From the NCBI RefSeq assembly GCF_017814915.1, contig NZ_JAGIPZ010000001.1, forward strand, positions 683,559 through 747,558: 64,000 bases of DNA, given 5' to 3'. Position numbers and translations under genes: made by a program. Origin of the DNA: Herbaspirillum sp. LeCh32-8. GTDB lineage: Bacteria; Pseudomonadota; Gammaproteobacteria; Burkholderiales; Burkholderiaceae_D. Below the pieces are notes generated by a model. It made no database searches and had not been told where the DNA came from. It saw only the letters and a list, made by a program, of their open reading frames with translations. Of the stretch, positions 1 through 64,000 are shown one piece after another (within the stretch, counting starts at the first letter, position 1; each line of letters opens with the position of its first letter).

Positions 1-1176
1 GACTACCTGACCAAGGAACAGCAGTTGAACGACGCCCGTGCCCGCCTGCGTGAGCTGGAGCGCGCGGCGCAGGAAACCGAGTTCGCCGAGAAGTCCCACC
101 GCAGCAAGATCGAGGAATTGAAGCGCAGCATCGCCACCGCGCTGGAGCAGGCGGCGCAGCTGTTCGCCAGCATGCAGCAGGGCAGCCTGGAGCTGGAAAG
201 CCTGGACGACCAGGCCGCGCAAGCCGGCCTGCAAGAGCTGCTGGACCGCCGCAGCGAGCAGGAACGCGCGCTGGCCGACGCCCGCCACGAGCTGGACCAG
301 CTCTCGCAGCAACTGCGCACGCATGAGGAAAGCCGCATGCAGGCCGAACGCAGCCTGCAGCCGCAGCGCGACCGCATCACCGAACTGCAGCTGAAGGAAC
401 AGGCGGCGCGCCTGAACCAGGAGCAGTTCTCCGAGGCGCTGGCGCAGACCCAGGCCGACGAGGCGGCGCTGTCCGAGAAGCTGACTTCCGACATGCGTCC
501 GTCCTACCTGCAAGGCGAAGTGACCCGTCTGACCAACGCCATCGCGGCGCTGGGCGCGGTCAACCTGGCCGCGCTGGACGAGCTGGCCACGGCCTCCGAG
601 CGCAAGCACTTCCTGGATTCGCAGCATGCCGACCTGAACGAGGCGATCACCACGCTGCAGGACGCGATCCACAAGATCGACATGGAAACCCGCGACATGC
701 TGCAAGTCACCTTCGACAAGGTGAACCACCACTTCTCGGAACTGTTCCCGGTGCTGTTCGGCGGTGGCCAGGCCAAGCTGATCATGACCGGCGACGAGAT
801 CCTGGATTCCGGCGTGCAGGTCATGGCGCAGCCGCCGGGCAAGAAGAACGCCACGATTCACCTGCTTTCGGGCGGTGAAAAGGCGCTGACCGCGACCGCG
901 CTGGTGTTCTCCATGTTCCAGCTGAACCCGGCGCCGTTCTGCTTGCTCGACGAGGTGGATGCGCCGCTGGACGACGCCAACACCGAGCGTTTCGCCAACA
1001 TGGTCAAGCGCATGTCCGATTACACGCAGTTCCTCTTCATCTCGCACAACAAGATCGCGATGGAGATGGCGCAGCAGCTGATCGGCGTGACCATGCAGGA
1101 GCAGGGCGTGTCGCGTATCGTGGCGGTGGACATGGAGTCGGCCGCCAATTTCGCCAACGCGGAGCAGGCCGCCTGA
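1..1176 (+). CDS. smc: Chromosome segregation protein SMC, C-terminal part (5' truncated by window)
   Basis: The reading frame is open from base 1, so only the last ~391 residues are present. The first ~170 residues are charged, Gln/Glu/Leu-rich coiled coil. The C-terminal head follows, with the ABC-type signature [11 protein letters not shown] and the Walker B/D-loop segment [14 protein letters not shown], then an FISHNK switch histidine. SMC is the ATPase that compacts and segregates the chromosome. The N-terminal Walker A half and hinge lie upstream of the window. zipA and ligA follow on the same strand, the usual betaproteobacterial order. Confidence 0.96.
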
Positions 1177-1638
1177 TGGCGGGAGCGCCGCGATGCACTC
1201 TTGTCGGTACGGCAACATGCGCCGACAGCAGCCAGCACAGCGGCTTCCCGGCCTTTGTCGGCTTGACAAGCAGGGCCCAGGAACACTACCCTGAAGACCT
1301 TGTCATACAGCCCGGCAGTGAGCGTGTTTTAAGCGCTTTTACCAGCCGGATATGCTTTTTGCGGCCCCCACGGGCCATGAAAAATAACAATATCTTGACC
1401 GCGATCTTGCCGCAGCCAGTCCGTTCTACGCAGCCGATGCGAGGACAAACCCCCTCGCCAGCCCACGCTTGCGCAGGCGCATTTGCAATGGATGGACGGC
1501 TCCCGCACAAGCGTGGGTCAGGCACTCTCGGATTTATAGGATTCGGATTCCTTCAATGAGCAGCTTCTTCGAACCGACCATGCCACGCTGCGCCGACGCC
1601 GGCGCCCACCAGCCAGCCAATGCGAAGGGGCGTGCAGC
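1177..1638. other. smc-zipA intergenic region, no gene seen
   Basis: These 462 bases contain short open frames on both strands but none with a ribosome-binding site or a recognisable protein. The middle (about 1325-1400) is AT-richer than the surroundings and could hold a zipA promoter, but I could not pick convincing -35/-10 elements. An AAGGGG-like ribosome-binding site lies just before zipA. Confidence 0.5.
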
Positions 1639-5072
<3,434 letters not shown>

Positions 5073-5181
5073 GACTGGTCCGCGGCATCGGTCGCAACAG
5101 TATCCAGGCGCCAGGCCTGCCGCTTGCCGGCAATCCTGGCGCAACAGAATCAAGCAATTTCACCTTCCTGATGGAGCAATG

Positions 5182-6066
5182 ATGATCAAACGGATCAAGA
5201 AAGCAGTTTTCCCCGTGGCCGGCCTGGGCAGCCGCTTCCTGCCTGCGACCAAGGCGCAGCCCAAGGAAATGCTGCCCATCGTCGACAAGCCGCTGATCCA
5301 CTACGCGGTGGAAGAGGCTGTCGCCGCCGGCATCACCGAGATGGTCTTCATCACCGGCCGCAACAAGCGCGCCATCGAGGACCACTTCGACAAGGCCTAT
5401 GAGCTGGAAAGCGAACTGGAGGCCGCCGGCAAGCAGAAGCTGCTGGAGATCGTGCAGAACGTGGTGCCCAAGAACGTCAATTGCATTTTCATCCGTCAGT
5501 CGACTCCACTGGGCCTGGGCCACGCCGTGCTGTGCGCCCGTCCGGTGGTGGGTGAGGAGCCGTTTGCCGTGCTGCTGGCCGACGACTTCATGGACACTGA
5601 CGCCGGCGTGAAGCCGGTGCTGGCGCAGATGACCGACATTTACTCGCGCGAAGGCATGAGCATGCTGGCGGTGCAGGAAGTGCCCAAGGCAGACACCAAG
5701 CAGTACGGCATCGTCAGCGCCACGTCCTACCAGCCCAACCTGGAGCGCGTGAACGCCATCGTCGAAAAGCCGGCGCCGGAAGACGCGCCGTCGACGCTGG
5801 CCGTGGTGGGCCGCTATGTGCTGAACAACCGTATCTTCGACTATCTGGAAAACATCGGCCGCGGCGCCGGCGGCGAGATCCAGCTGACCGACGGCATCGC
5901 CAAGCTGATGCAGGCTGAGTCGGTCCTGGCCTATCGCTACCAGGGCCAGCGTTACGACTGCGGTTCCAAGCTGGGCTACCTGAAGGCGACCGTCGCCATG
6001 GGCCTGAAGCACCCGGAAACCGGCGCCGCCTTTGGTGAATTCCTGACCGAAATCGGCAACAAGTAA
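5182..6066 (+). CDS. galU: UTP-glucose-1-phosphate uridylyltransferase GalU
   Basis: Makes UDP-glucose from UTP and glucose-1-phosphate for LPS, exopolysaccharide and osmoprotectant synthesis. The N-terminus holds the nucleotidyltransferase signature [19 protein letters not shown], followed by [13 protein letters not shown]. Length is 294 residues, normal for the family. Two ATGs are adjacent (5179, 5182). The GGAG at 5173-5176 is spaced better for 5182, so I chose that one; the frame remains open upstream but is not homologous to GalU. Confidence 0.96.
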
Positions 6067-6129
6067 AGTTGTGCCTTCCTCCCCGGCGTCGGCAGCGGTT
6101 GCCTGCGGGATAGGTGATAATCAGACAGG

Positions 6130-6158
6130 CGCCCGGTATTGCCCGGGCGTCGTCTTTT
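6130..6158 (+). terminator. Probable terminator after galU
   Basis: CGCCCGG (6130-6136) pairs with CCGGGCG (6143-6149) and is followed by a short T-rich tail. It lies between galU and def and overlaps the def leader, so it could also act on def expression. Confidence 0.5.
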
Positions 6159-6171
6159 GGAGCACAGAAAT

Positions 6172-6708
6172 ATGGCCATCCGCGACATCCTCAAAATGGG
6201 CGACCCGCGCCTGCTGCGCCAGGCGCAGCCCGTGACCCAGTTCGGCACGTCCGAGCTGGCGTCCTTGGTGGACGACATGTTCCAGACCATGCGCGCCGTC
6301 AATGGCGCCGGCCTGGCTGCGCCGCAGATCGGCATTGATTTGCAGCTGGTGATCTTCGGTTTCGGCAGCAACCAGCGCTACCCGGATGCGCCGGCGGTGC
6401 CCGAGACGGTGCTGATCAATCCGGTGCTGACGCCACTGTCGGACGAGATCGAAGACGGCTGGGAAGGTTGCCTTTCGGTGCCCGGCATGCGCGGCGTGGT
6501 GCCGCGCTGGAGCCGCCTGCGCTACCAGGGCTTCGACCTGGACGGTAACGCCATCGACCGCACCGTCGACGGCTTCCATGCGCGCGTGGTGCAGCACGAG
6601 TGCGATCACCTGCAGGGCATCCTGTATCCGATGCGCATCCGCGACTTCACGCAGTTCGGCTTTACCGAGGTGTTGTTCCCCGAGCTTGATCCCAATCACG
6701 ACGACTGA
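6172..6708 (+). CDS. def: Peptide deformylase
   Basis: Removes the N-formyl group from new proteins, using a bound Fe2+ or similar metal. All three family motifs are present: [13 protein letters not shown] (metal-binding Cys) and HECDH (two His ligands and catalytic Glu). The 178-residue length fits. The start [11 protein letters not shown] matches the family N-terminus; the frame is open 11 codons further upstream without support. The partner gene fmt is not next to it here. Confidence 0.97.
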
Positions 6709-6728
6709 GATTTCTCTGCTCTACGTCT

Positions 6729-6752
6729 CATCCCGGCCTGAGCACCGGGATG
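6729..6752. repeat. Short palindrome after def
   Basis: CATCCCGG and CCGGGATG form a perfect 8-bp stem around an 8-base loop. No T tract follows on either strand, so it looks more like a dispersed palindrome than a classical terminator. It sits directly before the CCTT microsatellite. Confidence 0.55.
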
Positions 6753-6756
6753 ACGT

Positions 6757-6800
6757 CCTTCCTTCCTTCCTTCCTTCCTTCCTTCCTTCCTGCCTTCCTT
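6757..6800. repeat. CCTT tetranucleotide microsatellite
   Basis: Eight complete CCTT units plus CC run from 6757 to 6790; after a TG interruption, two more units follow. It is non-coding, lying about 130 bases before the ATPase start. Such tracts can vary in length by slippage. Confidence 0.95.
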
Positions 6801-6927
6801 CGGCCACAGGCATGGCAGGCGCTTGCCAACACCATTGCGTCGGCATCTCCCCGTTGTTTTCCTGACGCTCCGCCCCGATCCTCGTGGCGGAGCTGATCTT
6901 GCATCCAATCCGATCAAGGAGTTATCG

Positions 6928-7536
6928 ATGTCGAAAGCATTCGAATCGGCGGAAAACAAAGCCTTCCGTATAAATCTTTTTTACGTCCTGACCGGCGGTC
7001 CAGGCACAGGTAAGACGACGTTGCTGGCAGCCTTGCTAGACGCCGGTTACGGCGTCAAGGAAGAGGCGGGCCGGGGCGTGATCCGGCGCCAGATGGTAGC
7101 CGGCGGCGACGCGTTGCCATGGAAGGATCGTCTGGCGTTCTCCGCCGAGATGCTTGAGGCGGAATTGCGCCTGCATGAGGCGCATGCCGGACGGAGGGCC
7201 CCGGTCTTTTGCGACCGAGGCATTCCCGATGTACTTGGCTACATGCAGTTGGAAGACCTGGACAAGCTATCACAAGCTGCCGGATTGCTGGCGCGGGTGA
7301 AGCAGGCCGCCGGAAAGTGGCGATATGCGGAGCCGGTCTTTATCTTGCCGCCGTGGCGGGAGATTTATGAAACTGACCGCGAGCGCAGGCAGGACTGGGC
7401 GACGGCGGTCGCCACGCACGACGCGATGAGGGCAGTCTATGCGGCGCTGGGTTACCGGGTCGTCTCGTTGCCGCCGGGTAGCCCGGCGCAGCGGCGAGAT
7501 CAGGTGTTGGGGCAGCTGGAGCGGCACGCCGGATGA
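6928..7536 (+). CDS. P-loop ATPase, AAA_28/NadR-like family
   Basis: A 202-residue stand-alone nucleotide-binding protein. The Walker A loop GGPGTGKTT is at residues 23-31. A kinase-like CDRGIPD motif (Asp96-Arg97) follows, and the C-terminus carries a short helix with SPAQRRDQVLGQL. It resembles predicted ATPases of the AAA_28/NadR kinase-like group (COG3911 type); substrate unknown. The AAGGAG at 6916-6921 supports the ATG at 6928. It stands alone between def and the convergent cphA operon, and no partner gene hints at its role. Confidence 0.75.
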   Translation: MSKAFESAENKAFRINLFYVLTGGPGTGKTTLLAALLDAGYGVKEEAGRGVIRRQMVAGGDALPWKDRLAFSAEMLEAELRLHEAHAGRRAPVFCDRGIPDVLGYMQLEDLDKLSQAAGLLARVKQAAGKWRYAEPVFILPPWREIYETDRERRQDWATAVATHDAMRAVYAALGYRVVSLPPGSPAQRRDQVLGQLERHAG

Positions 7537-7539
7537 AAA

Positions 7540-7566
7540 ACGGCCCGCAGGAGTGCTGCGGGCCGT
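7540..7566 (-). terminator. Terminator of the cphA operon
   Basis: ACGGCCCGCAG (7540-7550) pairs perfectly with CTGCGGGCCGT (7556-7566) around GAGTG. On the minus strand the hairpin is followed by TTTTT, so it terminates the cphA transcript. It may also act weakly on the convergent ATPase gene. Confidence 0.85.
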
Positions 7567-7589
7567 GGTCTTGCGGGATTGCGCCGCGG

Positions 7590-10163
7590 TCAGGCGCTAT
7601 CCTTGACGCGCATGTTGATGTGCGCCAGCGCTTCTTCCACCTGGTCGATCAGGATCAGGCACAGGTCGCCCGGCTGGAGTGACGCCAGGGCGGTGTCGAT
7701 GGCCAGGAACTCGCCGTAGATCTCCTTGACGTCGCTGGTGCGGCTGGCCTTTTCCAGGCCGCGCTGCAGCAGCGCGATTACTTCGCCGTCGACGCGGCCG
7801 CGCTGACATTGGTCCTGGTACAGCACCACTTCGTCGAAGGCATCGCCCAGCAATTCGGTCTGGCGGGTGATGTCGTCGTCGCGGCGGTCGCCGGCGCCGC
7901 TGATGACCACCGAGCGGCGCTGGGCGGGCATGCTGTCCACGGCCTTGATCAGGGCGGCGATGGCGTCCGGATTGTGGCCGTAGTCGGCGATCAGGGTGGC
8001 GCCCTTGTAGTCGAACAGGTTGAAGCGGCCCGGGGCGGTGCCGCTGTCGCTGATGAAGCTGGCCAGGGCGCCGGTGACTTGCTCCCAATCCAGGCCCAGC
8101 GCCCAGGCGGCGCCGACCGAGGCCATCACGTTCTCGACCTGGAAACCGATGGCGCCGCTGCGGGTCAGCGGGATGCCGGAGAGCTTCAGGCGTTTCTCGA
8201 AGTCGCCCTGCGCGGCCACGATGGCGTCGCCGTCGCGATAGACGATGCGGTGACCCTGGGCGCGATGGGTGGCCATGATCGGGTGGGCCGGGTCCAGCGC
8301 GAAGAAGGTGACCGAGCCGGGGCAGGAGGCTGCCATCCTTGACACCATCGGATCGGCCGCGTTGAGCACGGCGGTGCCGGTGGGCGCCACGTTCTCGACG
8401 ATCACGCGCTTGACCACTGCCAGGTCTTCCACGGTGCTGATGTAGGACAGGCCCAGGTGGTCGCCCATGCCGATGTTGGTCACCACGGCCACGGCGCAAC
8501 GGTCGAAGCCCAGGCCTTCGCGCAGTACGCCGCCACGCGCGGTCTCGAGCACGGCGGCGTCGACGTCCGGGTGGAACAGCACGTTGCGCGCGCTGCGCGG
8601 GCCGCTGCAGTCGCCGGTGTCGGTGCGCTGGCCGTCGATGTAGACACCGTCGGTGTTGGTCATGCCCACGCGCAGGCCGGTCTTGGCCAGCAGGTGGGTG
8701 ATCAGGCGTACGGTGGTGGTCTTGCCGTTGGTGCCGGCCACCGCCACCACGGGAATGCGGCCGTCGTCGCCGTCTTCGTACATGGTGGAGATGATCGCTT
8801 CGCCGACGTCGCGGCTCTTGCCGTAGGACGGCGAGAGGTGCATGCGCAGGCCGGGCGCGGCGTTGACTTCGACGATGCCGCCGCCTTGCTCTTCCATCGA
8901 CATGTGGACCGAGTTGCAAACCACGTCGACGCCGCAGATGTCCAGGCCGACCATCTGCGCCGCCGCGATGGCGCGTGCGGCCATGTCGGGGTGCACGTCG
9001 TCGGTGACGTCGGTGGCGGTGCCGCCGGTGGACAGGTTGGCGTTGTTGCGCAGAACCACGCGCACGCCCTGGGCCGGAATGGCTTCAGGATCGAGGTTCT
9101 GGGCGGACAGCACGGACAGCGCGATGTCGTCCAGGCGGATCTTGGTCAGCGAAGTGGCGTGGCCGTCGCCGCGCGCCGGGTCGGCGTTGACCTGGTCGAT
9201 CAGCTGGCGGATGGTGTGCACGCCGTCGCCGATGACTTGCGGCGGATCGCGGCGGGCCGCAGCCACCAGCGTCTTGCCGATCACCAGCAGGCGGAAGTCG
9301 TGGCCCGACAGGTAGCGCTCGACGATGACCTCGTCGCTGATCTTGGCGGCATTGGCGAAGGCGTGTTCGATCTGCGCGCGGGTGCTGATGTTGACGGCGA
9401 CGCCCTTGCCCTGGTTGCCGTCCAGCGGCTTGATCACGACCGCGGCGCCGATTTCCTCGGCGGCCTTGAGCGCGTCTTCCACGGTGGTGACCACGCGGCC
9501 GTTGGGCACCGGCACGCCGGCGGCGTGCAGCAGCATCTTGGTCAGGTCCTTGTCCTGCGCGATCGACTCGGCGATGGCGCTGGTGTTGCTGGTCTCGGCG
9601 GCCTGGATACGCTTCTGGCGGCTGCCCCAGCCGAACTGCACCATGCTGCCCTGGGTCAGCCGGCGGAATGGAATGCCGCGCTTGACGGCGGCGTTGACGA
9701 TGGAGCCGGTGCTGGGGCCCAGGCGCACGTCTTCATCCAGCTCGCGGATGCGGGCAAGCGCTGCGGTCAGGTCGAACGGGGTGTCGGCTTGTGCGGCCAG
9801 GCACAGCTCCAGCGCCAGGTCGAAGGCCAGGCGGCCGACTTCCTCTTCGCTGTACTCGACCACGACCTGGTAGATGCCGGTTTCGATGGTGGAAACGGTG
9901 CGGCTGAAGGTGACCGGGCAGCCGGCCTGCGATTGCAGGGCGAGGGCGGCTGCGGCCAGCGCATGCGCCATCGATACGACCTGCTTGCCGCCGTCAGGCT
10001 CAAGGAAGCCGATCTGCGGGAAGCGGGCGCGCAGGCGCACCTCGAAGCCGGGCATGTCGTCCACCACCCGTTCCGATTCCGGACAGGAAACGATGGCTTC
10101 GATGGCAGTGTGTCTGCACCAGAGATTGGGGCCGCGCAGTGCGCGTATGCGGGATACGTCCAT
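7590..10163 (-). CDS. cphA: Cyanophycin synthetase CphA (full-length type)
   Basis: Polymerises Asp and Arg into the nitrogen/carbon storage polymer cyanophycin (multi-L-arginyl-poly-L-aspartate). The 857 residues contain the N-terminal domain (RALRGPNLW), an ATP-grasp domain (VVIKPLDGNQGKGV, VEVNAAPGLRMH) and a Mur-ligase-like domain. The latter has its P-loop AGTNGKTTT near residue 475 and a complete C-terminal lobe (APGRFNLFDYKG, ADYGHNPDA, GAGDRRDDD). It is the second gene of a two-gene operon, 67 bases after the shorter paralogue. No cyanophycinase gene is in the window. Confidence 0.93.
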   Translation of the reverse strand: MDVSRIRALRGPNLWCRHTAIEAIVSCPESERVVDDMPGFEVRLRARFPQIGFLEPDGGKQVVSMAHALAAAALALQSQAGCPVTFSRTVSTIETGIYQVVVEYSEEEVGRLAFDLALELCLAAQADTPFDLTAALARIRELDEDVRLGPSTGSIVNAAVKRGIPFRRLTQGSMVQFGWGSRQKRIQAAETSNTSAIAESIAQDKDLTKMLLHAAGVPVPNGRVVTTVEDALKAAEEIGAAVVIKPLDGNQGKGVAVNISTRAQIEHAFANAAKISDEVIVERYLSGHDFRLLVIGKTLVAAARRDPPQVIGDGVHTIRQLIDQVNADPARGDGHATSLTKIRLDDIALSVLSAQNLDPEAIPAQGVRVVLRNNANLSTGGTATDVTDDVHPDMAARAIAAAQMVGLDICGVDVVCNSVHMSMEEQGGGIVEVNAAPGLRMHLSPSYGKSRDVGEAIISTMYEDGDDGRIPVVAVAGTNGKTTTVRLITHLLAKTGLRVGMTNTDGVYIDGQRTDTGDCSGPRSARNVLFHPDVDAAVLETARGGVLREGLGFDRCAVAVVTNIGMGDHLGLSYISTVEDLAVVKRVIVENVAPTGTAVLNAADPMVSRMAASCPGSVTFFALDPAHPIMATHRAQGHRIVYRDGDAIVAAQGDFEKRLKLSGIPLTRSGAIGFQVENVMASVGAAWALGLDWEQVTGALASFISDSGTAPGRFNLFDYKGATLIADYGHNPDAIAALIKAVDSMPAQRRSVVISGAGDRRDDDITRQTELLGDAFDEVVLYQDQCQRGRVDGEVIALLQRGLEKASRTSDVKEIYGEFLAIDTALASLQPGDLCLILIDQVEEALAHINMRVKDSA

Positions 10164-10230
10164 GGACAGGTTTTCCTAATGTCTCTTGATCTTGAATCTG
10201 GTCTGTGTTGCCTTGCCGCTGCGCCTTGGA

Positions 10231-12429
10231 TCAGGCGACCTGGCTCTTGAACTTCAGGCCTTGCTGCTCCGCCTGCTCGGTGCCGAACAGCTCGATGCCG
10301 GCGCGGATCACTTCGGGCGAAATGCCCAGCGCCCACGCCGCGCCGACTGCCGCCAGCACGTTCTCGACCTGGTAGGCCACGGCGCCGTTTTCGGTCAGCG
10401 GGATGGCGTCCACCGAGCTGACCTTGACTTCGCGATCGCCCTCGGCCTGGATCAGGTCGCCGCCGCGCAGGAACACGGCGCGTTTTCCTTCCTTCAGGTG
10501 CGCCGCCACCAGCTCGGACTGCGGTTCGGTGCTGAAGAAGATCACTTCGCCGTCGCACAGCTGCGCCATGTCGGCCACCAGCGCGTCGTCGGCGTTCAAC
10601 ACGGCTGCGCCGTCCGGCAGCACCAGGTCGACCTGGGTGCGCTTGACCTTGGTGGCGATCTGTTCGGCGTTCTCGATGTAGTACTCGGGCAGGCTGTCGT
10701 CGGGGTCGATGTTGGCGACCACGCCGACCAGGCAGCGGTCGTAGGCCAGGCCTTCGGCGAGGATGGAGACGCTGCCGTTTTCGAACACGGCGGCTTCCAC
10801 GGCGCGGTTGAGCAGCACGCGATGGGCTGCTTCCCAGTTGGCGCGGTTGCCGCGCTCGACCTGGCGTTCGCCGAAATACAGGCCGTCGCCGCAGGCCAGG
10901 CCGACATGCTTGCCGGAGAGGTGAATGATGCGCGCGACCAGGCGCGAAATGGTGGTCTTGCCGTGGGTGCCGGTGACGCCCACGACCGGAATGCGGCCGG
11001 TTTCGTCCTCGCCGAACAGGTTGTTGACGATGGCTTCGCCCACCGGGCGCGGCTTGCCGTCGGAGGGCTTCAGGTGCATCAGCAGGCCCGGGCCGGCATT
11101 GACTTCGACGATGGCGCCGCCCTGGTCGGCCAGCGGGCGGGTGATGTCTTCGGCCACGATGTCGACCCCGGCGATGTCCAGGCCGACGATGCGCGCGGCC
11201 AGCGAAGCGGCGGCGGCCACGCTGGGGTGGACCTTGTCGGTGACGTCGGAAGAGACATTGCCGTTGCGCAACAGCAGGATGCGGCGACCGGCGGCCGGCA
11301 CCGAGTCGACGGTCAGTTTCTGGCGCTGCAGTTCCAGCACGGCGGCCGGTTCGCGTTCCAGCAGCACGGGGTCCAACAAGTGTTCTTCCAGCAGGCCGCG
11401 GCGCGGGTCGCGGTTGAGCTCGTCGAGCAGCTGCTGTACGGTCGACTTGCCGTCGCCGATGATGAAGATGGGTTCGCCGCGGGCGGCCGCGGCCAGCTTG
11501 CCGCCGACGATCAGCAGGCGGTGCTCCAGGCCCGGCACGAAGCGCTCGACCAGCACGCCGCTGCCTTCTTCCAGTGCGACCTTGTAGGCGGTCTCGATTT
11601 CCTCGCGGGTGTTCAGGTCAATGAACACACCGCGGCCATGGTTGGCGTCGCAGGGCTTGACCACCACCGGCAGGCCGATGTCTTCAGCGGCATCCCATGC
11701 ATCTTCCGGGCTTTCCACCAGGCGGCCTTCGGGCACCGGTACGCCGCAGTTTTCCAGCAGGGTCTTGGTCAGGTCCTTGTCGCGCGAGACGCTCTCGGCG
11801 ATGGCGCTGGTGTCGTCCGATTCGGCGGTCCAGATGCGACGCGAATTGCAGCCATGGCCCAGCTGCACCAGGTTGCCTTCGGACAGGCGGATGGTGGGGA
11901 TGCGGCGTTCTTCGGCGGCATCCACGATGCAGGCGGTGCTCGGACCCAGGCAGAGCTTGTCGACCATGCGGCGCAGTTTTTCCAGCGCGGCGTCGACGTC
12001 GAACGGGCGGTCTTCGATGGCGGCCATCACCAGATCGCGGGCGGCGTACAGCGCGGCGCGGGTGACCGTCTCATGACGGGCGCGCACCACCACCTTGTAG
12101 ACGCCGCGCACATTGGTCTCGCGCGCCTTGCCGAAGCCGCCGGGCAGGCCGGCCAGGTTCTGCAGTTCCAGCGTGACGTGTTCCAGGATGTGGCCGGGCC
12201 AGGTGCCTTCTTCCAGCCGGCGCACGAAGCCGCCGCGCACTTCATAGCTGCAGCGGTGCTCGATGAGCGTGGGCAGCCAGGTGGTCAGGCGCTGGGTGAA
12301 GCCGGGGATGGTGTTAGAAGGAAAGTCTTCCAGTTCGCCGATGTCGATCCACACTTCGAGGGCCGAGCGGTAGGTCCAGATGTTGGGACCTTTCAAGGGC
12401 AGGAAACGGAGGAATTCGATGTTTTTCAT
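10231..12429 (-). CDS. cphA: Cyanophycin synthetase paralogue lacking the C-terminal Mur lobe (CphA2/CphA'-like)
   Basis: At 732 residues it has the same order of domains as its neighbour: N-terminal domain (LKGPNIWTYRSALEVW), ATP-grasp (VVVKPCDANHGRGV, VEVNAGPGLLMH) and a Mur-type P-loop GVTGTHGKTT near residue 486. It stops shortly after VAYQVENVLAAVGAAWALG. The last Mur lobe with the APGR...DYGHNPDA motifs, present in the 857-residue paralogue, is missing. Shortened synthetases of this kind are known as CphA2 in cyanobacteria, where they join beta-Asp-Arg dipeptides; two-cphA arrangements occur in betaproteobacteria. Which activity this one has is inference. It is first in the operon. Confidence 0.88.
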   Translation of the reverse strand: MKNIEFLRFLPLKGPNIWTYRSALEVWIDIGELEDFPSNTIPGFTQRLTTWLPTLIEHRCSYEVRGGFVRRLEEGTWPGHILEHVTLELQNLAGLPGGFGKARETNVRGVYKVVVRARHETVTRAALYAARDLVMAAIEDRPFDVDAALEKLRRMVDKLCLGPSTACIVDAAEERRIPTIRLSEGNLVQLGHGCNSRRIWTAESDDTSAIAESVSRDKDLTKTLLENCGVPVPEGRLVESPEDAWDAAEDIGLPVVVKPCDANHGRGVFIDLNTREEIETAYKVALEEGSGVLVERFVPGLEHRLLIVGGKLAAAARGEPIFIIGDGKSTVQQLLDELNRDPRRGLLEEHLLDPVLLEREPAAVLELQRQKLTVDSVPAAGRRILLLRNGNVSSDVTDKVHPSVAAAASLAARIVGLDIAGVDIVAEDITRPLADQGGAIVEVNAGPGLLMHLKPSDGKPRPVGEAIVNNLFGEDETGRIPVVGVTGTHGKTTISRLVARIIHLSGKHVGLACGDGLYFGERQVERGNRANWEAAHRVLLNRAVEAAVFENGSVSILAEGLAYDRCLVGVVANIDPDDSLPEYYIENAEQIATKVKRTQVDLVLPDGAAVLNADDALVADMAQLCDGEVIFFSTEPQSELVAAHLKEGKRAVFLRGGDLIQAEGDREVKVSSVDAIPLTENGAVAYQVENVLAAVGAAWALGISPEVIRAGIELFGTEQAEQQGLKFKSQVA

Positions 12430-13220
12430 GTCTGGAGATATGCCGCGTAAATTACCGTTTGTGTCTATCTGTGGTGCCGGACCGCTTGGTGTTGCCGGGC
12501 TGTTATTTGTGAAACGTTTTCAGGCTCGTCTTCCGTTGACCTCGCGAAACAAAGTGGCGCCACTCGTTACAGCCGGACTGCAGCGTCTTTCCCGTGGCGC
12601 CGGCGCTGCAAGCTCTTCCTTACGGGGCGGCGTCATGGCGGGTTGGGCGGGTTCCGAAAAGGTACGACAGAATTTCTCGGTCAGCATTCCGTCAGAATAG
12701 CGCATGCTCCACTAACGTGTTCGAAGGCGTTTGGTTTACTGGGAATGACGAAAGAATAAGCTCGGGGCGGACGAGGCCTTGCCCGGCGGAAAATCAAGGG
12801 GTGCGCCTCGCGCGGAAAATCAGGTCGAGTTTGCTGGCGGCAGAGGCGGATCTCATTGGAGTTATGCTTGTTCTGAGGATGTGATTGGCCGCTATTGTCG
12901 CAGAGTGTCCGGTGGCCGTGGCGCGAATTAACCAAAAAAACGACGGTCAACATGGTGTAGACCGGCCGCAGACGCCCTTGCCGCCGCGCTTTCGCATTGT
13001 GCGGGAAACGTGGCTGAGCTCATGCGTGCACCGTTTGGCGGTGTCTGGCGTTATGCGAGGAACGCATGAACATGCAAGAGACGCAAGAGACGTATTCGCC
13101 GTGGATGGCAGGGCGATGCCGGCAGGGGCTGCGCTATAATCCCGCGCTGCCCGCATCGGGCCTTGCCATTCACTCACAACCAGCCAAAACTGCTCGCTTC
13201 GGGCCTAATGTTGCCGTTAA
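12430..13220. other. Divergent cphA / ABC-exporter intergenic region
   Basis: These 791 bases separate two divergent units of the cyanophycin locus and hold no convincing gene; the short open frames lack ribosome-binding sites and family resemblance. The direct repeat GCGGAAAATCA occurs at 12786-12796 and 12812-12822, 26 bases apart. A TATAAT lies at 13135-13140. This is where joint regulation of the locus would be expected. Confidence 0.6.
13135..13140 (+). promoter_or_regulatory. Putative -10 box for the ABC-exporter/DUF1854 operon
   Basis: A consensus TATAAT lies 80 bases before the exporter ATG. No good -35 hexamer is found at 16-18 bases, so if it is a promoter it probably needs an activator. 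Confidence 0.5.
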
Positions 13221-15497
13221 ATGACTACTGATTCCCTTCCTTCCGCCACTGCCAGCCTGCCCGAACGCTGGAGAGCGGAAACTGCCGCCCGCCTGGCCGC
13301 CGACGAGAAGATCGCGGCCTGGCTGGAGCTGGACCTCGATTCGCAACTGCAATTTCGCACCTCCCTGTTGGTGGCCACCGAAACCCGTTTGCTGGCCAAC
13401 ACCCCCGAAGGTACGGTGTGGCAGGAATGGCAATACAGTCCCGAGCTGAACCTGAAGCACTTCGACCACGCAGGCGTGGGCACGCTGGAGCTGTGCGACG
13501 GCGCTGGCCGCCTGGCCGCCTGGCGCTACACGCTGGCGCAAAATCCCCAGGCGCTGCGCCTGATCAAGTTGTTCGAGCAGCAGCGCGACCTGCTGGCTTC
13601 CGGTGTGAGGCCGGTGGAAGAGGGCGACGTCTGCCCGCAATGCAAGGCACCCATCCCCGAAGGCCAGGAGGCCTGCGCCATCTGCCCGGAAACCAAGGAG
13701 GCGCCGCCGTCCACCTGGGCGCTGTTCCGCCTGTCGCGCTTTGCCAAGCCGTACAAGGGATCGCTGCTGCTGGGCTTCCTGCTGACGCTGGCCTCTACGG
13801 CCGCCACGCTGGTGCCGCCGTACATGACTATGCCGCTGATGGATAACGTGCTGATCCCGTTCCAGAACGGCGCGCCGATCGACACCCACCTGGCCATGCT
13901 CTACCTGTCCGGCCTCTTGGGCGCGGCCTTGCTGGCCTGGGGCCTGGGTTGGGCGCGCACCTACATTCTGGCGCTGGTGTCCGAGCGCATCGGCGCCGAT
14001 TTGCGCACCACCACCTATGAGCATCTGCTGCGTCTGTCGCAGGAATATTTCGGCGGCAAGCGCACCGGCGACCTGATGGCGCGCATCGGGTCGGAGACCG
14101 ACCGCATCTGCGTGTTCCTCTCGCTGCACCTGCTGGACTTCGCCATCGACGTGCTGATGATCATCATGACGGCGGCCATCCTGATCTCGATCAACCCCTG
14201 GCTGGCGCTGGTCACCCTGCTGCCGCTGCCGTTCATCGCCTGGATGATTCATGTGGTGCGCGACCGCCTGCGTCACGGCTTCGAGAAGATCGATCGTATC
14301 TGGTCGGAAGTGACCAACGTGCTGGCCGACACCATCCCCGGCATCCGCGTGGTCAAGGCCTTCGCCCAGGAAAAGCGCGAAGTGGCACGCTTTCGCGAGG
14401 CCAACCGCCACAATCTGATGGTCAACGACCGCGTCAACAAGATCTGGTCGCTGTTCACGCCGACCGTGACCTTCCTGACCGAAGTGGGCCTGCTGGTGGT
14501 GTGGGTGTTCGGCATCTGGCAGGTGTCCAACAACCAGATCACGGTGGGTGTGCTGACCGCCTTCCTGGCCTATATCAGCCGTTTCTACACCCGTCTGGAT
14601 TCGATGAGCCGCATCGTGTCGGTGACGCAGAAGGCCGCCGCCGGCGCCAAGCGCATCTTCGACATCCTGGATCACGTCTCCAGCGTGCCTGAGCCGGCCA
14701 ACCCAGTTCACCTGGAAAAGGTGAAGGGCGCCATCGAGGTGCGCAACATCGGCTTCCGCTACGGCAACCGTGCGGTGATCCGCAACATGAGCCTGTCGAT
14801 CGCGCCGGGCGAGATGATCGGCCTGGTCGGCCACAGCGGTTCCGGCAAGTCGACCATGGTCAACCTGATCTGCCGCTTCTATGACGTCTCCGAAGGCGCG
14901 ATCCGCATCGACGGCGTCGACATCCGCTCGCTGCCGATTTCTGAATACCGCCGCAACATCGGCCTGGTGCTGCAGGAGCCGTTCCTGTTCTTCGGCACCA
15001 TCGCCGAGAACATCGCCTATGGCAAACCGGAAGCTACGCGGGAGGAGATCGTTGCCGCCGCACGTGCAGCGCACGCGCACGAGTTCATCCTGCGCCTGCC
15101 GCAGGGTTACGACTCGCTGGTGGGCGAACGCGGCCAGGCGCTTTCGGGCGGTGAACGCCAGCGTATTTCGATCGCTCGCGCGCTGCTGATCGACCCGCGC
15201 ATCCTGATCCTGGACGAGGCCACCTCGTCGGTGGATACCACCACCGAGAAGGAGATTCAGAAGGCGCTGGACAACCTGGTCCAGGGTCGCACCACGATCG
15301 CCATCGCGCACCGCCTGTCGACGCTGCGCAAGGCCGATCGCCTGGTGGTGCTGGACCGCGGCCAGGTGGTCGAGGTCGGCAACCACGAGGAATTGATGGC
15401 GCGCGAGGGCCATTACTACAAGCTGTACCAGGCGCAGGCGCGCAATCCTGACGGCGAGGCGGAAGTCTCGGTCAGCGACGACGAGAAGGGTGAATGA
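13221..15497 (+). CDS. Cyanophycin-associated ABC exporter with N-terminal zinc-ribbon-type domain
   Basis: A 758-residue fused exporter half-transporter. Residues ~1-165 are an extra soluble domain ending in a CxxC-N10-CxxC motif (Cys138, 141, 152, 155), probably a zinc ribbon. Residues ~175-470 form the six-helix ABC exporter membrane domain, and ~500-745 the ATPase with Walker A GHSGSGKST (537-545), signature LSGGERQ (641-647) and LILDEATSS. It overlaps the DUF1854 gene by four bases and faces the cphA operon. That neighbourhood is why such genes are called cyanophycin-metabolism-associated. The cargo is unknown. Confidence 0.88.
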   Translation: MTTDSLPSATASLPERWRAETAARLAADEKIAAWLELDLDSQLQFRTSLLVATETRLLANTPEGTVWQEWQYSPELNLKHFDHAGVGTLELCDGAGRLAAWRYTLAQNPQALRLIKLFEQQRDLLASGVRPVEEGDVCPQCKAPIPEGQEACAICPETKEAPPSTWALFRLSRFAKPYKGSLLLGFLLTLASTAATLVPPYMTMPLMDNVLIPFQNGAPIDTHLAMLYLSGLLGAALLAWGLGWARTYILALVSERIGADLRTTTYEHLLRLSQEYFGGKRTGDLMARIGSETDRICVFLSLHLLDFAIDVLMIIMTAAILISINPWLALVTLLPLPFIAWMIHVVRDRLRHGFEKIDRIWSEVTNVLADTIPGIRVVKAFAQEKREVARFREANRHNLMVNDRVNKIWSLFTPTVTFLTEVGLLVVWVFGIWQVSNNQITVGVLTAFLAYISRFYTRLDSMSRIVSVTQKAAAGAKRIFDILDHVSSVPEPANPVHLEKVKGAIEVRNIGFRYGNRAVIRNMSLSIAPGEMIGLVGHSGSGKSTMVNLICRFYDVSEGAIRIDGVDIRSLPISEYRRNIGLVLQEPFLFFGTIAENIAYGKPEATREEIVAAARAAHAHEFILRLPQGYDSLVGERGQALSGGERQRISIARALLIDPRILILDEATSSVDTTTEKEIQKALDNLVQGRTTIAIAHRLSTLRKADRLVVLDRGQVVEVGNHEELMAREGHYYKLYQAQARNPDGEAEVSVSDDEKGE

Positions 15498-15991
15498 AGA
15501 TGACCATGACGACAAACCCTGCTCAGCAGCCGTCCTTCGGCCTGCATCGCAACAGCTTCGGTCGCCTGGTGTTCACGGGCGCTGACGGCGCCTCGCACGA
15601 GAACGTGATTCCGGTACGCGCTTTCCCGGTCAGTGCGCCCGACGGCGGCGTGTCGGTGGTGTCCAGCGACGGCCACGAACTGGCGTGGATCGACCGTCTG
15701 GAACAGGTGGAGGTGGAGGCGCGCAAGCTGATCGAGGAAGAGCTCGCCAGCCGCGAATTCATGCCGGAGATTTGCCGCATCGTCGGCGTGTCTACCTTCG
15801 CCACCCCGAGCGACTGGACGGTGCAGACTTCGCGCGGCGTGACCACTTTCACGCTCAAGGGCGAGGAGGACATCCGCCGCCTGCCGAACTCGGCGCTGCT
15901 GATTGCCGACAGCCACAGCATCCAGTTCCTGGTGCGCGACCTGAAGGCGCTGGACAAGCACAGCCGCAAGATTCTGGATCGCTTCCTCTGA
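15494..15991 (+). CDS. DUF1854 family protein, cyanophycin-associated
   Basis: A 165-residue soluble protein of the DUF1854 family, with no signal peptide or membrane segment. The start overlaps the exporter stop in ATGA, which implies translational coupling. Further in-frame ATGs at 15500 and 15506 are alternative starts. Visible features include a charged helix (EQVEVEARKLIEEELASREF) and a C-terminal segment GEEDIRRLPNSALLIADSHS. Its steady pairing with the ABC exporter suggests an accessory subunit; the biochemical role is unknown. Confidence 0.85.
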   Translation: MKMTMTTNPAQQPSFGLHRNSFGRLVFTGADGASHENVIPVRAFPVSAPDGGVSVVSSDGHELAWIDRLEQVEVEARKLIEEELASREFMPEICRIVGVSTFATPSDWTVQTSRGVTTFTLKGEEDIRRLPNSALLIADSHSIQFLVRDLKALDKHSRKILDRFL

Positions 15992-16053
15992 GTTGCCCGA
16001 GTTGCTGAGGCGCCTGCCCGCGCTCAATGTGCCGGCAGCAACCCTGCAATGAA

Positions 16054-16087
16054 AAAGGCCCTGATGCAGATCAGGGCCTTTGTTTTT
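16054..16087. terminator. Bidirectional terminator between DUF1854 gene and rluF
   Basis: AAAGGCCCTGAT (16054-16065) and ATCAGGGCCTTT (16070-16081) form a 12-bp stem with loop GCAG. It is followed by GTTTTTT on the plus strand and by T-rich sequence on the minus strand. It serves both convergent genes. Confidence 0.92.
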
Positions 16088-16103
16088 TCGGGGTAAGCGA
16101 TGT

Positions 16104-16850
16104 TCAGAAACGCTCGTCCGGACGCAGGTAGCGCCACTGGCCGGTCGGCAAATCGCCCAGCTTGACGCCGCCGATGCGGATGCGTTTCAGGCCGATCACC
16201 TTCAGTCCCACCATGTCGCACATGCGGCGGATCTGGCGCTTCTTGCCTTCGCGCAGGACGAAGCGCAACTGGTCTTCGTTTTGCCACTCGACCTTGGCCG
16301 GCTTGAGCGGCTTGCCGTCCATGATCAGGCCGTGGTTCAGGCGCTTGAGGTCGTGCTCGGGCAGCTTGCCCGGGCGCGTGTACTTCACGCGCACCAGGTA
16401 TTCCTTGTCGACGTCGGAGTCTTCGCCGATCAGGTGCTTGGCGATGCGGCCGTCCTGGGTCAGCACCAGGAGACCGACGGAGTCGATGTCCAGCCGTCCG
16501 GCCGGCACCAGGCTGCGCAACTGCCTGGGATGGAACTGCATGTCGGCGTCGTCCTCCGGCCAGCGCGACTCGGCGTTGACCAGCGTTACCGCCGGTTTGT
16601 AGCCGTCTTCGGCCTGGCCGCTGACGAAGCCCATCGGCTTGTTGATCAGGATGGTCACGCGCTGGGATTGCTCGACGCTGGCCTGGCGTTCCACGGTGAC
16701 CTTCTGGTGCGGCAACACCTTGCTGCCCAGCACCGACACCACCGCGCCGTCCACGCGTACCCAGCCTTTCTCGATCCACTCGTCGGCCTCGCGGCGCGAG
16801 CAGAGGCCGAGTTCGGACATGCGTTTGGAGAGGCGGACGGGTTCGGTCAT
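16104..16850 (-). CDS. rluF: 23S rRNA pseudouridine synthase, RluF/RsuA family
   Basis: The 248 residues carry an N-terminal S4 RNA-binding domain (RLSKRMSELGLCSRREADEWI) and an RsuA-type catalytic domain. The catalytic aspartate is in GRLDIDS (Asp121), and KKRQIRRMCDMVGLKV follows near the end. The S4 segment and KPMGFVSGQ look most like RluF, which modifies U2604 of 23S rRNA in E. coli; exact substrate is inferred. It is convergent with the DUF1854 gene and separated by 133 bases from glnD upstream. Confidence 0.8.
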   Translation of the reverse strand: MTEPVRLSKRMSELGLCSRREADEWIEKGWVRVDGAVVSVLGSKVLPHQKVTVERQASVEQSQRVTILINKPMGFVSGQAEDGYKPAVTLVNAESRWPEDDADMQFHPRQLRSLVPAGRLDIDSVGLLVLTQDGRIAKHLIGEDSDVDKEYLVRVKYTRPGKLPEHDLKRLNHGLIMDGKPLKPAKVEWQNEDQLRFVLREGKKRQIRRMCDMVGLKVIGLKRIRIGGVKLGDLPTGQWRYLRPDERF

Positions 16851-16983
16851 GGGGATTGCCTTGCAGAAAACAGGGGCCGGATGCGGCGAGGGGGAGATTG
16901 TACGGCAGATTGCGGCGCAGTGACGCCTGCGACGCCTGCGCGGACCCGGTATCGCGATCCGGCGCAGGGGGGGGCGGCAGCGT

Positions 16984-19536
16984 TCAGACGCGCAGCGTGG
17001 CCAGCAGTTCGGTTTCCAGCATGATCTGGTTGCGCGGCTGGGACAGGCCAGGGCCGTCGATCAGGAACACGTCTTCCACGCGTTCGCCCAACGTCATCAC
17101 CTTGGCGGTGTGCAGGTTGATCTTGTACTTGGCCAGCACGTTGGAGATCGAGTACAGCAGCCCGGCGCGATCGTTGGCCGAGATCGACAGCAAGTAGTAC
17201 TGGCCGCGCTCGTCGGGGCGCAGGTCCACCGAGGGATTGACCGGGAAAGTGCGCGACAGGCGCGACAGGCGCGCCTTGGAGGGCGCCGGCAGCGGGGCGT
17301 CGGACTTCAGCAGCTCGCCCAGTTCGTGCTCGATCAGGTTGATGATGTCGCGGTAGTTCTTGGCGAACACCGGGGCGTTGATGAGGAAGGCGTCCAGCGC
17401 GTAGTCGTTCTTCGTGGTGTGGATCTTGGCGTCGAAGATGCTGAAGCTTTTTTCGTCGAAGTAGCTGCAGATGCGCGCGAACAGGTCGGCGCGGTCGGGC
17501 GTGTAGACCGCCACCTGCACGCCTTCGCCGATCGGCGCCAGGCGGCAGCGCACCAGCGGCACGCCGGTGTCGACCTTGTCGTAGAAGCAGCGCGTCTGCC
17601 AGGCGATGTCGGAGGCGTCGTGGCGCAGGAAGTAGGCCACGTCGAGCTGTTTCCAGAACTGCTCGTGGGCGTCTGCAGGCAGGCCGTACAGGCGCAGCGT
17701 CTTGATCGCTTCCTGCTGGGTGTTCTTGAGCTCGCGGTCGGTCGACGGCGCCTCGCCGCCCAGCACGCGCAGGGTGATGCGATACAGGTCTTCCAGCAGC
17801 TTGCCCTTCCAGGCATTCCACACCTTGGGGCTGGTGCCGCGGATGTCGGCCACCGTCAGCAGGTAGAGCGCGGTCAGGTGACGCTCGTCCTTGACCAGTT
17901 GCGCGAAGGCGGTGATGACGTCGGGATCCGACAAGTCCTGCTTTTGCGCCACGTGCGACATCGCCAGGTGCTGCTCCACCAGGAACACAATCAGCTCGGT
18001 GTTTTCGGGGGAGATGTCGTGCTGCACGCAGAACTGGCGGGCGTCGTCCATGCCCAGCTTGGAATGGTCGCCGCCACGCCCCTTGGCGATGTCGTGGAAC
18101 AGCGCTGCCACGTACAGCACCCAGGGTTGGCCGAAGTTGGCCATCAGCTGGCTGCAGAAGGGGTATTCGTGCGCGTGCTCGCTCATCGTGAAGCGGCGCA
18201 CGTTGCGCACCACCATCAGGATGTGCTGGTCCACCGTGTAGACGTGGAACAGGTCGTGCTGCATCTGGCCGACGATATGGCGGAAGTTCGGCAGGTAGCG
18301 GCCCAGCACGCTGGTGGCGTTCATGCGGCGCAGGGCGTGCATGATGCCGCGCTTGGCCTGGATGATGCGCATGAAGAGCCGGTGGTTTTCCGGGTTGGCG
18401 CGGAAGGCGTTGTCGATCTTGAAGCGGGCGTGCCACAGCGCACGCATGGTGCGCGCCGACATGTCTTTCAACTCGGGGTGCTCGGCCAGCACCAGGAATA
18501 CTTCCAGCATGGCCGAGGGGGTCTCTTCGAACACGTTGTCGTGGGCGATGTCGACGAAGCGATTGACCTCGTTGAAGCGTTCATTGATCTGGCGCGGCAC
18601 GGCCGGCTGCGGGAACAGGTGGGCCTCGATGTTTTGCAGCAGGATGGTGTTGAGCTGCACCACCGCCTTGGCTGCCCAGTAATACCGCTGCATCAGGTAT
18701 TCGCTGGCGCGGCGGGTGTCGGTGGTCTTGAAGCCGAAGGTCTCGGCGATCGGCGTCTGGATGTCGAACACCAGGCGGTCTTCGCGGCGGTCGGTGACGA
18801 TGTGCAGGCGGATGCGGATGTCCTTGAAGGCGCGCTCCTTCTGGCGCAGCTGGCGCGCCTCGGTGGAGGTCAGCATGCCGTGCTCGGCCAGCTTGGTCCA
18901 GGAGTCGCCCAGCCCGGCCGCCTTGGCCACCCACAGGATGACTTGCAGGTCGCGCAGGCCGCCCGGGCTTTCCTTGCAGTTGGGCTCCAGGCTGTAGGGA
19001 GTGTCTTCGTACTTGATGTGACGCTGGCGCATTTCCAGTGTTTTCGCCTGGAAGAAGGCCAGCGGGTCGAGCGCGGCGTGGTAGCGCTCCTGCAGGTGCT
19101 TGAACAGCGCGCGGCTGCCGGTGACCAGGCGGGCCTCCAAGAGGCTGGTCTGCACGGTGATGTCGGCCGCCGATTCATCCATGCACTCGTCGATGGTGCG
19201 GATGCTGTGGCCGATTTCCAGGCCGATGTCCCAGAACAGCTGCACCAGTGACTCCAGCTTGGCCTTCTCCGCGCCGTCCGGCGCATGGGGCAGCAGGATC
19301 AGCACGTCCACGTCCGAATGCGGGAACAGCTCGCCGCGGCCATAGCCGCCCACGGCCACCAGCGCGGCCTCGGCCGGCATGCCCAGCTCTTCCCAGGCCT
19401 GGGTGAGGGCAGCGTCGACGTTGCGGCGCAGCTGGGTCAGCAGCTGTTCGGTCTTGTGATTGGTCTGAAAGGCGTCGATGGCCTGCTGACGGGCGGCCTT
19501 GAGCTGCTTCTTGAGCGTGACGGCGAGTATCGGCAT
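16984..19536 (-). CDS. glnD: Bifunctional [protein-PII] uridylyltransferase/uridylyl-removing enzyme GlnD
   Basis: Senses glutamine and adds or removes UMP on PII proteins, which controls nitrogen assimilation. Of 850 residues, the nucleotidyltransferase motif GGYGRGELFPHSDVDVL lies near 65-85 and the HD hydrolase motif LFHDIAKGRGGDHS near 478. Two C-terminal ACT domains start near 675 and 784. All active motifs look intact. map lies upstream on the same strand, separated by a gap with a large hairpin. Cyanophycin synthesis 5 kb away is also a nitrogen-storage function, though no direct link is visible. Confidence 0.97.
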   Translation of the reverse strand: MPILAVTLKKQLKAARQQAIDAFQTNHKTEQLLTQLRRNVDAALTQAWEELGMPAEAALVAVGGYGRGELFPHSDVDVLILLPHAPDGAEKAKLESLVQLFWDIGLEIGHSIRTIDECMDESAADITVQTSLLEARLVTGSRALFKHLQERYHAALDPLAFFQAKTLEMRQRHIKYEDTPYSLEPNCKESPGGLRDLQVILWVAKAAGLGDSWTKLAEHGMLTSTEARQLRQKERAFKDIRIRLHIVTDRREDRLVFDIQTPIAETFGFKTTDTRRASEYLMQRYYWAAKAVVQLNTILLQNIEAHLFPQPAVPRQINERFNEVNRFVDIAHDNVFEETPSAMLEVFLVLAEHPELKDMSARTMRALWHARFKIDNAFRANPENHRLFMRIIQAKRGIMHALRRMNATSVLGRYLPNFRHIVGQMQHDLFHVYTVDQHILMVVRNVRRFTMSEHAHEYPFCSQLMANFGQPWVLYVAALFHDIAKGRGGDHSKLGMDDARQFCVQHDISPENTELIVFLVEQHLAMSHVAQKQDLSDPDVITAFAQLVKDERHLTALYLLTVADIRGTSPKVWNAWKGKLLEDLYRITLRVLGGEAPSTDRELKNTQQEAIKTLRLYGLPADAHEQFWKQLDVAYFLRHDASDIAWQTRCFYDKVDTGVPLVRCRLAPIGEGVQVAVYTPDRADLFARICSYFDEKSFSIFDAKIHTTKNDYALDAFLINAPVFAKNYRDIINLIEHELGELLKSDAPLPAPSKARLSRLSRTFPVNPSVDLRPDERGQYYLLSISANDRAGLLYSISNVLAKYKINLHTAKVMTLGERVEDVFLIDGPGLSQPRNQIMLETELLATLRV

Positions 19537-19684
19537 CGTCTTGGATATCGTATTTGGCTTGGTTGGCGGCAGGGAGGCCGCTGGTCGGTCAGTTTGCCGC
19601 GTCCCCGTGCGGCGTCTTGCCTATAGCAGGTTTCGTGCCGGGTTTGGCCGGCCGGAAACATATTGTGTTGCCTCCCAAAACGTT

Positions 19685-19736
19685 TTCGGCGGAAATGGCG
19701 ATGACCGTTGCTGGTTTCATCGCGATTTCCGCCGAA
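19685..19736. repeat. Large near-perfect hairpin between map and glnD
   Basis: TTCGGCGGAAAT (19685-19696) pairs perfectly with ATTTCCGCCGAA (19725-19736). After one G-G mismatch the stem continues for seven more pairs (19698-19704 with 19717-19723). The total is 20 positions with a 12-base loop. No T tract follows directly on the transcribed minus strand. Confidence 0.9.
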
Positions 19737-19755
19737 GTCCGGGAGGCCGAAAAAA

Positions 19756-20580
19756 TCAGGCCGCTGCCGTCACCTGATTCTGGATGAAGGCCGGCGGCGC
19801 AGGCATGCCGGGCGAGACGGTCAGCACTTCAAAGCCGGTCTCGGTGACCAGTACGGTGTGTTCCCATTGCGCCGACAGGCTGCGATCCTTGGTCTTGATG
19901 GTCCAGCCGTCGCCCATTTCGCGGATTTCGCGACGGCCGGCGTTGATCATCGGCTCGACCGTGAAGATCATGCCGGCTTCCAGCTTTTCCAGTGTGCCGG
20001 GGCGGCCGTAGTGCAGCACCTGCGGCTCTTCATGGAAGACTTTGCCGATGCCGTGGCCGCAGAATTCGCGCACCACGCTGTAGCCGGCTTTTTCGGCGTG
20101 CTGCTGGATGACGTGGCCGATATCGCCCAGGTGGGCGCCGGGCTTGATCTTGGAGATGCCCAGCCACATGCATTCGTAGGTGATCTCGGTCAGGCGGCGC
20201 GCCAGGATGGAGGGCTCGCCCAGAAAGAACATGCGGCTGGTGTCGCCGTGGTAACCGTCCTTGATGATGGTGACGTCGATATTGAGCACGTCGCCGTTCT
20301 TCATCACCTTGTCGCCCGGGATGCCGTGGCAGATGATGTCGTTCAGGGAAGTGCAGATGGCCTTGGGGTAGGGCGTGTAGCCGGGCGGGCAGTAGTTCAG
20401 CGGCGCCGGGATGCTGCCTTGCACATTGGTCATGTACTCGTGGCACAAACGGTCGATCTCGCCGGTGGTGACGCCGGGTTTGACGAAGGGGGTAATGTAG
20501 TCCAGCACTTCGGCGGCCAGGCGGCCGGCTACGCGCATGCCTTCGATATCTTCGGCGGTTTTGATGGTGATGTTGCCCAT
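19756..20580 (-). CDS. map: Methionine aminopeptidase, type I
   Basis: Removes the initiator methionine after deformylation. The 274-residue protein has the five metal ligands in context: DVTIIKDGYHGDTS (two Asp), CGHGIGKVFHEEP (His), FTVEPM (Glu) and QWEHTVLVT (Glu). The ATG giving MGNITIKTAEDIEGMR was preferred over an in-frame TTG four codons earlier. It is divergent from rpsB, as in many Betaproteobacteria. Confidence 0.96.
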   Translation of the reverse strand: MGNITIKTAEDIEGMRVAGRLAAEVLDYITPFVKPGVTTGEIDRLCHEYMTNVQGSIPAPLNYCPPGYTPYPKAICTSLNDIICHGIPGDKVMKNGDVLNIDVTIIKDGYHGDTSRMFFLGEPSILARRLTEITYECMWLGISKIKPGAHLGDIGHVIQQHAEKAGYSVVREFCGHGIGKVFHEEPQVLHYGRPGTLEKLEAGMIFTVEPMINAGRREIREMGDGWTIKTKDRSLSAQWEHTVLVTETGFEVLTVSPGMPAPPAFIQNQVTAAA

Positions 20581-20711
20581 GGTGAATCGCAATTCGCTAG
20601 AAAATCGTCAAGAAGGGATTATAGTCGACAGGGGTATTTTCTGTTGGGCGCTCGCGCGGGCGAAGGCCGCAGCTTGAGTGGCGCTCGCGTTTCACGAAGT
20701 TCATGTGATGC

Positions 20712-20740
20712 TTGAACAAACGGCTTGGACGGGGTAGAAT
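20712..20740 (+). promoter_or_regulatory. rpsB promoter
   Basis: TTGAAC at 20712-20717 and TAGAAT at 20735-20740 are separated by 17 bases, a near-consensus sigma-70 promoter. The predicted start falls just before the leader hairpin. Confidence 0.85.
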
Positions 20741-20748
20741 CTTGGGCT

Positions 20749-20767
20749 AACCTGAAAGAGTCAGGTT
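20749..20767 (+). promoter_or_regulatory. rpsB leader hairpin
   Basis: AACCTGA and TCAGGTT form a perfect 7-bp stem with loop AAGAG at the very 5' end of the predicted rpsB mRNA. In E. coli, S2 represses its own operon through a leader structure; whether this is an equivalent element is inference. Confidence 0.6.
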
Positions 20768-20913
20768 GGTCATGGTGATGTTTGTGGGAAATATTGTCCT
20801 GCCGTCATCCTGATGATTGCTTTTTTTGAAACGCGAATCCGTTCGCTAAAAGGGTGTCCGGCTGCATGAGCTGGATGACCGAGCGGATTCCAGACCTAAC
20901 CCTGGAGAAATTC

Positions 20914-21654
20914 ATGTCCGTTACCATGCGCGAAATGCTGGAAGCCGGTGTCCACTTCGGTCACCAAACCCGCTTCTGGAACCCCAAGATGGCCCCCTTC
21001 ATTTTCGGCCATCGCAACAAGATTCACATCGTCAACCTGGAAAAGACCCTGGGCCTGTTCCAGGAAGCCCAGAAGTACGTGCGTCAACTGTCCGCCAACC
21101 GCGGCACCATCCTGTTCGTCGGCACCAAGCGTCAAGCCCGCGAAATCCTGGCTGGCGAAGCTCAGCGCGCAGGCGTGCCTTACGTTGACCAGCGTTGGCT
21201 GGGCGGCATGCTGACCAACTTCAAGACCATCAAGACCTCGATCAAGCGCCTGAAGGACATGGAAGCCGCAATCGAAGACGGTTCGGTCGAGAAGCTGTCG
21301 AAGAAGGACGCCCTGCTGTTCAGCCGTGAACAGGAAAAGCTGCAGAAGGCCATCGGCGGCATCAAGGATATGGGCGGCATTCCTGACGCCATCTTCGTGA
21401 TCGACGTCGGCTACCACAAGGGCGCCATCACCGAAGCCGCCAAGCTGGGCATCCCGGTCATCGGCGTGGTTGATACCAACCACTCGCCCGAAGGCGTCAC
21501 TTACGTGATCCCGGGTAACGATGACTCCGCCAAGGCGATCGCTCTGTACGCTCGCGGCATGGCTGACGCCGTGCTGGAAGGCCGTGCAAACGCCGTCAAC
21601 GACGTGGTCGAAGCAGTCAAGGGCGACGAGTTCGTCGAGGTCGAGCAGGCTTAA
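20914..21654 (+). CDS. rpsB: 30S ribosomal protein S2
   Basis: A 246-residue S2 protein with the canonical start [26 protein letters not shown] and conserved [15 protein letters not shown] and [10 protein letters not shown]. The GGAGA at 20903-20907 supports the ATG at 20914 over an open extension of 20 codons. tsf follows after an intrinsic terminator, the common rpsB-tsf arrangement with attenuation between them. Confidence 0.98.
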
Positions 21655-21676
21655 TTCTGCTTCTTCCGTGCAGTAC

Positions 21677-21719
21677 AAAAAAGGGGTGCAGCGGGATTAC
21701 GCGGTGACCCCTTTTTTTT
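21677..21719 (+). terminator. Terminator/attenuator between rpsB and tsf
   Basis: AAAAAAGGGGT (21677-21687) pairs with ACCCCTTTTTT (21707-21717) and runs into eight T residues. It should reduce read-through into tsf, which has its own strong ribosome-binding site. Confidence 0.9.
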
Positions 21720-21784
21720 GAGTTAATTTTCGAGTTTCAGGTGCTTCGCGATCCTGCGGAGCACCTCCAAGTCAGGAGAATAGT

Positions 21785-22672
21785 ATGGCGGCAATTACCG
21801 CAGCAATGGTAGGTGAACTGCGCGCGAAGACCGATGCGCCGATGATGGAATGCAAGAAGGCGCTGACCGAAGCCGACGGCGATCTGGTCAAGGCCGAAGA
21901 GATCCTGCGCGTCAAGCTGGGCAGCAAGGCTTCCAAGGCATCCTCGCGTATCACCGCCGAAGGCGTGATCTCGACCTACATCGCCGGCAACGTCGGCGCG
22001 CTGGTCGAAGTGAACTGCGAAACCGACTTCGTGACCAAGAACGACGAGTTCATCGGTCTGGTCGAAGCCGCCGCCAAGCTGGTGGTCGAGCAGAACCCGG
22101 CCGACGTGGCCGCCCTGGGCGCCTGCAAGCTGGCCGACGGCAAGACCCTGGAAGAACTGCGCACCGAACTGATCGGCCGCATCGGCGAAAACATGTCGTT
22201 CCGCCGCTTCCAGCGCTTCGAGACCCCGGCCAAGCTGGTGTCCTACCTGCACGGTACCCGTATCGGCGTGATCGTCGAGTTCGACGGCGCTGACGAGCAA
22301 GTCGGCAAGGACGTGGCAATGCACATCGCCGCCATGAAGCCGGTCGCCCTGTCGTCCGAGCAAGTGCCGGCCGAACTGATCGAGAAGGAACGTTCGGTCG
22401 CCGCACTGAAGGCTGCTGAATCGGGCAAGCCGGCCGACATCGTCGCCAAGATGGTTGAAGGCTCGGTGCAGAAGTACCTGAAGGAAGTGTCGCTGTTCAA
22501 CCAGGCTTTCGTGAAGAACGACAAGCAAAGCGTCGAGCAGATGCTGAAGGCAGCCAACTCCTCCGTGAAGTCGTTCGCCATGTACGTGGTGGGCGAGGGC
22601 ATCGAGAAGAAGCAGGACGACTTCGCCGCCGAAGTGGCAGCGCAAGTGGCTGCAGCAAAACAAGCTCAGTAA
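21785..22672 (+). CDS. tsf: Translation elongation factor Ts
   Basis: Exchanges GDP for GTP on EF-Tu. The 295-residue protein has the N-terminal UBA-like helix bundle ([19 protein letters not shown]) and the TDFV motif in [11 protein letters not shown] that contacts EF-Tu, followed by the core and dimerisation regions. A CAGGAG ribosome-binding site precedes the ATG. A terminator follows within 40 bases. Confidence 0.98.
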
Positions 22673-22687
22673 GCGTTGTAAGAAAAG

Positions 22688-22710
22688 CGGGCCGAGAGGC
22701 CCGTTTTTTT
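22688..22710 (+). terminator. tsf terminator
   Basis: CGGGCC (22688-22693) and GGCCCG (22698-22703) enclose GAGA, and seven T residues follow directly. Confidence 0.93.
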
Positions 22711-22838
22711 AAGCTGGCCCCGGAACTTTTGGGGAAAGCTGCATCTACTGTCATGGCCTTCGTGATCCACTCGCGAACGGCCGACGGCAGGTGGCAAAAA
22801 GAACAATAGGGCGCAGCAGTACACTTCAAGCGTCCTGA

Positions 22839-22885
22839 CCTGTTTTCGCGGCGATTCAGCGCCGTTTCGCCCGCGCGGAAACAGG
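22839..22885 (+). repeat. Stem-loop in the pyrH leader
   Basis: CCTGTTTTCGCG (22839-22850) pairs with CGCGGAAACAGG (22874-22885), 12 pairs with one G-U. A GGCG/CGCC pair can form inside. It lies ~50 bases before pyrH and has no T tract. Confidence 0.75.
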
Positions 22886-22937
22886 TGCAGGAAGCGTCAA
22901 TGGCAATTCAAAATCGGATAGAACACGGAGCCCTGCA

Positions 22938-23654
22938 ATGACAACACCTGCTTATAAGCGCGTACTCCTCAAACTTTCCGGCGAAGCACTGATGGGCGAC
23001 GACGCCTACGGTATCAATCGCGCGACCATCGAACGCATGGTCGCGGATGTGGCAGAAATCAGCAAACTGGGCGTGGAGCTGGCGATCGTGATCGGCGGCG
23101 GCAACATTTTCCGCGGCGTGGCGCCCGGCGCCCAGGGTATGGATCGTGCGACCGCCGACTACATGGGCATGCTCGCCACCGTCATGAACTCGCTGGCCCT
23201 GGCCGATGCCATGCGCCAGGCCGGCCTGACCGCGCGCGTGATGTCGGCCATCGGCATCGAACAGGTGGTCGAGCCCTATGTGCGCCCGAAGGCGCTGCAG
23301 TACCTGGAAGAGGGCAAGGTCGTGGTGTTCGCCGCCGGTACCGGCAACCCCTTCTTCACCACCGACACCGCCGCCGCGCTGCGCGGTTCGGAAATCGGCG
23401 CGCAGATCGTGCTGAAGGCGACCAAGGTCGACGGCGTCTATACCGCCGACCCGAAAAAGGATCCTTCGGCCACCCGCTATACCTCGATCTCCTTCGACGA
23501 GGCCATCGCCAAGCACCTGCAGGTGATGGACGCCACGGCCTTCGCGCTGTGCCGCGACCAGAAGCTGCCGATCAAGGTGTTTTCCATCGTCAAGCCGGGC
23601 GCGCTCAAGAGCGTGATCATGGGCGACGACGAGGGCACGCTGGTTCACGTCTGA
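22938..23654 (+). CDS. pyrH: UMP kinase
   Basis: Phosphorylates UMP to UDP; hexameric amino-acid-kinase fold. The 238-residue protein shows [10 protein letters not shown] near the start, the phosphate-binding IGGGNIFRG, and [14 protein letters not shown] typical of bacterial PyrH. The order tsf-pyrH-frr-uppS is the standard bacterial cluster. The terminator after tsf and the long leader suggest that it has its own promoter, which I could not locate. Confidence 0.98.
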
Positions 23655-23767
23655 TCGTCGGGCGGCAGATAAAACCGGCCGCGTGCCGGTATTCCCGTTT
23701 ACAATGCCCGCTTTCCACCGGGCATTTGCCTTCAAGACAAGTTATTGCATCAAGTTAGGAGAGCAGC

Positions 23768-24328
23768 ATGAGTGTCGCTGACGTCAAGAAAAACAGTGAA
23801 CAGAAGATGAGCAAGTCGATCGAGACGCTCAAGGGCAACCTCGCCAAGGTCCGTACCGGCCGTGCGCACACCGGCCTGCTGGACCAGGTCATGGTCGACT
23901 ACTATGGCAGCCCGACCGGTCTGTCGCAGGTCGCCAACCTGACCCTGATCGACGCCCGTACCATCGGCGTGCAGCCGTACGAGAAGAAGATGGTCGCCGT
24001 CGTCGAGAAGGCGATCCGCGAAGCCGACCTGGGCCTGAACCCGGCCACCCACGGCGAGCTGATCCGCGTGCCGATGCCGCCGCTGACCGAAGAGCGCCGC
24101 AAGGAAATGGTCAAGCTGGTCAAGGGCGAGGCGGAAGATGCCAAGATCGCGATCCGCAATATCCGTCGCGAAGCCAACGAAGGCCTGAAGAAGCTGGTCA
24201 AGGACAAGATCGCCTCGGAAGACGACGAGCGTCGCGGCCAGGACGACGTCCAGAAGCTGACCGACAAGTTCGTCGCCGAGATCGACAAGCTGGTCGGCGA
24301 GAAGGAAAAGGAAGTGATGACGGTGTGA
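23768..24328 (+). CDS. frr: Ribosome recycling factor
   Basis: Splits the post-termination ribosome together with EF-G. The length of 186 residues matches the family. Typical segments are [23 protein letters not shown] and the C-terminal long helix region [19 protein letters not shown]. The ATG follows TTAGGAGAGCAGC, a strong ribosome-binding site. Confidence 0.98.
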
Positions 24329-24531
24329 CCGTCCTTGCAGGGCCTGCGCGCGGCCGGAGCAATGACGGCCGCGCGGCACAGAATCAGAAACAAAAAAGGA
24401 ATTGTGCGGCGGGCAGCGGGAAGGCTGCCGGTGCAGACAGGGCGGATTTATCATCGGCCTGGTTTGTCAAAGTCCCAGCAGCCCGCTACCATGGTGCGGC
24501 TCAACGCCATTAATGCACTAAATAATTTTTC

Positions 24532-25290
24532 ATGAAGCATCAGAGCTCAACTCTTGCGGTTCCGGATATCTCCGCGGTTCCGCGTCATGTTGCCATCATC
24601 ATGGACGGCAACGGACGTTGGGCAACCAAACGATTCCTGCCGCGCGTAGCGGGCCACGCCAAGGGCGTGGACGCGGTGCGCTCCATCGTCGAGGCCTGCG
24701 CGGTGCGCGGCGTCGAATTCCTCACGCTGTTCGCCTTCAGTTCCGAGAACTGGCGCCGTCCCGCCGACGAAGTGTCGGTGCTGATGCGCCTGTTCATGAC
24801 CGTGCTGGAGCGCGAGGTAGGGAAGATGGCGGTCAACGGCATTCGCCTGAAGATCGTCGGCGACATGAGTCGCTTCGATCCCAAATTGCAGGAAATGGCA
24901 GCCAAGGCCGAGGCCCAGACTGCGGGCAACACCCGCCTGACCCTGACCGTGTGCGCCAACTACGGCGGCCGCTGGGATGTGATGCAGGCGGTGTCGAAGA
25001 TGATCAAGGCCAATCCCGGCGCCTCGGATTTCGCCGAAGAAGCGCTGGCGCCTTACCTGGCGATGGCCTATGCGCCCGAGCCCGACCTGTTCATCCGCAC
25101 CGGCGGCGAGCAGCGCATTTCCAACTTCCTGCTGTGGCAGCTGGCGTACAGCGAGCTGTACTTCACCGATACCTTCTGGCCTGATTTCGGCGCCGAAGCG
25201 CTCGACCTGGCCATTGCCTCGTACCAACAACGCGAGCGCCGCTTCGGGCGCACCAGCGCGCAAGTGCTGGACCAGAAAAAGGCTTCCTGA
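24532..25290 (+). CDS. uppS: Undecaprenyl diphosphate synthase (isoprenyl transferase)
   Basis: Condenses isopentenyl diphosphate into the C55 carrier lipid for peptidoglycan and O-antigen. The 252-residue protein carries the signature [13 protein letters not shown] with catalytic Asp25, [11 protein letters not shown], and the C-terminal [19 protein letters not shown]. Its stop shares one base with the cdsA start (TGATG), so the two are translationally coupled. Confidence 0.98.
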
Positions 25291-26117
25291 TGCTCAAGAC
25301 GCGTGTCATCACGGCGTTGATCCTGCTGGCAATCCTGTTGCCGATCCTGTATTTCGACTACTTCCCGGCCTTTGCCATGGCGGCGCTGGTGTTCTTCGCC
25401 GCCGGCTCCTGGGAGTGTTTTCGCCTGTTCAAGAGCCCGCGCCCCGCAGTGTGGGCGGTGGTGTGGACGCTGGCCTTCTGCGTAATCCTGTTCTTCAGCG
25501 GCCTGCCCAGCGTGCGTCCGCTGTACGTGCTGTGCGTGGTGCTGTGGGCGATACGCTTCACCCCGGCGCTGGCGCTGGGGCTGCCCAAGGCGGAGGCCTT
25601 CGCCAACCGCCTGCTCAACGGCACCTACATGCTGTCCATCCTCGGCTGCTTTGTGGCTATCGTCGACCTGTTCCAGCGTGCGCCGCTGTACCTGCTGTCG
25701 GTGATGGCGGTGGTCTGGGTCGCCGATATCGGCGCTTATTTTGCCGGCAAGGGCTTCGGCCGCCACAAGCTGGCGCCGTCGATTTCCCCGGGCAAGTCGT
25801 GGGAGGGCGCCATCGGCGGCTGGCTGGCGGTGCTGGTCATTTCCGCCGCAGTCGCGATGTCCCTGGGTGCCGGCGAGACCTTCCAGTTGCGCCTGTTCAA
25901 CCGCTGGGGCTGGATGGCCTTCGTGGCCGTGCTGACCGTGATGGTCGCCGCCAGCGTGGTGGGCGACCTGTTCGAGTCGCAGCTGAAGCGCCGCGCCGGT
26001 ATGAAGGACAGCAGCAACCTGCTGCCCGGGCACGGCGGCGTGCTCGACCGCATCGATGCCCTCATTCCCGTGCTGCCGCTGGCGGCACTGATCGATCTCT
26101 GGCTGGCGGCCGCTTAA
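25290..26117 (+). CDS. cdsA: Phosphatidate cytidylyltransferase CdsA
   Basis: Makes CDP-diacylglycerol from phosphatidic acid and CTP at the inner membrane. The 275-residue protein is very hydrophobic, with about seven or eight membrane segments. It has [12 protein letters not shown] and the C-terminal family signature [17 protein letters not shown]. It overlaps uppS by one base and is followed 28 bases later by dxr. Confidence 0.97.
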
Positions 26118-26145
26118 GCGCCGCCGGTCTCCTCCCGGAAATTCC

Positions 26146-27318
26146 ATGCAGTCCATCAGCATCCTCGGCTCCACCGGTTCCATCGGCGTCTCCACGCTGG
26201 ACGTCATCGCGCGCCATCCCGACCGCTACCGCGTCTACGCGCTGAGCGCGCACGCCCGCGTGGCCGAGCTGGCCGACCAGTGCCAGCGCTTCCGCCCGCA
26301 AGTGGCGGTGGTCGGCTCGGCCGCTGCGGCCGCCGAACTGGAAGCCTTGCTGCGCGCCAGTGATCTTGCCACCGACGTTGCCTACGGCCCGCAGGCGCTG
26401 TGCGATATCGCCGCGGCCGACGGCTGCGACATGGTCATGGCCGCCATTGTCGGCGCGGCCGGCCTGGCCTCCACGCTGGCGGCGGCCCGGGCCGGCAAGA
26501 AGATCCTGCTGGCCAACAAGGAGTCGCTGGTGATTTCCGGTCAGCTGCTGATGGACGCGGTCGCCGCCAACGGCGCCAGCCTGCTGCCCATCGACAGTGA
26601 GCACAACGCCATCTTCCAGTGCCTGCCGCCGGGCTATACCCGTTCGCTGCCGGCGCATGGCGTGGAAAAGATCCTGCTGACCGCTTCCGGCGGCCCGTTC
26701 CTGACCCGTGATGTCGCCACGCTGGGCGAAGTCACGGTAGAGGAGGCTGTAGCGCATCCGAAGTGGGTGATGGGGCGCAAGATTTCGGTCGACTCCGCCA
26801 CCATGATGAACAAGGGTCTGGAGGTGATCGAGGCGCATTGGCTGTTCGGCGCGCCGGCCGACAAGATCGAGGTGGTGATCCATCCGCAGAGCGTGATTCA
26901 TTCGATGGTGTCCTATGCGGATGGATCGGTGCTGGCGCAACTGGGTAATCCGGATATGCGCACCCCCATCGCCAACGCGCTGGCTTACCCGGAGCGCATC
27001 GCCTCCGGCGTGGCGCCGTTGGATCTGGCGCAGATCGCGCAGTTATCGTTCAGTCAACCCGACTTCCAGCGCTTTCCCTGCCTGAAACTGGCGTATGATG
27101 CCTTGCGCGCCGGCGGTACGCTGGCCGCGATCCTGAACGCCGCCAATGAAGTGGCGGTGCAGGCCTTCCTCGATCGCCGGATTGGTTTCAGGATGATCGA
27201 TCAATTGATAGAACGGGTGATGTCCGCCATTCCCAACCGGCAAGCGGCCGATATCGACGCCTTGCTGGAGCAGGACGCCGCGGCGCGCGCCCGGGCTGAA
27301 GCCCTGATTTCCCAATGA
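26146..27318 (+). CDS. dxr: 1-deoxy-D-xylulose-5-phosphate reductoisomerase
   Basis: Second step of the non-mevalonate isoprenoid pathway, feeding UppS. The 390 residues contain the N-terminal NADPH site [26 protein letters not shown], the metal/substrate segments PIDSEHNA and LTASGGPF, and [26 protein letters not shown]. It overlaps rseP by four bases (ATGA), indicating coupled translation. Confidence 0.98.
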
Positions 27319-28697
27319 CGCTGCTGCATACCCTGATCGCTTTCTTCGTCGCCCTCGGCACCCTGGTGGTGGTGCACGAGCTGGGACACTACCTGGTGGC
27401 CCGCTGGTGCGGCGTGAAGGTGTTGCGATTCTCGGTGGGCATGGGGCGCGTCATCTGGTCGCGCCGCTTCGGCCGCGACCAGACCGAGTGGGCTCTGTCC
27501 ATCCTGCCGCTGGGCGGCTACGTCAAGATGCTCGACGCACGCGAGCAAGACCTGCAGGACATTTCCCCGGAAGACCTCAAGCGCGAATTCACCCGCCAGT
27601 CGGTGTGGCGTCGCATCGCCATCGTGGCGGCTGGCCCGATTGCCAATTTCCTGCTGGCGATCCTGCTGTTTGCAGGACTTTACATGCATGGCGTGCCGGA
27701 GCCCGTGCCCGTGCTGCGCGGCGCCGAGCAACAGACGGCGGCGTACCAGGCCGGCCTGCGCGCGGGTGACCGCATCACCGCCATCAACGGCGCGCCGGTG
27801 CAGGTGTGGTCGGAGGTGCGCTGGAAGCTGATGCAGCTGGTGCTGGAAAAGGGCGACGCCCGCATCGACGTCGAACGTCCCAATCCGCCCGAATCAAGCG
27901 GGCAGGGCAAGCTGCTCAACACCGTGACCCTGCGTCTGGGCGGCATCGGCAGCAATGACCTGGAGGGAGATTTTCTCGCCAAGCTGGGTCTGGCGCTGGC
28001 GCGTCCGCCGGCGGTGCTGGGCAAGATCATGGACGGCCCGGCCAAGAGCGCCGGCCTGCAGAGCGGCGACCGGATCCTCGCCATCGACGGCGCGCCGGTG
28101 CGCGACGGCCTGGCGTTTGTCGAGAGGGTGCGCGAGTCCGCCGGCAAGCCCCTGGCCTTGCATGGCATGCGCGGCGCTGCGGCCTTCGACCTCACGGTGA
28201 CGCCGGAGAGTGTGGAGGACAGCGCTTCGGGTAAGTCCATCGGCCGCATCAAGGTGGAAGTGCCGCTGGCGCCGGAGATGGCAACGATCAGCGACGGCCC
28301 GCTGGAGGCGGTCTCGAAGGGCGCCCGCCGCACCTGGGACACCAGCGTCATGACCATCAAGATGATCGGCAAGATGATCGTCGGCCAGGTCTCGTGGAAG
28401 AATATTACCGGCCCCATCACCATCGCCGATTACGCCGGCCAGACCGCCCGTGTGGGCCTGGTCAGCTACCTCAGCTTCCTGGCTTTCATCAGCATCAGCC
28501 TGGGAGTGATGAATCTCTTGCCGATCCCGGTTTTAGATGGCGGTCATTTGCTGTATTATGCGCTGGAGATTTTGACAGGGCGGCCCGTTTCCGAGCGGTT
28601 TGGGGAAATCGCGCAGCGTGCCGGCCTGGGAATACTGATGGCGCTGATGCTTGTCGCTGCATTCAACGACATCGTGCGTTTGATGTTCCAAGGATAG
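27315..28697 (+). CDS. rseP: Site-2 intramembrane zinc protease RseP
   Basis: Cleaves anti-sigma factors within the membrane in the sigma-E envelope stress cascade and clears signal-peptide remnants. The 460-residue protein has the zinc motif HELGH (His21-Glu22-His25) in the first membrane helix and two PDZ domains between helices. [16 protein letters not shown] carries the third zinc ligand in a late helix. It lies directly upstream of bamA, its usual partner in outer-membrane quality control. Confidence 0.97.
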
Positions 28698-28756
28698 ATC
28701 CGGCCTGACGTTCGACCCGCCTCAAAGGCGGTTCGGATCAAACGACCGGATTTTTT
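28697..28756 (+). terminator. Terminator/attenuator structure after rseP
   Basis: GATCCGG (28697-28703) can pair with CCGGAT (28746-28751), which leads into six T residues. It can alternatively pair with CGGATC (28734-28739), enclosing the small hairpin CCGCC-TCAAA-GGCGG. Only the first pairing looks like a terminator. Confidence 0.6.
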
Positions 28757-28787
28757 ACATTTGCCGGCCAACCCCGATGGCAGTTGT

Positions 28788-28830
28788 TAAGCAATTGGCA
28801 ATGGATTGCGATTCCGTTTCCAATTGCTTA
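28788..28830 (+). repeat. Long stem-loop upstream of bamA
   Basis: The arms 28788-28805 and 28813-28830 pair over 18 positions with two mismatches. The outer 11 bp (TAAGCAATTGG/CCAATTGCTTA) are perfect, and the loop is seven bases. No T tract follows. It ends 52 bases before the bamA ATG. Confidence 0.88.
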
Positions 28831-28882
28831 CCAGCATCATGTCAGGCAGTGCCGCAGCGAAAACACTGTTGATGAACGATAG

Positions 28883-31264
28883 ATGAAATTACACCCTGCG
28901 CAATATCCCATCCCGACACTTTCCCGTCGCCTGATCGCCGCAGCCGCTTTCGCCCTGTGCTCCAGCCAAGCCATGGCGGTCACGCCGTTCGTGGTGAAGG
29001 ACATCCGCGTCGAAGGCATCCAGCGTACCGAAGCCGGCACCGTCTTCAGCTACCTGCCGGTGCGCGTGGGCGATACCTTCAACGATGAAAAGGGCACCGC
29101 AGCCATCAAGGCGCTGTATGCCACCGGCTTCTTCCGCGACGTGCGCATCGAGTCCGAAGGCGACGTGCTGGTGGTGCAGGTGGTGGAGCGTCCGGCAATC
29201 GCCAGCGTTGATTTCTCCGGCATCAAGGAGTTCGACAAAGAGCAGCTGACCAAGGCCCTGAAGGAAATCGGCGTGGCCGATTCGCGCATCTTCGACCGTT
29301 CCCAGGTGGATCGGGCCGAGCAGGAACTGAAGCGTCAGTACCTGTCGCGCGGCCTGTACGGCGCCAAGGTGACGACCACCGTGACCCCGGTCGAGCGCAA
29401 TCGCGTGGCGATCACCTTCACCGTGGACGAGGGCGATGTCTCGCGCATCAAGCAGATCAACTTCGTCGGCAACAAGGTGTTCTCCGACAGCACCCTGCGC
29501 GACCAGATCAAACTGACCACCCCGGGCTGGTTCACCTGGTACACCAAGGCCGACCAGTATTCCAAGGAAAAGCTGCAGGGCGACATCGAGACCCTGCGCT
29601 CGTACTACCTGGACCGCGGTTACCTGGAGATGCAGGTCGAATCGACCCAGGTGTCGATCACGCCGGACAAGAAGGACATCTACATCACCGTCAACATCAA
29701 GGAAGGCGAGAAGTACACCGTCTCCGACGTCAAGCTGGAAGGCGAGATGTTCGGCATGGACCAGGAACTGTCCTCCCTGATGCAGTTGAAGAAGGGTGAT
29801 GTCTATTCAGGCTCCAAGCTGACCGACAGCACCAAAAAAATCGGCGAGCGCCTGGGTAACTTCGGTTACGCATTCGCCAACGTCAACGCCAACCCGAACG
29901 TGGATCGCGAGAAGAAGCAAGTCGCCTTCACCATCATGATCGACCCGGGCAAGCGCGTATACGTACGTCACATCAACGTCGCCGGCAACACCAAGACCCG
30001 CGACGAAGTCATCCGCCGCGAATTCCGTCAGTTCGAGGACTCCTGGTACGACGGCGAAAAGATCAAGCTCTCGCGCGACCGCGTCGACCGCCTGGGTTAC
30101 TTCAAGGAAGTCACCATCGACACGCCGGAAGTGGCCGGCGCCAACGACCAGGTCGACGTCAACATGAAGGTTGAAGAAAAGCCGACCGGCAACATCATGC
30201 TGGGCGCCGGCTTCTCGCAGTCCGACAAGCTCAGCCTGACCGGCTCGATCTCGCAGGAAAACGCCTTCGGCAGCGGCAACACCGTCGGTATCGACATCAA
30301 CACCAGCACGCGTTATCGCACCATCGCGGTGTCGACCACCAACCCGTATTTCACCGACGACGGCATCAGCCGCACCTATGAAGTCTACCTGCGCACGGTG
30401 CGTCCTTCGACCTACCAGACCGGTGACTACCGCGTGAAGACGCTGGGCGGCGCGGTCAAGTTCGGCGTGCCGTTCTCGGAGCTGGATCGCGTGTTCTTCG
30501 GCATCGGCATCGAAAACACCGATGTCAGCACCGACTACACCAGCCCCTCGCTGTATCGTCAGTACGTGCGTGACTTCGGCGGCGCCGGCGCGGCCGGTTG
30601 CTCGGTGACCGACGTTTCCTCCACGGCCACTTGCGGCGTGGGCAGCGCCCGTACCGTGAGCATCCCGCTGACCATCGCGTGGCAGCGCGACGGCCGCGAC
30701 AGCGCCCTGGTGCCGACTTCCGGTCGTTACCAGCGCGCCAACCTGGAATTGTCGACGCTGGGTACGCTGAAATACTATCGCGCCAGCTACCAGCACCAGT
30801 ACTTCCAGCCCTTCTTCAGCAAGGCGGTGACGCTGGCGCTGAACGGCGAGCTGGATTACGGCCGCGGTTTCGGCGGCAAGGCGTATCCGGTGTTCAAGAA
30901 CTACTATGCGGGCGGTATTGGCACCGTGCGCGGCTATGAATCGTCTTCGCTGGGTAGCCTCAAGGACCAGTACGGCGACTCGATGGGTGGCGCCTCTCGT
31001 GTCTACGCCAATGCGGAGTTACAATTCCCGTTCCCGGGTTCGGGCCAGGATCGTACCCTGCGTTGGTTCACCTTCTTCGACGGCGGCAACGTCTTCGCTG
31101 ATCGCGAGAACATCAAGTTCAACGACCTGCGCTATTCGGCCGGTGTCGGTATCAGCTGGGTGTCGCCGATCGGTCCGCTGAAGCTGAGCTACGGCAAACC
31201 GTTGAACCTGAAGGACGGCGACAAGTCTCAGACTTTCCAGTTCCAACTGGGTACCGGCTTCTAA
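28883..31264 (+). CDS. bamA: Outer membrane protein assembly factor BamA
   Basis: Central subunit of the BAM machine that inserts beta-barrels. The 793-residue precursor has a signal peptide (cleavage after about SSQAMA). Five POTRA domains follow (residues ~30-430, starting FVVKDIRVEGIQRTEAG). The C-terminal 16-strand barrel has the conserved VRGYESSSLG loop and terminal aromatic residue (FQLGTGF). The gene order rseP-bamA-skp-lpxD is conserved in proteobacteria. Confidence 0.98.
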   Translation: MKLHPAQYPIPTLSRRLIAAAAFALCSSQAMAVTPFVVKDIRVEGIQRTEAGTVFSYLPVRVGDTFNDEKGTAAIKALYATGFFRDVRIESEGDVLVVQVVERPAIASVDFSGIKEFDKEQLTKALKEIGVADSRIFDRSQVDRAEQELKRQYLSRGLYGAKVTTTVTPVERNRVAITFTVDEGDVSRIKQINFVGNKVFSDSTLRDQIKLTTPGWFTWYTKADQYSKEKLQGDIETLRSYYLDRGYLEMQVESTQVSITPDKKDIYITVNIKEGEKYTVSDVKLEGEMFGMDQELSSLMQLKKGDVYSGSKLTDSTKKIGERLGNFGYAFANVNANPNVDREKKQVAFTIMIDPGKRVYVRHINVAGNTKTRDEVIRREFRQFEDSWYDGEKIKLSRDRVDRLGYFKEVTIDTPEVAGANDQVDVNMKVEEKPTGNIMLGAGFSQSDKLSLTGSISQENAFGSGNTVGIDINTSTRYRTIAVSTTNPYFTDDGISRTYEVYLRTVRPSTYQTGDYRVKTLGGAVKFGVPFSELDRVFFGIGIENTDVSTDYTSPSLYRQYVRDFGGAGAAGCSVTDVSSTATCGVGSARTVSIPLTIAWQRDGRDSALVPTSGRYQRANLELSTLGTLKYYRASYQHQYFQPFFSKAVTLALNGELDYGRGFGGKAYPVFKNYYAGGIGTVRGYESSSLGSLKDQYGDSMGGASRVYANAELQFPFPGSGQDRTLRWFTFFDGGNVFADRENIKFNDLRYSAGVGISWVSPIGPLKLSYGKPLNLKDGDKSQTFQFQLGTGF

Positions 31265-31301
31265 GCTGGCATCTTTGAATTTTGTAATACGGAGAACAAC
31301 C

Positions 31302-31820
31302 TTGAAGTTCATCACCAAATCGTTCGTGTCCCTGCAAACCATCGTGATGGCGGCCTGCCTGATGAGCGCCACCGCCGTGCACGCACAGGAAAGCTCCAAG
31401 ATCGCTTTTGTCAGCACCGAGCGCATCTTCCGTGAAGCGGCGCCTGCCAAGGCCGCGCAATCCAAGCTGGAAGCGGAATTCGCCAAGCGTGACCGCGAGT
31501 TGCAAGACATGGCTGCACGCCTGAAGACCCAATCCGAAAAGCTGGACAAGGACGGCGCGGTGCTGTCGGACTCCGACCGCGCCAAGCGTCAGCGTGACCT
31601 GTCCGATCTGGACAAGGAGTTCCAGCGCAAGCAGCGTGAATTCCGCGAAGACCTGAACCAGCGCCGCAACGAAGAGCTGGCCGTGGTTCTGGAGCGTACC
31701 AACAAGGTGATCCGTCAGATCGCCGAAGCTGAAAAGTACGACATCGTGTTCCAGGAAGCGGTCTACGCCAGCAAGCGTATCGACATCACCGACAAGGTAC
31801 TGAAGGAACTGGCGAAGTAA
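31302..31820 (+). CDS. skp: Periplasmic chaperone Skp/OmpH family
   Basis: Holds unfolded outer-membrane proteins for BamA. GGAG at 31291-31294 points to a TTG start at 31302, giving 172 residues beginning MKFITKSFVSL; the frame is open nine codons upstream with another TTG. A signal peptide ends at ATAVHAQ, followed by KIAFVSTERIFREA and a long charged coiled coil (residues ~50-140), the tentacles of the trimer. No good ATG exists before the signal peptide's hydrophobic core. Confidence 0.92.
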   Translation: MKFITKSFVSLQTIVMAACLMSATAVHAQESSKIAFVSTERIFREAAPAKAAQSKLEAEFAKRDRELQDMAARLKTQSEKLDKDGAVLSDSDRAKRQRDLSDLDKEFQRKQREFREDLNQRRNEELAVVLERTNKVIRQIAEAEKYDIVFQEAVYASKRIDITDKVLKELAK

Positions 31821-31959
31821 TTGCAGTTTCCTGATGCGGGCGCGAGGGTGGCAACGCCTTCGCGCCCGCATGTCGCTTGAAGGGCCGCCGCGTCGCGCAG
31901 AAATGCGTCGCGGTGGCGATTTTGTATTTGAAGCAACGCATATCAATCGGAAGGCCAAG

Positions 31960-33018
31960 ATGAGTATTCGGCTAGCACAATTGGTCGAGCGCTTGGGCGG
32001 ACAGTTGAAGGGCGATGCGAACCTCGAGGTTCAAGGCATCGCACCGCTGGACGTCGCGGGTTCGAACCATATCACCTTCCTCTCCAATCCCAAGTTCCGC
32101 GCGCAGGCCGACCAGACCCAGGCGGCGGCGCTGATCCTGTCGGAGGCGGATGACGCCCAGGTGCAGGGCTATGCCGGCGCCCGTATCGTCATCAAGAACC
32201 CGTACGCCTATTTCGCCCGCGCCGCGCAGCTGTTCCAGACGCTGTCCGAAGTAGCGGCCCCGGCCGGCATTCATGCCAGCGCCGTGGTCGATCCTGCCGC
32301 AACCGTCGCTGCGAGCGCGGTGATCGGCCCGCAGGTGGTGATCGAAGCCGGCGCCGTGATCGGCGAGCGTGCCCGCATCGACGCCGGCAGCTTCATCGGT
32401 CGCGACGCCAGGGTGGGCGACGACACCCATTTCCACGCGCGCGTCACCCTGCAGCACGCCTGCCAGATCGGCGCGCGCGGCATCGTGCATTCGGGGGCAG
32501 TGATTGGCGCGGACGGCTTCGGCTTCGCCAACGAAGCCGGGCAGTGGATCAAGATTCCCCAGGTGGGGCGCGTCATGATCGGCGACGACGTCGAAATCGG
32601 CGCCAATACCACCATTGATCGCGGCGCATTGGCCGACACGGTGATCGAGGAGGGCGTCAAGCTCGACAACCAGATCCAGATCGCGCACAACTGCCATATC
32701 GGCGCGCACACCGCGATCGCGGCCTGTGCCGGCATCGCCGGCAGCGCCAAGATCGGCAAGTATTGCTCGATCGGCGGCGCGGCGATGATCCACGGCCACA
32801 TCACCATCGTCGACCGGGTGCACGTCTCGGCCGGTACGCTGGCGCTGCGCTCCATCCTTGAGCCAGGGCAATATACCGGCTTCTATCCGATCACCGAGCA
32901 TCGCGATTGGGAAAAATCCGCCGCATTGGTGCGCAATCTGGGCTCGATGCGTGAGAAAATCCGGGCGTTGGAAAAATCGCTGAAAACGCTTAACCAGAAC
33001 CAAGAAGAGAATGAATAG
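31960..33018 (+). CDS. lpxD: UDP-3-O-acylglucosamine N-acyltransferase LpxD
   Basis: Third step of lipid A synthesis: N-acylation of UDP-3-O-acyl-glucosamine. The 352-residue protein has an N-terminal uridine-binding domain (residues ~1-100), then a left-handed beta-helix of hexapeptide repeats (for example [20 protein letters not shown]) and a C-terminal helix. GGAAGG at 31949-31954 supports the ATG at 31960; an open extension of 42 codons upstream is ignored. It overlaps fabZ by eight bases. Confidence 0.97.
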
Positions 33019-33478
33019 CCTCGACATCAACCAAATCAAAGAGTACCTGCCGCATCGCTACCCGCTGCTCCTGGTGGACCGCGTGCTGGACTGGAGCCTT
33101 GAGGACAAGACGATCACCGCCATCAAGAACGTGACCGTCAATGAAGAGTTCTTCAACGGCCACTTCCCGCATGTGCCGGTGATGCCGGGCGTACTGATGA
33201 TCGAGGCGCTGGCGCAGACGGCCGCGCTGCTGTCCTTCCTGACCGAAGGTCGCAAGCCGGACGAAAACACCGTGGTGTACTTCGTGGGCATCGACAACGC
33301 GCGCTTCAAGCGCCCGGTCGGCCCTGGCGACCAGCTGAAGATGGACGTCAAGATCACCCGCGCCGCGCGCGGCATCTGGAAGTACACTGCCGTCGCATCG
33401 GTCGACGGCCAAGTGGCGGTGGAAGCCGACCTGATGTGCACCATGCGCAGCGTCGCCGATTCCAGCCAGAACGCCTGA
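33011..33478 (+). CDS. fabZ: 3-hydroxyacyl-ACP dehydratase FabZ
   Basis: Dehydrates 3-hydroxyacyl-ACP in fatty acid elongation and competes with LpxA for 3-hydroxymyristoyl-ACP. The 155-residue hot-dog protein has the catalytic pair in [20 protein letters not shown] (His51, Glu65). Its start lies inside the lpxD 3' end, so the two are coupled. Confidence 0.98.
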
Positions 33479-33596
33479 CAGGCTGCACGGTATTGCATGC
33501 AGGCCCGGCCGGCGATCTCACGCGATCGACGCCGGGCCTGATTCTTTGAATGTTGCGCGCCTGCGAAGCGGGGCGCTTATCGAGTCAGAACACGCT

Positions 33597-34385
33597 ATGT
33601 CGAAGATTCACCCAACCGCCATCATCGCACCCGGCGCCGAGCTGGATGCCAGCGTCGAAGTCGGCGCCTATGCCGTCATCGGCGAGCACGTGCGCATCGG
33701 CGCGGGCACCCGCATCGGCCCGCACGTGGTTGTCGAAGGTCACACCACCATCGGCCGCGATAACGAGATCTTCCAGTTCGCCTCCATTGGCGCCGCGCCG
33801 CAGGACAAGAAGTACGCCGGCGAGCCGACCACGGTGGAAATCGGCGACCGCAACACCATCCGCGAATTCGTCACGTTCAACCGCGGCACCGTGCAGGATG
33901 CCGGCGCCACCCGCATCGGCAACGACAACTGGATCATGGCGTATGTGCACCTGGCGCACGACTGCCAGCTGGCCAACAACATCATCCTCGCCAACAACGC
34001 CACGCTGGCCGGCCACGTGCACCTGGGCGACTATGTGTTCCTGGGCGGCTTTACCACCGTGCACCAGTTCTGCCACATCGGCGCGCATGCGATGACCGCG
34101 TTCACCGCCGCCGTCAGCCAGGACGTGCCGCCGTTCGTGACCGCCGCCGGCAACCGCGCGGTGCCCGCCGGCATCAACAGCGAAGGCCTGAAGCGCCGCG
34201 GTTTCACCAGTGAGCAGATCATGGAGATCAAGCGCGCCTACAAGGCGATCTACCGCTCCAACCTGCCGCTGGAAGAGGCCAAGCAGGCGCTGGCGCAGAT
34301 GGAGACCAAGTCGGCCGATTCGGCTGCGCACATCCGCAGCATGCGTGAATTCATCGAAGCCTCCACCCGTGGCATCATCCGCTGA
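33597..34385 (+). CDS. lpxA: UDP-N-acetylglucosamine acyltransferase LpxA
   Basis: First step of lipid A synthesis. The 262-residue protein is a left-handed beta-helix from [20 protein letters not shown] onward, with the catalytic histidine in HLAHDC (His121) and a C-terminal helical domain ([19 protein letters not shown]). I chose the ATG at 33597 because it matches the family; the frame is open 17 codons further upstream. lpxB overlaps its end. Confidence 0.97.
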
Positions 34386-35544
34386 ATTGAGCCGCAGGCA
34401 ATCGATCGCGCTGGTCGCCGGCGAAAGCTCCGGCGACCTGCTCGGCAGCCGCTTGCTGGCGGGGATACGCGAACGTCTGCCCGACGTACGGCTGCATGGT
34501 GTCGGCGGCCAGCACATGATAGAGCAGGGCTTCGCCAGCGACTGGCCGATGGACAAGCTGACCGTGCGTGGCCTGTTCGAGGTCATCCCGCGCTACCGCG
34601 AGATCAAGGGCATCCAGGACGCGCTGCGCGACAAGCTGCTGGCCGAACGTCCCGATGTCTTCGTCGGCGTCGATTACCCCGGCTTCAACCTGGGCCTGGA
34701 AGAGCAGTTGCGCCGTGCCGGCATTCCGACCATGCATTTCATCGGCCCGCAGATCTGGGCCTGGCGCGGCTGGCGCATCAAGAAGATCGCGCGCGCGGTG
34801 TCGCACATGCTGGTGATCTTCCCGTTCGAGGAAAGCATCTATCGCAACGCCGGCATCCCGGTGACCTATGTCGGCCATCCGCTGGCCGAGGTGATCCCGA
34901 TGCAGCCGGACATGCCGGCCGCGCGTGCGCGCCTTGGCCTGGCCGAGGGCAGGCGCGTGGTGGCCGTCCTGCCGGGCAGCCGCATGGGCGAGCTCAAGCA
35001 CAACGGCGAAGGTTTCCTGGCCGCGGCGCGCTTGCTGCGCCAGCGCGATCCGCAATTGCAGTTCGTCGCGCCGATGGCCGGCGAGCGCCAGATGGCCTTT
35101 TTCCAGGAGCAGATCCGCCAGGGCCATTACGAGGATCTGGAGCTCAAGCTCATCAGTGGTCAGTCGCATAGCGCGATGGAAGCGGCCGATGCCGTGCTGG
35201 TGGCCTCCGGCACCGCCTCGTTGGAGGTGGCGCTGTACAAGAAGCCGATGGTGATTTCGTACAAGGTGGTGTGGGCGTCCTACCAGATCATGCGCCACAT
35301 GGGCTACCAGCCGTGGGTCGGCCTGCCCAATATCCTGGCGCGCGAATTCCTGGTGCCCGAGCTGCTGCAGTACGACGCCACGCCGCAGGCCTTGGCCGAC
35401 GCCATGTGGCACCAGCTGGAAGATCACGCGCACCAGCAGCGACTGGTGCGCCGTTTCACCGACATGCACCACGCGCTGCTGCGTGACACCAGCCGTGAAA
35501 GCGCCAACGCCGTGTGCGAGGTCATCGGCGCGCGCAGGAAGTAG
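34369..35544 (+). CDS. lpxB: Lipid-A-disaccharide synthase LpxB
   Basis: Joins UDP-2,3-diacylglucosamine and lipid X into the lipid A disaccharide. The protein begins near [18 protein letters not shown] and contains [18 protein letters not shown] and [18 protein letters not shown], all conserved. No ATG is available at the family N-terminus. The candidates are GTG at 34369 (391 residues, 17-base overlap with lpxA) and TTG at 34387, just after the lpxA stop. Neither has a strong ribosome-binding site, so translation is probably coupled to lpxA. Confidence 0.93.
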
Positions 35545-35603
35545 GCCGCCCCGCGCATGGCGCGACGGCTTCAAGACATACCGGAATACAGAAGGAAAGC
35601 ATC

Positions 35604-36257
35604 ATGCCCAAGGCGGCGCCCCAGACATTGTCCCTGTTCGACTACGCCGGCGAGATCATTTGCGGCGTTGACGAAGCCGGCCGCGGCCCGCTCGCCGGGC
35701 CGGTGTTCGCGGCCGCCGTGATCCTGGATCCGGCGCGCCCGGTCACCGGCCTGCGCGACTCCAAGAAACTCTCCGAAGCCGCGCGCGACGGCCTGGCGCT
35801 GGAGATCAAGGCCAATGCGCTGGCCTGGGCGATCGCCTCCTGTAACGAGCAGGAGATCGACGAGCTCAACATCCTGCACGCCAGCATGCTGGCCATGCGG
35901 CGCGCGGTCGAAGCGCTTGCCACCGTGCCGACGCTGGCGCTGATCGACGGCAACCGCTGCCCGGTGATGAGCATCCGCTCCGAAGCCATCGTCAAGGGCG
36001 ACGACAAGGTGCCGGCCATCTCGGCCGCCTCCATCCTCGCCAAGACTGCGCGCGACGCGGCGCTGATGAGCTTGCACGACACTTATCCGCATTACGGCTT
36101 TGACCGCCACAAGGGCTATCCCACTGCCTTGCATCTGGAGATGCTGCGCCTGCATGGCGTATCGCCGGTGCATCGTCGTTCTTACGCGCCGGTCAAGGCG
36201 CTGCTGGCGGGGCAGGCGGTCGTGGTGGCTGGCGGCAGCGCCGTCGGGCTGGGTTGA
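35604..36257 (+). CDS. rnhB: Ribonuclease HII
   Basis: Removes ribonucleotides from DNA and RNA-DNA hybrids. The 217-residue protein has the metal-binding [17 protein letters not shown] and [17 protein letters not shown] motifs and the [11 protein letters not shown] region near the end. AAGGAA lies just before the ATG; the 30-codon open extension upstream is unsupported. It follows lpxB as in many Betaproteobacteria. Confidence 0.97.
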
Positions 36258-36269
36258 GCAGGAGCGCGC

Positions 36270-37061
36270 ATGAAGATCATCACTTCCAAAGACAATCCGC
36301 AGTTCAAGGACTTGAAGCAGCTGGCCGGCAGCAGCCAGGCGCGTCGCCGTGCCGGGCAGACGCTGCTGGACGGCGTGCACTTGGCGCAGGCATGGCTGCA
36401 GCATCGCGGCGCGCCGCAGGTGTGCGTGGTGGCCGAGAGCGCGTTGCATCATCCCGAGGTGGCGCCCATCCTGGCGCAATGCGAAAGCATGCGCGTGCTG
36501 TGCCTGGGCCTGCCGGACAATCTCTACAACGCCATCAGCCAGGTCGAGAACGGCGTCGGCCTGCTGTTGCTGGTCGCCACGCCCAATCCGAAGACGCCGC
36601 AGGCCTTGAGCGAGTCGGCGGTGCTGCTGGACGGCCTGCAGGATCCGGGCAACCTGGGCTCGGTGCTGCGCAGCGCCGCCGCTGCAGGGGTGCGCCAAGT
36701 CTTCTGTTCCCCCGGCACCGCGGCCGCTTGGTCGCCCAAGGTCTTGCGCGCCGGCATGGGCGCGCATTTCGTGCTGGATATCTTCGAGAATGCCGACCTC
36801 GCGCCGCTGTGCGCCGAGGCCGCTATCCCGGTGCTGGCCACCAGTTCGCACGCGGCGCAGACCATCTACGATTGCGACCTGTCCGGCGCTGTCGCCTGGT
36901 TGTTCGGGCACGAAGGGCAGGGCGTGTCGCCGCATTTGCAGGAGGCCGCGTCCAACGAGGTGGTGATTCCGCATCTGGGCGAGATGGAATCGCTCAACGT
37001 GGCCGCGGCGGCTGCGGTCTGCTTCTTCGAGCAGGTGCGCCAGCGCATGGCGCGGGGCTGA
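36270..37061 (+). CDS. TrmH/SpoU family RNA 2'-O-methyltransferase
   Basis: The 263-residue SPOUT enzyme has an N-terminal substrate-binding region (ITSKDNPQFKDLKQLA). The three SpoU motifs follow: LDGLQDPGNLGSVLRSA, LFGHEGQGVSP, and IPHLGEMESLNVAAAAAV. The knot at the end binds AdoMet. It probably methylates rRNA, but which residue cannot be told. AGGAG at 36260-36264 sits five bases before the ATG, 12 bases after rnhB. Confidence 0.9.
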   Translation: MKIITSKDNPQFKDLKQLAGSSQARRRAGQTLLDGVHLAQAWLQHRGAPQVCVVAESALHHPEVAPILAQCESMRVLCLGLPDNLYNAISQVENGVGLLLLVATPNPKTPQALSESAVLLDGLQDPGNLGSVLRSAAAAGVRQVFCSPGTAAAWSPKVLRAGMGAHFVLDIFENADLAPLCAEAAIPVLATSSHAAQTIYDCDLSGAVAWLFGHEGQGVSPHLQEAASNEVVIPHLGEMESLNVAAAAAVCFFEQVRQRMARG

Positions 37062-37076
37062 GGCGAGGGCGGCGGC

Positions 37077-37550
37077 GTGGCGTTTCTTCCCCCCGATGTG
37101 TCGGCGCTGGAGGGTTTTTTCCGCGGCGCGTGGCGTTTTTCCCGGACCATCTGGGAAGGGCGCGAGGAGCCGCAGGCGCAAGCGCAAGGCGATTGTGAGT
37201 TCGTCGGCGGCGAGTTGGCCCATCAACTGATCTATCGCGAGCGCGGGACCTTGCACATGCTGCCGCCGTCACCCGGCGCGCGCGCCATTCCTTTTACCCG
37301 CATCTTCGATTACCGCTTCAACGACGCCGACCTTGAGGTACTGTTCGCCGACGGCGAGCGCGTTGCCCAGCCTTACCAGCGCTACGTGCTGAAAGGCAAT
37401 CTGCTCGCGCCGGCCGCCGACCACATCTGCGGCCCCGATTGCTATAACGCGGCCTACACGCTGGAGGGGGCGGATCGTTTCACGATGGAAACCTTCATCA
37501 GCGGGCCCAAGAAGCGCACCCGGGTGCTGAGCGCTTACCAGCGCACCTGA
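37077..37550 (+). CDS. DUF6314 family protein
   Basis: A 157-residue protein starting at GTG, 15 bases after the methyltransferase. It contains LEGFFRGAWRFSRTIWEG, a YRERG element, FDYRF.DADLEVLFADG, and a C-terminal HICGPDCYNAAYTLEG...METFISGPKKR segment. This pattern of alternating strands fits the DUF6314 family, probably a small lipocalin-like barrel. No signal peptide is present and the function is unknown. It ends the long operon before a terminator. Confidence 0.75.
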   Translation: MAFLPPDVSALEGFFRGAWRFSRTIWEGREEPQAQAQGDCEFVGGELAHQLIYRERGTLHMLPPSPGARAIPFTRIFDYRFNDADLEVLFADGERVAQPYQRYVLKGNLLAPAADHICGPDCYNAAYTLEGADRFTMETFISGPKKRTRVLSAYQRT

Positions 37551-37570
37551 GCTTTCGCGATCTCAAAACA

Positions 37571-37603
37571 AAAGAGCCGGCATTTGCCGGCTCTTTGCGT
37601 TTG
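37571..37603. terminator. Terminator between DUF6314 gene and ppsR
   Basis: AAAGAGCCGGC (37571-37581) pairs with GCCGGCTCTTT (37586-37596), with T-rich flanks on both strands. It serves the two convergent genes. Confidence 0.9.
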
Positions 37604-37619
37604 CGCCCATCTGCCAGGA

Positions 37620-38474
37620 TCAGCGCGTTTCCGGCTTCACTTCCTGCAGGATGGTGGCGGCGATTTCCTCGATCGATTTGGCCGTCGACGACATCCAGCG
37701 GATGCCTTCGCGGCGCATCATCTTCTCGGCCTCATTGATTTCATAGCGGCAATTTTCCAGCGCCGCGTACTTGCTGCCCGGTCGGCGCTCGTTGCGCACC
37801 TCGGCCAGGCGTTCCGGCGCGATGGTCAGGCCGAAGATCTTCTTCTTGTGCGTGACCAGGCCGCTGGGCAGCTTCTCGCGCTCGAAGTCTTCCGGGATCA
37901 GCGGATAGTTGGCCGCCTTGATGCCGAACTGCATCGCCAGGTACAGGCTGGTCGGGGTCTTGCCCGAGCGCGACACGCCCACCAGGATCACGTCCGCTTC
38001 CGACAGGTTCTTGTTGGACTGGCCGTCATCATGCGCCAGCGAGAAGTTGATGGCCTCGATGCGGTTCTTGTATTCCTCCGAATCCGCGGTGTTGTGGCTG
38101 CGGCCGATGGTGTGGGTGGACTTCAGCTCCAGCTCCTGCTCCAGCGGTTCGACGAAGGTCTGGAACAGGTCCATGTGCATGGCCTTGGCCTGGCGGATCA
38201 CCGACGACAACTCGGACTTCACCAGGGTCGAGAACACGATCGGCAGCTTGCCGTCGACCTGGAAGGCTTCATTGATCTTGCGCGTGGCGTCGTAGGCCTT
38301 GTCCAGGGTGTCGATGAAGGGCAGGCGCACCTGCTTGAAGCGCAGCTCGAACTGGCTCAGCACGGAATGCCCGAGCGTCTCGGCGGTGATGCCGGTACCG
38401 TCGGAGACGAAGAACACGGTACGGTTGGCAGCGATCATCGGCGCGGTGCGCGGGAGGGGCATGGGGTCGAGCAT
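37620..38474 (-). CDS. ppsR: Phosphoenolpyruvate synthase regulatory protein PpsR (DUF299)
   Basis: A bifunctional kinase/pyrophosphorylase that switches PEP synthase off and on by phosphorylating a threonine near its catalytic histidine. The 284-residue protein has [18 protein letters not shown] at the start and the P-loop [16 protein letters not shown]. The ATG at 38474 was chosen; later in-frame ATGs ([16 protein letters not shown]) are possible and the frame is open upstream. It is divergent from ppsA, its target. Confidence 0.94.
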
Positions 38475-38778
38475 AGTCTTGTCGGAAAGAAATTTGAAAA
38501 AAAATGTGCTGCAATGAACAAAAATGATTACACGGGTTACAATGCCTAGCAACTAATCGAGCAGCTCATCCTGATGACCCTCAACCGCCTGCGCTATTTG
38601 GCCGAGTATTTTTCGATGTTTGCATTGGCAAACGTCCTCGGTGCGTGCGCGCGTTTGCTGAAGTCTCTGGGCTTGCCTCCGATGCCGCCACTGCTGTCGC
38701 AATCGTCGAAGAATAACAAAAATCAACAGACGCATGCCGCACCCGCGAAGATTTCTTATCATCAAGCTAGGGGTTGTC
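38475..38778. other. ppsR-ppsA divergent region
   Basis: These 304 bases contain the ppsA promoter and a leader of about 230 bases. A short open frame (38574-38831) begins in the leader and overlaps the ppsA start, but it has no ribosome-binding site and is not annotated as a gene. Confidence 0.6.
38515..38543 (+). promoter_or_regulatory. Putative ppsA promoter
   Basis: TGAACA at 38515-38520 and TACAAT at 38538-38543 are 17 bases apart. The -35 matches four of six consensus bases and the -10 five of six. Confidence 0.6.
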
Positions 38779-41196
<2,418 letters not shown>

Positions 41197-41253
41197 TCAA
41201 GAAGCAATGGCCTGCATCGGCGCCGCGCAGGCGGCGTCGATGACGGCGAACGC

Positions 41254-41289
41254 AAAGGCGCGGGCAGAAATGTCCGCGCCTTTGTTTTT
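41254..41289 (+). terminator. ppsA terminator
   Basis: AAAGGCGCGG (41254-41263) pairs with CCGCGCCTTT (41274-41283), followed by GTTTTT. Confidence 0.92.
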
Positions 41290-41366
41290 GGGCGCATGAT
41301 TGTGGGGTAGACTATTGCCGCCCTTGCCGGAGGGAAAACCGGTGTTTCCATAGACGGGGATTGCAT

Positions 41367-41801
41367 ATGACGGACTGGGCCATCTGGTTTGTGCTGGCCG
41401 GCGTGCTGATCGGCGCCGAGCTGTTCACCGGCACCTTCTATCTGCTGATGATTGCGCTGGGTGTGGCGGCCGGCGGTGCGGCGGCGTTGTCCGGCGCGCT
41501 GCTGGAGTGGCAGCTGTTGGCGGCGGCGGTGGTCGGCATCGCCGCAGTGCTGTTGCTGCGACGCAGCCGCTTCGGCCGCCTGCGCAAGAGCTGCGCCAAT
41601 GACGATCCCAACGTCCTGCTCGACATCGGCCAGACCGTGGAAGTGGCGGCCTGGCAAGAGCACGGCAGCCAGCATATCGCCCGCGTGCCATACCGCGGCG
41701 CCATGTGGGACGTGGAGCTGCAAGGCGGCCACCATGCCGCCGCCGGCGCCTTCGTCATCCGCGAGATCCGCGGCAGCCGGCTGATCGTCGCGCCGCGCTG
41801 A
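41367..41801 (+). CDS. NfeD family membrane protein
   Basis: A 144-residue short NfeD protein. Two hydrophobic segments occupy residues ~5-70 (WAIWFVLAGVLIGAELFTG and the Ala/Leu-rich stretch after). A C-terminal OB-fold domain (VAAWQEHGSQHIARVPYRGAMWDVEL) follows. NfeD proteins are partners of SPFH/stomatin-type proteins, and one follows 47 bases downstream. GGGGA before the ATG supports 41367 over the TTG at 41361. Confidence 0.88.
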   Translation: MTDWAIWFVLAGVLIGAELFTGTFYLLMIALGVAAGGAAALSGALLEWQLLAAAVVGIAAVLLLRRSRFGRLRKSCANDDPNVLLDIGQTVEVAAWQEHGSQHIARVPYRGAMWDVELQGGHHAAAGAFVIREIRGSRLIVAPR

Positions 41802-41848
41802 ATCCGGGATCCGGTCCCGACACCTGAATCACACCTAAGGAGAGCCTC

Positions 41849-42760
41849 ATGCTGGGAAGCGTCACCCTGGTCATTTTCTTCATCGCCATCGTGTTCGTCG
41901 TGCAGACGGTCAAGGTGGTCCCGCAACAGCACGCCTGGGTGGTGGAGCGCCTCGGCAAGTACCACGCCACGCTGGCGCCGGGCCTGAACATCGTGGTGCC
42001 GTTCATCGACCGCGTCGGCTACAAGCACATCCTGAAGGAAATCCCGCTGGACGTGCCGCCGCAGGTCTGCATCACCAAGGACAACACCCAGCTGCAGGTG
42101 GACGGCATCCTGTACTTCCAGATCACCGATCCGATGCGCGCCTCCTACGGCTCGTCCAACTACATCGCCGCCATCACCCAGCTGGCCCAGACCACCTTGC
42201 GCTCGGTGATCGGCAAGATGGAGCTGGACAAGACCTTCGAAGAGCGCGACCACATCAACACCGCCATCGTCAGCGCCATCGACGAATCGGCCGAGAACTG
42301 GGGCGTGAAGGTGCTGCGCTACGAGATCAAGGACCTGACCCCGCCCAAGGAAATCCTGCACGCGATGCAGGCGCAGATCACCGCCGAGCGCGAGAAGCGC
42401 GCGCTGATCGCCGCCTCCGAAGGCCGCAAGCAGGAGCAGATCAACATCGCCACCGGCGAGCGCGAGGCTGCCATCGCCAAGTCCGAGGGCGAGAAGCAGG
42501 CTTCAATCAACCGCGCGCAAGGCCAGGCGGCCGCCATCCTGGCGATCGCCGAAGCCAGCGCGGAGGCGATCCGCAAGACCGCCGCCGCGATCCAGTCGCC
42601 GGGCGGCGAGGACGCAGTCAACCTGAAGGTGGCCGAGCAATACGTGGCCGCCTTCGGCCAACTGGCCAAGACCAACAACTCCATCATCGTGCCGGCCAAC
42701 CTGTCCGACATGAGCGGGCTGATCGCCGCCGCGTTGCAGGTGGCGAAGACGCAGAAATAA
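41849..42760 (+). CDS. SPFH/stomatin-like protein, QmcA type
   Basis: A 303-residue band-7 protein with one N-terminal membrane anchor (residues ~4-22). The SPFH domain follows (VVPQQHAWVVERLGKYHATLAPGLNIVVPF), then a long Ala/Glu-rich coiled coil (ITAEREKRALIAASEGRKQE) and a C-terminal hydrophobic tail. Such proteins form membrane microdomain scaffolds and work with NfeD partners and membrane proteases. TAAGGAG precedes the ATG. Same operon as nfeD. Confidence 0.92.
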   Translation: MLGSVTLVIFFIAIVFVVQTVKVVPQQHAWVVERLGKYHATLAPGLNIVVPFIDRVGYKHILKEIPLDVPPQVCITKDNTQLQVDGILYFQITDPMRASYGSSNYIAAITQLAQTTLRSVIGKMELDKTFEERDHINTAIVSAIDESAENWGVKVLRYEIKDLTPPKEILHAMQAQITAEREKRALIAASEGRKQEQINIATGEREAAIAKSEGEKQASINRAQGQAAAILAIAEASAEAIRKTAAAIQSPGGEDAVNLKVAEQYVAAFGQLAKTNNSIIVPANLSDMSGLIAAALQVAKTQK

Positions 42761-42777
42761 GAACCGGGAAGACATCC

Positions 42778-44088
42778 ATGATTGTTCGCCACCTCCGCCA
42801 GCGCCTGCTTCCGGCCGCGCTGTCTGCCGCTTTCAGCATTGCCGCAGTTGGATTGACCGTGGCCGCAGCGCAGGCGCAGGACCAGGCGCAGATGCCGGCC
42901 CCGGCGCAAAATGAAGCCCTGGCCAAACGCGTCGACGCGCAGATGGAGCAACTGCTGGGCAAGTACCCGATCCCGGGCGCCAGCATCGCCATCGCCTACA
43001 AGGGTGAATTCGTCTACCAGCGCGGCTACGGCTTGGCCGTCATCGAAACCAACACGCCGGCCACGCCGGCCACGCGGTTTCGCATCGCCAGCATCGCCAA
43101 GCCGGTGACGGCGGTGGCGATCCTCAAGTTGTTCGAGGACGAATTGCCGCAGGCGCTGGATCGCAAGGTGTTCGGGCCCGACGGCCTGCTGCCGGACTCG
43201 GCCTATCCCGAGTTCGCCAACCCGCGCGACACGCGCGTGCTGAACGTGACCCTGCGCGACCTGCTGCAGCATACCGGCGGCTGGGGCGCGACCGACTACG
43301 ATCCGCAATACGACCTGGTCGACATCGCGCGCACCATGAATGTCAAGGCGCCGGCGTCGGCGCGCGACGTGATCGCCTTCATGCTGAAGCAGCGCTCGCT
43401 GGACGTGCCGCCAGGCACCGAGGTCCACTACAGCAACTTCGGCTACAACATCCTCGGCCGCATCATCGAGTACAAGACCGGCAAGCCCTATGAGCAGGCG
43501 GTGCAGGACCTGGTGTTCAAGCCGGCCGGGGTCACCGACGCGGTCATCGGCGCCGACAAGCGCGCCCAGCGCGTGGCCAATGAATCGGCCTATTACGACG
43601 ACCAGCGCTGGCCGGCGGTGCCGGACCAGGACGGCAGCGGCGCCACCGGGCCGGAGTCGTATTTCGGCTTCCACCTGGCGACCATGGATGCGCACGGCGG
43701 CTGGGTCGCCAGCGCGGCCGACCTGGTGCGTTTTGTCGATGCCGCGCAAGGCACCGCCAAATCGCCCGCCTTGTTGAAGCCGCAGACGGTGGCGCTGATG
43801 AAGCAGCGCAACGCCGCCATGCCGGACAACAACAACGGCCTGGGTTGGGTGGTGACCCGCATGGACGGCGTGACTATCCTTTCGCACAGCGGCGCGCTGA
43901 CCACCGGCAGCTACGGTTACCTGCAGGCGCGCGAAGATGGCTGGTCGTGGGCAGTGCTGTTCAACCGCCTGCCGATTCCTTACCCGCCTGAAAAGGCCAT
44001 GGCTGATCTGCAGGCCTTCCAGACCGCGGTGCAGCGCGGCCTGATGGCGGCCATCGTCAACAAGACCGATCCGGCCGTGGGCAAGTAA
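42778..44088 (+). CDS. Secreted serine hydrolase, beta-lactamase/class C family
   Basis: A 436-residue protein with a signal peptide (residues ~1-34, ending AAAQAQ). It has the penicillin-binding-protein fold motifs: SxxK (Ser105-Ile-Ala-Lys108), YSN (Tyr218) and HSG near residue 380. It is probably a periplasmic esterase, D-aminopeptidase or peptidoglycan-acting hydrolase; motifs cannot tell which. It starts 17 bases after the SPFH gene, so it is likely on the same mRNA, an uncommon third member for an NfeD-SPFH pair. Confidence 0.85.
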   Translation: MIVRHLRQRLLPAALSAAFSIAAVGLTVAAAQAQDQAQMPAPAQNEALAKRVDAQMEQLLGKYPIPGASIAIAYKGEFVYQRGYGLAVIETNTPATPATRFRIASIAKPVTAVAILKLFEDELPQALDRKVFGPDGLLPDSAYPEFANPRDTRVLNVTLRDLLQHTGGWGATDYDPQYDLVDIARTMNVKAPASARDVIAFMLKQRSLDVPPGTEVHYSNFGYNILGRIIEYKTGKPYEQAVQDLVFKPAGVTDAVIGADKRAQRVANESAYYDDQRWPAVPDQDGSGATGPESYFGFHLATMDAHGGWVASAADLVRFVDAAQGTAKSPALLKPQTVALMKQRNAAMPDNNNGLGWVVTRMDGVTILSHSGALTTGSYGYLQAREDGWSWAVLFNRLPIPYPPEKAMADLQAFQTAVQRGLMAAIVNKTDPAVGK

Positions 44089-44121
44089 TCCGCCCTGCGC
44101 GGAAAGTCCCGCGCGCCAAAG

Positions 44122-44159
44122 AAAACGGCCCGCCTTGCAGTCGCAGGGCGGGCCGTTTT
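44122..44159. terminator. Bidirectional terminator
   Basis: AAAACGGCCCGCC (44122-44134) pairs with GGCGGGCCGTTTT (44147-44159). It lies between the convergent serine hydrolase and sensor kinase genes. Confidence 0.9.
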
Positions 44160-44203
44160 GCCTGGGGCTCAGGCATTGCAGCAAACGGAAAAGATCGGGC
44201 GGA

Positions 44204-45634
44204 TCAGGACTCCAGCGTCTGCCCCTTGGCCGGCTCGTCGGCCATGAAGGGCAGGGTGATGTCTACCCGCAAGCCGCCGTCGCGACGGTTGGCAGCGCGG
44301 ATGAAGCCGCCGTGCGCATCGACGATGCGGCGCGCGATCGACAAGCCCAGGCCGTGGCCCGAGCTGTTGCTCTTGGTGCGGCTGCTGCGGAAGAACAGCT
44401 CGAAGATGCTGTTCATCTCGTCTTCCGGCACGCCCGGGCCGCGGTCCAGGATGGACAGGTGCACCAGCTTGTTGATCTCGTCGAGCTGGGTGTGGATCTG
44501 CACCGTGGTGTCGGGCGCGGTGTGCTTGATGGCGTTGCGCAGCACGTTCTCGATGGCGCGGTAGAGCAGTTCCGGGTTGCCCTTGATCTGCACCCGGCAA
44601 TCGATCTGGCCGTCGATGTGCTTGCCGTGGGCGCCGGCCTCGAAGCTGGCGTCGTTGATCATGTCGGCCAGCATGGCCTGGATCGCGATCGGCTCTTCCA
44701 TTGAGCCGGGTACGTTGGCTTCCAGGCGTGACAGCGTCAGCAGCTCGCCCACCAGTTTGTCCATGCGCACGCTTTCGCGCTCGATGCGCTCCAGCGTCAG
44801 GTCCAGCTTGTCCTTGTCCTGCACGCGGGCCAGGCCGATGGCCATCTGCAGGCGCGCGATCGGCGAGCGCAGTTCGTGCGAGACGTCGTGCAGCAGGCGG
44901 CGCTGGCTTTCCATCAGCGTGCGCAGCTTGGCGGTCATGGCGTCGAAGTCGCGGCCGAGATCGGCCAGCTCATCGCTGCGCGAGCTCATCACCGGTTCCA
45001 GCTCCAGGTCGAGATTGCCGGAGGAGGCTTGGGCGAAGGCATTCTTCAGGTGGCGGATCGGGTAGGAGAAATACCAGGCCAGCAACAATGCGAACACCAG
45101 GCTGGCCACCAGGGCCACGGCGATCGGCATGGTCGGGAAGAACAGCGGCTGCGGGCCGCGTTCACGCATGTGGCGGCCTTCGCGCGGACCGGGGCCCGGG
45201 CCGGGTCCGCCGAATTCCTCGGTGGGGGCCGGGATGAACATCAGGTAGCTGTGGCCGTTGGCGGCTTTCACCAACTCCACCACGCGACGTTGCTGCTGGT
45301 GCTGCTCGGTCTTGAGCAGCTCGCGTGCTTCTTCCACCAGCTTGGCCGGCACATCGCGGCCCATCAGGTCCTTGTTGTCCTCGTCCACCGCATACAGCTG
45401 CAGGCGGTTCTGGCGGCCTTCGTTGATCAGGCTGCGCAAGGCTTCGGCGCCGCCGAACTGCAGGGTGGCGGCGGCCGAGCGGATCATGAAGGAGGCCGGG
45501 GGGCTGAGATCGATTTCCGAGGAGCGGTTATTGCGCTCCAGGTTCTCGATCCAGAACAGCACGCCGACGCCGAAGGTGGCGGTGATCTGGGCAATGGCGA
45601 TGAAGAAGAAGAACTTCCAGAATAACCGGCCCAC
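44204..45634 (-). CDS. cpxA: Sensor histidine kinase, CpxA-like
   Basis: A 476-residue envelope sensor. Membrane helix 1 is at residues ~5-28 (FWKFFFFIAIAQITATFG). A periplasmic domain with an unusual Gly-Pro repeat follows, then helix 2 (MPIAVALVASLVFALLLAWYF) and HAMP. The HisKA box is LLHDVSHELRSPIARLQ, and the ATPase boxes are NVLRNAIKH, DRGPGVPEDEM and GHGLGLSIARRI. The start is GTG at 45634, one base after the response-regulator stop. The CpxA name rests on resemblance, the CpxR-like partner and the CpxR-type boxes upstream. Confidence 0.8.
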   Translation of the reverse strand: MGRLFWKFFFFIAIAQITATFGVGVLFWIENLERNNRSSEIDLSPPASFMIRSAAATLQFGGAEALRSLINEGRQNRLQLYAVDEDNKDLMGRDVPAKLVEEARELLKTEQHQQQRRVVELVKAANGHSYLMFIPAPTEEFGGPGPGPGPREGRHMRERGPQPLFFPTMPIAVALVASLVFALLLAWYFSYPIRHLKNAFAQASSGNLDLELEPVMSSRSDELADLGRDFDAMTAKLRTLMESQRRLLHDVSHELRSPIARLQMAIGLARVQDKDKLDLTLERIERESVRMDKLVGELLTLSRLEANVPGSMEEPIAIQAMLADMINDASFEAGAHGKHIDGQIDCRVQIKGNPELLYRAIENVLRNAIKHTAPDTTVQIHTQLDEINKLVHLSILDRGPGVPEDEMNSIFELFFRSSRTKSNSSGHGLGLSIARRIVDAHGGFIRAANRRDGGLRVDITLPFMADEPAKGQTLES

Positions 45635-45635
45635 T

Positions 45636-46325
45636 TTATTCCTTGATGAACTGGTAGCCCAGTCGATAGACGGTCTGGATGCAGCTCTTGTCGCTGCCCA
45701 GGGCGGCGATCTTCTGGCGGATGCTGGACAGGTGCACGTCGATGTTGCGGTCGAAGCGCGCCAGCGGGCGGCCCAGGCCTTGCTCCGACAGGTGCTGCTT
45801 GCTGACCGGCTTGCCGGCATTGCGCGCCAGCACTTCGAGCAGGTTGAACTCGCTGCTGGTCAATTCCAGCGGGCGGCCGCCCCAGGTGGCGCGGCGTTGT
45901 TCCGGCCACATCGACAGGGCGCCGACGGCCAGCGGGGAGTAGGGCGATTGTTCGGTGTTCTCGGCCGAGGCGCGGCGCAGGATGGCGCGGATGCGGGCGG
46001 CGATTTCGCGCGGGGTGCAGGGCTTGGGGACGTAGTCGTCGGCGCCCAGTTCCAGGCCGATGATGCGGTCGGTGTCGTCGCCCTTGGCGGTCAGCATCAC
46101 CACCGGCATGCTGCTCTTGGCGCGGATGCGACGCAGCGTGTCGACGCCGTTCAGGCGCGGCATCATCACGTCCAGCACGGCGATGGCGTATTGGCCGGTG
46201 AGCGCTTCGGCAGCGCCGGCTTCGCCGTCGTAGGCGACGTTGACTTCAAATTTTTCCTGCTCCAGGTATTCCTTGAGCATATCGACGAGTTCGACATCAT
46301 CGTCGATCAAAAGCACTTTAGACAT
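45636..46325 (-). CDS. cpxR: Response regulator, OmpR/CpxR-like
   Basis: The 229-residue protein has a receiver domain with phospho-acceptor Asp52 in VLDVMMPRLNG, acidic pocket Asp8-10, LTAKG and Lys101, then a winged-helix DNA-binding domain. The receiver matches CpxR closely (KVLLIDDDVELVDMLKEYL, GLELGADDYVPKP). I chose the ATG at 46325 (MSKVLLIDDD); two earlier in-frame ATGs exist. Two perfect GTAAA-N5-GTAAA boxes in the upstream region support the CpxR assignment and autoregulation. Confidence 0.85.
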   Translation of the reverse strand: MSKVLLIDDDVELVDMLKEYLEQEKFEVNVAYDGEAGAAEALTGQYAIAVLDVMMPRLNGVDTLRRIRAKSSMPVVMLTAKGDDTDRIIGLELGADDYVPKPCTPREIAARIRAILRRASAENTEQSPYSPLAVGALSMWPEQRRATWGGRPLELTSSEFNLLEVLARNAGKPVSKQHLSEQGLGRPLARFDRNIDVHLSSIRQKIAALGSDKSCIQTVYRLGYQFIKE

Positions 46326-46437
46326 TTGCTGCATTCCATTCTTGTTGCCCTGCATTAAGGCCTTCGGGCGTCGGCAGTCGCTAATATGCCGTAAAAGGTT
46401 TTGCAGAAGTGTTTCAGACCGTCTTTACAATTGCATC

Positions 46438-46452
46438 TTTACATTCATTTAC
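46438..46452 (-). promoter_or_regulatory. CpxR-type box, cpxR-proximal
   Basis: TTTAC-ATTCA-TTTAC, which reads GTAAA-N5-GTAAA on the minus strand, an exact match to the E. coli CpxR consensus. A further TTTAC lies at 46424-46428. It is 113 bases upstream of the cpxR-like start, consistent with autoregulation. Confidence 0.8.
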
Positions 46453-46604
46453 CCACGTCCGCGCGAACATTTCAAGCGACTTCCGCTCGCATTTTGCAGC
46501 TTTTCCTTTTTGCAATTTTTCAGGCGAATCGCCGGCCGGATCATGTCCGTACGGCAATGCGGGCGTGCCGCAAAAAACGCGGTCATGCTCGGCGCTGACA
46601 AAAC

Positions 46605-46619
46605 TTTACCTGCATTTAC
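46605..46619 (-). promoter_or_regulatory. CpxR-type box, proximal to Ser-rich gene
   Basis: TTTAC-CTGCA-TTTAC is a second exact GTAAA-N5-GTAAA site read on the minus strand. It ends 16 bases before TAACAT (46636-46641), so it would overlap the -35 of a plus-strand promoter for the Ser-rich gene at 46744. Confidence 0.8.
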
Positions 46620-46675
46620 GCGGATGGCACGAACTTAACATGCTGCGATGGCCGATACTTCCGGCGTAGGAACAA

Positions 46676-46716
46676 GCGATGCCTGACATCGCAACGGGAG
46701 CGATGCCCGGCATCGC
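46676..46716 (+). repeat. Tandem hairpins in the leader of the Ser-rich gene
   Basis: GCGATG-CCTGA-CATCGC (46676-46692) and GCGATGC-CCG-GCATCGC (46700-46716) are two perfect, related stem-loops seven bases apart. They end shortly before the AAGGGAG ribosome-binding site at 46731-46737. They may stabilise the mRNA or be bound by a regulator. Confidence 0.8.
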
Positions 46717-46743
46717 AGACAAGAACCTATAAGGGAGTGCGCC

Positions 46744-47490
46744 ATGGCCATCAGCAGCGTATCGTCCAATTCATCCAGTTACAGCCTCGCCGATTTGTCG
46801 AGCCTGTCATCGCTCAACAGCAGCACCTCCAGCGCCACGCTGCGCCTGGACATGCCGCCGCCACCGCCTCCGGGCGGCGGCAAGGGCGGCGGCCTGATGG
46901 GCGCGTTGAAGGACGTGCTGGAGTCGCTGGGCATCAGCCTGGACAGCGATACCACCGCCACCACCGCGACCAGCGCCTATTCGCTCTCGTCGACGTCCTC
47001 GGTCTCCTCCAGCAGCGTCGACTCCAAGCTGGACGCCTTCCTGCAGCAGCTGATGGCGGCCTTGCATGGGCAAGGCGGCCAGCCGCCGGGACCGCCGCCG
47101 TCGTCGACGTCTTCCAGCGATTCCTCCTCCGACAGCAGCGACTCGACCAGCGTCAGTGCTGCCGATGGCAGCACCTCCACCGGCAGCACGTCGTCTGCGT
47201 CTTCCTATTCTCCCGCCGGCCGGCCGCCGCCACCGGGAGGCGGTCTGGAGGCAGACCTCAAGAGCCTGATCTCCGCCGTGTCGGGCAGCGACAGCGATAC
47301 ATCCTCCAGTTCAGGCAGCTCAAGCAGCTCGGGCAGCTCCGTGTCCTCGTTGGAAAGCGCCTTCAGCAACCTGCTCAGTTCGCTGGGCGTGTCGTCGGGC
47401 AGCACTTCGCTGTCGAGTTTCCTGCAATCGCTGCAAAGCAAGCTGGCCGCCGGCAAGACCACCGGCAACCTGGTCGATACCACCGCCTGA
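46744..47490 (+). CDS. Ser-rich low-complexity protein of unknown function, putative Cpx target
   Basis: A 248-residue protein made of Ser/Thr/Asp-rich spacers, proline-glycine blocks (PPPPPPGGG, QPPGPPP, RPPPPGGG) and about five short amphipathic helices of similar pattern. Examples are LMGALKDVLESLGIS, LDAFLQQLMAALHG, LEADLKSLISAVSG and LESAFSNLLSSLGVS. It has no Cys, Trp, signal peptide or membrane helix. A strong AAGGGAG ribosome-binding site and a CpxR-type box upstream argue that it is real and regulated. The N-terminus (MAISSVSSNSSSYSL) faintly recalls XopAW-type calcium-binding effectors, but no EF-hand is present. Confidence 0.75.
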   Translation: MAISSVSSNSSSYSLADLSSLSSLNSSTSSATLRLDMPPPPPPGGGKGGGLMGALKDVLESLGISLDSDTTATTATSAYSLSSTSSVSSSSVDSKLDAFLQQLMAALHGQGGQPPGPPPSSTSSSDSSSDSSDSTSVSAADGSTSTGSTSSASSYSPAGRPPPPGGGLEADLKSLISAVSGSDSDTSSSSGSSSSSGSSVSSLESAFSNLLSSLGVSSGSTSLSSFLQSLQSKLAAGKTTGNLVDTTA

Positions 47491-47542
47491 TCAACTCTTT
47501 TCAGGTCATTTCTCGGCCGGCGGCCGTGTTAATCTGCCGGCC

Positions 47543-49144
47543 ATGAACAACCCACACCCGGCCACGCTGGCCCGTCTCATGGGCCTGATGTGCGAGGCCA
47601 TCGCCCTGCGCGCCGCAGGGCAGCTGCCCCAAGCCGTCGACGCGCTGGACCAGGCGCTGGCGTTGGACGCCGGTTTCATTCCCGCCCACATGCAGCGCGC
47701 CGACCTGCTGGCGCAGGCGGGGCGGCATGCCGACGCCGTCGCTGCCTGCGAGGCCTGCCTGGAGATCGCACCCGATTTCGCGGATGCGCGCATCGTGCAT
47801 GCGCAACTGCTGGCCCAGCTGGCGGCGCAGTGCGAGAGCGAACTGGCCGACGGTGCTGCAGCCGACTCCTTCCCACTGCAATTCACACTGGCCCAGGCTC
47901 GCTACAAATCGGGGCAGATGCGGCAGGCGCTGGTCGCGGTGGAGGCCGCGCTGGCGAGCGGCGCTGCCGGCCCCCTTCATTTCCCCGCGCGGGCGCTGCG
48001 CGCCGACATCCTGCTGCGCCTGAACCGGCATGAGGAGGCGTTGGCCTCCTATGGCGACGTGGCCGGTCTCGATGACGAGCAGCGCGCGCTGGCCAGTCAC
48101 AACCGAGCCGATATCCTGCGCCAGATGGGGCAGGTCGGACCGGCGCAGGAGGGCTACGGCGAAGCCTTGCGGCAATGTCCTGACCTGCATCAAGCGCGTG
48201 TCGGGCGCGCCCATATGCTGCTCATGCGCGGCGATTTCGAGGAGGGCTGGCGCGAGCACGAAGCGCGTCATCACATCCCTGAACTGGCGGCCCGGCGCGT
48301 GCGCAGCGCGCAACCGCCATGGCGGCGCGGGGACGATCTGCGCGGCCGGCATGTGCTGTTGTGGGCCGAGCAGGGGCTGGGCGACACGCTGCAGTTCGCA
48401 CGTTATATCCCGCTGGTGGCGGCGTTGGCGGCCCGCGTCACCGTATGCGTGCCGCCGGGGTTGCTGTCGCTGCTGGCGCAGTCCTTTCCCGGCTGCGACT
48501 TCGTGGTCAACGACAAGGCGCCGCCGCTGCACGATCTCTACGCTTCCTTGCTGAGCCTGCCCTGGTTGCTGGCGCTGCCCGAACCGGGGCAGGCGCCATC
48601 CTCGCCTTATCTGCAGGCGGACGATCAGGCCGTTGCCGATTGGCGCGCGCGCCTGGACGCGATGACGGCGTCGGCGCCCCGGCGGCCGCGCATCGGCATC
48701 GCCTGGGCGGGGCGTCAGTACGCCACCATTCATTACTCGCGTGACATCGCACTGGAGCAGCTGGCGCCGTTGTTCGCGTTGCCGGCCGACTTCATCAGCC
48801 TGCAGCCGGTCGTGCCGGCCGGCGATGCCGATGCCCGCGCGGCGCTGGGCGAGCGCCTGCACGCGCCGCCCCTGCAGGATTGGGCCGATACCGCCGCGTT
48901 GATACAGGGTCTGGATCTGGTCATCAGCGTCGACACCGCGGTGGCGCACCTGGCCGGTGCGCTGCGGCGGCCATGCCTGTTGATGCTGCGTTATGAGGGA
49001 GAGTGGCGCTGGGGCCTGGCGCCGCAGCACACGGCCTGGTATCCGGGCACGCGTTTGTATCGCCAGCAACGGCGCGGCGAATGGGACGCGGTGGTGGAGC
49101 AGGTGACGGCAGCCTGCCTGGCGCCGCTGTCGGTCGCACCATGA
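47543..49144 (+). CDS. TPR protein with C-terminal GT9-like glycosyltransferase domain
   Basis: A 533-residue protein. Residues ~10-260 are tetratricopeptide-like helix pairs (ALDQALALDAGFIPAHMQRADLLAQAG). The C-terminal ~250 residues resemble heptosyltransferase-type GT-B domains: LLWAEQGLGDTLQFARYIPL, DLVISVDTAVAHLAGAL, and a WRWG...WYPGTRLYRQ segment. Proteins of this type are often found with flagellar or surface glycans, but none is adjacent here. It follows the Ser-rich gene by 52 bases, so it could modify that Ser/Thr-rich protein; this is speculation. The ribosome-binding site is weak. Confidence 0.8.
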   Translation: MNNPHPATLARLMGLMCEAIALRAAGQLPQAVDALDQALALDAGFIPAHMQRADLLAQAGRHADAVAACEACLEIAPDFADARIVHAQLLAQLAAQCESELADGAAADSFPLQFTLAQARYKSGQMRQALVAVEAALASGAAGPLHFPARALRADILLRLNRHEEALASYGDVAGLDDEQRALASHNRADILRQMGQVGPAQEGYGEALRQCPDLHQARVGRAHMLLMRGDFEEGWREHEARHHIPELAARRVRSAQPPWRRGDDLRGRHVLLWAEQGLGDTLQFARYIPLVAALAARVTVCVPPGLLSLLAQSFPGCDFVVNDKAPPLHDLYASLLSLPWLLALPEPGQAPSSPYLQADDQAVADWRARLDAMTASAPRRPRIGIAWAGRQYATIHYSRDIALEQLAPLFALPADFISLQPVVPAGDADARAALGERLHAPPLQDWADTAALIQGLDLVISVDTAVAHLAGALRRPCLLMLRYEGEWRWGLAPQHTAWYPGTRLYRQQRRGEWDAVVEQVTAACLAPLSVAP

Positions 49145-49146
49145 AA

Positions 49147-49169
49147 AACGGCTGCGCGAGGCAGCCGTT
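49147..49169 (-). terminator. smpB terminator
   Basis: AACGGCTGC (49147-49155) and GCAGCCGTT (49161-49169) enclose GCGAG. On the minus strand the stem is followed by a run of T residues. Confidence 0.85.
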
Positions 49170-49195
49170 GATGGAGATGGACGAACGGGCGCCGG

Positions 49196-49645
49196 TCAGC
49201 GTCGATGCTGCTTCATCGCTGCCTGGATCTCGCGCTGGCTATCGCGTTGCTTCTCGGTCTCGCGCTTGTCGTGCTGCTTCTTGCCCTTGGCCAGGCCGAT
49301 CTCGCATTTGATGCGGCCCTTGTTGTAATGCAGGTTCAGCGGCACCAGCGTATAGCCGGAGCGCTCGACCTTGCCGATCAGCTTGGCGATCTCGGCGGCG
49401 TTCAACAACAGCTTGCGGGTGCGGGTGGTCTCCGGATGCACGTGGGTCGAGGTGCTGGTCAGCGCGCTGATATGGCAGCCGAACAGGAAGATCTCGCCGT
49501 TGCGGATGATGACGTAGGCTTCCTTCAGCTGCACGCGGCCGGCGCGGATCGATTTGACTTCCCAGCCTTGCAAGACGACGCCCGCTTCGTATCGTTCCTC
49601 GATGAAGTAATCGAAAAAGGCTTTTTTGTTATCAATAATGCTCAT
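49196..49645 (-). CDS. smpB: SsrA-binding protein SmpB
   Basis: Binds tmRNA and brings it to stalled ribosomes for trans-translation. The 149-residue protein has [39 protein letters not shown] and the basic C-terminal tail ([20 protein letters not shown]) that inserts into the mRNA channel. The tmRNA gene itself is not in the window. It is divergent from ratA, a widely conserved arrangement. Confidence 0.98.
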
Positions 49646-49711
49646 CTGAGAAAAAATCGTCCTGTCGGTTAAAATTGTTACTTTGCGATTTTATCAAACG
49701 GACCACCCTCG

Positions 49712-50143
49712 ATGGCAGTCGTACACAAAACCGTCCTCATCAACTATAGCGCGGAACAGATGTTCAACCTGGTGGATCGGGTCGAGGACTATCCTGAATT
49801 CCTGCCCTGGTGCGGCGGCGTCGAAGTGGCGGAGCGCAGCGAGCACAGCCTGACCGCCAAGCTCAAGATCAATTACCACGGCCTGAAGCAGTCCTTCAGC
49901 ACCCAGAATACCAATGAGCGTCCGACCACCATGACCATGCGTCTGGTCGAAGGGCCGTTCAAGCACTTCGAAGGCCGGTGGCATTTCAAGGCGCTGCGCG
50001 AGGACGCCTGCAAGATCGAGTTCGACATGGAGTATGAGTTCTCCAGCCGCATCCTTGAAGGCGTGATCGGCCCGGTGTTCAGCATGATTGCCAACAGCTT
50101 CGTCGATTCCTTCTGCAAGCGCGCCGAGCAGATATATGGCTGA
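49712..50143 (+). CDS. ratA: RatA/Coq10-like START-domain protein
   Basis: The 143-residue protein is a single START/polyketide-cyclase-like domain (VLINYSAEQMFNLVDRVEDYPEFLPWCGG). In E. coli RatA was reported to block 70S association; the family is also related to the quinone-binding protein Coq10. Divergent from smpB and overlapping rnfH by eight bases, the usual smpB-ratA-ratB layout. Confidence 0.93.
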   Translation: MAVVHKTVLINYSAEQMFNLVDRVEDYPEFLPWCGGVEVAERSEHSLTAKLKINYHGLKQSFSTQNTNERPTTMTMRLVEGPFKHFEGRWHFKALREDACKIEFDMEYEFSSRILEGVIGPVFSMIANSFVDSFCKRAEQIYG

Positions 50144-50453
50144 GGCGGCCCGTTTGCAAGTCCAGATCTGCTACGCCGCGCCCGGCCTGCAAGTGTTGAA
50201 GGACGTGCAGGTGGGGCAGGGCTGCACCATCCAGCAGGCCATCGTCGACAGCGGCCTGTTGCGCGAGCAGCCGGCCATCGACCTGTCGGTGTGCAAGGTC
50301 GGCGTGTACGGCAAGCTCAAGACGCTGGAGACCGCGCTGCGCCAGCATGACCGCATCGAGATCTATCGCCCGCTGATCGCCGACCCCAAGGAGTCGCGCC
50401 GCCGTCGGGTGACCAAGCAGGACAAGCCGGCGCAACATAAGTCGGCGCAATAA
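50136..50453 (+). CDS. rnfH: RnfH/RatB ubiquitin-like family protein
   Basis: A 105-residue beta-grasp protein of the RnfH family (LQVQICYAAPGLQVLKDVQV, DLSVCKVGVYGKL, DRIEIYRPLIADPKESRRRR) with a basic tail. The ATG at 50136 lies inside the ratA 3' end, so translation is coupled; the frame is open further upstream without support. Function is unknown despite wide conservation with ratA. Confidence 0.92.
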   Translation: MAEAARLQVQICYAAPGLQVLKDVQVGQGCTIQQAIVDSGLLREQPAIDLSVCKVGVYGKLKTLETALRQHDRIEIYRPLIADPKESRRRRVTKQDKPAQHKSAQ

Positions 50454-50586
50454 ATCCGCCGTCAGCATGCGCCCTCAGCTTGCCTGAATTCCAACGCCTC
50501 TGACCTGTTTGCCACACGCCGCGACGCGCGACGCGACAAAACCCGGCAAAAACTCAACTGGAGGAGACGCACGCAGAGCTTTTCTG

Positions 50587-52088
<1,502 letters not shown>

Positions 52089-52103
52089 TTCCCGGTGCGG
52101 CCA

Positions 52104-52155
52104 CAGCCCGACAGCAAAGCGGCACATTGCCCGGCTGTCGGGCTGTTGATTTTTT
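52104..52155 (+). terminator. Terminator/attenuator between guaB and guaA
   Basis: CAGCCCGACAGC (52104-52115) pairs perfectly with GCTGTCGGGCTG (52134-52145), followed four bases later by six T residues. It should limit read-through into guaA. Confidence 0.88.
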
Positions 52156-52212
52156 ACCGCGCATGGCTTGCATGCGCAGACCATTTTCCAACGTAGCCAG
52201 ATCTCATTGCCC

Positions 52213-53805
52213 ATGTCCACGCATTCGCATTCGAAAATCCTGATCCTCGATTTCGGTTCCCAGGTGACCCAGCTGATCGCACGCCGCGTGCGCGACGCCG
52301 GCGTGTTTTCCGAGGTTTTCCCGCATGACGTGACCGACGAATTCGTGCGCAACTACGGCGCGGCCGGCGTCATCCTCTCCGGCGGCCCCAACAGCGTGAC
52401 CGAAGGCGACACCCCGCGCGCGCCGCAAGCCGTGTTCGAGCTGGGCGTGCCGGTGCTGGGCATCTGCTACGGCATGCAGACCATGGCCGAGCAGCTGGGC
52501 GGCAAGGTCGAGATCGGCCACCTGCGTGAATTCGGCTACGCCGAAGTGCGCGCCCACGGCCACACCGCGCTGCTGGAAAACATCAGCGACTTCACCAACG
52601 CCCAGGGCCACGGCATGCTGAAGGTCTGGATGAGCCACGGCGACAAGGTCAACGAAATGCCGCCGGGCTTCAAGCTGATGGCCTCCACCGGCAACTGCCC
52701 GATCGCCGGCATGGCCGACGAAGAGCGTCGCTTCTACGGCGTGCAGTTCCACCCGGAAGTCACCCACACCGAACAGGGCAAGGCGCTGCTGGGTCGTTTC
52801 GTGCACGAGATCTGCGGCTGCAAGTCGGACTGGAACATGCCCGACTACATCTCCGAAGCAGTCGAGATGATCCGCCAGCAAGTGGGCAGCGATGAAGTCA
52901 TCCTCGGCTTGTCCGGCGGCGTCGACAGCAGCGTGGCTGCCGCGCTGATCCACCGCGCCATCGGCGACCAGCTGACCTGCGTGTTCGTCGACCACGGCCT
53001 GCTGCGCCTGGACGAAGGCAAGATGGTCATGGAAATGTTCGGCAAGAACCTGGGCGTGAAGGTGATCCACGTGGACGCCACCGCGCAGTTCATGGGCCAC
53101 CTGGCCGGCGTGACCGATCCCGAAGCCAAGCGCAAGATCATCGGCCGCGAATTCGTGGAAGTGTTCCAGGCCGAATCGGCCAAGTTGACCAGCGCCAAGT
53201 GGCTGGCCCAGGGCACCATCTACCCGGACGTGATCGAAAGCGCCGGCAAGGGCAAGAAGACCGCCCACACCATCAAGAGCCACCACAACGTGGGCGGCCT
53301 GCCGGAGACCCTGAACCTGAAGCTCTTGGAGCCGCTGCGCGAGCTGTTCAAGGACGAGGTGCGCGAACTGGGCGTGGCGCTGGGCCTGCCGCCGGAGATG
53401 GTGTACCGCCACCCGTTCCCGGGCCCGGGCCTGGGCGTGCGCATCCTGGGCGAAGTGAAGAAGGAATACGCCGACCTGCTGCGCCGCGCCGACGCCATCT
53501 TCATCGAAGAGCTGCGCAACACCAAGGATGCAGACGGCCAGACCTGGTACGAAAAGACCAGCCAGGCCTTCGCGGTCTTCCTGCCGGTCAAGTCGGTCGG
53601 CGTGATGGGCGACGGTCGCACTTACGAATACGTGGTGGCGCTGCGCGCAGTGCAGACCCAGGACTTCATGACCGCGCACTGGGCGCACCTGCCGCACGAG
53701 CTGCTGGGCCGCGTCTCCAACCGCATCATCAACGAAGTGCGCGGCCTGAACCGCGTGGTGTACGACATCTCGGGCAAGCCGCCTGCCACCATCGAGTGGG
53801 AATAA
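52213..53805 (+). CDS. guaA: GMP synthase (glutamine-hydrolysing)
   Basis: Converts XMP to GMP. The 530-residue protein has the class I amidotransferase domain with Cys85 (GICYGMQTM) and the HPE triad residues (FHPEVTHT). The ATP pyrophosphatase P-loop is [11 protein letters not shown], and the C-terminal dimerisation domain ends KPPATIEWE. The ATG at 52213 gives the family N-terminus; 15 further codons upstream are open. There is no obvious separate promoter in the short gap after guaB. Confidence 0.98.
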
Positions 53806-53844
53806 GGCTTGCCGTCGCCGGTCCCTGACCGGCAGGCAAACGAC

Positions 53845-53877
53845 AAGGCCCTGTTTTCACAGGGCTTTGTCTTTTTG
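53845..53877 (+). terminator. guaA terminator
   Basis: AAGGCCCTG (53845-53853) pairs with CAGGGCTTT (53860-53868), followed by a T-rich tail. Confidence 0.85.
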
Positions 53878-53971
53878 GATTCGCGCCGGCCGGCACCGGC
53901 ATGGCGGCGGATGACGGATAATAGCGGCCACGCCTGTTGCGCCTTACTTGCCTCATTTTTGGAATTCCCCC

Positions 53972-56173
53972 ATGGAAATCAAAGTCAACTTCCTCGACAA
54001 GCTGCGTCTTGAAGCCAAGTTCGACGACTTCACGGTCATCGCCGACCAGCCCATCCGCTACAAGGGCGACGGCTCGGCCCCAGGTCCTTTCGATTACTTC
54101 CTGGCGTCGTCGGCGCTGTGCGCGGCTTACTTCGTGAAGTTGTACTGCAACACCCGCAACCTCTCGACCGAGAACATCCGCCTGTCGCAGAACAACATCG
54201 TCGATCCGGAGAACCGCTACAAGCAGATCTTCAAGATCCAGGTCGAGCTGCCGGCCGATTTTTCGCAGGCCGATCGCAACGGCATCCTGCGTTCGATCGA
54301 GCGCTGTACGGTCAAGAAGGTGGTGCAGGAAGGGCCGGACTTCGTCATCGAAGAAGTCGAGAACCTGGACGCCGACGCCCAGTCGCTGCTGACGGTGAAG
54401 CCCGACGCCGACGCCAGCACCTACATCCTGGGCAAGGACCTGCCGCTGGAGCAGACCATCGCCAACATGTCGGGCCTCTTGGCTGACCTGGGCATCAAGA
54501 TCGAGATCGCGTCCTGGCGCAACATCATTCCCAACGTGTGGTCGCTGCACATTCGCGATGCGCACTCGCCGATGTGCTTCACCAACGGCAAGGGCGCGAC
54601 CAAGGAAAGCGCGCTGGCCTCGGCGCTGGGCGAGTACATCGAGCGCATCAGCAACAACCACTTCTATGCCGGCTCCTACTGGGGCGAAGAGATCGCCAAC
54701 GCCGAGTTCGTGCATTACCCCAACGAGCGCTGGTTCAAGCCCGGCCGCAAGGACGCGCTGCCCAAGGAGATCCTCGACAAGTACAGCCTGGCGATCTACA
54801 ACCCGGACGGCGAGCTGCGCGCCTCGCACCTGGTCGACACCAACTCCGGCAATGCCGAGCGCGGCATCTGCTCGTTGCCGTATGTGCGCCAGTCGGACGG
54901 CGAGGTGGTGTATTTTCCGTCCAACCTGATCGAGAACCTGTTCGTCAGCAACGGCATGAGCGCCGGCAACACGCTGGCCGAGGCGCAGGTGCAGTGCCTG
55001 TCGGAGATCTTCGAGCGCGCGGTCAAGCGCGAGATCCTGGAGGGCGAGATCGCCTTGCCGGACGTGCCCGCCGAGGTGCTGGCCAAGTACCCCGGCATCG
55101 TGGCCGGTATCAAGGGGCTGGAGGAGCAAGGCTTCCCGGTGCTGGTGAAGGATGCCTCGCTGGGCGGCGCCTATCCGGTGATGTGCGTGACGCTGATGAA
55201 CCCGCGCACCGGCGGCGTGTTCGCCTCGTTCGGCGCGCACCCTAGCTTCGAGGTGGCGCTGGAGCGCAGCCTGACCGAGCTGCTGCAGGGCCGCAGCTTT
55301 GAAGGCCTGAACGACCTGCCGCAGCCGACCTTCGAGAGCAACGCCGTCACCGAGCCGAACAACTTCGTCGAGCACTTCATCGACTCCAGCGGCATCGTGT
55401 CGTGGCGCTTCTTCAGCGCCAAGGCCGATTATGAATTCGTCGAGTGGGACTTCACCGCCCAGGGCGAGAACGCCAACGCGGAAGAAGCGGCGACCCTGTT
55501 CGGCATCCTCAAGGAAATGGGCAAGGAGGTCTACACGGCCGTCTACGACCAGCTGGGCGCCACCGCGTGCCGCATCCTGGTGCCGGGTTTTTCCGAGGTC
55601 TACCCGGTGGAAGACCTGATCTGGGACAACACCAACAAGGCGCTGCTGTTCCGCGCCGACATCCTGAACCTGCACCAGCTGGACGACGAGGCGCTGGAAG
55701 ACCTGCTGGAGCGGCTGGAGAACAACGAGCTGGACGAGCACTCGGACGTCGCCACCCTGATCGGCATCGATTTCGACGAGAACACCGAATGGGGCCAGCT
55801 GACCGTGCTGGAACTGAAGCTGCTGATCCATCTGGCGCTGCAGCAGCACGAGGAGGCGCACGACTTGGTCGGCGCTTTCCTGCAGTACAACGACAACTCG
55901 GTGGCGCGCGGCCTGTTCTACCAGGCCGTGAACGTGGTGCTGGAAGTGGCGCTGGACGAAGAGCTCGAACTGGACGACTACGTGGTCAACTTCCGCAAGA
56001 TGTTCGGCGACGCGCGCATGGACGCGGCGCTGGGCTCGGTGGACGGCAGCGTGCGCTTCTACGGCCTGGCGCCCACCAGCATGAAGCTCGAAGGGCTGGA
56101 CCGCCACCAGCGTTTGCTGGACAGCTACCGCAAGCTGCATGCGGCGCGGGCGAGGGCGGCTGCAGTCGCTTGA
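53972..56173 (+). CDS. OsmC-YcaO fusion protein
   Basis: A 733-residue fusion. Residues ~1-135 form an OsmC-like peroxidase domain with both expected cysteines (Cys50 in FLASSALCAAYF, Cys112 in ERCTVKK). Residues ~165-600 are a YcaO ATP-binding domain (NGKGATKESALASALGEYIERIS; LAEAQVQCLSEIFERAVKRE; FGAHPSFEVALERSLTELLQG). The acidic C-terminal ~130 residues look helical, as in E. coli YcaO. YcaO enzymes activate peptide amides with ATP; E. coli YcaO assists RimO methylthiolation of S12. No precursor-peptide or rimO gene is adjacent. The fusion could deal with oxidised or sulfur-containing substrates. Confidence 0.88.
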   Translation: MEIKVNFLDKLRLEAKFDDFTVIADQPIRYKGDGSAPGPFDYFLASSALCAAYFVKLYCNTRNLSTENIRLSQNNIVDPENRYKQIFKIQVELPADFSQADRNGILRSIERCTVKKVVQEGPDFVIEEVENLDADAQSLLTVKPDADASTYILGKDLPLEQTIANMSGLLADLGIKIEIASWRNIIPNVWSLHIRDAHSPMCFTNGKGATKESALASALGEYIERISNNHFYAGSYWGEEIANAEFVHYPNERWFKPGRKDALPKEILDKYSLAIYNPDGELRASHLVDTNSGNAERGICSLPYVRQSDGEVVYFPSNLIENLFVSNGMSAGNTLAEAQVQCLSEIFERAVKREILEGEIALPDVPAEVLAKYPGIVAGIKGLEEQGFPVLVKDASLGGAYPVMCVTLMNPRTGGVFASFGAHPSFEVALERSLTELLQGRSFEGLNDLPQPTFESNAVTEPNNFVEHFIDSSGIVSWRFFSAKADYEFVEWDFTAQGENANAEEAATLFGILKEMGKEVYTAVYDQLGATACRILVPGFSEVYPVEDLIWDNTNKALLFRADILNLHQLDDEALEDLLERLENNELDEHSDVATLIGIDFDENTEWGQLTVLELKLLIHLALQQHEEAHDLVGAFLQYNDNSVARGLFYQAVNVVLEVALDEELELDDYVVNFRKMFGDARMDAALGSVDGSVRFYGLAPTSMKLEGLDRHQRLLDSYRKLHAARARAAAVA

Positions 56174-56202
56174 GTTGCCGGCCAGGTAGTGTGATCAAAC
56201 AA

Positions 56203-56230
56203 AAAGCCCGCGACAATCGCGGGCTTTTTT
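56203..56230. terminator. Bidirectional terminator
   Basis: AAAGCCCGCGA (56203-56213) pairs with TCGCGGGCTTT (56217-56227), with T runs on both strands. It serves the OsmC-YcaO gene and the convergent cupin gene. Confidence 0.93.
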
Positions 56231-56261
56231 CATGTGCCTTGGCGAGGGGATATGCCGGCGA

Positions 56262-56624
56262 TCAGGCGCCGCGCTCGACGATCACGTAATGCTTGCGCAC
56301 CGGCTCCACCACTTCAAACACGCCCTTGAAGCCGGCCGGGATGACCATGGCGTCGCCCGGACCGGCCTCGGCGGCGTAGCCTTGCTCGTCAATGACGCGG
56401 CAGCGGCCTTCCAGCACGCAGAAGTATTCATCCTTGTTGGGCGCGAAGGCGATGCGCCAGCTGCCTTTTTCGCAAGCCCAGATGCCGGCGTTGACTTCGC
56501 CGCTGGCGCTGGTGAAGTGGTTCCAGGTGGTGCGCCTGGGATTGCCGTCCAGGCGGCGCTCTTCGCGCGGATGGTCGACTTCGGGCGCGGGGGACTGCAG
56601 GCGGAATTCGGTGATGGCGGGCAT
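56262..56624 (-). CDS. Cupin domain protein (DUF861/EutQ-like)
   Basis: A 120-residue single-domain cupin. It contains TTWNHFTSASGEVNAGIWACEKGSWRIAF, the first cupin motif region around KDEYFCVLEGRCRVIDEQG and GDAMVIPAGFKGVFEVVEP, as in COG3450/DUF861 proteins. The ATG at 56624 was chosen because the open extension is arginine/proline rich. Ligand and metal are unknown. It is divergent from the hydrolase gene with palindromes between them. Confidence 0.8.
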   Translation of the reverse strand: MPAITEFRLQSPAPEVDHPREERRLDGNPRRTTWNHFTSASGEVNAGIWACEKGSWRIAFAPNKDEYFCVLEGRCRVIDEQGYAAEAGPGDAMVIPAGFKGVFEVVEPVRKHYVIVERGA

Positions 56625-56703
56625 GGTCGTGGGCGGGTAAAGCGGAACAGGCCGGCAGTGTAACAGGCGCGACCCGGCCGGCACAGGCCCGGCCGATTCA
56701 TAA

Positions 56704-56730
56704 ATTGGATTTACCAATGGAGTAATTCCA
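56704..56730. promoter_or_regulatory. Overlapping palindromes, possible operator
   Basis: ATTGG-N5-CCAAT (56704-56718) overlaps TGGA-N5-TCCA (56718-56730). They lie between the divergent cupin and hydrolase genes. A TATAAG follows at 56758. Confidence 0.5.
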
Positions 56731-56772
56731 ACTGCCTAGGTGCATTTCCGGTCGGGGTATAAGATAGCCCGC

Positions 56773-57696
56773 ATGACCACTTCCACGCTTTCGTCGGCCC
56801 TGCCGGCGCTGTTTCAGGGCTTCGCCGCCCATCGCCTGCCCACGCCGGACGGCCAGCACATCCATGTGCTTACCGGCGGCAGCGGGCCGGCCTTGCTGAT
56901 GCTGCACGGGCATCCGCAGACCTCGGCCATCTGGCATAAAGTCGCCCCGGCGCTGGCGCAGCATTTCACGCTGGTGCTGGCCGACTTGCGCGGTTACGGC
57001 GACTCCGACAAGCCGGCCGGCGACGCGGCCCACACGCAGTACAGCAAGCGCGTGATGGCGGCGGACATGCTGGCCGTGATGCAGGGGCTGGGACACGCGC
57101 AGTTCTCGGTGCTGGCGCACGACCGCGGCGCGCGGGTGGCGCACCGGCTGGCGGCGGACCATCCGCAGGCCGTACGGCGCATGGTGCTGCTGGACATCGC
57201 GCCGACGCTGGCCATGTACGAGCAGACCAACAACGATTTCGCCCGCGCCTACTGGCACTGGTTCTTCCTGATCCAGCCGGCGCCGCTGCCGGAACGCCTG
57301 ATCGAGGCCGACCCGGCCGCCTACGCGCGCGACGTGATGGGCCGGCGCAGCGCCGGCCTGGCGCCATTCGATCCGCGTGCGCTGGCCGAGTATGTGCGCT
57401 GCCTGGCGTTGCCGGGTACGGCGCATGGCATCTGCGAGGATTATCGCGCCGCCGCCGGCATCGATCTGGAGCATGACCGGGCCGACCGCGATGCGGGCCG
57501 CAAGCTGTCCATGCCGGTGCTGGCGTTGTGGGGCGAGCAGGGCGTGGTGCATAAATGCTTCAAGCCGCTGCAGCAGTGGCAGCGCGTGGCTGCCGATGTA
57601 CGCGGCCATCCCTTGCCCTGCGGGCATTACATTGCCGAGGAGGCGCCGGACGCCTTGCTGGCGCAGGCGTTGCCGTTCTTGCTGGATGGGCGCTAG
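56773..57696 (+). CDS. Alpha/beta hydrolase, fluoroacetate dehalogenase-like
   Basis: A 307-residue alpha/beta hydrolase. The oxyanion motif HGHPQT precedes the nucleophile Asp117 in AHDRGARVAHR; Asp141 and His285 complete the triad. Arg118 and Arg121 match the carboxylate-binding arginines of fluoroacetate dehalogenase. His162-Trp163 in YWHWFF and Tyr224 in EDYRA match its halide pocket, with nearly identical spacing. Many family members act on other haloacids or epoxides, so defluorination is a prediction. It is divergent from the cupin gene and stands alone. Confidence 0.85.
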   Translation: MTTSTLSSALPALFQGFAAHRLPTPDGQHIHVLTGGSGPALLMLHGHPQTSAIWHKVAPALAQHFTLVLADLRGYGDSDKPAGDAAHTQYSKRVMAADMLAVMQGLGHAQFSVLAHDRGARVAHRLAADHPQAVRRMVLLDIAPTLAMYEQTNNDFARAYWHWFFLIQPAPLPERLIEADPAAYARDVMGRRSAGLAPFDPRALAEYVRCLALPGTAHGICEDYRAAAGIDLEHDRADRDAGRKLSMPVLALWGEQGVVHKCFKPLQQWQRVAADVRGHPLPCGHYIAEEAPDALLAQALPFLLDGR

Positions 57697-57780
57697 AGGC
57701 TGGCGACTCGGGGAATTCCAGCATGCCGCCTAGTGCTGCTCAGTCAGCTGGACGACGGCTGGCGATGTGTTACGAACGAC

Positions 57781-57942
57781 GCTGGGCCCCTGCTTTCGCA
57801 GGGACGACAAGTTTTTCTCGATTCAAATCTCCCTGAGTCTTCAAGCCTTTCTCAACTCAATTCTTCCCCAATTCAGATTTTCCTCAATCTGCAGGTATTC
57901 CCCAATCGGCTTCCGTCGCCTCTGCGAAAGCAGGGGCCCAGC
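57781..57942. repeat. Pair of inverted palindromic repeats (REP-like)
   Basis: GCTGGGCCCCTGCTTTCGCAG at 57781-57801 is in effect repeated in perfect inverse orientation at 57922-57942 (arm of 21 bases each). Partial pairing continues outward for about eight more positions. Each arm also contains its own small palindrome (CCCTGC-TTTC-GCAGGG). The ~120 bases between are CT/AT-rich with repeats of TCAAT/CCCCAAT type. Confidence 0.88.
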
Positions 57943-57997
57943 GGCGTTTGTCGCGCACCGCTTCCCTCCGGCTTGTTGATACGCCGCAGCAAACAAA

Positions 57998-58028
57998 AAT
58001 GCCGTTCAGCGTCTGCCTGAACGGCATT
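57998..58028 (-). terminator. Terminator of the DUF1801 gene
   Basis: AATGCCGTTCAG (57998-58009) pairs with CTGAACGGCATT (58017-58028). On the minus strand it is followed by TTTTTGTTT. Confidence 0.9.
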
Positions 58029-58078
58029 GTCGTATCGTCGCGGCCATTTCCGTTTCCGGTCCCGGCGCGGCCAGTCGC

Positions 58079-58471
58079 TCAGGCGCGCTTCGCCTTGCCC
58101 GCTTTGTTCAGCGCCGCAGCCGCGTGAATCAGCGCCTTGAAGGCCGCCGCGTCCAGTACATCGCCTTCGTGGATATCGATGGCGCGGCGGGTGTTGCCCT
58201 CCAGCGAGGCGTTGAACAAGCCGGTCGGGTCAGCAACCGAAGCGCCCTTGGCAAAGGTCAGCTTGAGGATGTTCTTGTAGCTCTCGCCGGTGCAGAGGAT
58301 GCCGGCGGCTTCCCATACCGGCACGCCGCGCCATTTCCATTGCTCGACCACGTCCGGTATCGCCTCCTTGATCAGCGCGCGCACCCGCGCCAGCTGTTCG
58401 CCGCGCCAGTCGCCAAGCTCGGCGATACGGGCGTCGATGAGGGCGGACGGCGTGGTTTCCTGATTCGTCAT
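58079..58471 (-). CDS. DUF1801 domain protein
   Basis: A 130-residue protein of the DUF1801/YdhG-like family, seen from LIDARIAELGDWRGEQLARVRALIKEAIPDVVEQWKW and GVPVWEAAGILCTGESYKNILKLTFAKGA, with a Lys/Ala-rich C-terminus. Related small proteins resemble the iron chaperone frataxin-like fold. The function is unknown. It is transcribed alone between two intergenic regions, in the same direction as the downstream-lying AraC gene. Confidence 0.85.
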   Translation of the reverse strand: MTNQETTPSALIDARIAELGDWRGEQLARVRALIKEAIPDVVEQWKWRGVPVWEAAGILCTGESYKNILKLTFAKGASVADPTGLFNASLEGNTRRAIDIHEGDVLDAAAFKALIHAAAALNKAGKAKRA

Positions 58472-58533
58472 GCAGCGTCTCCTGATGATCTGGTTGTATT
58501 GGGCGGCAATTCTATTCCCCGCACGCGCGGTCG

Positions 58534-59493
58534 TCAGTGCGACGACACGAATGGCGAGCCCGCGTGCGGCGGCGGGATGGCGAACTCGGCCTTCATGCGG
58601 CGCACTTCTTCCACCGGACTGCGTCCGAACAGGCGCTTGAATTCGCGGCTGAACTGGGACGGACTTTCATAGCCGACCTCGCCGCTGGCGGCCGCCGCAG
58701 TGATGCCGTTTCTCACCATCAGCAGCCGTGCCTGGTGCAGCCGCGTGGACTTCAGGTATTGCATCGGCGAGGTGCGCGTGACGTTGCGGAAATGCGCATG
58801 GAAGCTCGGCACGCTCATGCCGGATTCGCGCGCCAGGCTGTCCACGTCCAAGGCCTGCGTGTAGGCGGCATGGATGCGGCGCAGGGCGCGCGCGATCTTG
58901 CCGAACTGGCCCTGCATCGTCAGCGCGGCGCGCAGCGAGTGGCCCTGTTCGCCGGCCAGCACGTGGAAGTAAAGCTCGCGCACCAGCGATGGACCAAGGA
59001 TGGCCGCCTGCATCGGATCCGACATGGCTTGCAGGAAGCGCAGCACCGACGCCTGCATGGACGCATCCATCGGCGTGGATAGCATGCCGCGCGGCTCGGA
59101 CGGCGCTGCGCCGCCGTGGCGGTCGATCTCCAGCATCAGGTCGGCTGCCAGGCGGAAGTCGAGGTGCATGTAGATCGCCAGCAGCGGCTCCGCGGCGCTG
59201 GCGTCGGTCTCCATGGTGAAGGGCACCGGCACCGACACCGCGAGGTAATGGCTGGCGTCGTACAAATAAACCTCGTCGCCGAAGAAGCCGCGCTTGCGGC
59301 CCTGGCAAACGATCACGATGCCCGGGTCGTACAGCACCGGGGTGGTCGCCAGCGGGCGGTTCGAGCGCAGGAAGCGCACGTCCGGCAGGGCGCTCAAGTT
59401 ATAGCCCTCGTGCGGCGCCAGGCGCGCCAGCAGTGACGTCAGGGTGGGGTTCGGGTGGCGCTGCTGGGCTTCAGGGGGAATCTTTTGTTTCAT
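58534..59493 (-). CDS. AraC family transcriptional regulator
   Basis: A 319-residue activator. The N-terminal ~170 residues form an AraC-type cupin (RPLATTPVLYDPGIVIVCQGRKRGFFG). The last ~110 residues carry two helix-turn-helix motifs (LARESGMSVPSFHAHFRNVT; GEVGYESPSQFSREFKRLFGRSP). The ATG at 59493 was chosen over one at 59526. It is divergent from an aldehyde dehydrogenase gene 104 bases away, which it probably regulates. Confidence 0.93.
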   Translation of the reverse strand: MKQKIPPEAQQRHPNPTLTSLLARLAPHEGYNLSALPDVRFLRSNRPLATTPVLYDPGIVIVCQGRKRGFFGDEVYLYDASHYLAVSVPVPFTMETDASAAEPLLAIYMHLDFRLAADLMLEIDRHGGAAPSEPRGMLSTPMDASMQASVLRFLQAMSDPMQAAILGPSLVRELYFHVLAGEQGHSLRAALTMQGQFGKIARALRRIHAAYTQALDVDSLARESGMSVPSFHAHFRNVTRTSPMQYLKSTRLHQARLLMVRNGITAAAASGEVGYESPSQFSREFKRLFGRSPVEEVRRMKAEFAIPPPHAGSPFVSSH

Positions 59494-59597
59494 AGGATCA
59501 GGCAAGGATTTGATATTCCAGGCCATCGATATTCAAGTTCATGAATCCTATCATTCAATCCGTGTTCCGCGACTCCCTTCACATCAAAGGATAGTAA

Positions 59598-60980
59598 ATG
59601 ACGATTACCGTATTCAACCCGGCCGACGGATCGGTGGCGGGTGAGGCTCCCTTCATGTCCACGGCCGAGGTGCAGGCCGCCATCGACCGCACCTGTTCCG
59701 CTTTTCCGCGCTGGTCGCGTGCGTTGGCCAAAGAGCGCAGCGCGCTGCTGCGCCGCTGGTTCGAGCTGGTGAGCGCCGACCGGCGCCTGTTCGCTGAAAC
59801 CATGGTGCGCGAGAACGGCAAGTGCCTGTCCGAGGCGCGGGGCGAGATCGACTACGGCCTCGGGTTCATCGAGTGGTATGCGGAAGAAGCCAAGCGCGTC
59901 TATGGCGACACCCTCCCCAGCCATGCCGCCGATGCCGCAGTGATGGTGGTGAAGCAGCCGGCCGGGCCGACGGCGGCGATCACGCCGTGGAATTTCCCGT
60001 TCATGATGATCACGCGCAAGATCGCCACGGCATTGGCGGCCGGCTGCACCATGATCATCAAGCCTTCCGAGGAGACGCCGCTGACGGCTTGGCTGCTGCT
60101 GGACTACGCGCGCCGCGCCGGCATCCCCGAGGGCGTGTTCGAGATGGTGACCGGCGACCCCAAGGCGATCGGCGCGCTGTTCACCGGAGACGAGCGCATC
60201 CGCAAGATCTCCTTCACCGGCTCGACGGCGGTGGGCAAGCTGCTGGCCTCGGCCTGCGGGCAGGGGCTGAAGAAGATGACGCTGGAGCTCGGCGGCAACG
60301 CGCCGTTCATCGTCTTCGACGATGCGCAGTTCGACGATGCCATCGCCGGGCTGGTGAGCGCCAAGCTGCGCAACTCGGGGCAGGTGTGCATCTCGCCCAA
60401 CCGCGTGTTTGTGCAGGCGGGCGTGCATGATCGCTTCGTCGCGGCGCTGACCGATAAGGTGGCGCAGATCCGCGTCGACCAGGGCATGCAAGAGGAGTTC
60501 GTGGTCGGCCCGTTGATCAACCGCGCGGGTTTCGACAAGGTGGCCGCATTGGTGGACCAGGCGCGGGAGCAGGGCGCCAATGTGGCGCTGGGCGGCGGCG
60601 CGCATGCCAAAGGCGGGCTGTTTTACGAGCCGACCATTCTCAGCGGCCTGCACGATGGCATGCAGCTGGCGCAGACGGAAATCTTCGGGCCGGTCTTCGC
60701 CATCTATCGCTTTGAGGACGAGGAGGAAGTCATCCGTCGCGCCAACGCCACCGAATACGGTCTGGTCGCCTACGCCTATACGCGTGACCTCGGCCGCGCT
60801 TTCCGCCTCTCGCAGCAGATCGAGGCCGGCATGGTGATCCTCAACTCCGGCTCGGTGGGCACCGCCTCAGTGCCGTTCGGCGGCGTCAAGCAATCCGGCT
60901 ATGGGCGCGAGGGGAGTTACTACGGCATCGAGGAGTATGTCGAGGTCAAGTACGTGCTGATGGCGGGGTTGCAGCGCTGA
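59598..60980 (+). CDS. NAD(P)-dependent aldehyde dehydrogenase, succinate-semialdehyde type
   Basis: A 460-residue aldehyde dehydrogenase. It shows the cofactor region ITPWNFPFMMITRKIATALAAG and FTGSTAVGKLL, the catalytic Glu in LELGGNAPF and the catalytic Cys in NSGQVCISPNR. The C-terminal PFGGVKQSGYGREGS is typical of succinate-semialdehyde (GabD-like) enzymes. The substrate is inferred; no gabT is nearby. AraC-type control from the divergent neighbour is likely. Confidence 0.9.
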   Translation: MTITVFNPADGSVAGEAPFMSTAEVQAAIDRTCSAFPRWSRALAKERSALLRRWFELVSADRRLFAETMVRENGKCLSEARGEIDYGLGFIEWYAEEAKRVYGDTLPSHAADAAVMVVKQPAGPTAAITPWNFPFMMITRKIATALAAGCTMIIKPSEETPLTAWLLLDYARRAGIPEGVFEMVTGDPKAIGALFTGDERIRKISFTGSTAVGKLLASACGQGLKKMTLELGGNAPFIVFDDAQFDDAIAGLVSAKLRNSGQVCISPNRVFVQAGVHDRFVAALTDKVAQIRVDQGMQEEFVVGPLINRAGFDKVAALVDQAREQGANVALGGGAHAKGGLFYEPTILSGLHDGMQLAQTEIFGPVFAIYRFEDEEEVIRRANATEYGLVAYAYTRDLGRAFRLSQQIEAGMVILNSGSVGTASVPFGGVKQSGYGREGSYYGIEEYVEVKYVLMAGLQR

Positions 60981-61020
60981 GCGGACGGGCGCCGCCGCCC
61001 GCTGCCGGACAACTGATCGC

Positions 61021-61767
61021 TTAGCGGCCCACGGTGGCGGTCGGGCGCACCACGATCTCGTTGACGTCGACGTCGTCCGGCTGCTCTACCGCGTAAGCGA
61101 TGGCGCGGGCGATGGCGTCGCCGTCCAGCGCAATGCGGCGGTATTCGCGCATCAGCGCCTGGGTGGACTCGTCGGTGATGGTATCGGCCAGTTCGGACTC
61201 GACCACGCCGGGGCAGATGCTGGTCACGCGGATCTTGTCGTTCTCCTGGCGCAGGCCGTCGGAGATTGCGCGCACCGCGAACTTGGTGGCGCAGTAGATG
61301 GCGGCAGTCGGCGAGACCGCCAGGCCGCCGATGGACGACACGTTGATCACCTGGCCGGCGCCTTGCGCATTCATGCGCGGCAGCACGGCGGCGATGCCGT
61401 GCAGCACGCCGCGGATGTTGACGTCGATCATGCGGTTCCACTCGTCCAGCTTCAGCGCCGCCACCGGCGAGAGCGGCATCACCCCGGCGTTGTTGACGAT
61501 GACGTCGACCCGGCCGAAGCGTTCGGCGGCGGCGTCGGCGAAGGCCTGCACGTCGTCCATGCGGGTGACGTCGAGCGCACGCAGCTCGACCGTGCCGCCG
61601 GCGGCGCGGATCCCGGCGGCCAGCTGTTCGAGGCGGTCGGTGCGGCGCGCGCCGATCATCAGTTGGTGGCCGCGCGCGGCCAGCAGGCGTGCCGCGGCCA
61701 GGCCGATGCCGCTGCTGGCGCCGGTGACGAGGATGACCTTGGAAGAGGTTGCGATTTGCTGATTCAT
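61021..61767 (-). CDS. SDR family NAD(P)-dependent oxidoreductase
   Basis: A 248-residue classical short-chain dehydrogenase. It has the cofactor motif TGASSGIG near residue 16, NNAG, the catalytic Ser in VINVSSIGG and the YCATK Tyr-Lys pair. AAGGAG seven bases before the ATG at 61767 fixes the start; the longer open frame upstream is ignored. It is convergent with the aldehyde dehydrogenase, 40 bases apart. Substrate unknown. Confidence 0.92.
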   Translation of the reverse strand: MNQQIATSSKVILVTGASSGIGLAAARLLAARGHQLMIGARRTDRLEQLAAGIRAAGGTVELRALDVTRMDDVQAFADAAAERFGRVDVIVNNAGVMPLSPVAALKLDEWNRMIDVNIRGVLHGIAAVLPRMNAQGAGQVINVSSIGGLAVSPTAAIYCATKFAVRAISDGLRQENDKIRVTSICPGVVESELADTITDESTQALMREYRRIALDGDAIARAIAYAVEQPDDVDVNEIVVRPTATVGR

Positions 61768-61962
61768 GGCATTGCTCCTTTGACATGGCCGCACCGGACT
61801 GATGCGGCGATGCAGGCATGATAGGAAGCGACGACCCCGGCGAACATGCACGGGGTTCCGCGATTTGCGCCTATTTCTCCATACCTCGGTTTCCCCCGTT
61901 TCCCATGCTTCGGCGTACGGCAAGCCGGCGGTTGTCGGCAGGGCTGCTCCCGGCATACAATT

Positions 61963-61981
61963 GGGAATAATTCGCATTAAC
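61963..61981 (+). promoter_or_regulatory. Possible Fur box upstream of the FecI-like sigma factor
   Basis: GGGAATAATTCGCATTAAC matches 12 of 19 positions of the Fur consensus and lies 53 bases before the sigma gene. Iron control of fecI-type genes by Fur is well established. Confidence 0.55.
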
Positions 61982-62033
61982 ATCCACCAGCGACAACAAG
62001 GGCGGCGCCTGCAGGCGTCGGCAGGGAGCAGCC

Positions 62034-62570
62034 ATGTCCGGCGCAGAATCGGTCTTGCAGCAGCAACTGGGTTCGCTTTATCGCAGCCATCACGGCTGGC
62101 TGCATGGCTGGCTGCGCAAGAAGCTGGGCTGCGGGCATCATGCCGCCGACGTCGCGCATGACACCTTCCTGCGCATCATCGCCTCGCGCGACGCCTTGCT
62201 GGGCATGCGCGAGCCGCGCGCCTTCCTGACCACCACCGCCAAGCGCCTGCTGATCGACCAGGCGCGCCACGCCGCCATCGAGCAGGCCTACCTGGCTGAA
62301 CTGGCGCTGCTGGCCGACAGCCTGCCGGGCTATCCGTCGCCGGAAGAGACCTTGCTGGCGGTGCAGGCGCTGCAGCAGATCGGCGCCGCGCTGGAGGGGC
62401 TGGCCGACAAGCCGCGCGAGGCCTTCCTGCTGCATTACCTTGAAGGGCAGGCGCAGGGCGAGGTGGCTGCTGTGCTGGGCGTATCGGTGCGCATGGTGCA
62501 CAAGTACCTGGTCAAGGCCCTGCTGCATTGCCGCCACGCCTGCCCGGCGCTGGATGAAGCCTCGCTCTGA
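62034..62570 (+). CDS. ECF sigma factor, FecI-like
   Basis: A 178-residue ECF sigma factor. Region 2 is SLYRSHHGWLHGWLRKKLG...AADVAHDTFLRIIASRD and EPRAFLTTTAKRLLIDQAR. Region 4 is ALEGLADKPREAFLLHYLEGQAQGEVAAVLGVSVRMVHKYL. This is the iron-starvation subgroup. The FecR gene and a TonB receptor follow, forming the standard cell-surface signalling trio. Confidence 0.95.
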   Translation: MSGAESVLQQQLGSLYRSHHGWLHGWLRKKLGCGHHAADVAHDTFLRIIASRDALLGMREPRAFLTTTAKRLLIDQARHAAIEQAYLAELALLADSLPGYPSPEETLLAVQALQQIGAALEGLADKPREAFLLHYLEGQAQGEVAAVLGVSVRMVHKYLVKALLHCRHACPALDEASL

Positions 62571-62588
62571 TCCTTGCCGCTCGCGCCC

Positions 62589-63647
62589 ATGAACTCCTCC
62601 TCATCAACGCCAAACGATACCGATCTGCTGGAACGGCAAGCCGCCGATTGGCTGGTGCGGCTGGGCCACGGCAGCGCTGCCGAACGCCGCCAGGCGGAGC
62701 AGGCCTTCGGCGAATGGAAGGCGGCAGATCCGCGCCATGCCAGCGCAGCGGCGGGGATGGAGCGTTTCCTCGCACAATTCGCCCAGATCCGTAAGCCGAC
62801 CGACGGTGACGGCCGTGCCGCGCACCTGGCGCTGGAGTCGGCGCGGCAAACTACGCGCGCCAAGCGCAGCCGCGTGCGGCGCACCGTCGCGGCGCTGTGC
62901 CTGGCGCTGGCCGTGGGCGTGCCGGGCTATTCGCTGCTGCATGCCTACCCGCCGACGCTGCTGATGGCCGATCTGCGCACCGCCGACGGCGCCTGGCAGA
63001 CCCACACCCTGGAAGACGGCACCCGCATCACCCTGCAGGGCGGCAGCGCCGTCAATCTGCGCTACGACGCCAAACGCCGTGCGGTGCAGCTGCTGCGCGG
63101 CGAGATTCTGGTGGAAGTGGCGAAGGACGCCGCGCGCCCGTTCCTGGTCGAGACTGCGCAGGGCAGCATCCGCGCGCTGGGCACGCGCTTCGTGGTGCAG
63201 GAGGCCGACGCGGTAACCACGTTGTCGATGCTGGAGTCTAAAGTGCGGGTGCGCGCCGCCGCCGACGCGGATGCCGACGGCATCGTGGTTGCGGCCGGCC
63301 AGCGCGTACGCATCACCACCGCCGGCGTCGGCGCGGTGGAGCCGGTCGACGGGCGCAGCATCGACGACGCCTGGCGTTACCGTCAGCTGGTGGTCAGTGA
63401 CCGGCCGCTGGCCGAGGTGCTGGACCAACTGGCGCGCAACCGGCCCGGCACGATCCGCTATGACCGGGCGCAGATCGCGGGCATCCGCGTTTCGGCAGTG
63501 CTGCCGCTGGACGATACCGACCGCGCGCTGCAATTGCTGAAGAACAATTTCCCGGCCCTGCGCATACGCAGCTTCTCATCGTGGCTGGTGTGGGTCGATG
63601 CGCCTGATGCTGCCAATGGACCTGGCAGCCGGGCATCTGAAAAATAA
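62589..63647 (+). CDS. FecR-like anti-sigma/signal transducer
   Basis: A 352-residue protein. An N-terminal cytoplasmic DUF4880-type segment (DLLERQAADWLVRLGHGSAAERRQAEQAFGEWKAADPRH) is followed by one membrane helix (residues ~99-118), a periplasmic FecR domain (WQTHTLEDGTRITLQGGSAVNLRYD) and a C-terminal STN-like domain. It relays receptor occupancy to the sigma factor. The ATG at 62589 is preferred over TTG at 62574; it lies 18 bases after the sigma gene. Confidence 0.93.
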   Translation: MNSSSSTPNDTDLLERQAADWLVRLGHGSAAERRQAEQAFGEWKAADPRHASAAAGMERFLAQFAQIRKPTDGDGRAAHLALESARQTTRAKRSRVRRTVAALCLALAVGVPGYSLLHAYPPTLLMADLRTADGAWQTHTLEDGTRITLQGGSAVNLRYDAKRRAVQLLRGEILVEVAKDAARPFLVETAQGSIRALGTRFVVQEADAVTTLSMLESKVRVRAAADADADGIVVAAGQRVRITTAGVGAVEPVDGRSIDDAWRYRQLVVSDRPLAEVLDQLARNRPGTIRYDRAQIAGIRVSAVLPLDDTDRALQLLKNNFPALRIRSFSSWLVWVDAPDAANGPGSRASEK

Positions 63648-63728
63648 ATCGAAGAAGAGGCGGTAGACGGTTCCGGTTTGGCGATGTCATCCGTCAAGCA
63701 GGCAAGAGCAAACAAAGGAACCGCTGCC

Positions 63729-64000
63729 ATGTCTCGTCCCCCGTCCCGTCTTTCTTCACATCCCTTGTACCCATCGCGTCCGCCTCGCCCCCTCGCGCGG
63801 GCGGTGCATGTCGCCTGCCTGGGCTGGCTGGCCTGGGCCGCCGTCTTGCCCGCGGCCCAAGCGCAGGGCCAGCGCGTCGAGCGCCAGGTGGCGTCTTACG
63901 ATATTCCGGCCGGGCCGCTTGCCGACGCGCTGAACCGCTTCGCCCAGCAGGCGCAGGTCGCCATCGTGATGGATGCGGCCAGCCTGAAGGGTTTGCAGTC
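63729..64000 (+). CDS. TonB-dependent outer-membrane receptor with STN domain (3' truncated by window)
   Basis: The frame from ATG 63729 is open to the last base (about 90 residues). A signal peptide (hydrophobic HVACLGWLAWAAVLPAAQA) is followed by a secretin/TonB N-terminal signalling domain (ASYDIPAGPLADALNRFAQQAQVAIVMDA). This is the FecA/FpvA-type domain that contacts FecR. Plug and barrel lie beyond the window. The ligand is presumably a ferric siderophore or citrate. Confidence 0.9.
   Translation, partial: MSRPPSRLSSHPLYPSRPPRPLARAVHVACLGWLAWAAVLPAAQAQGQRVERQVASYDIPAGPLADALNRFAQQAQVAIVMDAASLKGLQ

Follow-up and report, generated by a model that had tools for sequence, protein, structure and literature searches.

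The window, a stretch of 64,000 nucleotides from Herbaspirillum sp. LeCh32-8, contains two cyanophycin synthetase genes that are divergent from an ABC exporter gene, which itself overlaps a gene for a DUF1854 protein. This arrangement, already described in the first-pass annotation, was confirmed by four open reading frames whose products score above the cut-offs of their families. The genes and features discussed here are the following.

7590-10163, minus strand: cphA (NF010623, 1240.9 bits); Arg-adding M site intact, N-domain hydrolase site lost, Gln at the G-domain His position
8529-8546, minus strand: ETARGG motif of the M (Mur-ligase-like) site of CphA, residues 540-545
9411-9413, minus strand: Gln251 in the G domain of CphA, aligned with SuCphA1 His267
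10231-12429, minus strand: cphA', encoding a paralogue of 732 amino acids with an intact N-domain site and G-domain His, a degraded M site and no Mur-ligase C lobe
11638-11640, minus strand: His264 of CphA', equivalent to SuCphA1 His267
12178-12258, minus strand: HxC-x19-HxxEH, the N-domain metallopeptidase motif (defined in PMC9262961), residues 58-84 of CphA'
12430-13220, no strand: intergenic region from which cphA' and the exporter gene diverge
13221-15497, plus strand: ABC exporter (NF052233), consisting of an N-terminal region, ABC_membrane and ABC_tran
13632-13685, plus strand: zinc-ribbon-like CxxC...CxxC of the exporter, between the N-terminal region and the membrane domain
15494-15991, plus strand: DUF1854 protein (NF052234) of 165 amino acids, whose start codon overlaps the exporter stop

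Both synthetases lie above the NF010623 cut-off of 877 (CphA' with 1079.7 bits). For TIGR02068 (cut-off 850), CphA is above with 979.8 bits and CphA' below with 785.7 bits, and a domain search found no Mur_ligase_C (PF02875) match in CphA'. The exporter is a full member of NF052233 (1462.5 bits, curated cut-off 880), and its chain carries PF00664 (ABC_membrane) and PF00005 (ABC_tran) with intact ATPase motifs. The DUF1854 protein belongs to NF052234 (234 bits, curated cut-off 150) and also matches PF08909; its start shares four bases, ATGA, with the exporter stop (15494-15497). NCBIfam already names the two families as cyanophycin metabolism-associated ABC transporter and DUF1854 protein. The link of both proteins to cyanophycin metabolism in the first-pass annotation stands, whereas its statement that they have no assigned role does not. 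In the window, no Rfam family was found at the gathering threshold, and sigma-54 promoters are not enriched in the divergent region (6 of 71 loci, compared with a shuffle mean of 4.2).

Among 83 exporter homologues, Walker A and the H-loop are present in all, LSGGE and Walker B in 82, and the membrane domain is strongly conserved. The CxxC...CxxC element occurs in 66 of the 83 and gives a weak DZR match (E 0.012). The predicted model of the exporter N-terminal region (pLDDT 45.6) was too poor for use. We also considered whether this region and DUF1854 are repeats of one fold, where profile probabilities of 2.2 and 0.5 showed no similarity, and whether the halves of DUF1854 form an internal repeat, where the match was weak (probability 9, E 0.0036). 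Sequence matches of DUF1854 in the PDB (eight designed repeat proteins and one translation factor, E 8e-5 to 0.75) were taken as chance.

CphA and CphA' each align across the N, G and M domains of CphA1, and the splits of an unrooted tree have UFBoot values of 92 for CphA, 100 for CphA' and 99 for all pair-linked enzymes. Judged by their sequences, the two proteins are sister paralogues, kept jointly with a single exporter and a single DUF1854 protein. The first reading had overlooked that they are complementary. The N residues HCHEH (equivalents of H57, C59, H79, E82 and H83) are complete in 91 of 91 CphA' and in none of 91 CphA, whereas the M residues are intact in all 89 readable CphA and ETARGG is missing from 91 of 91 CphA'. 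In the window, CphA has all M-site residues (P-loop, ETARGG, DH, GDRRD) and is devoid of the N-domain motif Cx19HxxEH. These residue patterns make it very probable that CphA and CphA' represent a complementary split between an Arg-adding M site and an N-domain hydrolase site. In CphB-type genomes, the N, G and M residues lie within one protein (14 one-chain enzymes), with a gap in the column of D585 in two of them. The strict x19 pattern is found in 0 of 9 one-chain enzymes because those of the order have more than 19 residues between Cys and His (about 21 where read).

We take 7lg5 to be SuCphA1, 7lgm to be TmCphA1, and 7ta5 and 8fxh to be cyanobacterial CphA2. Like cyanobacterial CphA2, CphA' has no active M domain. 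However, it scores 541 bits to 7wac and 201 bits to 7ta5, and with these scores and the motif present it is, on sequence grounds, not a CphA2. The N-domain motif, absent from CphA2 according to PMC9262961, is kept in CphA', which is far closer to CphA1 by score. In CphA1, Cx19HxxEH has been described as optional and occurs in 83% of nr70 sequences (PMC9262961); the CphA1 of that study is one chain that sometimes lacks the N site, while here CphA lacks the N site and CphA' the M site. Adjacent synthetase genes without a cyanophycinase are likewise known from Sideroxydans (PMC5178258), where they are called CphA1 and CphA2, and the passages on these genes mention no exporter, DUF1854 or complementary sites.

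CphA of the window has Gln in place of the G-domain His267, as do 76 of 78 homologues, and the His is present in CphA' of the window and kept nearly always in its homologues. A division of the G-domain activity between the two proteins was considered and is weakened by the genome G603, described below, and by a second CphA locus in G239. In the latter, CphB lies beside two synthetase frames that have incomplete N sites and Gln267. Since Gln267 occurs here beside CphB, it accompanies functional-looking enzymes, and a division of the G sites between CphA and CphA' is improbable. The same locus shows that a CphB-linked synthetase can be without the N site.

To assess the association of the genes, we surveyed 250 genomes of the order, of which 92 have a CphA that exceeds the family cut-off and the other 158 lack a full CphA. 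The first-pass annotation had proposed that its idea would fail if the pair of exporter and DUF1854 were as frequent without cphA. We found the pair in 85 of the 92 CphA genomes and in none of the 158 others, two of which hold CphA fragments. Exporter and DUF1854 exceed their cut-offs in the same 85 of the 250 genomes, always together with CphA, and therefore the co-occurrence is beyond chance. Of the 51 families, 18 hold genomes with and without the genes, as do 7 of the 120 genera; within these groups, the genes are present or absent jointly. Two genomes are discordant; in one (G305) a contig ends inside the exporter gene and the other (G319) is 79% complete. The pair is retained even where it is not adjacent to the synthetases: it lies about 8-13 kb apart in G218 and G298, far away in G329, G366 and G388, and on another contig in G397. 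From this distribution, a dedicated linkage of exporter and DUF1854 to the cyanophycin synthetases appears almost certain.

The absence of a cyanophycinase from the window, as stated in the first-pass annotation, follows from its absence in the whole genome (rated 100% complete), in which searches gave no match for Peptidase_S51 at E <= 0.001 and none for TIGR02069. Moreover, the pair occupies the place that CphB has in other genomes, a point that had been missed. CphB is over the cut-off in 15 of 17 CphA genomes without the pair, the remaining two being assembly cases, and in 14 of those 15 cphB lies within about 2.3 kb of cphA. A CphB homologue over the cut-off is found in 5 of 92 CphA genomes with the pair. 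CphB was not found inside pair-linked loci; in G239, it is the second CphA locus that holds it. Compared with a CphA-CphB cluster, a synthetase likewise lies beside a degradation function, here a predicted one, but exporter, DUF1854 and a paralogous N-domain protein stand in place of CphB. It has been reported that just 2.8% of 903 CphA1-encoding betaproteobacterial genomes have a recognisable cyanophycinase, compared with at least 95.6% in every other named clade and 70% in 'Other'; this scarcity was termed unanticipated and unknown isozymes were suggested (PMC10206079).

The association of cphA with the exporter is not new, since NCBI names both partners and a similar cluster was seen in 2023 (PMC10687191). 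The Group 1 cphA cluster of activated sludge in that study likewise has two cphA, an ABC transporter gene and no cphB, and its cluster section describes no DUF1854, active-site split or order-wide count. The NCBIfam names of NF052233 and NF052234 give the association alone. What is added here is the exclusion of CphB, the split synthetase and the order-wide counts. PMC10687191 called for such clusters to be searched for analogues of cphB and for genes of cyanophycin transport, and the CphA' N domain (cyanophycinase) and the exporter-DUF1854 pair (transport) are concrete candidates for both gaps.

We favour, at somewhat below even confidence, the reading of the locus as a variant cyanophycin system, where a divided, duplicated synthetase, CphA/CphA', and a dedicated exporter with DUF1854 would have replaced the one-chain CphA and CphB. 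SuCphA1 carries an endo-cyanophycinase in its N domain, which yields mainly 4-mers and is active in trans; in isolation this domain serves TmCphA1, and its activity is slow (PMC9262961). By analogy, CphA' would act in trans as primer-maker and endo-cyanophycinase for CphA. That CphA' cleaves in trans seems fairly probable, which would make it a candidate for the seemingly missing depolymerase of betaproteobacteria, and the slow activity is perhaps insufficient for mobilisation. The zinc-ribbon region of the exporter and DUF1854 would form a cytosolic adaptor, and short beta-Asp-Arg oligomers cut by CphA' would cross the inner membrane via the exporter, so that polymer could be removed without CphB digestion. 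Transport of cyanophycin fragments by the exporter is quite possible, and we propose it with reserve. A bolder version, in which CphA' is the betaproteobacterial cyanophycinase, a synthetase paralogue turned cutting subunit, the pair exports the oligomers, and cyanophycin is an exported material or shared nitrogen good instead of a private store, seems to us unlikely as a whole. A two-protein synthetase might allow tuning of chain length for biotechnology.

The module might instead produce a polymer other than cyanophycin, made of another amino acid or of short chains, and export it, for example, to the periplasm or the surface. Storage would then not be its purpose and a cyanophycinase would not be needed, which fits a dedicated exporter with intact ATPase motifs, the lack of CphB inside the module and the Gln of CphA. 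According to a review (PMC8560796), neither the host nor E. coli made cyanophycin with the cphA homologues of R. eutropha H16; the product may thus not be cyanophycin, or further parts are required. However, CphA shares the tested M catalytic residues with one-chain cyanophycin synthetases, CphA' agrees with the cyanophycin-cleaving site in all five N-site residues, and Gln occurs in the CphB-linked enzymes of G239 as well. We therefore regard another product as not very likely.

Ordinary storage, in which CphA and CphA' build and trim cyanophycin in the cell for digestion by some other cytosolic enzyme, is also unlikely in our view. Here, exporter and DUF1854 would be accessory, handling excess arginine, a dipeptide or a stress metabolite, or would act as a regulator. 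Isoaspartyl dipeptidases are encoded in 70.9% of CphA1-encoding betaproteobacteria (PMC10206079, section 5), and similarly built exporters accompany DUF1854 in genomes that lack CphA, which may point to a broader function of the family. By contrast, the co-occurrence in 85 of 85 genomes, including non-adjacent loci, and the strongly conserved membrane domain suggest a specific role.

It is very unlikely that DUF1854 is itself the missing cyanophycinase, held at the membrane by the exporter. It is a domain of unknown function, occurs mostly where CphB is absent, and has some near-invariant Asp, Ser and Glu positions; however, no His or Cys is conserved above 90% among 84 homologues, relatives exist without CphA, and the model (pLDDT 69) gives weak structural matches throughout, several of them PH-like. 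A mobile composite transposon, whose genes would travel together without shared function, has been suggested for sludge bacteria, with two insertion sequences reported in the Group 1 cluster (PMC10687191). This is not supported for the present locus and hardly credible, given that none of 72,556 plasmid records has a tblastn match to DUF1854 at E <= 0.01 (window form; the distant form also none), that housekeeping genes flank the locus (ligA, galU, def, an RluF-like gene, glnD, map), that no cluster of similar flanking frames touches more than 19 loci, and that the genes are co-retained even when non-adjacent.

Besides the slow N-domain activity, the R. eutropha result and the second locus of G239, further observations run counter to the variant cyanophycin system. 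CphB homologues exceed the cut-off in the five pair genomes. In G603, a MAG with 8% contamination, the pair accompanies one CphA with the N site preserved, and a search for CphA' gave none. Distant pairs of an ABC protein and DUF1854, which lie below the family cut-off, are present in the gammaproteobacterial genomes G184 and G001 without CphA. Another gammaproteobacterial genome, G043, has a distant DUF1854 and no CphA, and G759 shows a marginal DUF1854 match (27.1 bits, cut-off 26.8) with no CphA over the cut-off. A contig scan with a distant gammaproteobacterial query matched three MAGs, and among 14 control genomes DUF1854 is present in Sulfolobus acidocaldarius.

We found that the two cyanophycin synthetase genes, the ABC exporter gene and the DUF1854 gene of Herbaspirillum sp. 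LeCh32-8 form a real, order-wide module of four genes in the Burkholderiales. The coordinates that the first-pass annotation had given for the four reading frames match the sequence exactly.

6925-7536 (+), AAA_28 domain protein (PF13521), convergent with cphA
7590-10163 (-), cphA, cyanophycin synthetase CphA, 857 aa
10231-12429 (-), cphA', shorter synthetase CphA', 732 aa
13221-15497 (+), ABC exporter, NF052233
15494-15991 (+), DUF1854 protein, NF052234
16984-19536 (-), glnD, PII uridylyltransferase (nitrogen control), about 1 kb past the DUF1854 gene

According to NCBIfam and Pfam, the minus-strand synthetases are two paralogues (42.6% identity over 726 aligned columns), CphA' being without the Mur-ligase C lobe, and the exporter and DUF1854 genes are divergent from both; the DUF1854 start overlaps the exporter stop by 4 bases. 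The module lies on a contig of 1.15 Mb and has housekeeping genes as neighbours: ligA, galU and def to one side, and an RluF-like pseudouridine synthase gene, glnD and map to the other. Even the biggest group of similar frames in the flanks involves just 19 loci, so the position of glnD beside the module is probably local synteny. The complete source genome contains one DUF1854 match and no match to Peptidase_S51 or TIGR02069, so the earlier observation that the window lacks a cyanophycinase (CphB) holds for the whole genome.

Applying the family cut-offs to 250 evenly drawn genomes of the order, we found NF052234 in 85 genomes and NF052233 in the identical 85. The synthetase family NF010623 was present in 92, comprising all 85 genomes with the exporter/DUF1854 pair and seven without it. 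None of the remaining 158 genomes carries the pair, two of them (G319 and G412) having a CphA fragment at about 1e-174. The proposed tie of the exporter and DUF1854 to cphA is thus borne out (Fisher p = 4e-59). As the genomes are related to each other, the better argument comes from the taxa that are mixed for the module (18 of the 51 families, 7 of the 120 genera), where CphA, exporter and DUF1854 are present or absent together. The discordant genomes in these taxa are G305, whose contig ends within the exporter gene adjoining cphA', and G319, which is 79% complete. In six genomes the pair is present without adjoining the synthetases: it lies about 8 kb away in G218 and about 13 kb in G298, far apart in G329, G366 and G388, and on another contig in G397.

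The phylum sample (398 genomes; DUF1854 counted at E <= 0.001, CphA at E <= 1e-150) contained 22 genomes with a DUF1854 match and 29 with CphA. All 20 CphA genomes within the order have DUF1854, and among the nine outside it only G603 does (8% contamination). The last DUF1854 match, in G759 without CphA, is marginal, with 27.1 bits at a cut-off of 26.8. In the class sample of 185 genomes, NF052234 exceeded its cut-off in the source genome, G107 and G091, each with CphA; DUF1854 matches below that cut-off occurred in G001, G043 and G184, all without CphA.

The pair and the cyanophycinase are ALTERNATIVES. The search for TIGR02069 covered every order genome that holds CphA or a strong fragment of it (80 + 14 = 94) and 15 additional genomes. 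Seventeen CphA genomes lack the pair, 9 of them order members (the fragment genomes G319 and G412 included) and 8 from other orders. CphB exceeded the cut-off in 15 of the 17, the exceptions G305 and G319 being assembly cases; in 14 of these 15 it is no more than about 2.3 kb from cphA, and in G269 it is on another contig. Among the 92 CphA genomes that have the pair (the 85 from the order sample, another five from the order, G091 and G603), CphB exceeded the cut-off in five (G239, G285, G251, G205 and G396), never inside the module (Fisher p = 2e-12 with all 17; 2e-14 with G305 and G319 set aside). In G239 the best match adjoins a second cphA locus. Seven further TIGR02069 matches in pair genomes comprise a second one above the cut-off in G239, a second one below it in G251, and matches below it in G295, G366, G258, G189 and G730.

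Beside cphA in CphB-type loci, we also observed frames of 570-720 aa (L123:6803-8539, L175:2471-4246, L124:1570-3729), which match just the Mur-ligase-like M half of cyanophycin synthetase after 180-260 aa of other sequence and are, as judged from their matches, a stand-alone M-domain paralogue of the enzyme. Frames in L119, L121, L122, L126, L173, L176 and L179 resemble them in size and score.

The first-pass annotation regarded the exporter and DUF1854 protein as having no assigned role. NCBIfam already titles the two families "cyanophycin metabolism-associated ABC transporter" and "cyanophycin metabolism-associated DUF1854 family protein"; the association is already known, the mechanism is not. 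A sludge cluster with two cphA genes and an ABC transporter gene, without cphB, has been described, its role being left open (PMC10687191). Two further studies report a recognisable cyanophycinase in only 2.8% of 903 CphA1-encoding betaproteobacterial genomes (PMC10206079), and none detected in Betaproteobacteria as of 2016, along with two adjacent synthetase genes in Sideroxydans (PMC5178258). DUF1854 was not mentioned in the literature searched, and among the papers listed by keyword searches on cyanophycin none was seen to treat a split of the synthetase; subscription journals and preprints lay mostly outside both.

The characterised synthetase SuCphA1 has, as described in PMC9262961, a G site that adds Asp (inactivated by H267A), an M site that adds Arg (inactivated by D585A H586A) and a cryptic metallopeptidase site in the N domain (H57, C59, H79, E82, H83; motif Cx19HxxEH), which cuts cyanophycin into 4-mers as main product and acts in trans. 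After mapping these residues by alignment, we scored them across the locus homologues, aligned with MAFFT, and then in fragments and extra loci. The five N-site residues are complete in 83/83 CphA' proteins, and in 91/91 when G378, G355, five further order genomes and G091 are added; in CphA the set is incomplete in 91/91 (three from fragments). A pattern search for Cx19HxxEH, independent of the alignment, matched 83/83 CphA' and 0/78 CphA. The M residues (P-loop G, G and K, the Arg of ETARGG, and His586) are intact in 78/78 CphA and in all 11 further sequences with a readable region. ETARGG is missing from all 91 CphA', and 73 of 83 have no C lobe. The G-domain position of His267 holds His in 81 and Arg in 2 of 83 CphA', and Gln in 76 and His in 2 of 78 CphA. 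Since it is kept in 91 of 91, even in the CphA' of G091, where the His267 site is gone too, the N site is the sole feature that CphA' never loses in this sample. In their predicted active sites, CphA and CphA' are complementary. At one locus (L065, genome G195), CphA reads as two overlapping frames (547 and 474 aa) because of a frameshift or an error in the assembly.

Fourteen one-chain enzymes, 6 from CphB-type genomes of the order and 8 from such genomes elsewhere, have the N, G and M residues, except for a gap at the D585 column in two (L172, L174). Those of the order have more residues between Cys and His (about 21 where read), and therefore the strict Cx19 pattern matches 0/9 CphB-type or fragment sequences. 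One CphB-linked locus departs from this, the second cphA locus of G239 (L092): both synthetase frames next to CphB carry Gln267, and their N sites are incomplete; the same genome carries the pair module elsewhere.

For 77 G domains (28 random CphA, 28 random CphA', the window, one-chain and extra sequences), maximum-likelihood analysis of 334 columns, read as unrooted splits, gave UFBoot values of 99 for the pair-linked enzymes, 100 for CphA', 92 for CphA and 94 for CphA with G603. FastTree recovered the same groups, and in that tree the one-chain enzymes were not a single clade. The simplest reading is one duplication, followed by loss of different sites from each copy. In G603 the pair adjoins a single CphA (L181, G603:C9), which stands at the base of CphA with the N site kept and Gln267; CphA' and CphB were looked for and neither was found in this MAG. 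This locus is a possible intermediate. It hints that the pair may predate the division of labour between the synthetases and that Gln267 is unlikely to abolish G-site activity, a hint only because the MAG has 8% contamination.

Cutting is most likely the role of CphA', because its N-site residues are identical to those of the characterised site and action in trans has a precedent. CphA' would thus cut cyanophycin and supply primers, and CphA would extend the chain and attach arginine, the two perhaps forming one mixed oligomer. The exporter with DUF1854 would clear oligomers, the predicted cargo, out of the cytoplasm, a putative role proposed from the exclusive co-occurrence and the type of protein. 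It has been stated that the R. eutropha H16 genes gave no cyanophycin (PMC8560796). This result counts against the scheme of cutting and export. An exported, short or different product fits it as well as inactivity does. The primary paper is reportedly that of Adames in 2013. The four-gene module turns the question of the missing cyanophycinase into a directly testable one.

In nearly all of the 83 exporter homologues the ATPase motifs are kept, and the membrane domain is strongly conserved. Upstream of it, at least 66 of 83 have a zinc-ribbon-like CxxC...CxxC; this count is a minimum, as the motif may be overlooked in frames that extend far upstream. In the DUF1854 alignment no His or Cys is more than 90% conserved; some Asp, Ser and Glu positions are. 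An AlphaFold2 model from three input sequences is of medium confidence (pLDDT 69) and suggests two beta-meanders, a helix closing each; its structural matches are weak, several being PH-like.

According to Pfam, DUF1854 occurs as the C-terminal part of ABC transporters. Three gammaproteobacterial MAGs outside the order, none with CphA, carry distant DUF1854 proteins: G043 (L170/L182), with no exporter seen in 16 kb, and G184 (L128/L168) and G001 (L006/L169), where DUF1854 follows an exporter of the same layout, including the N-terminal region and CxxC pairs. The exporter-DUF1854 architecture is therefore broader than cyanophycin, and the NF052233/NF052234 subfamily is the one dedicated to it.
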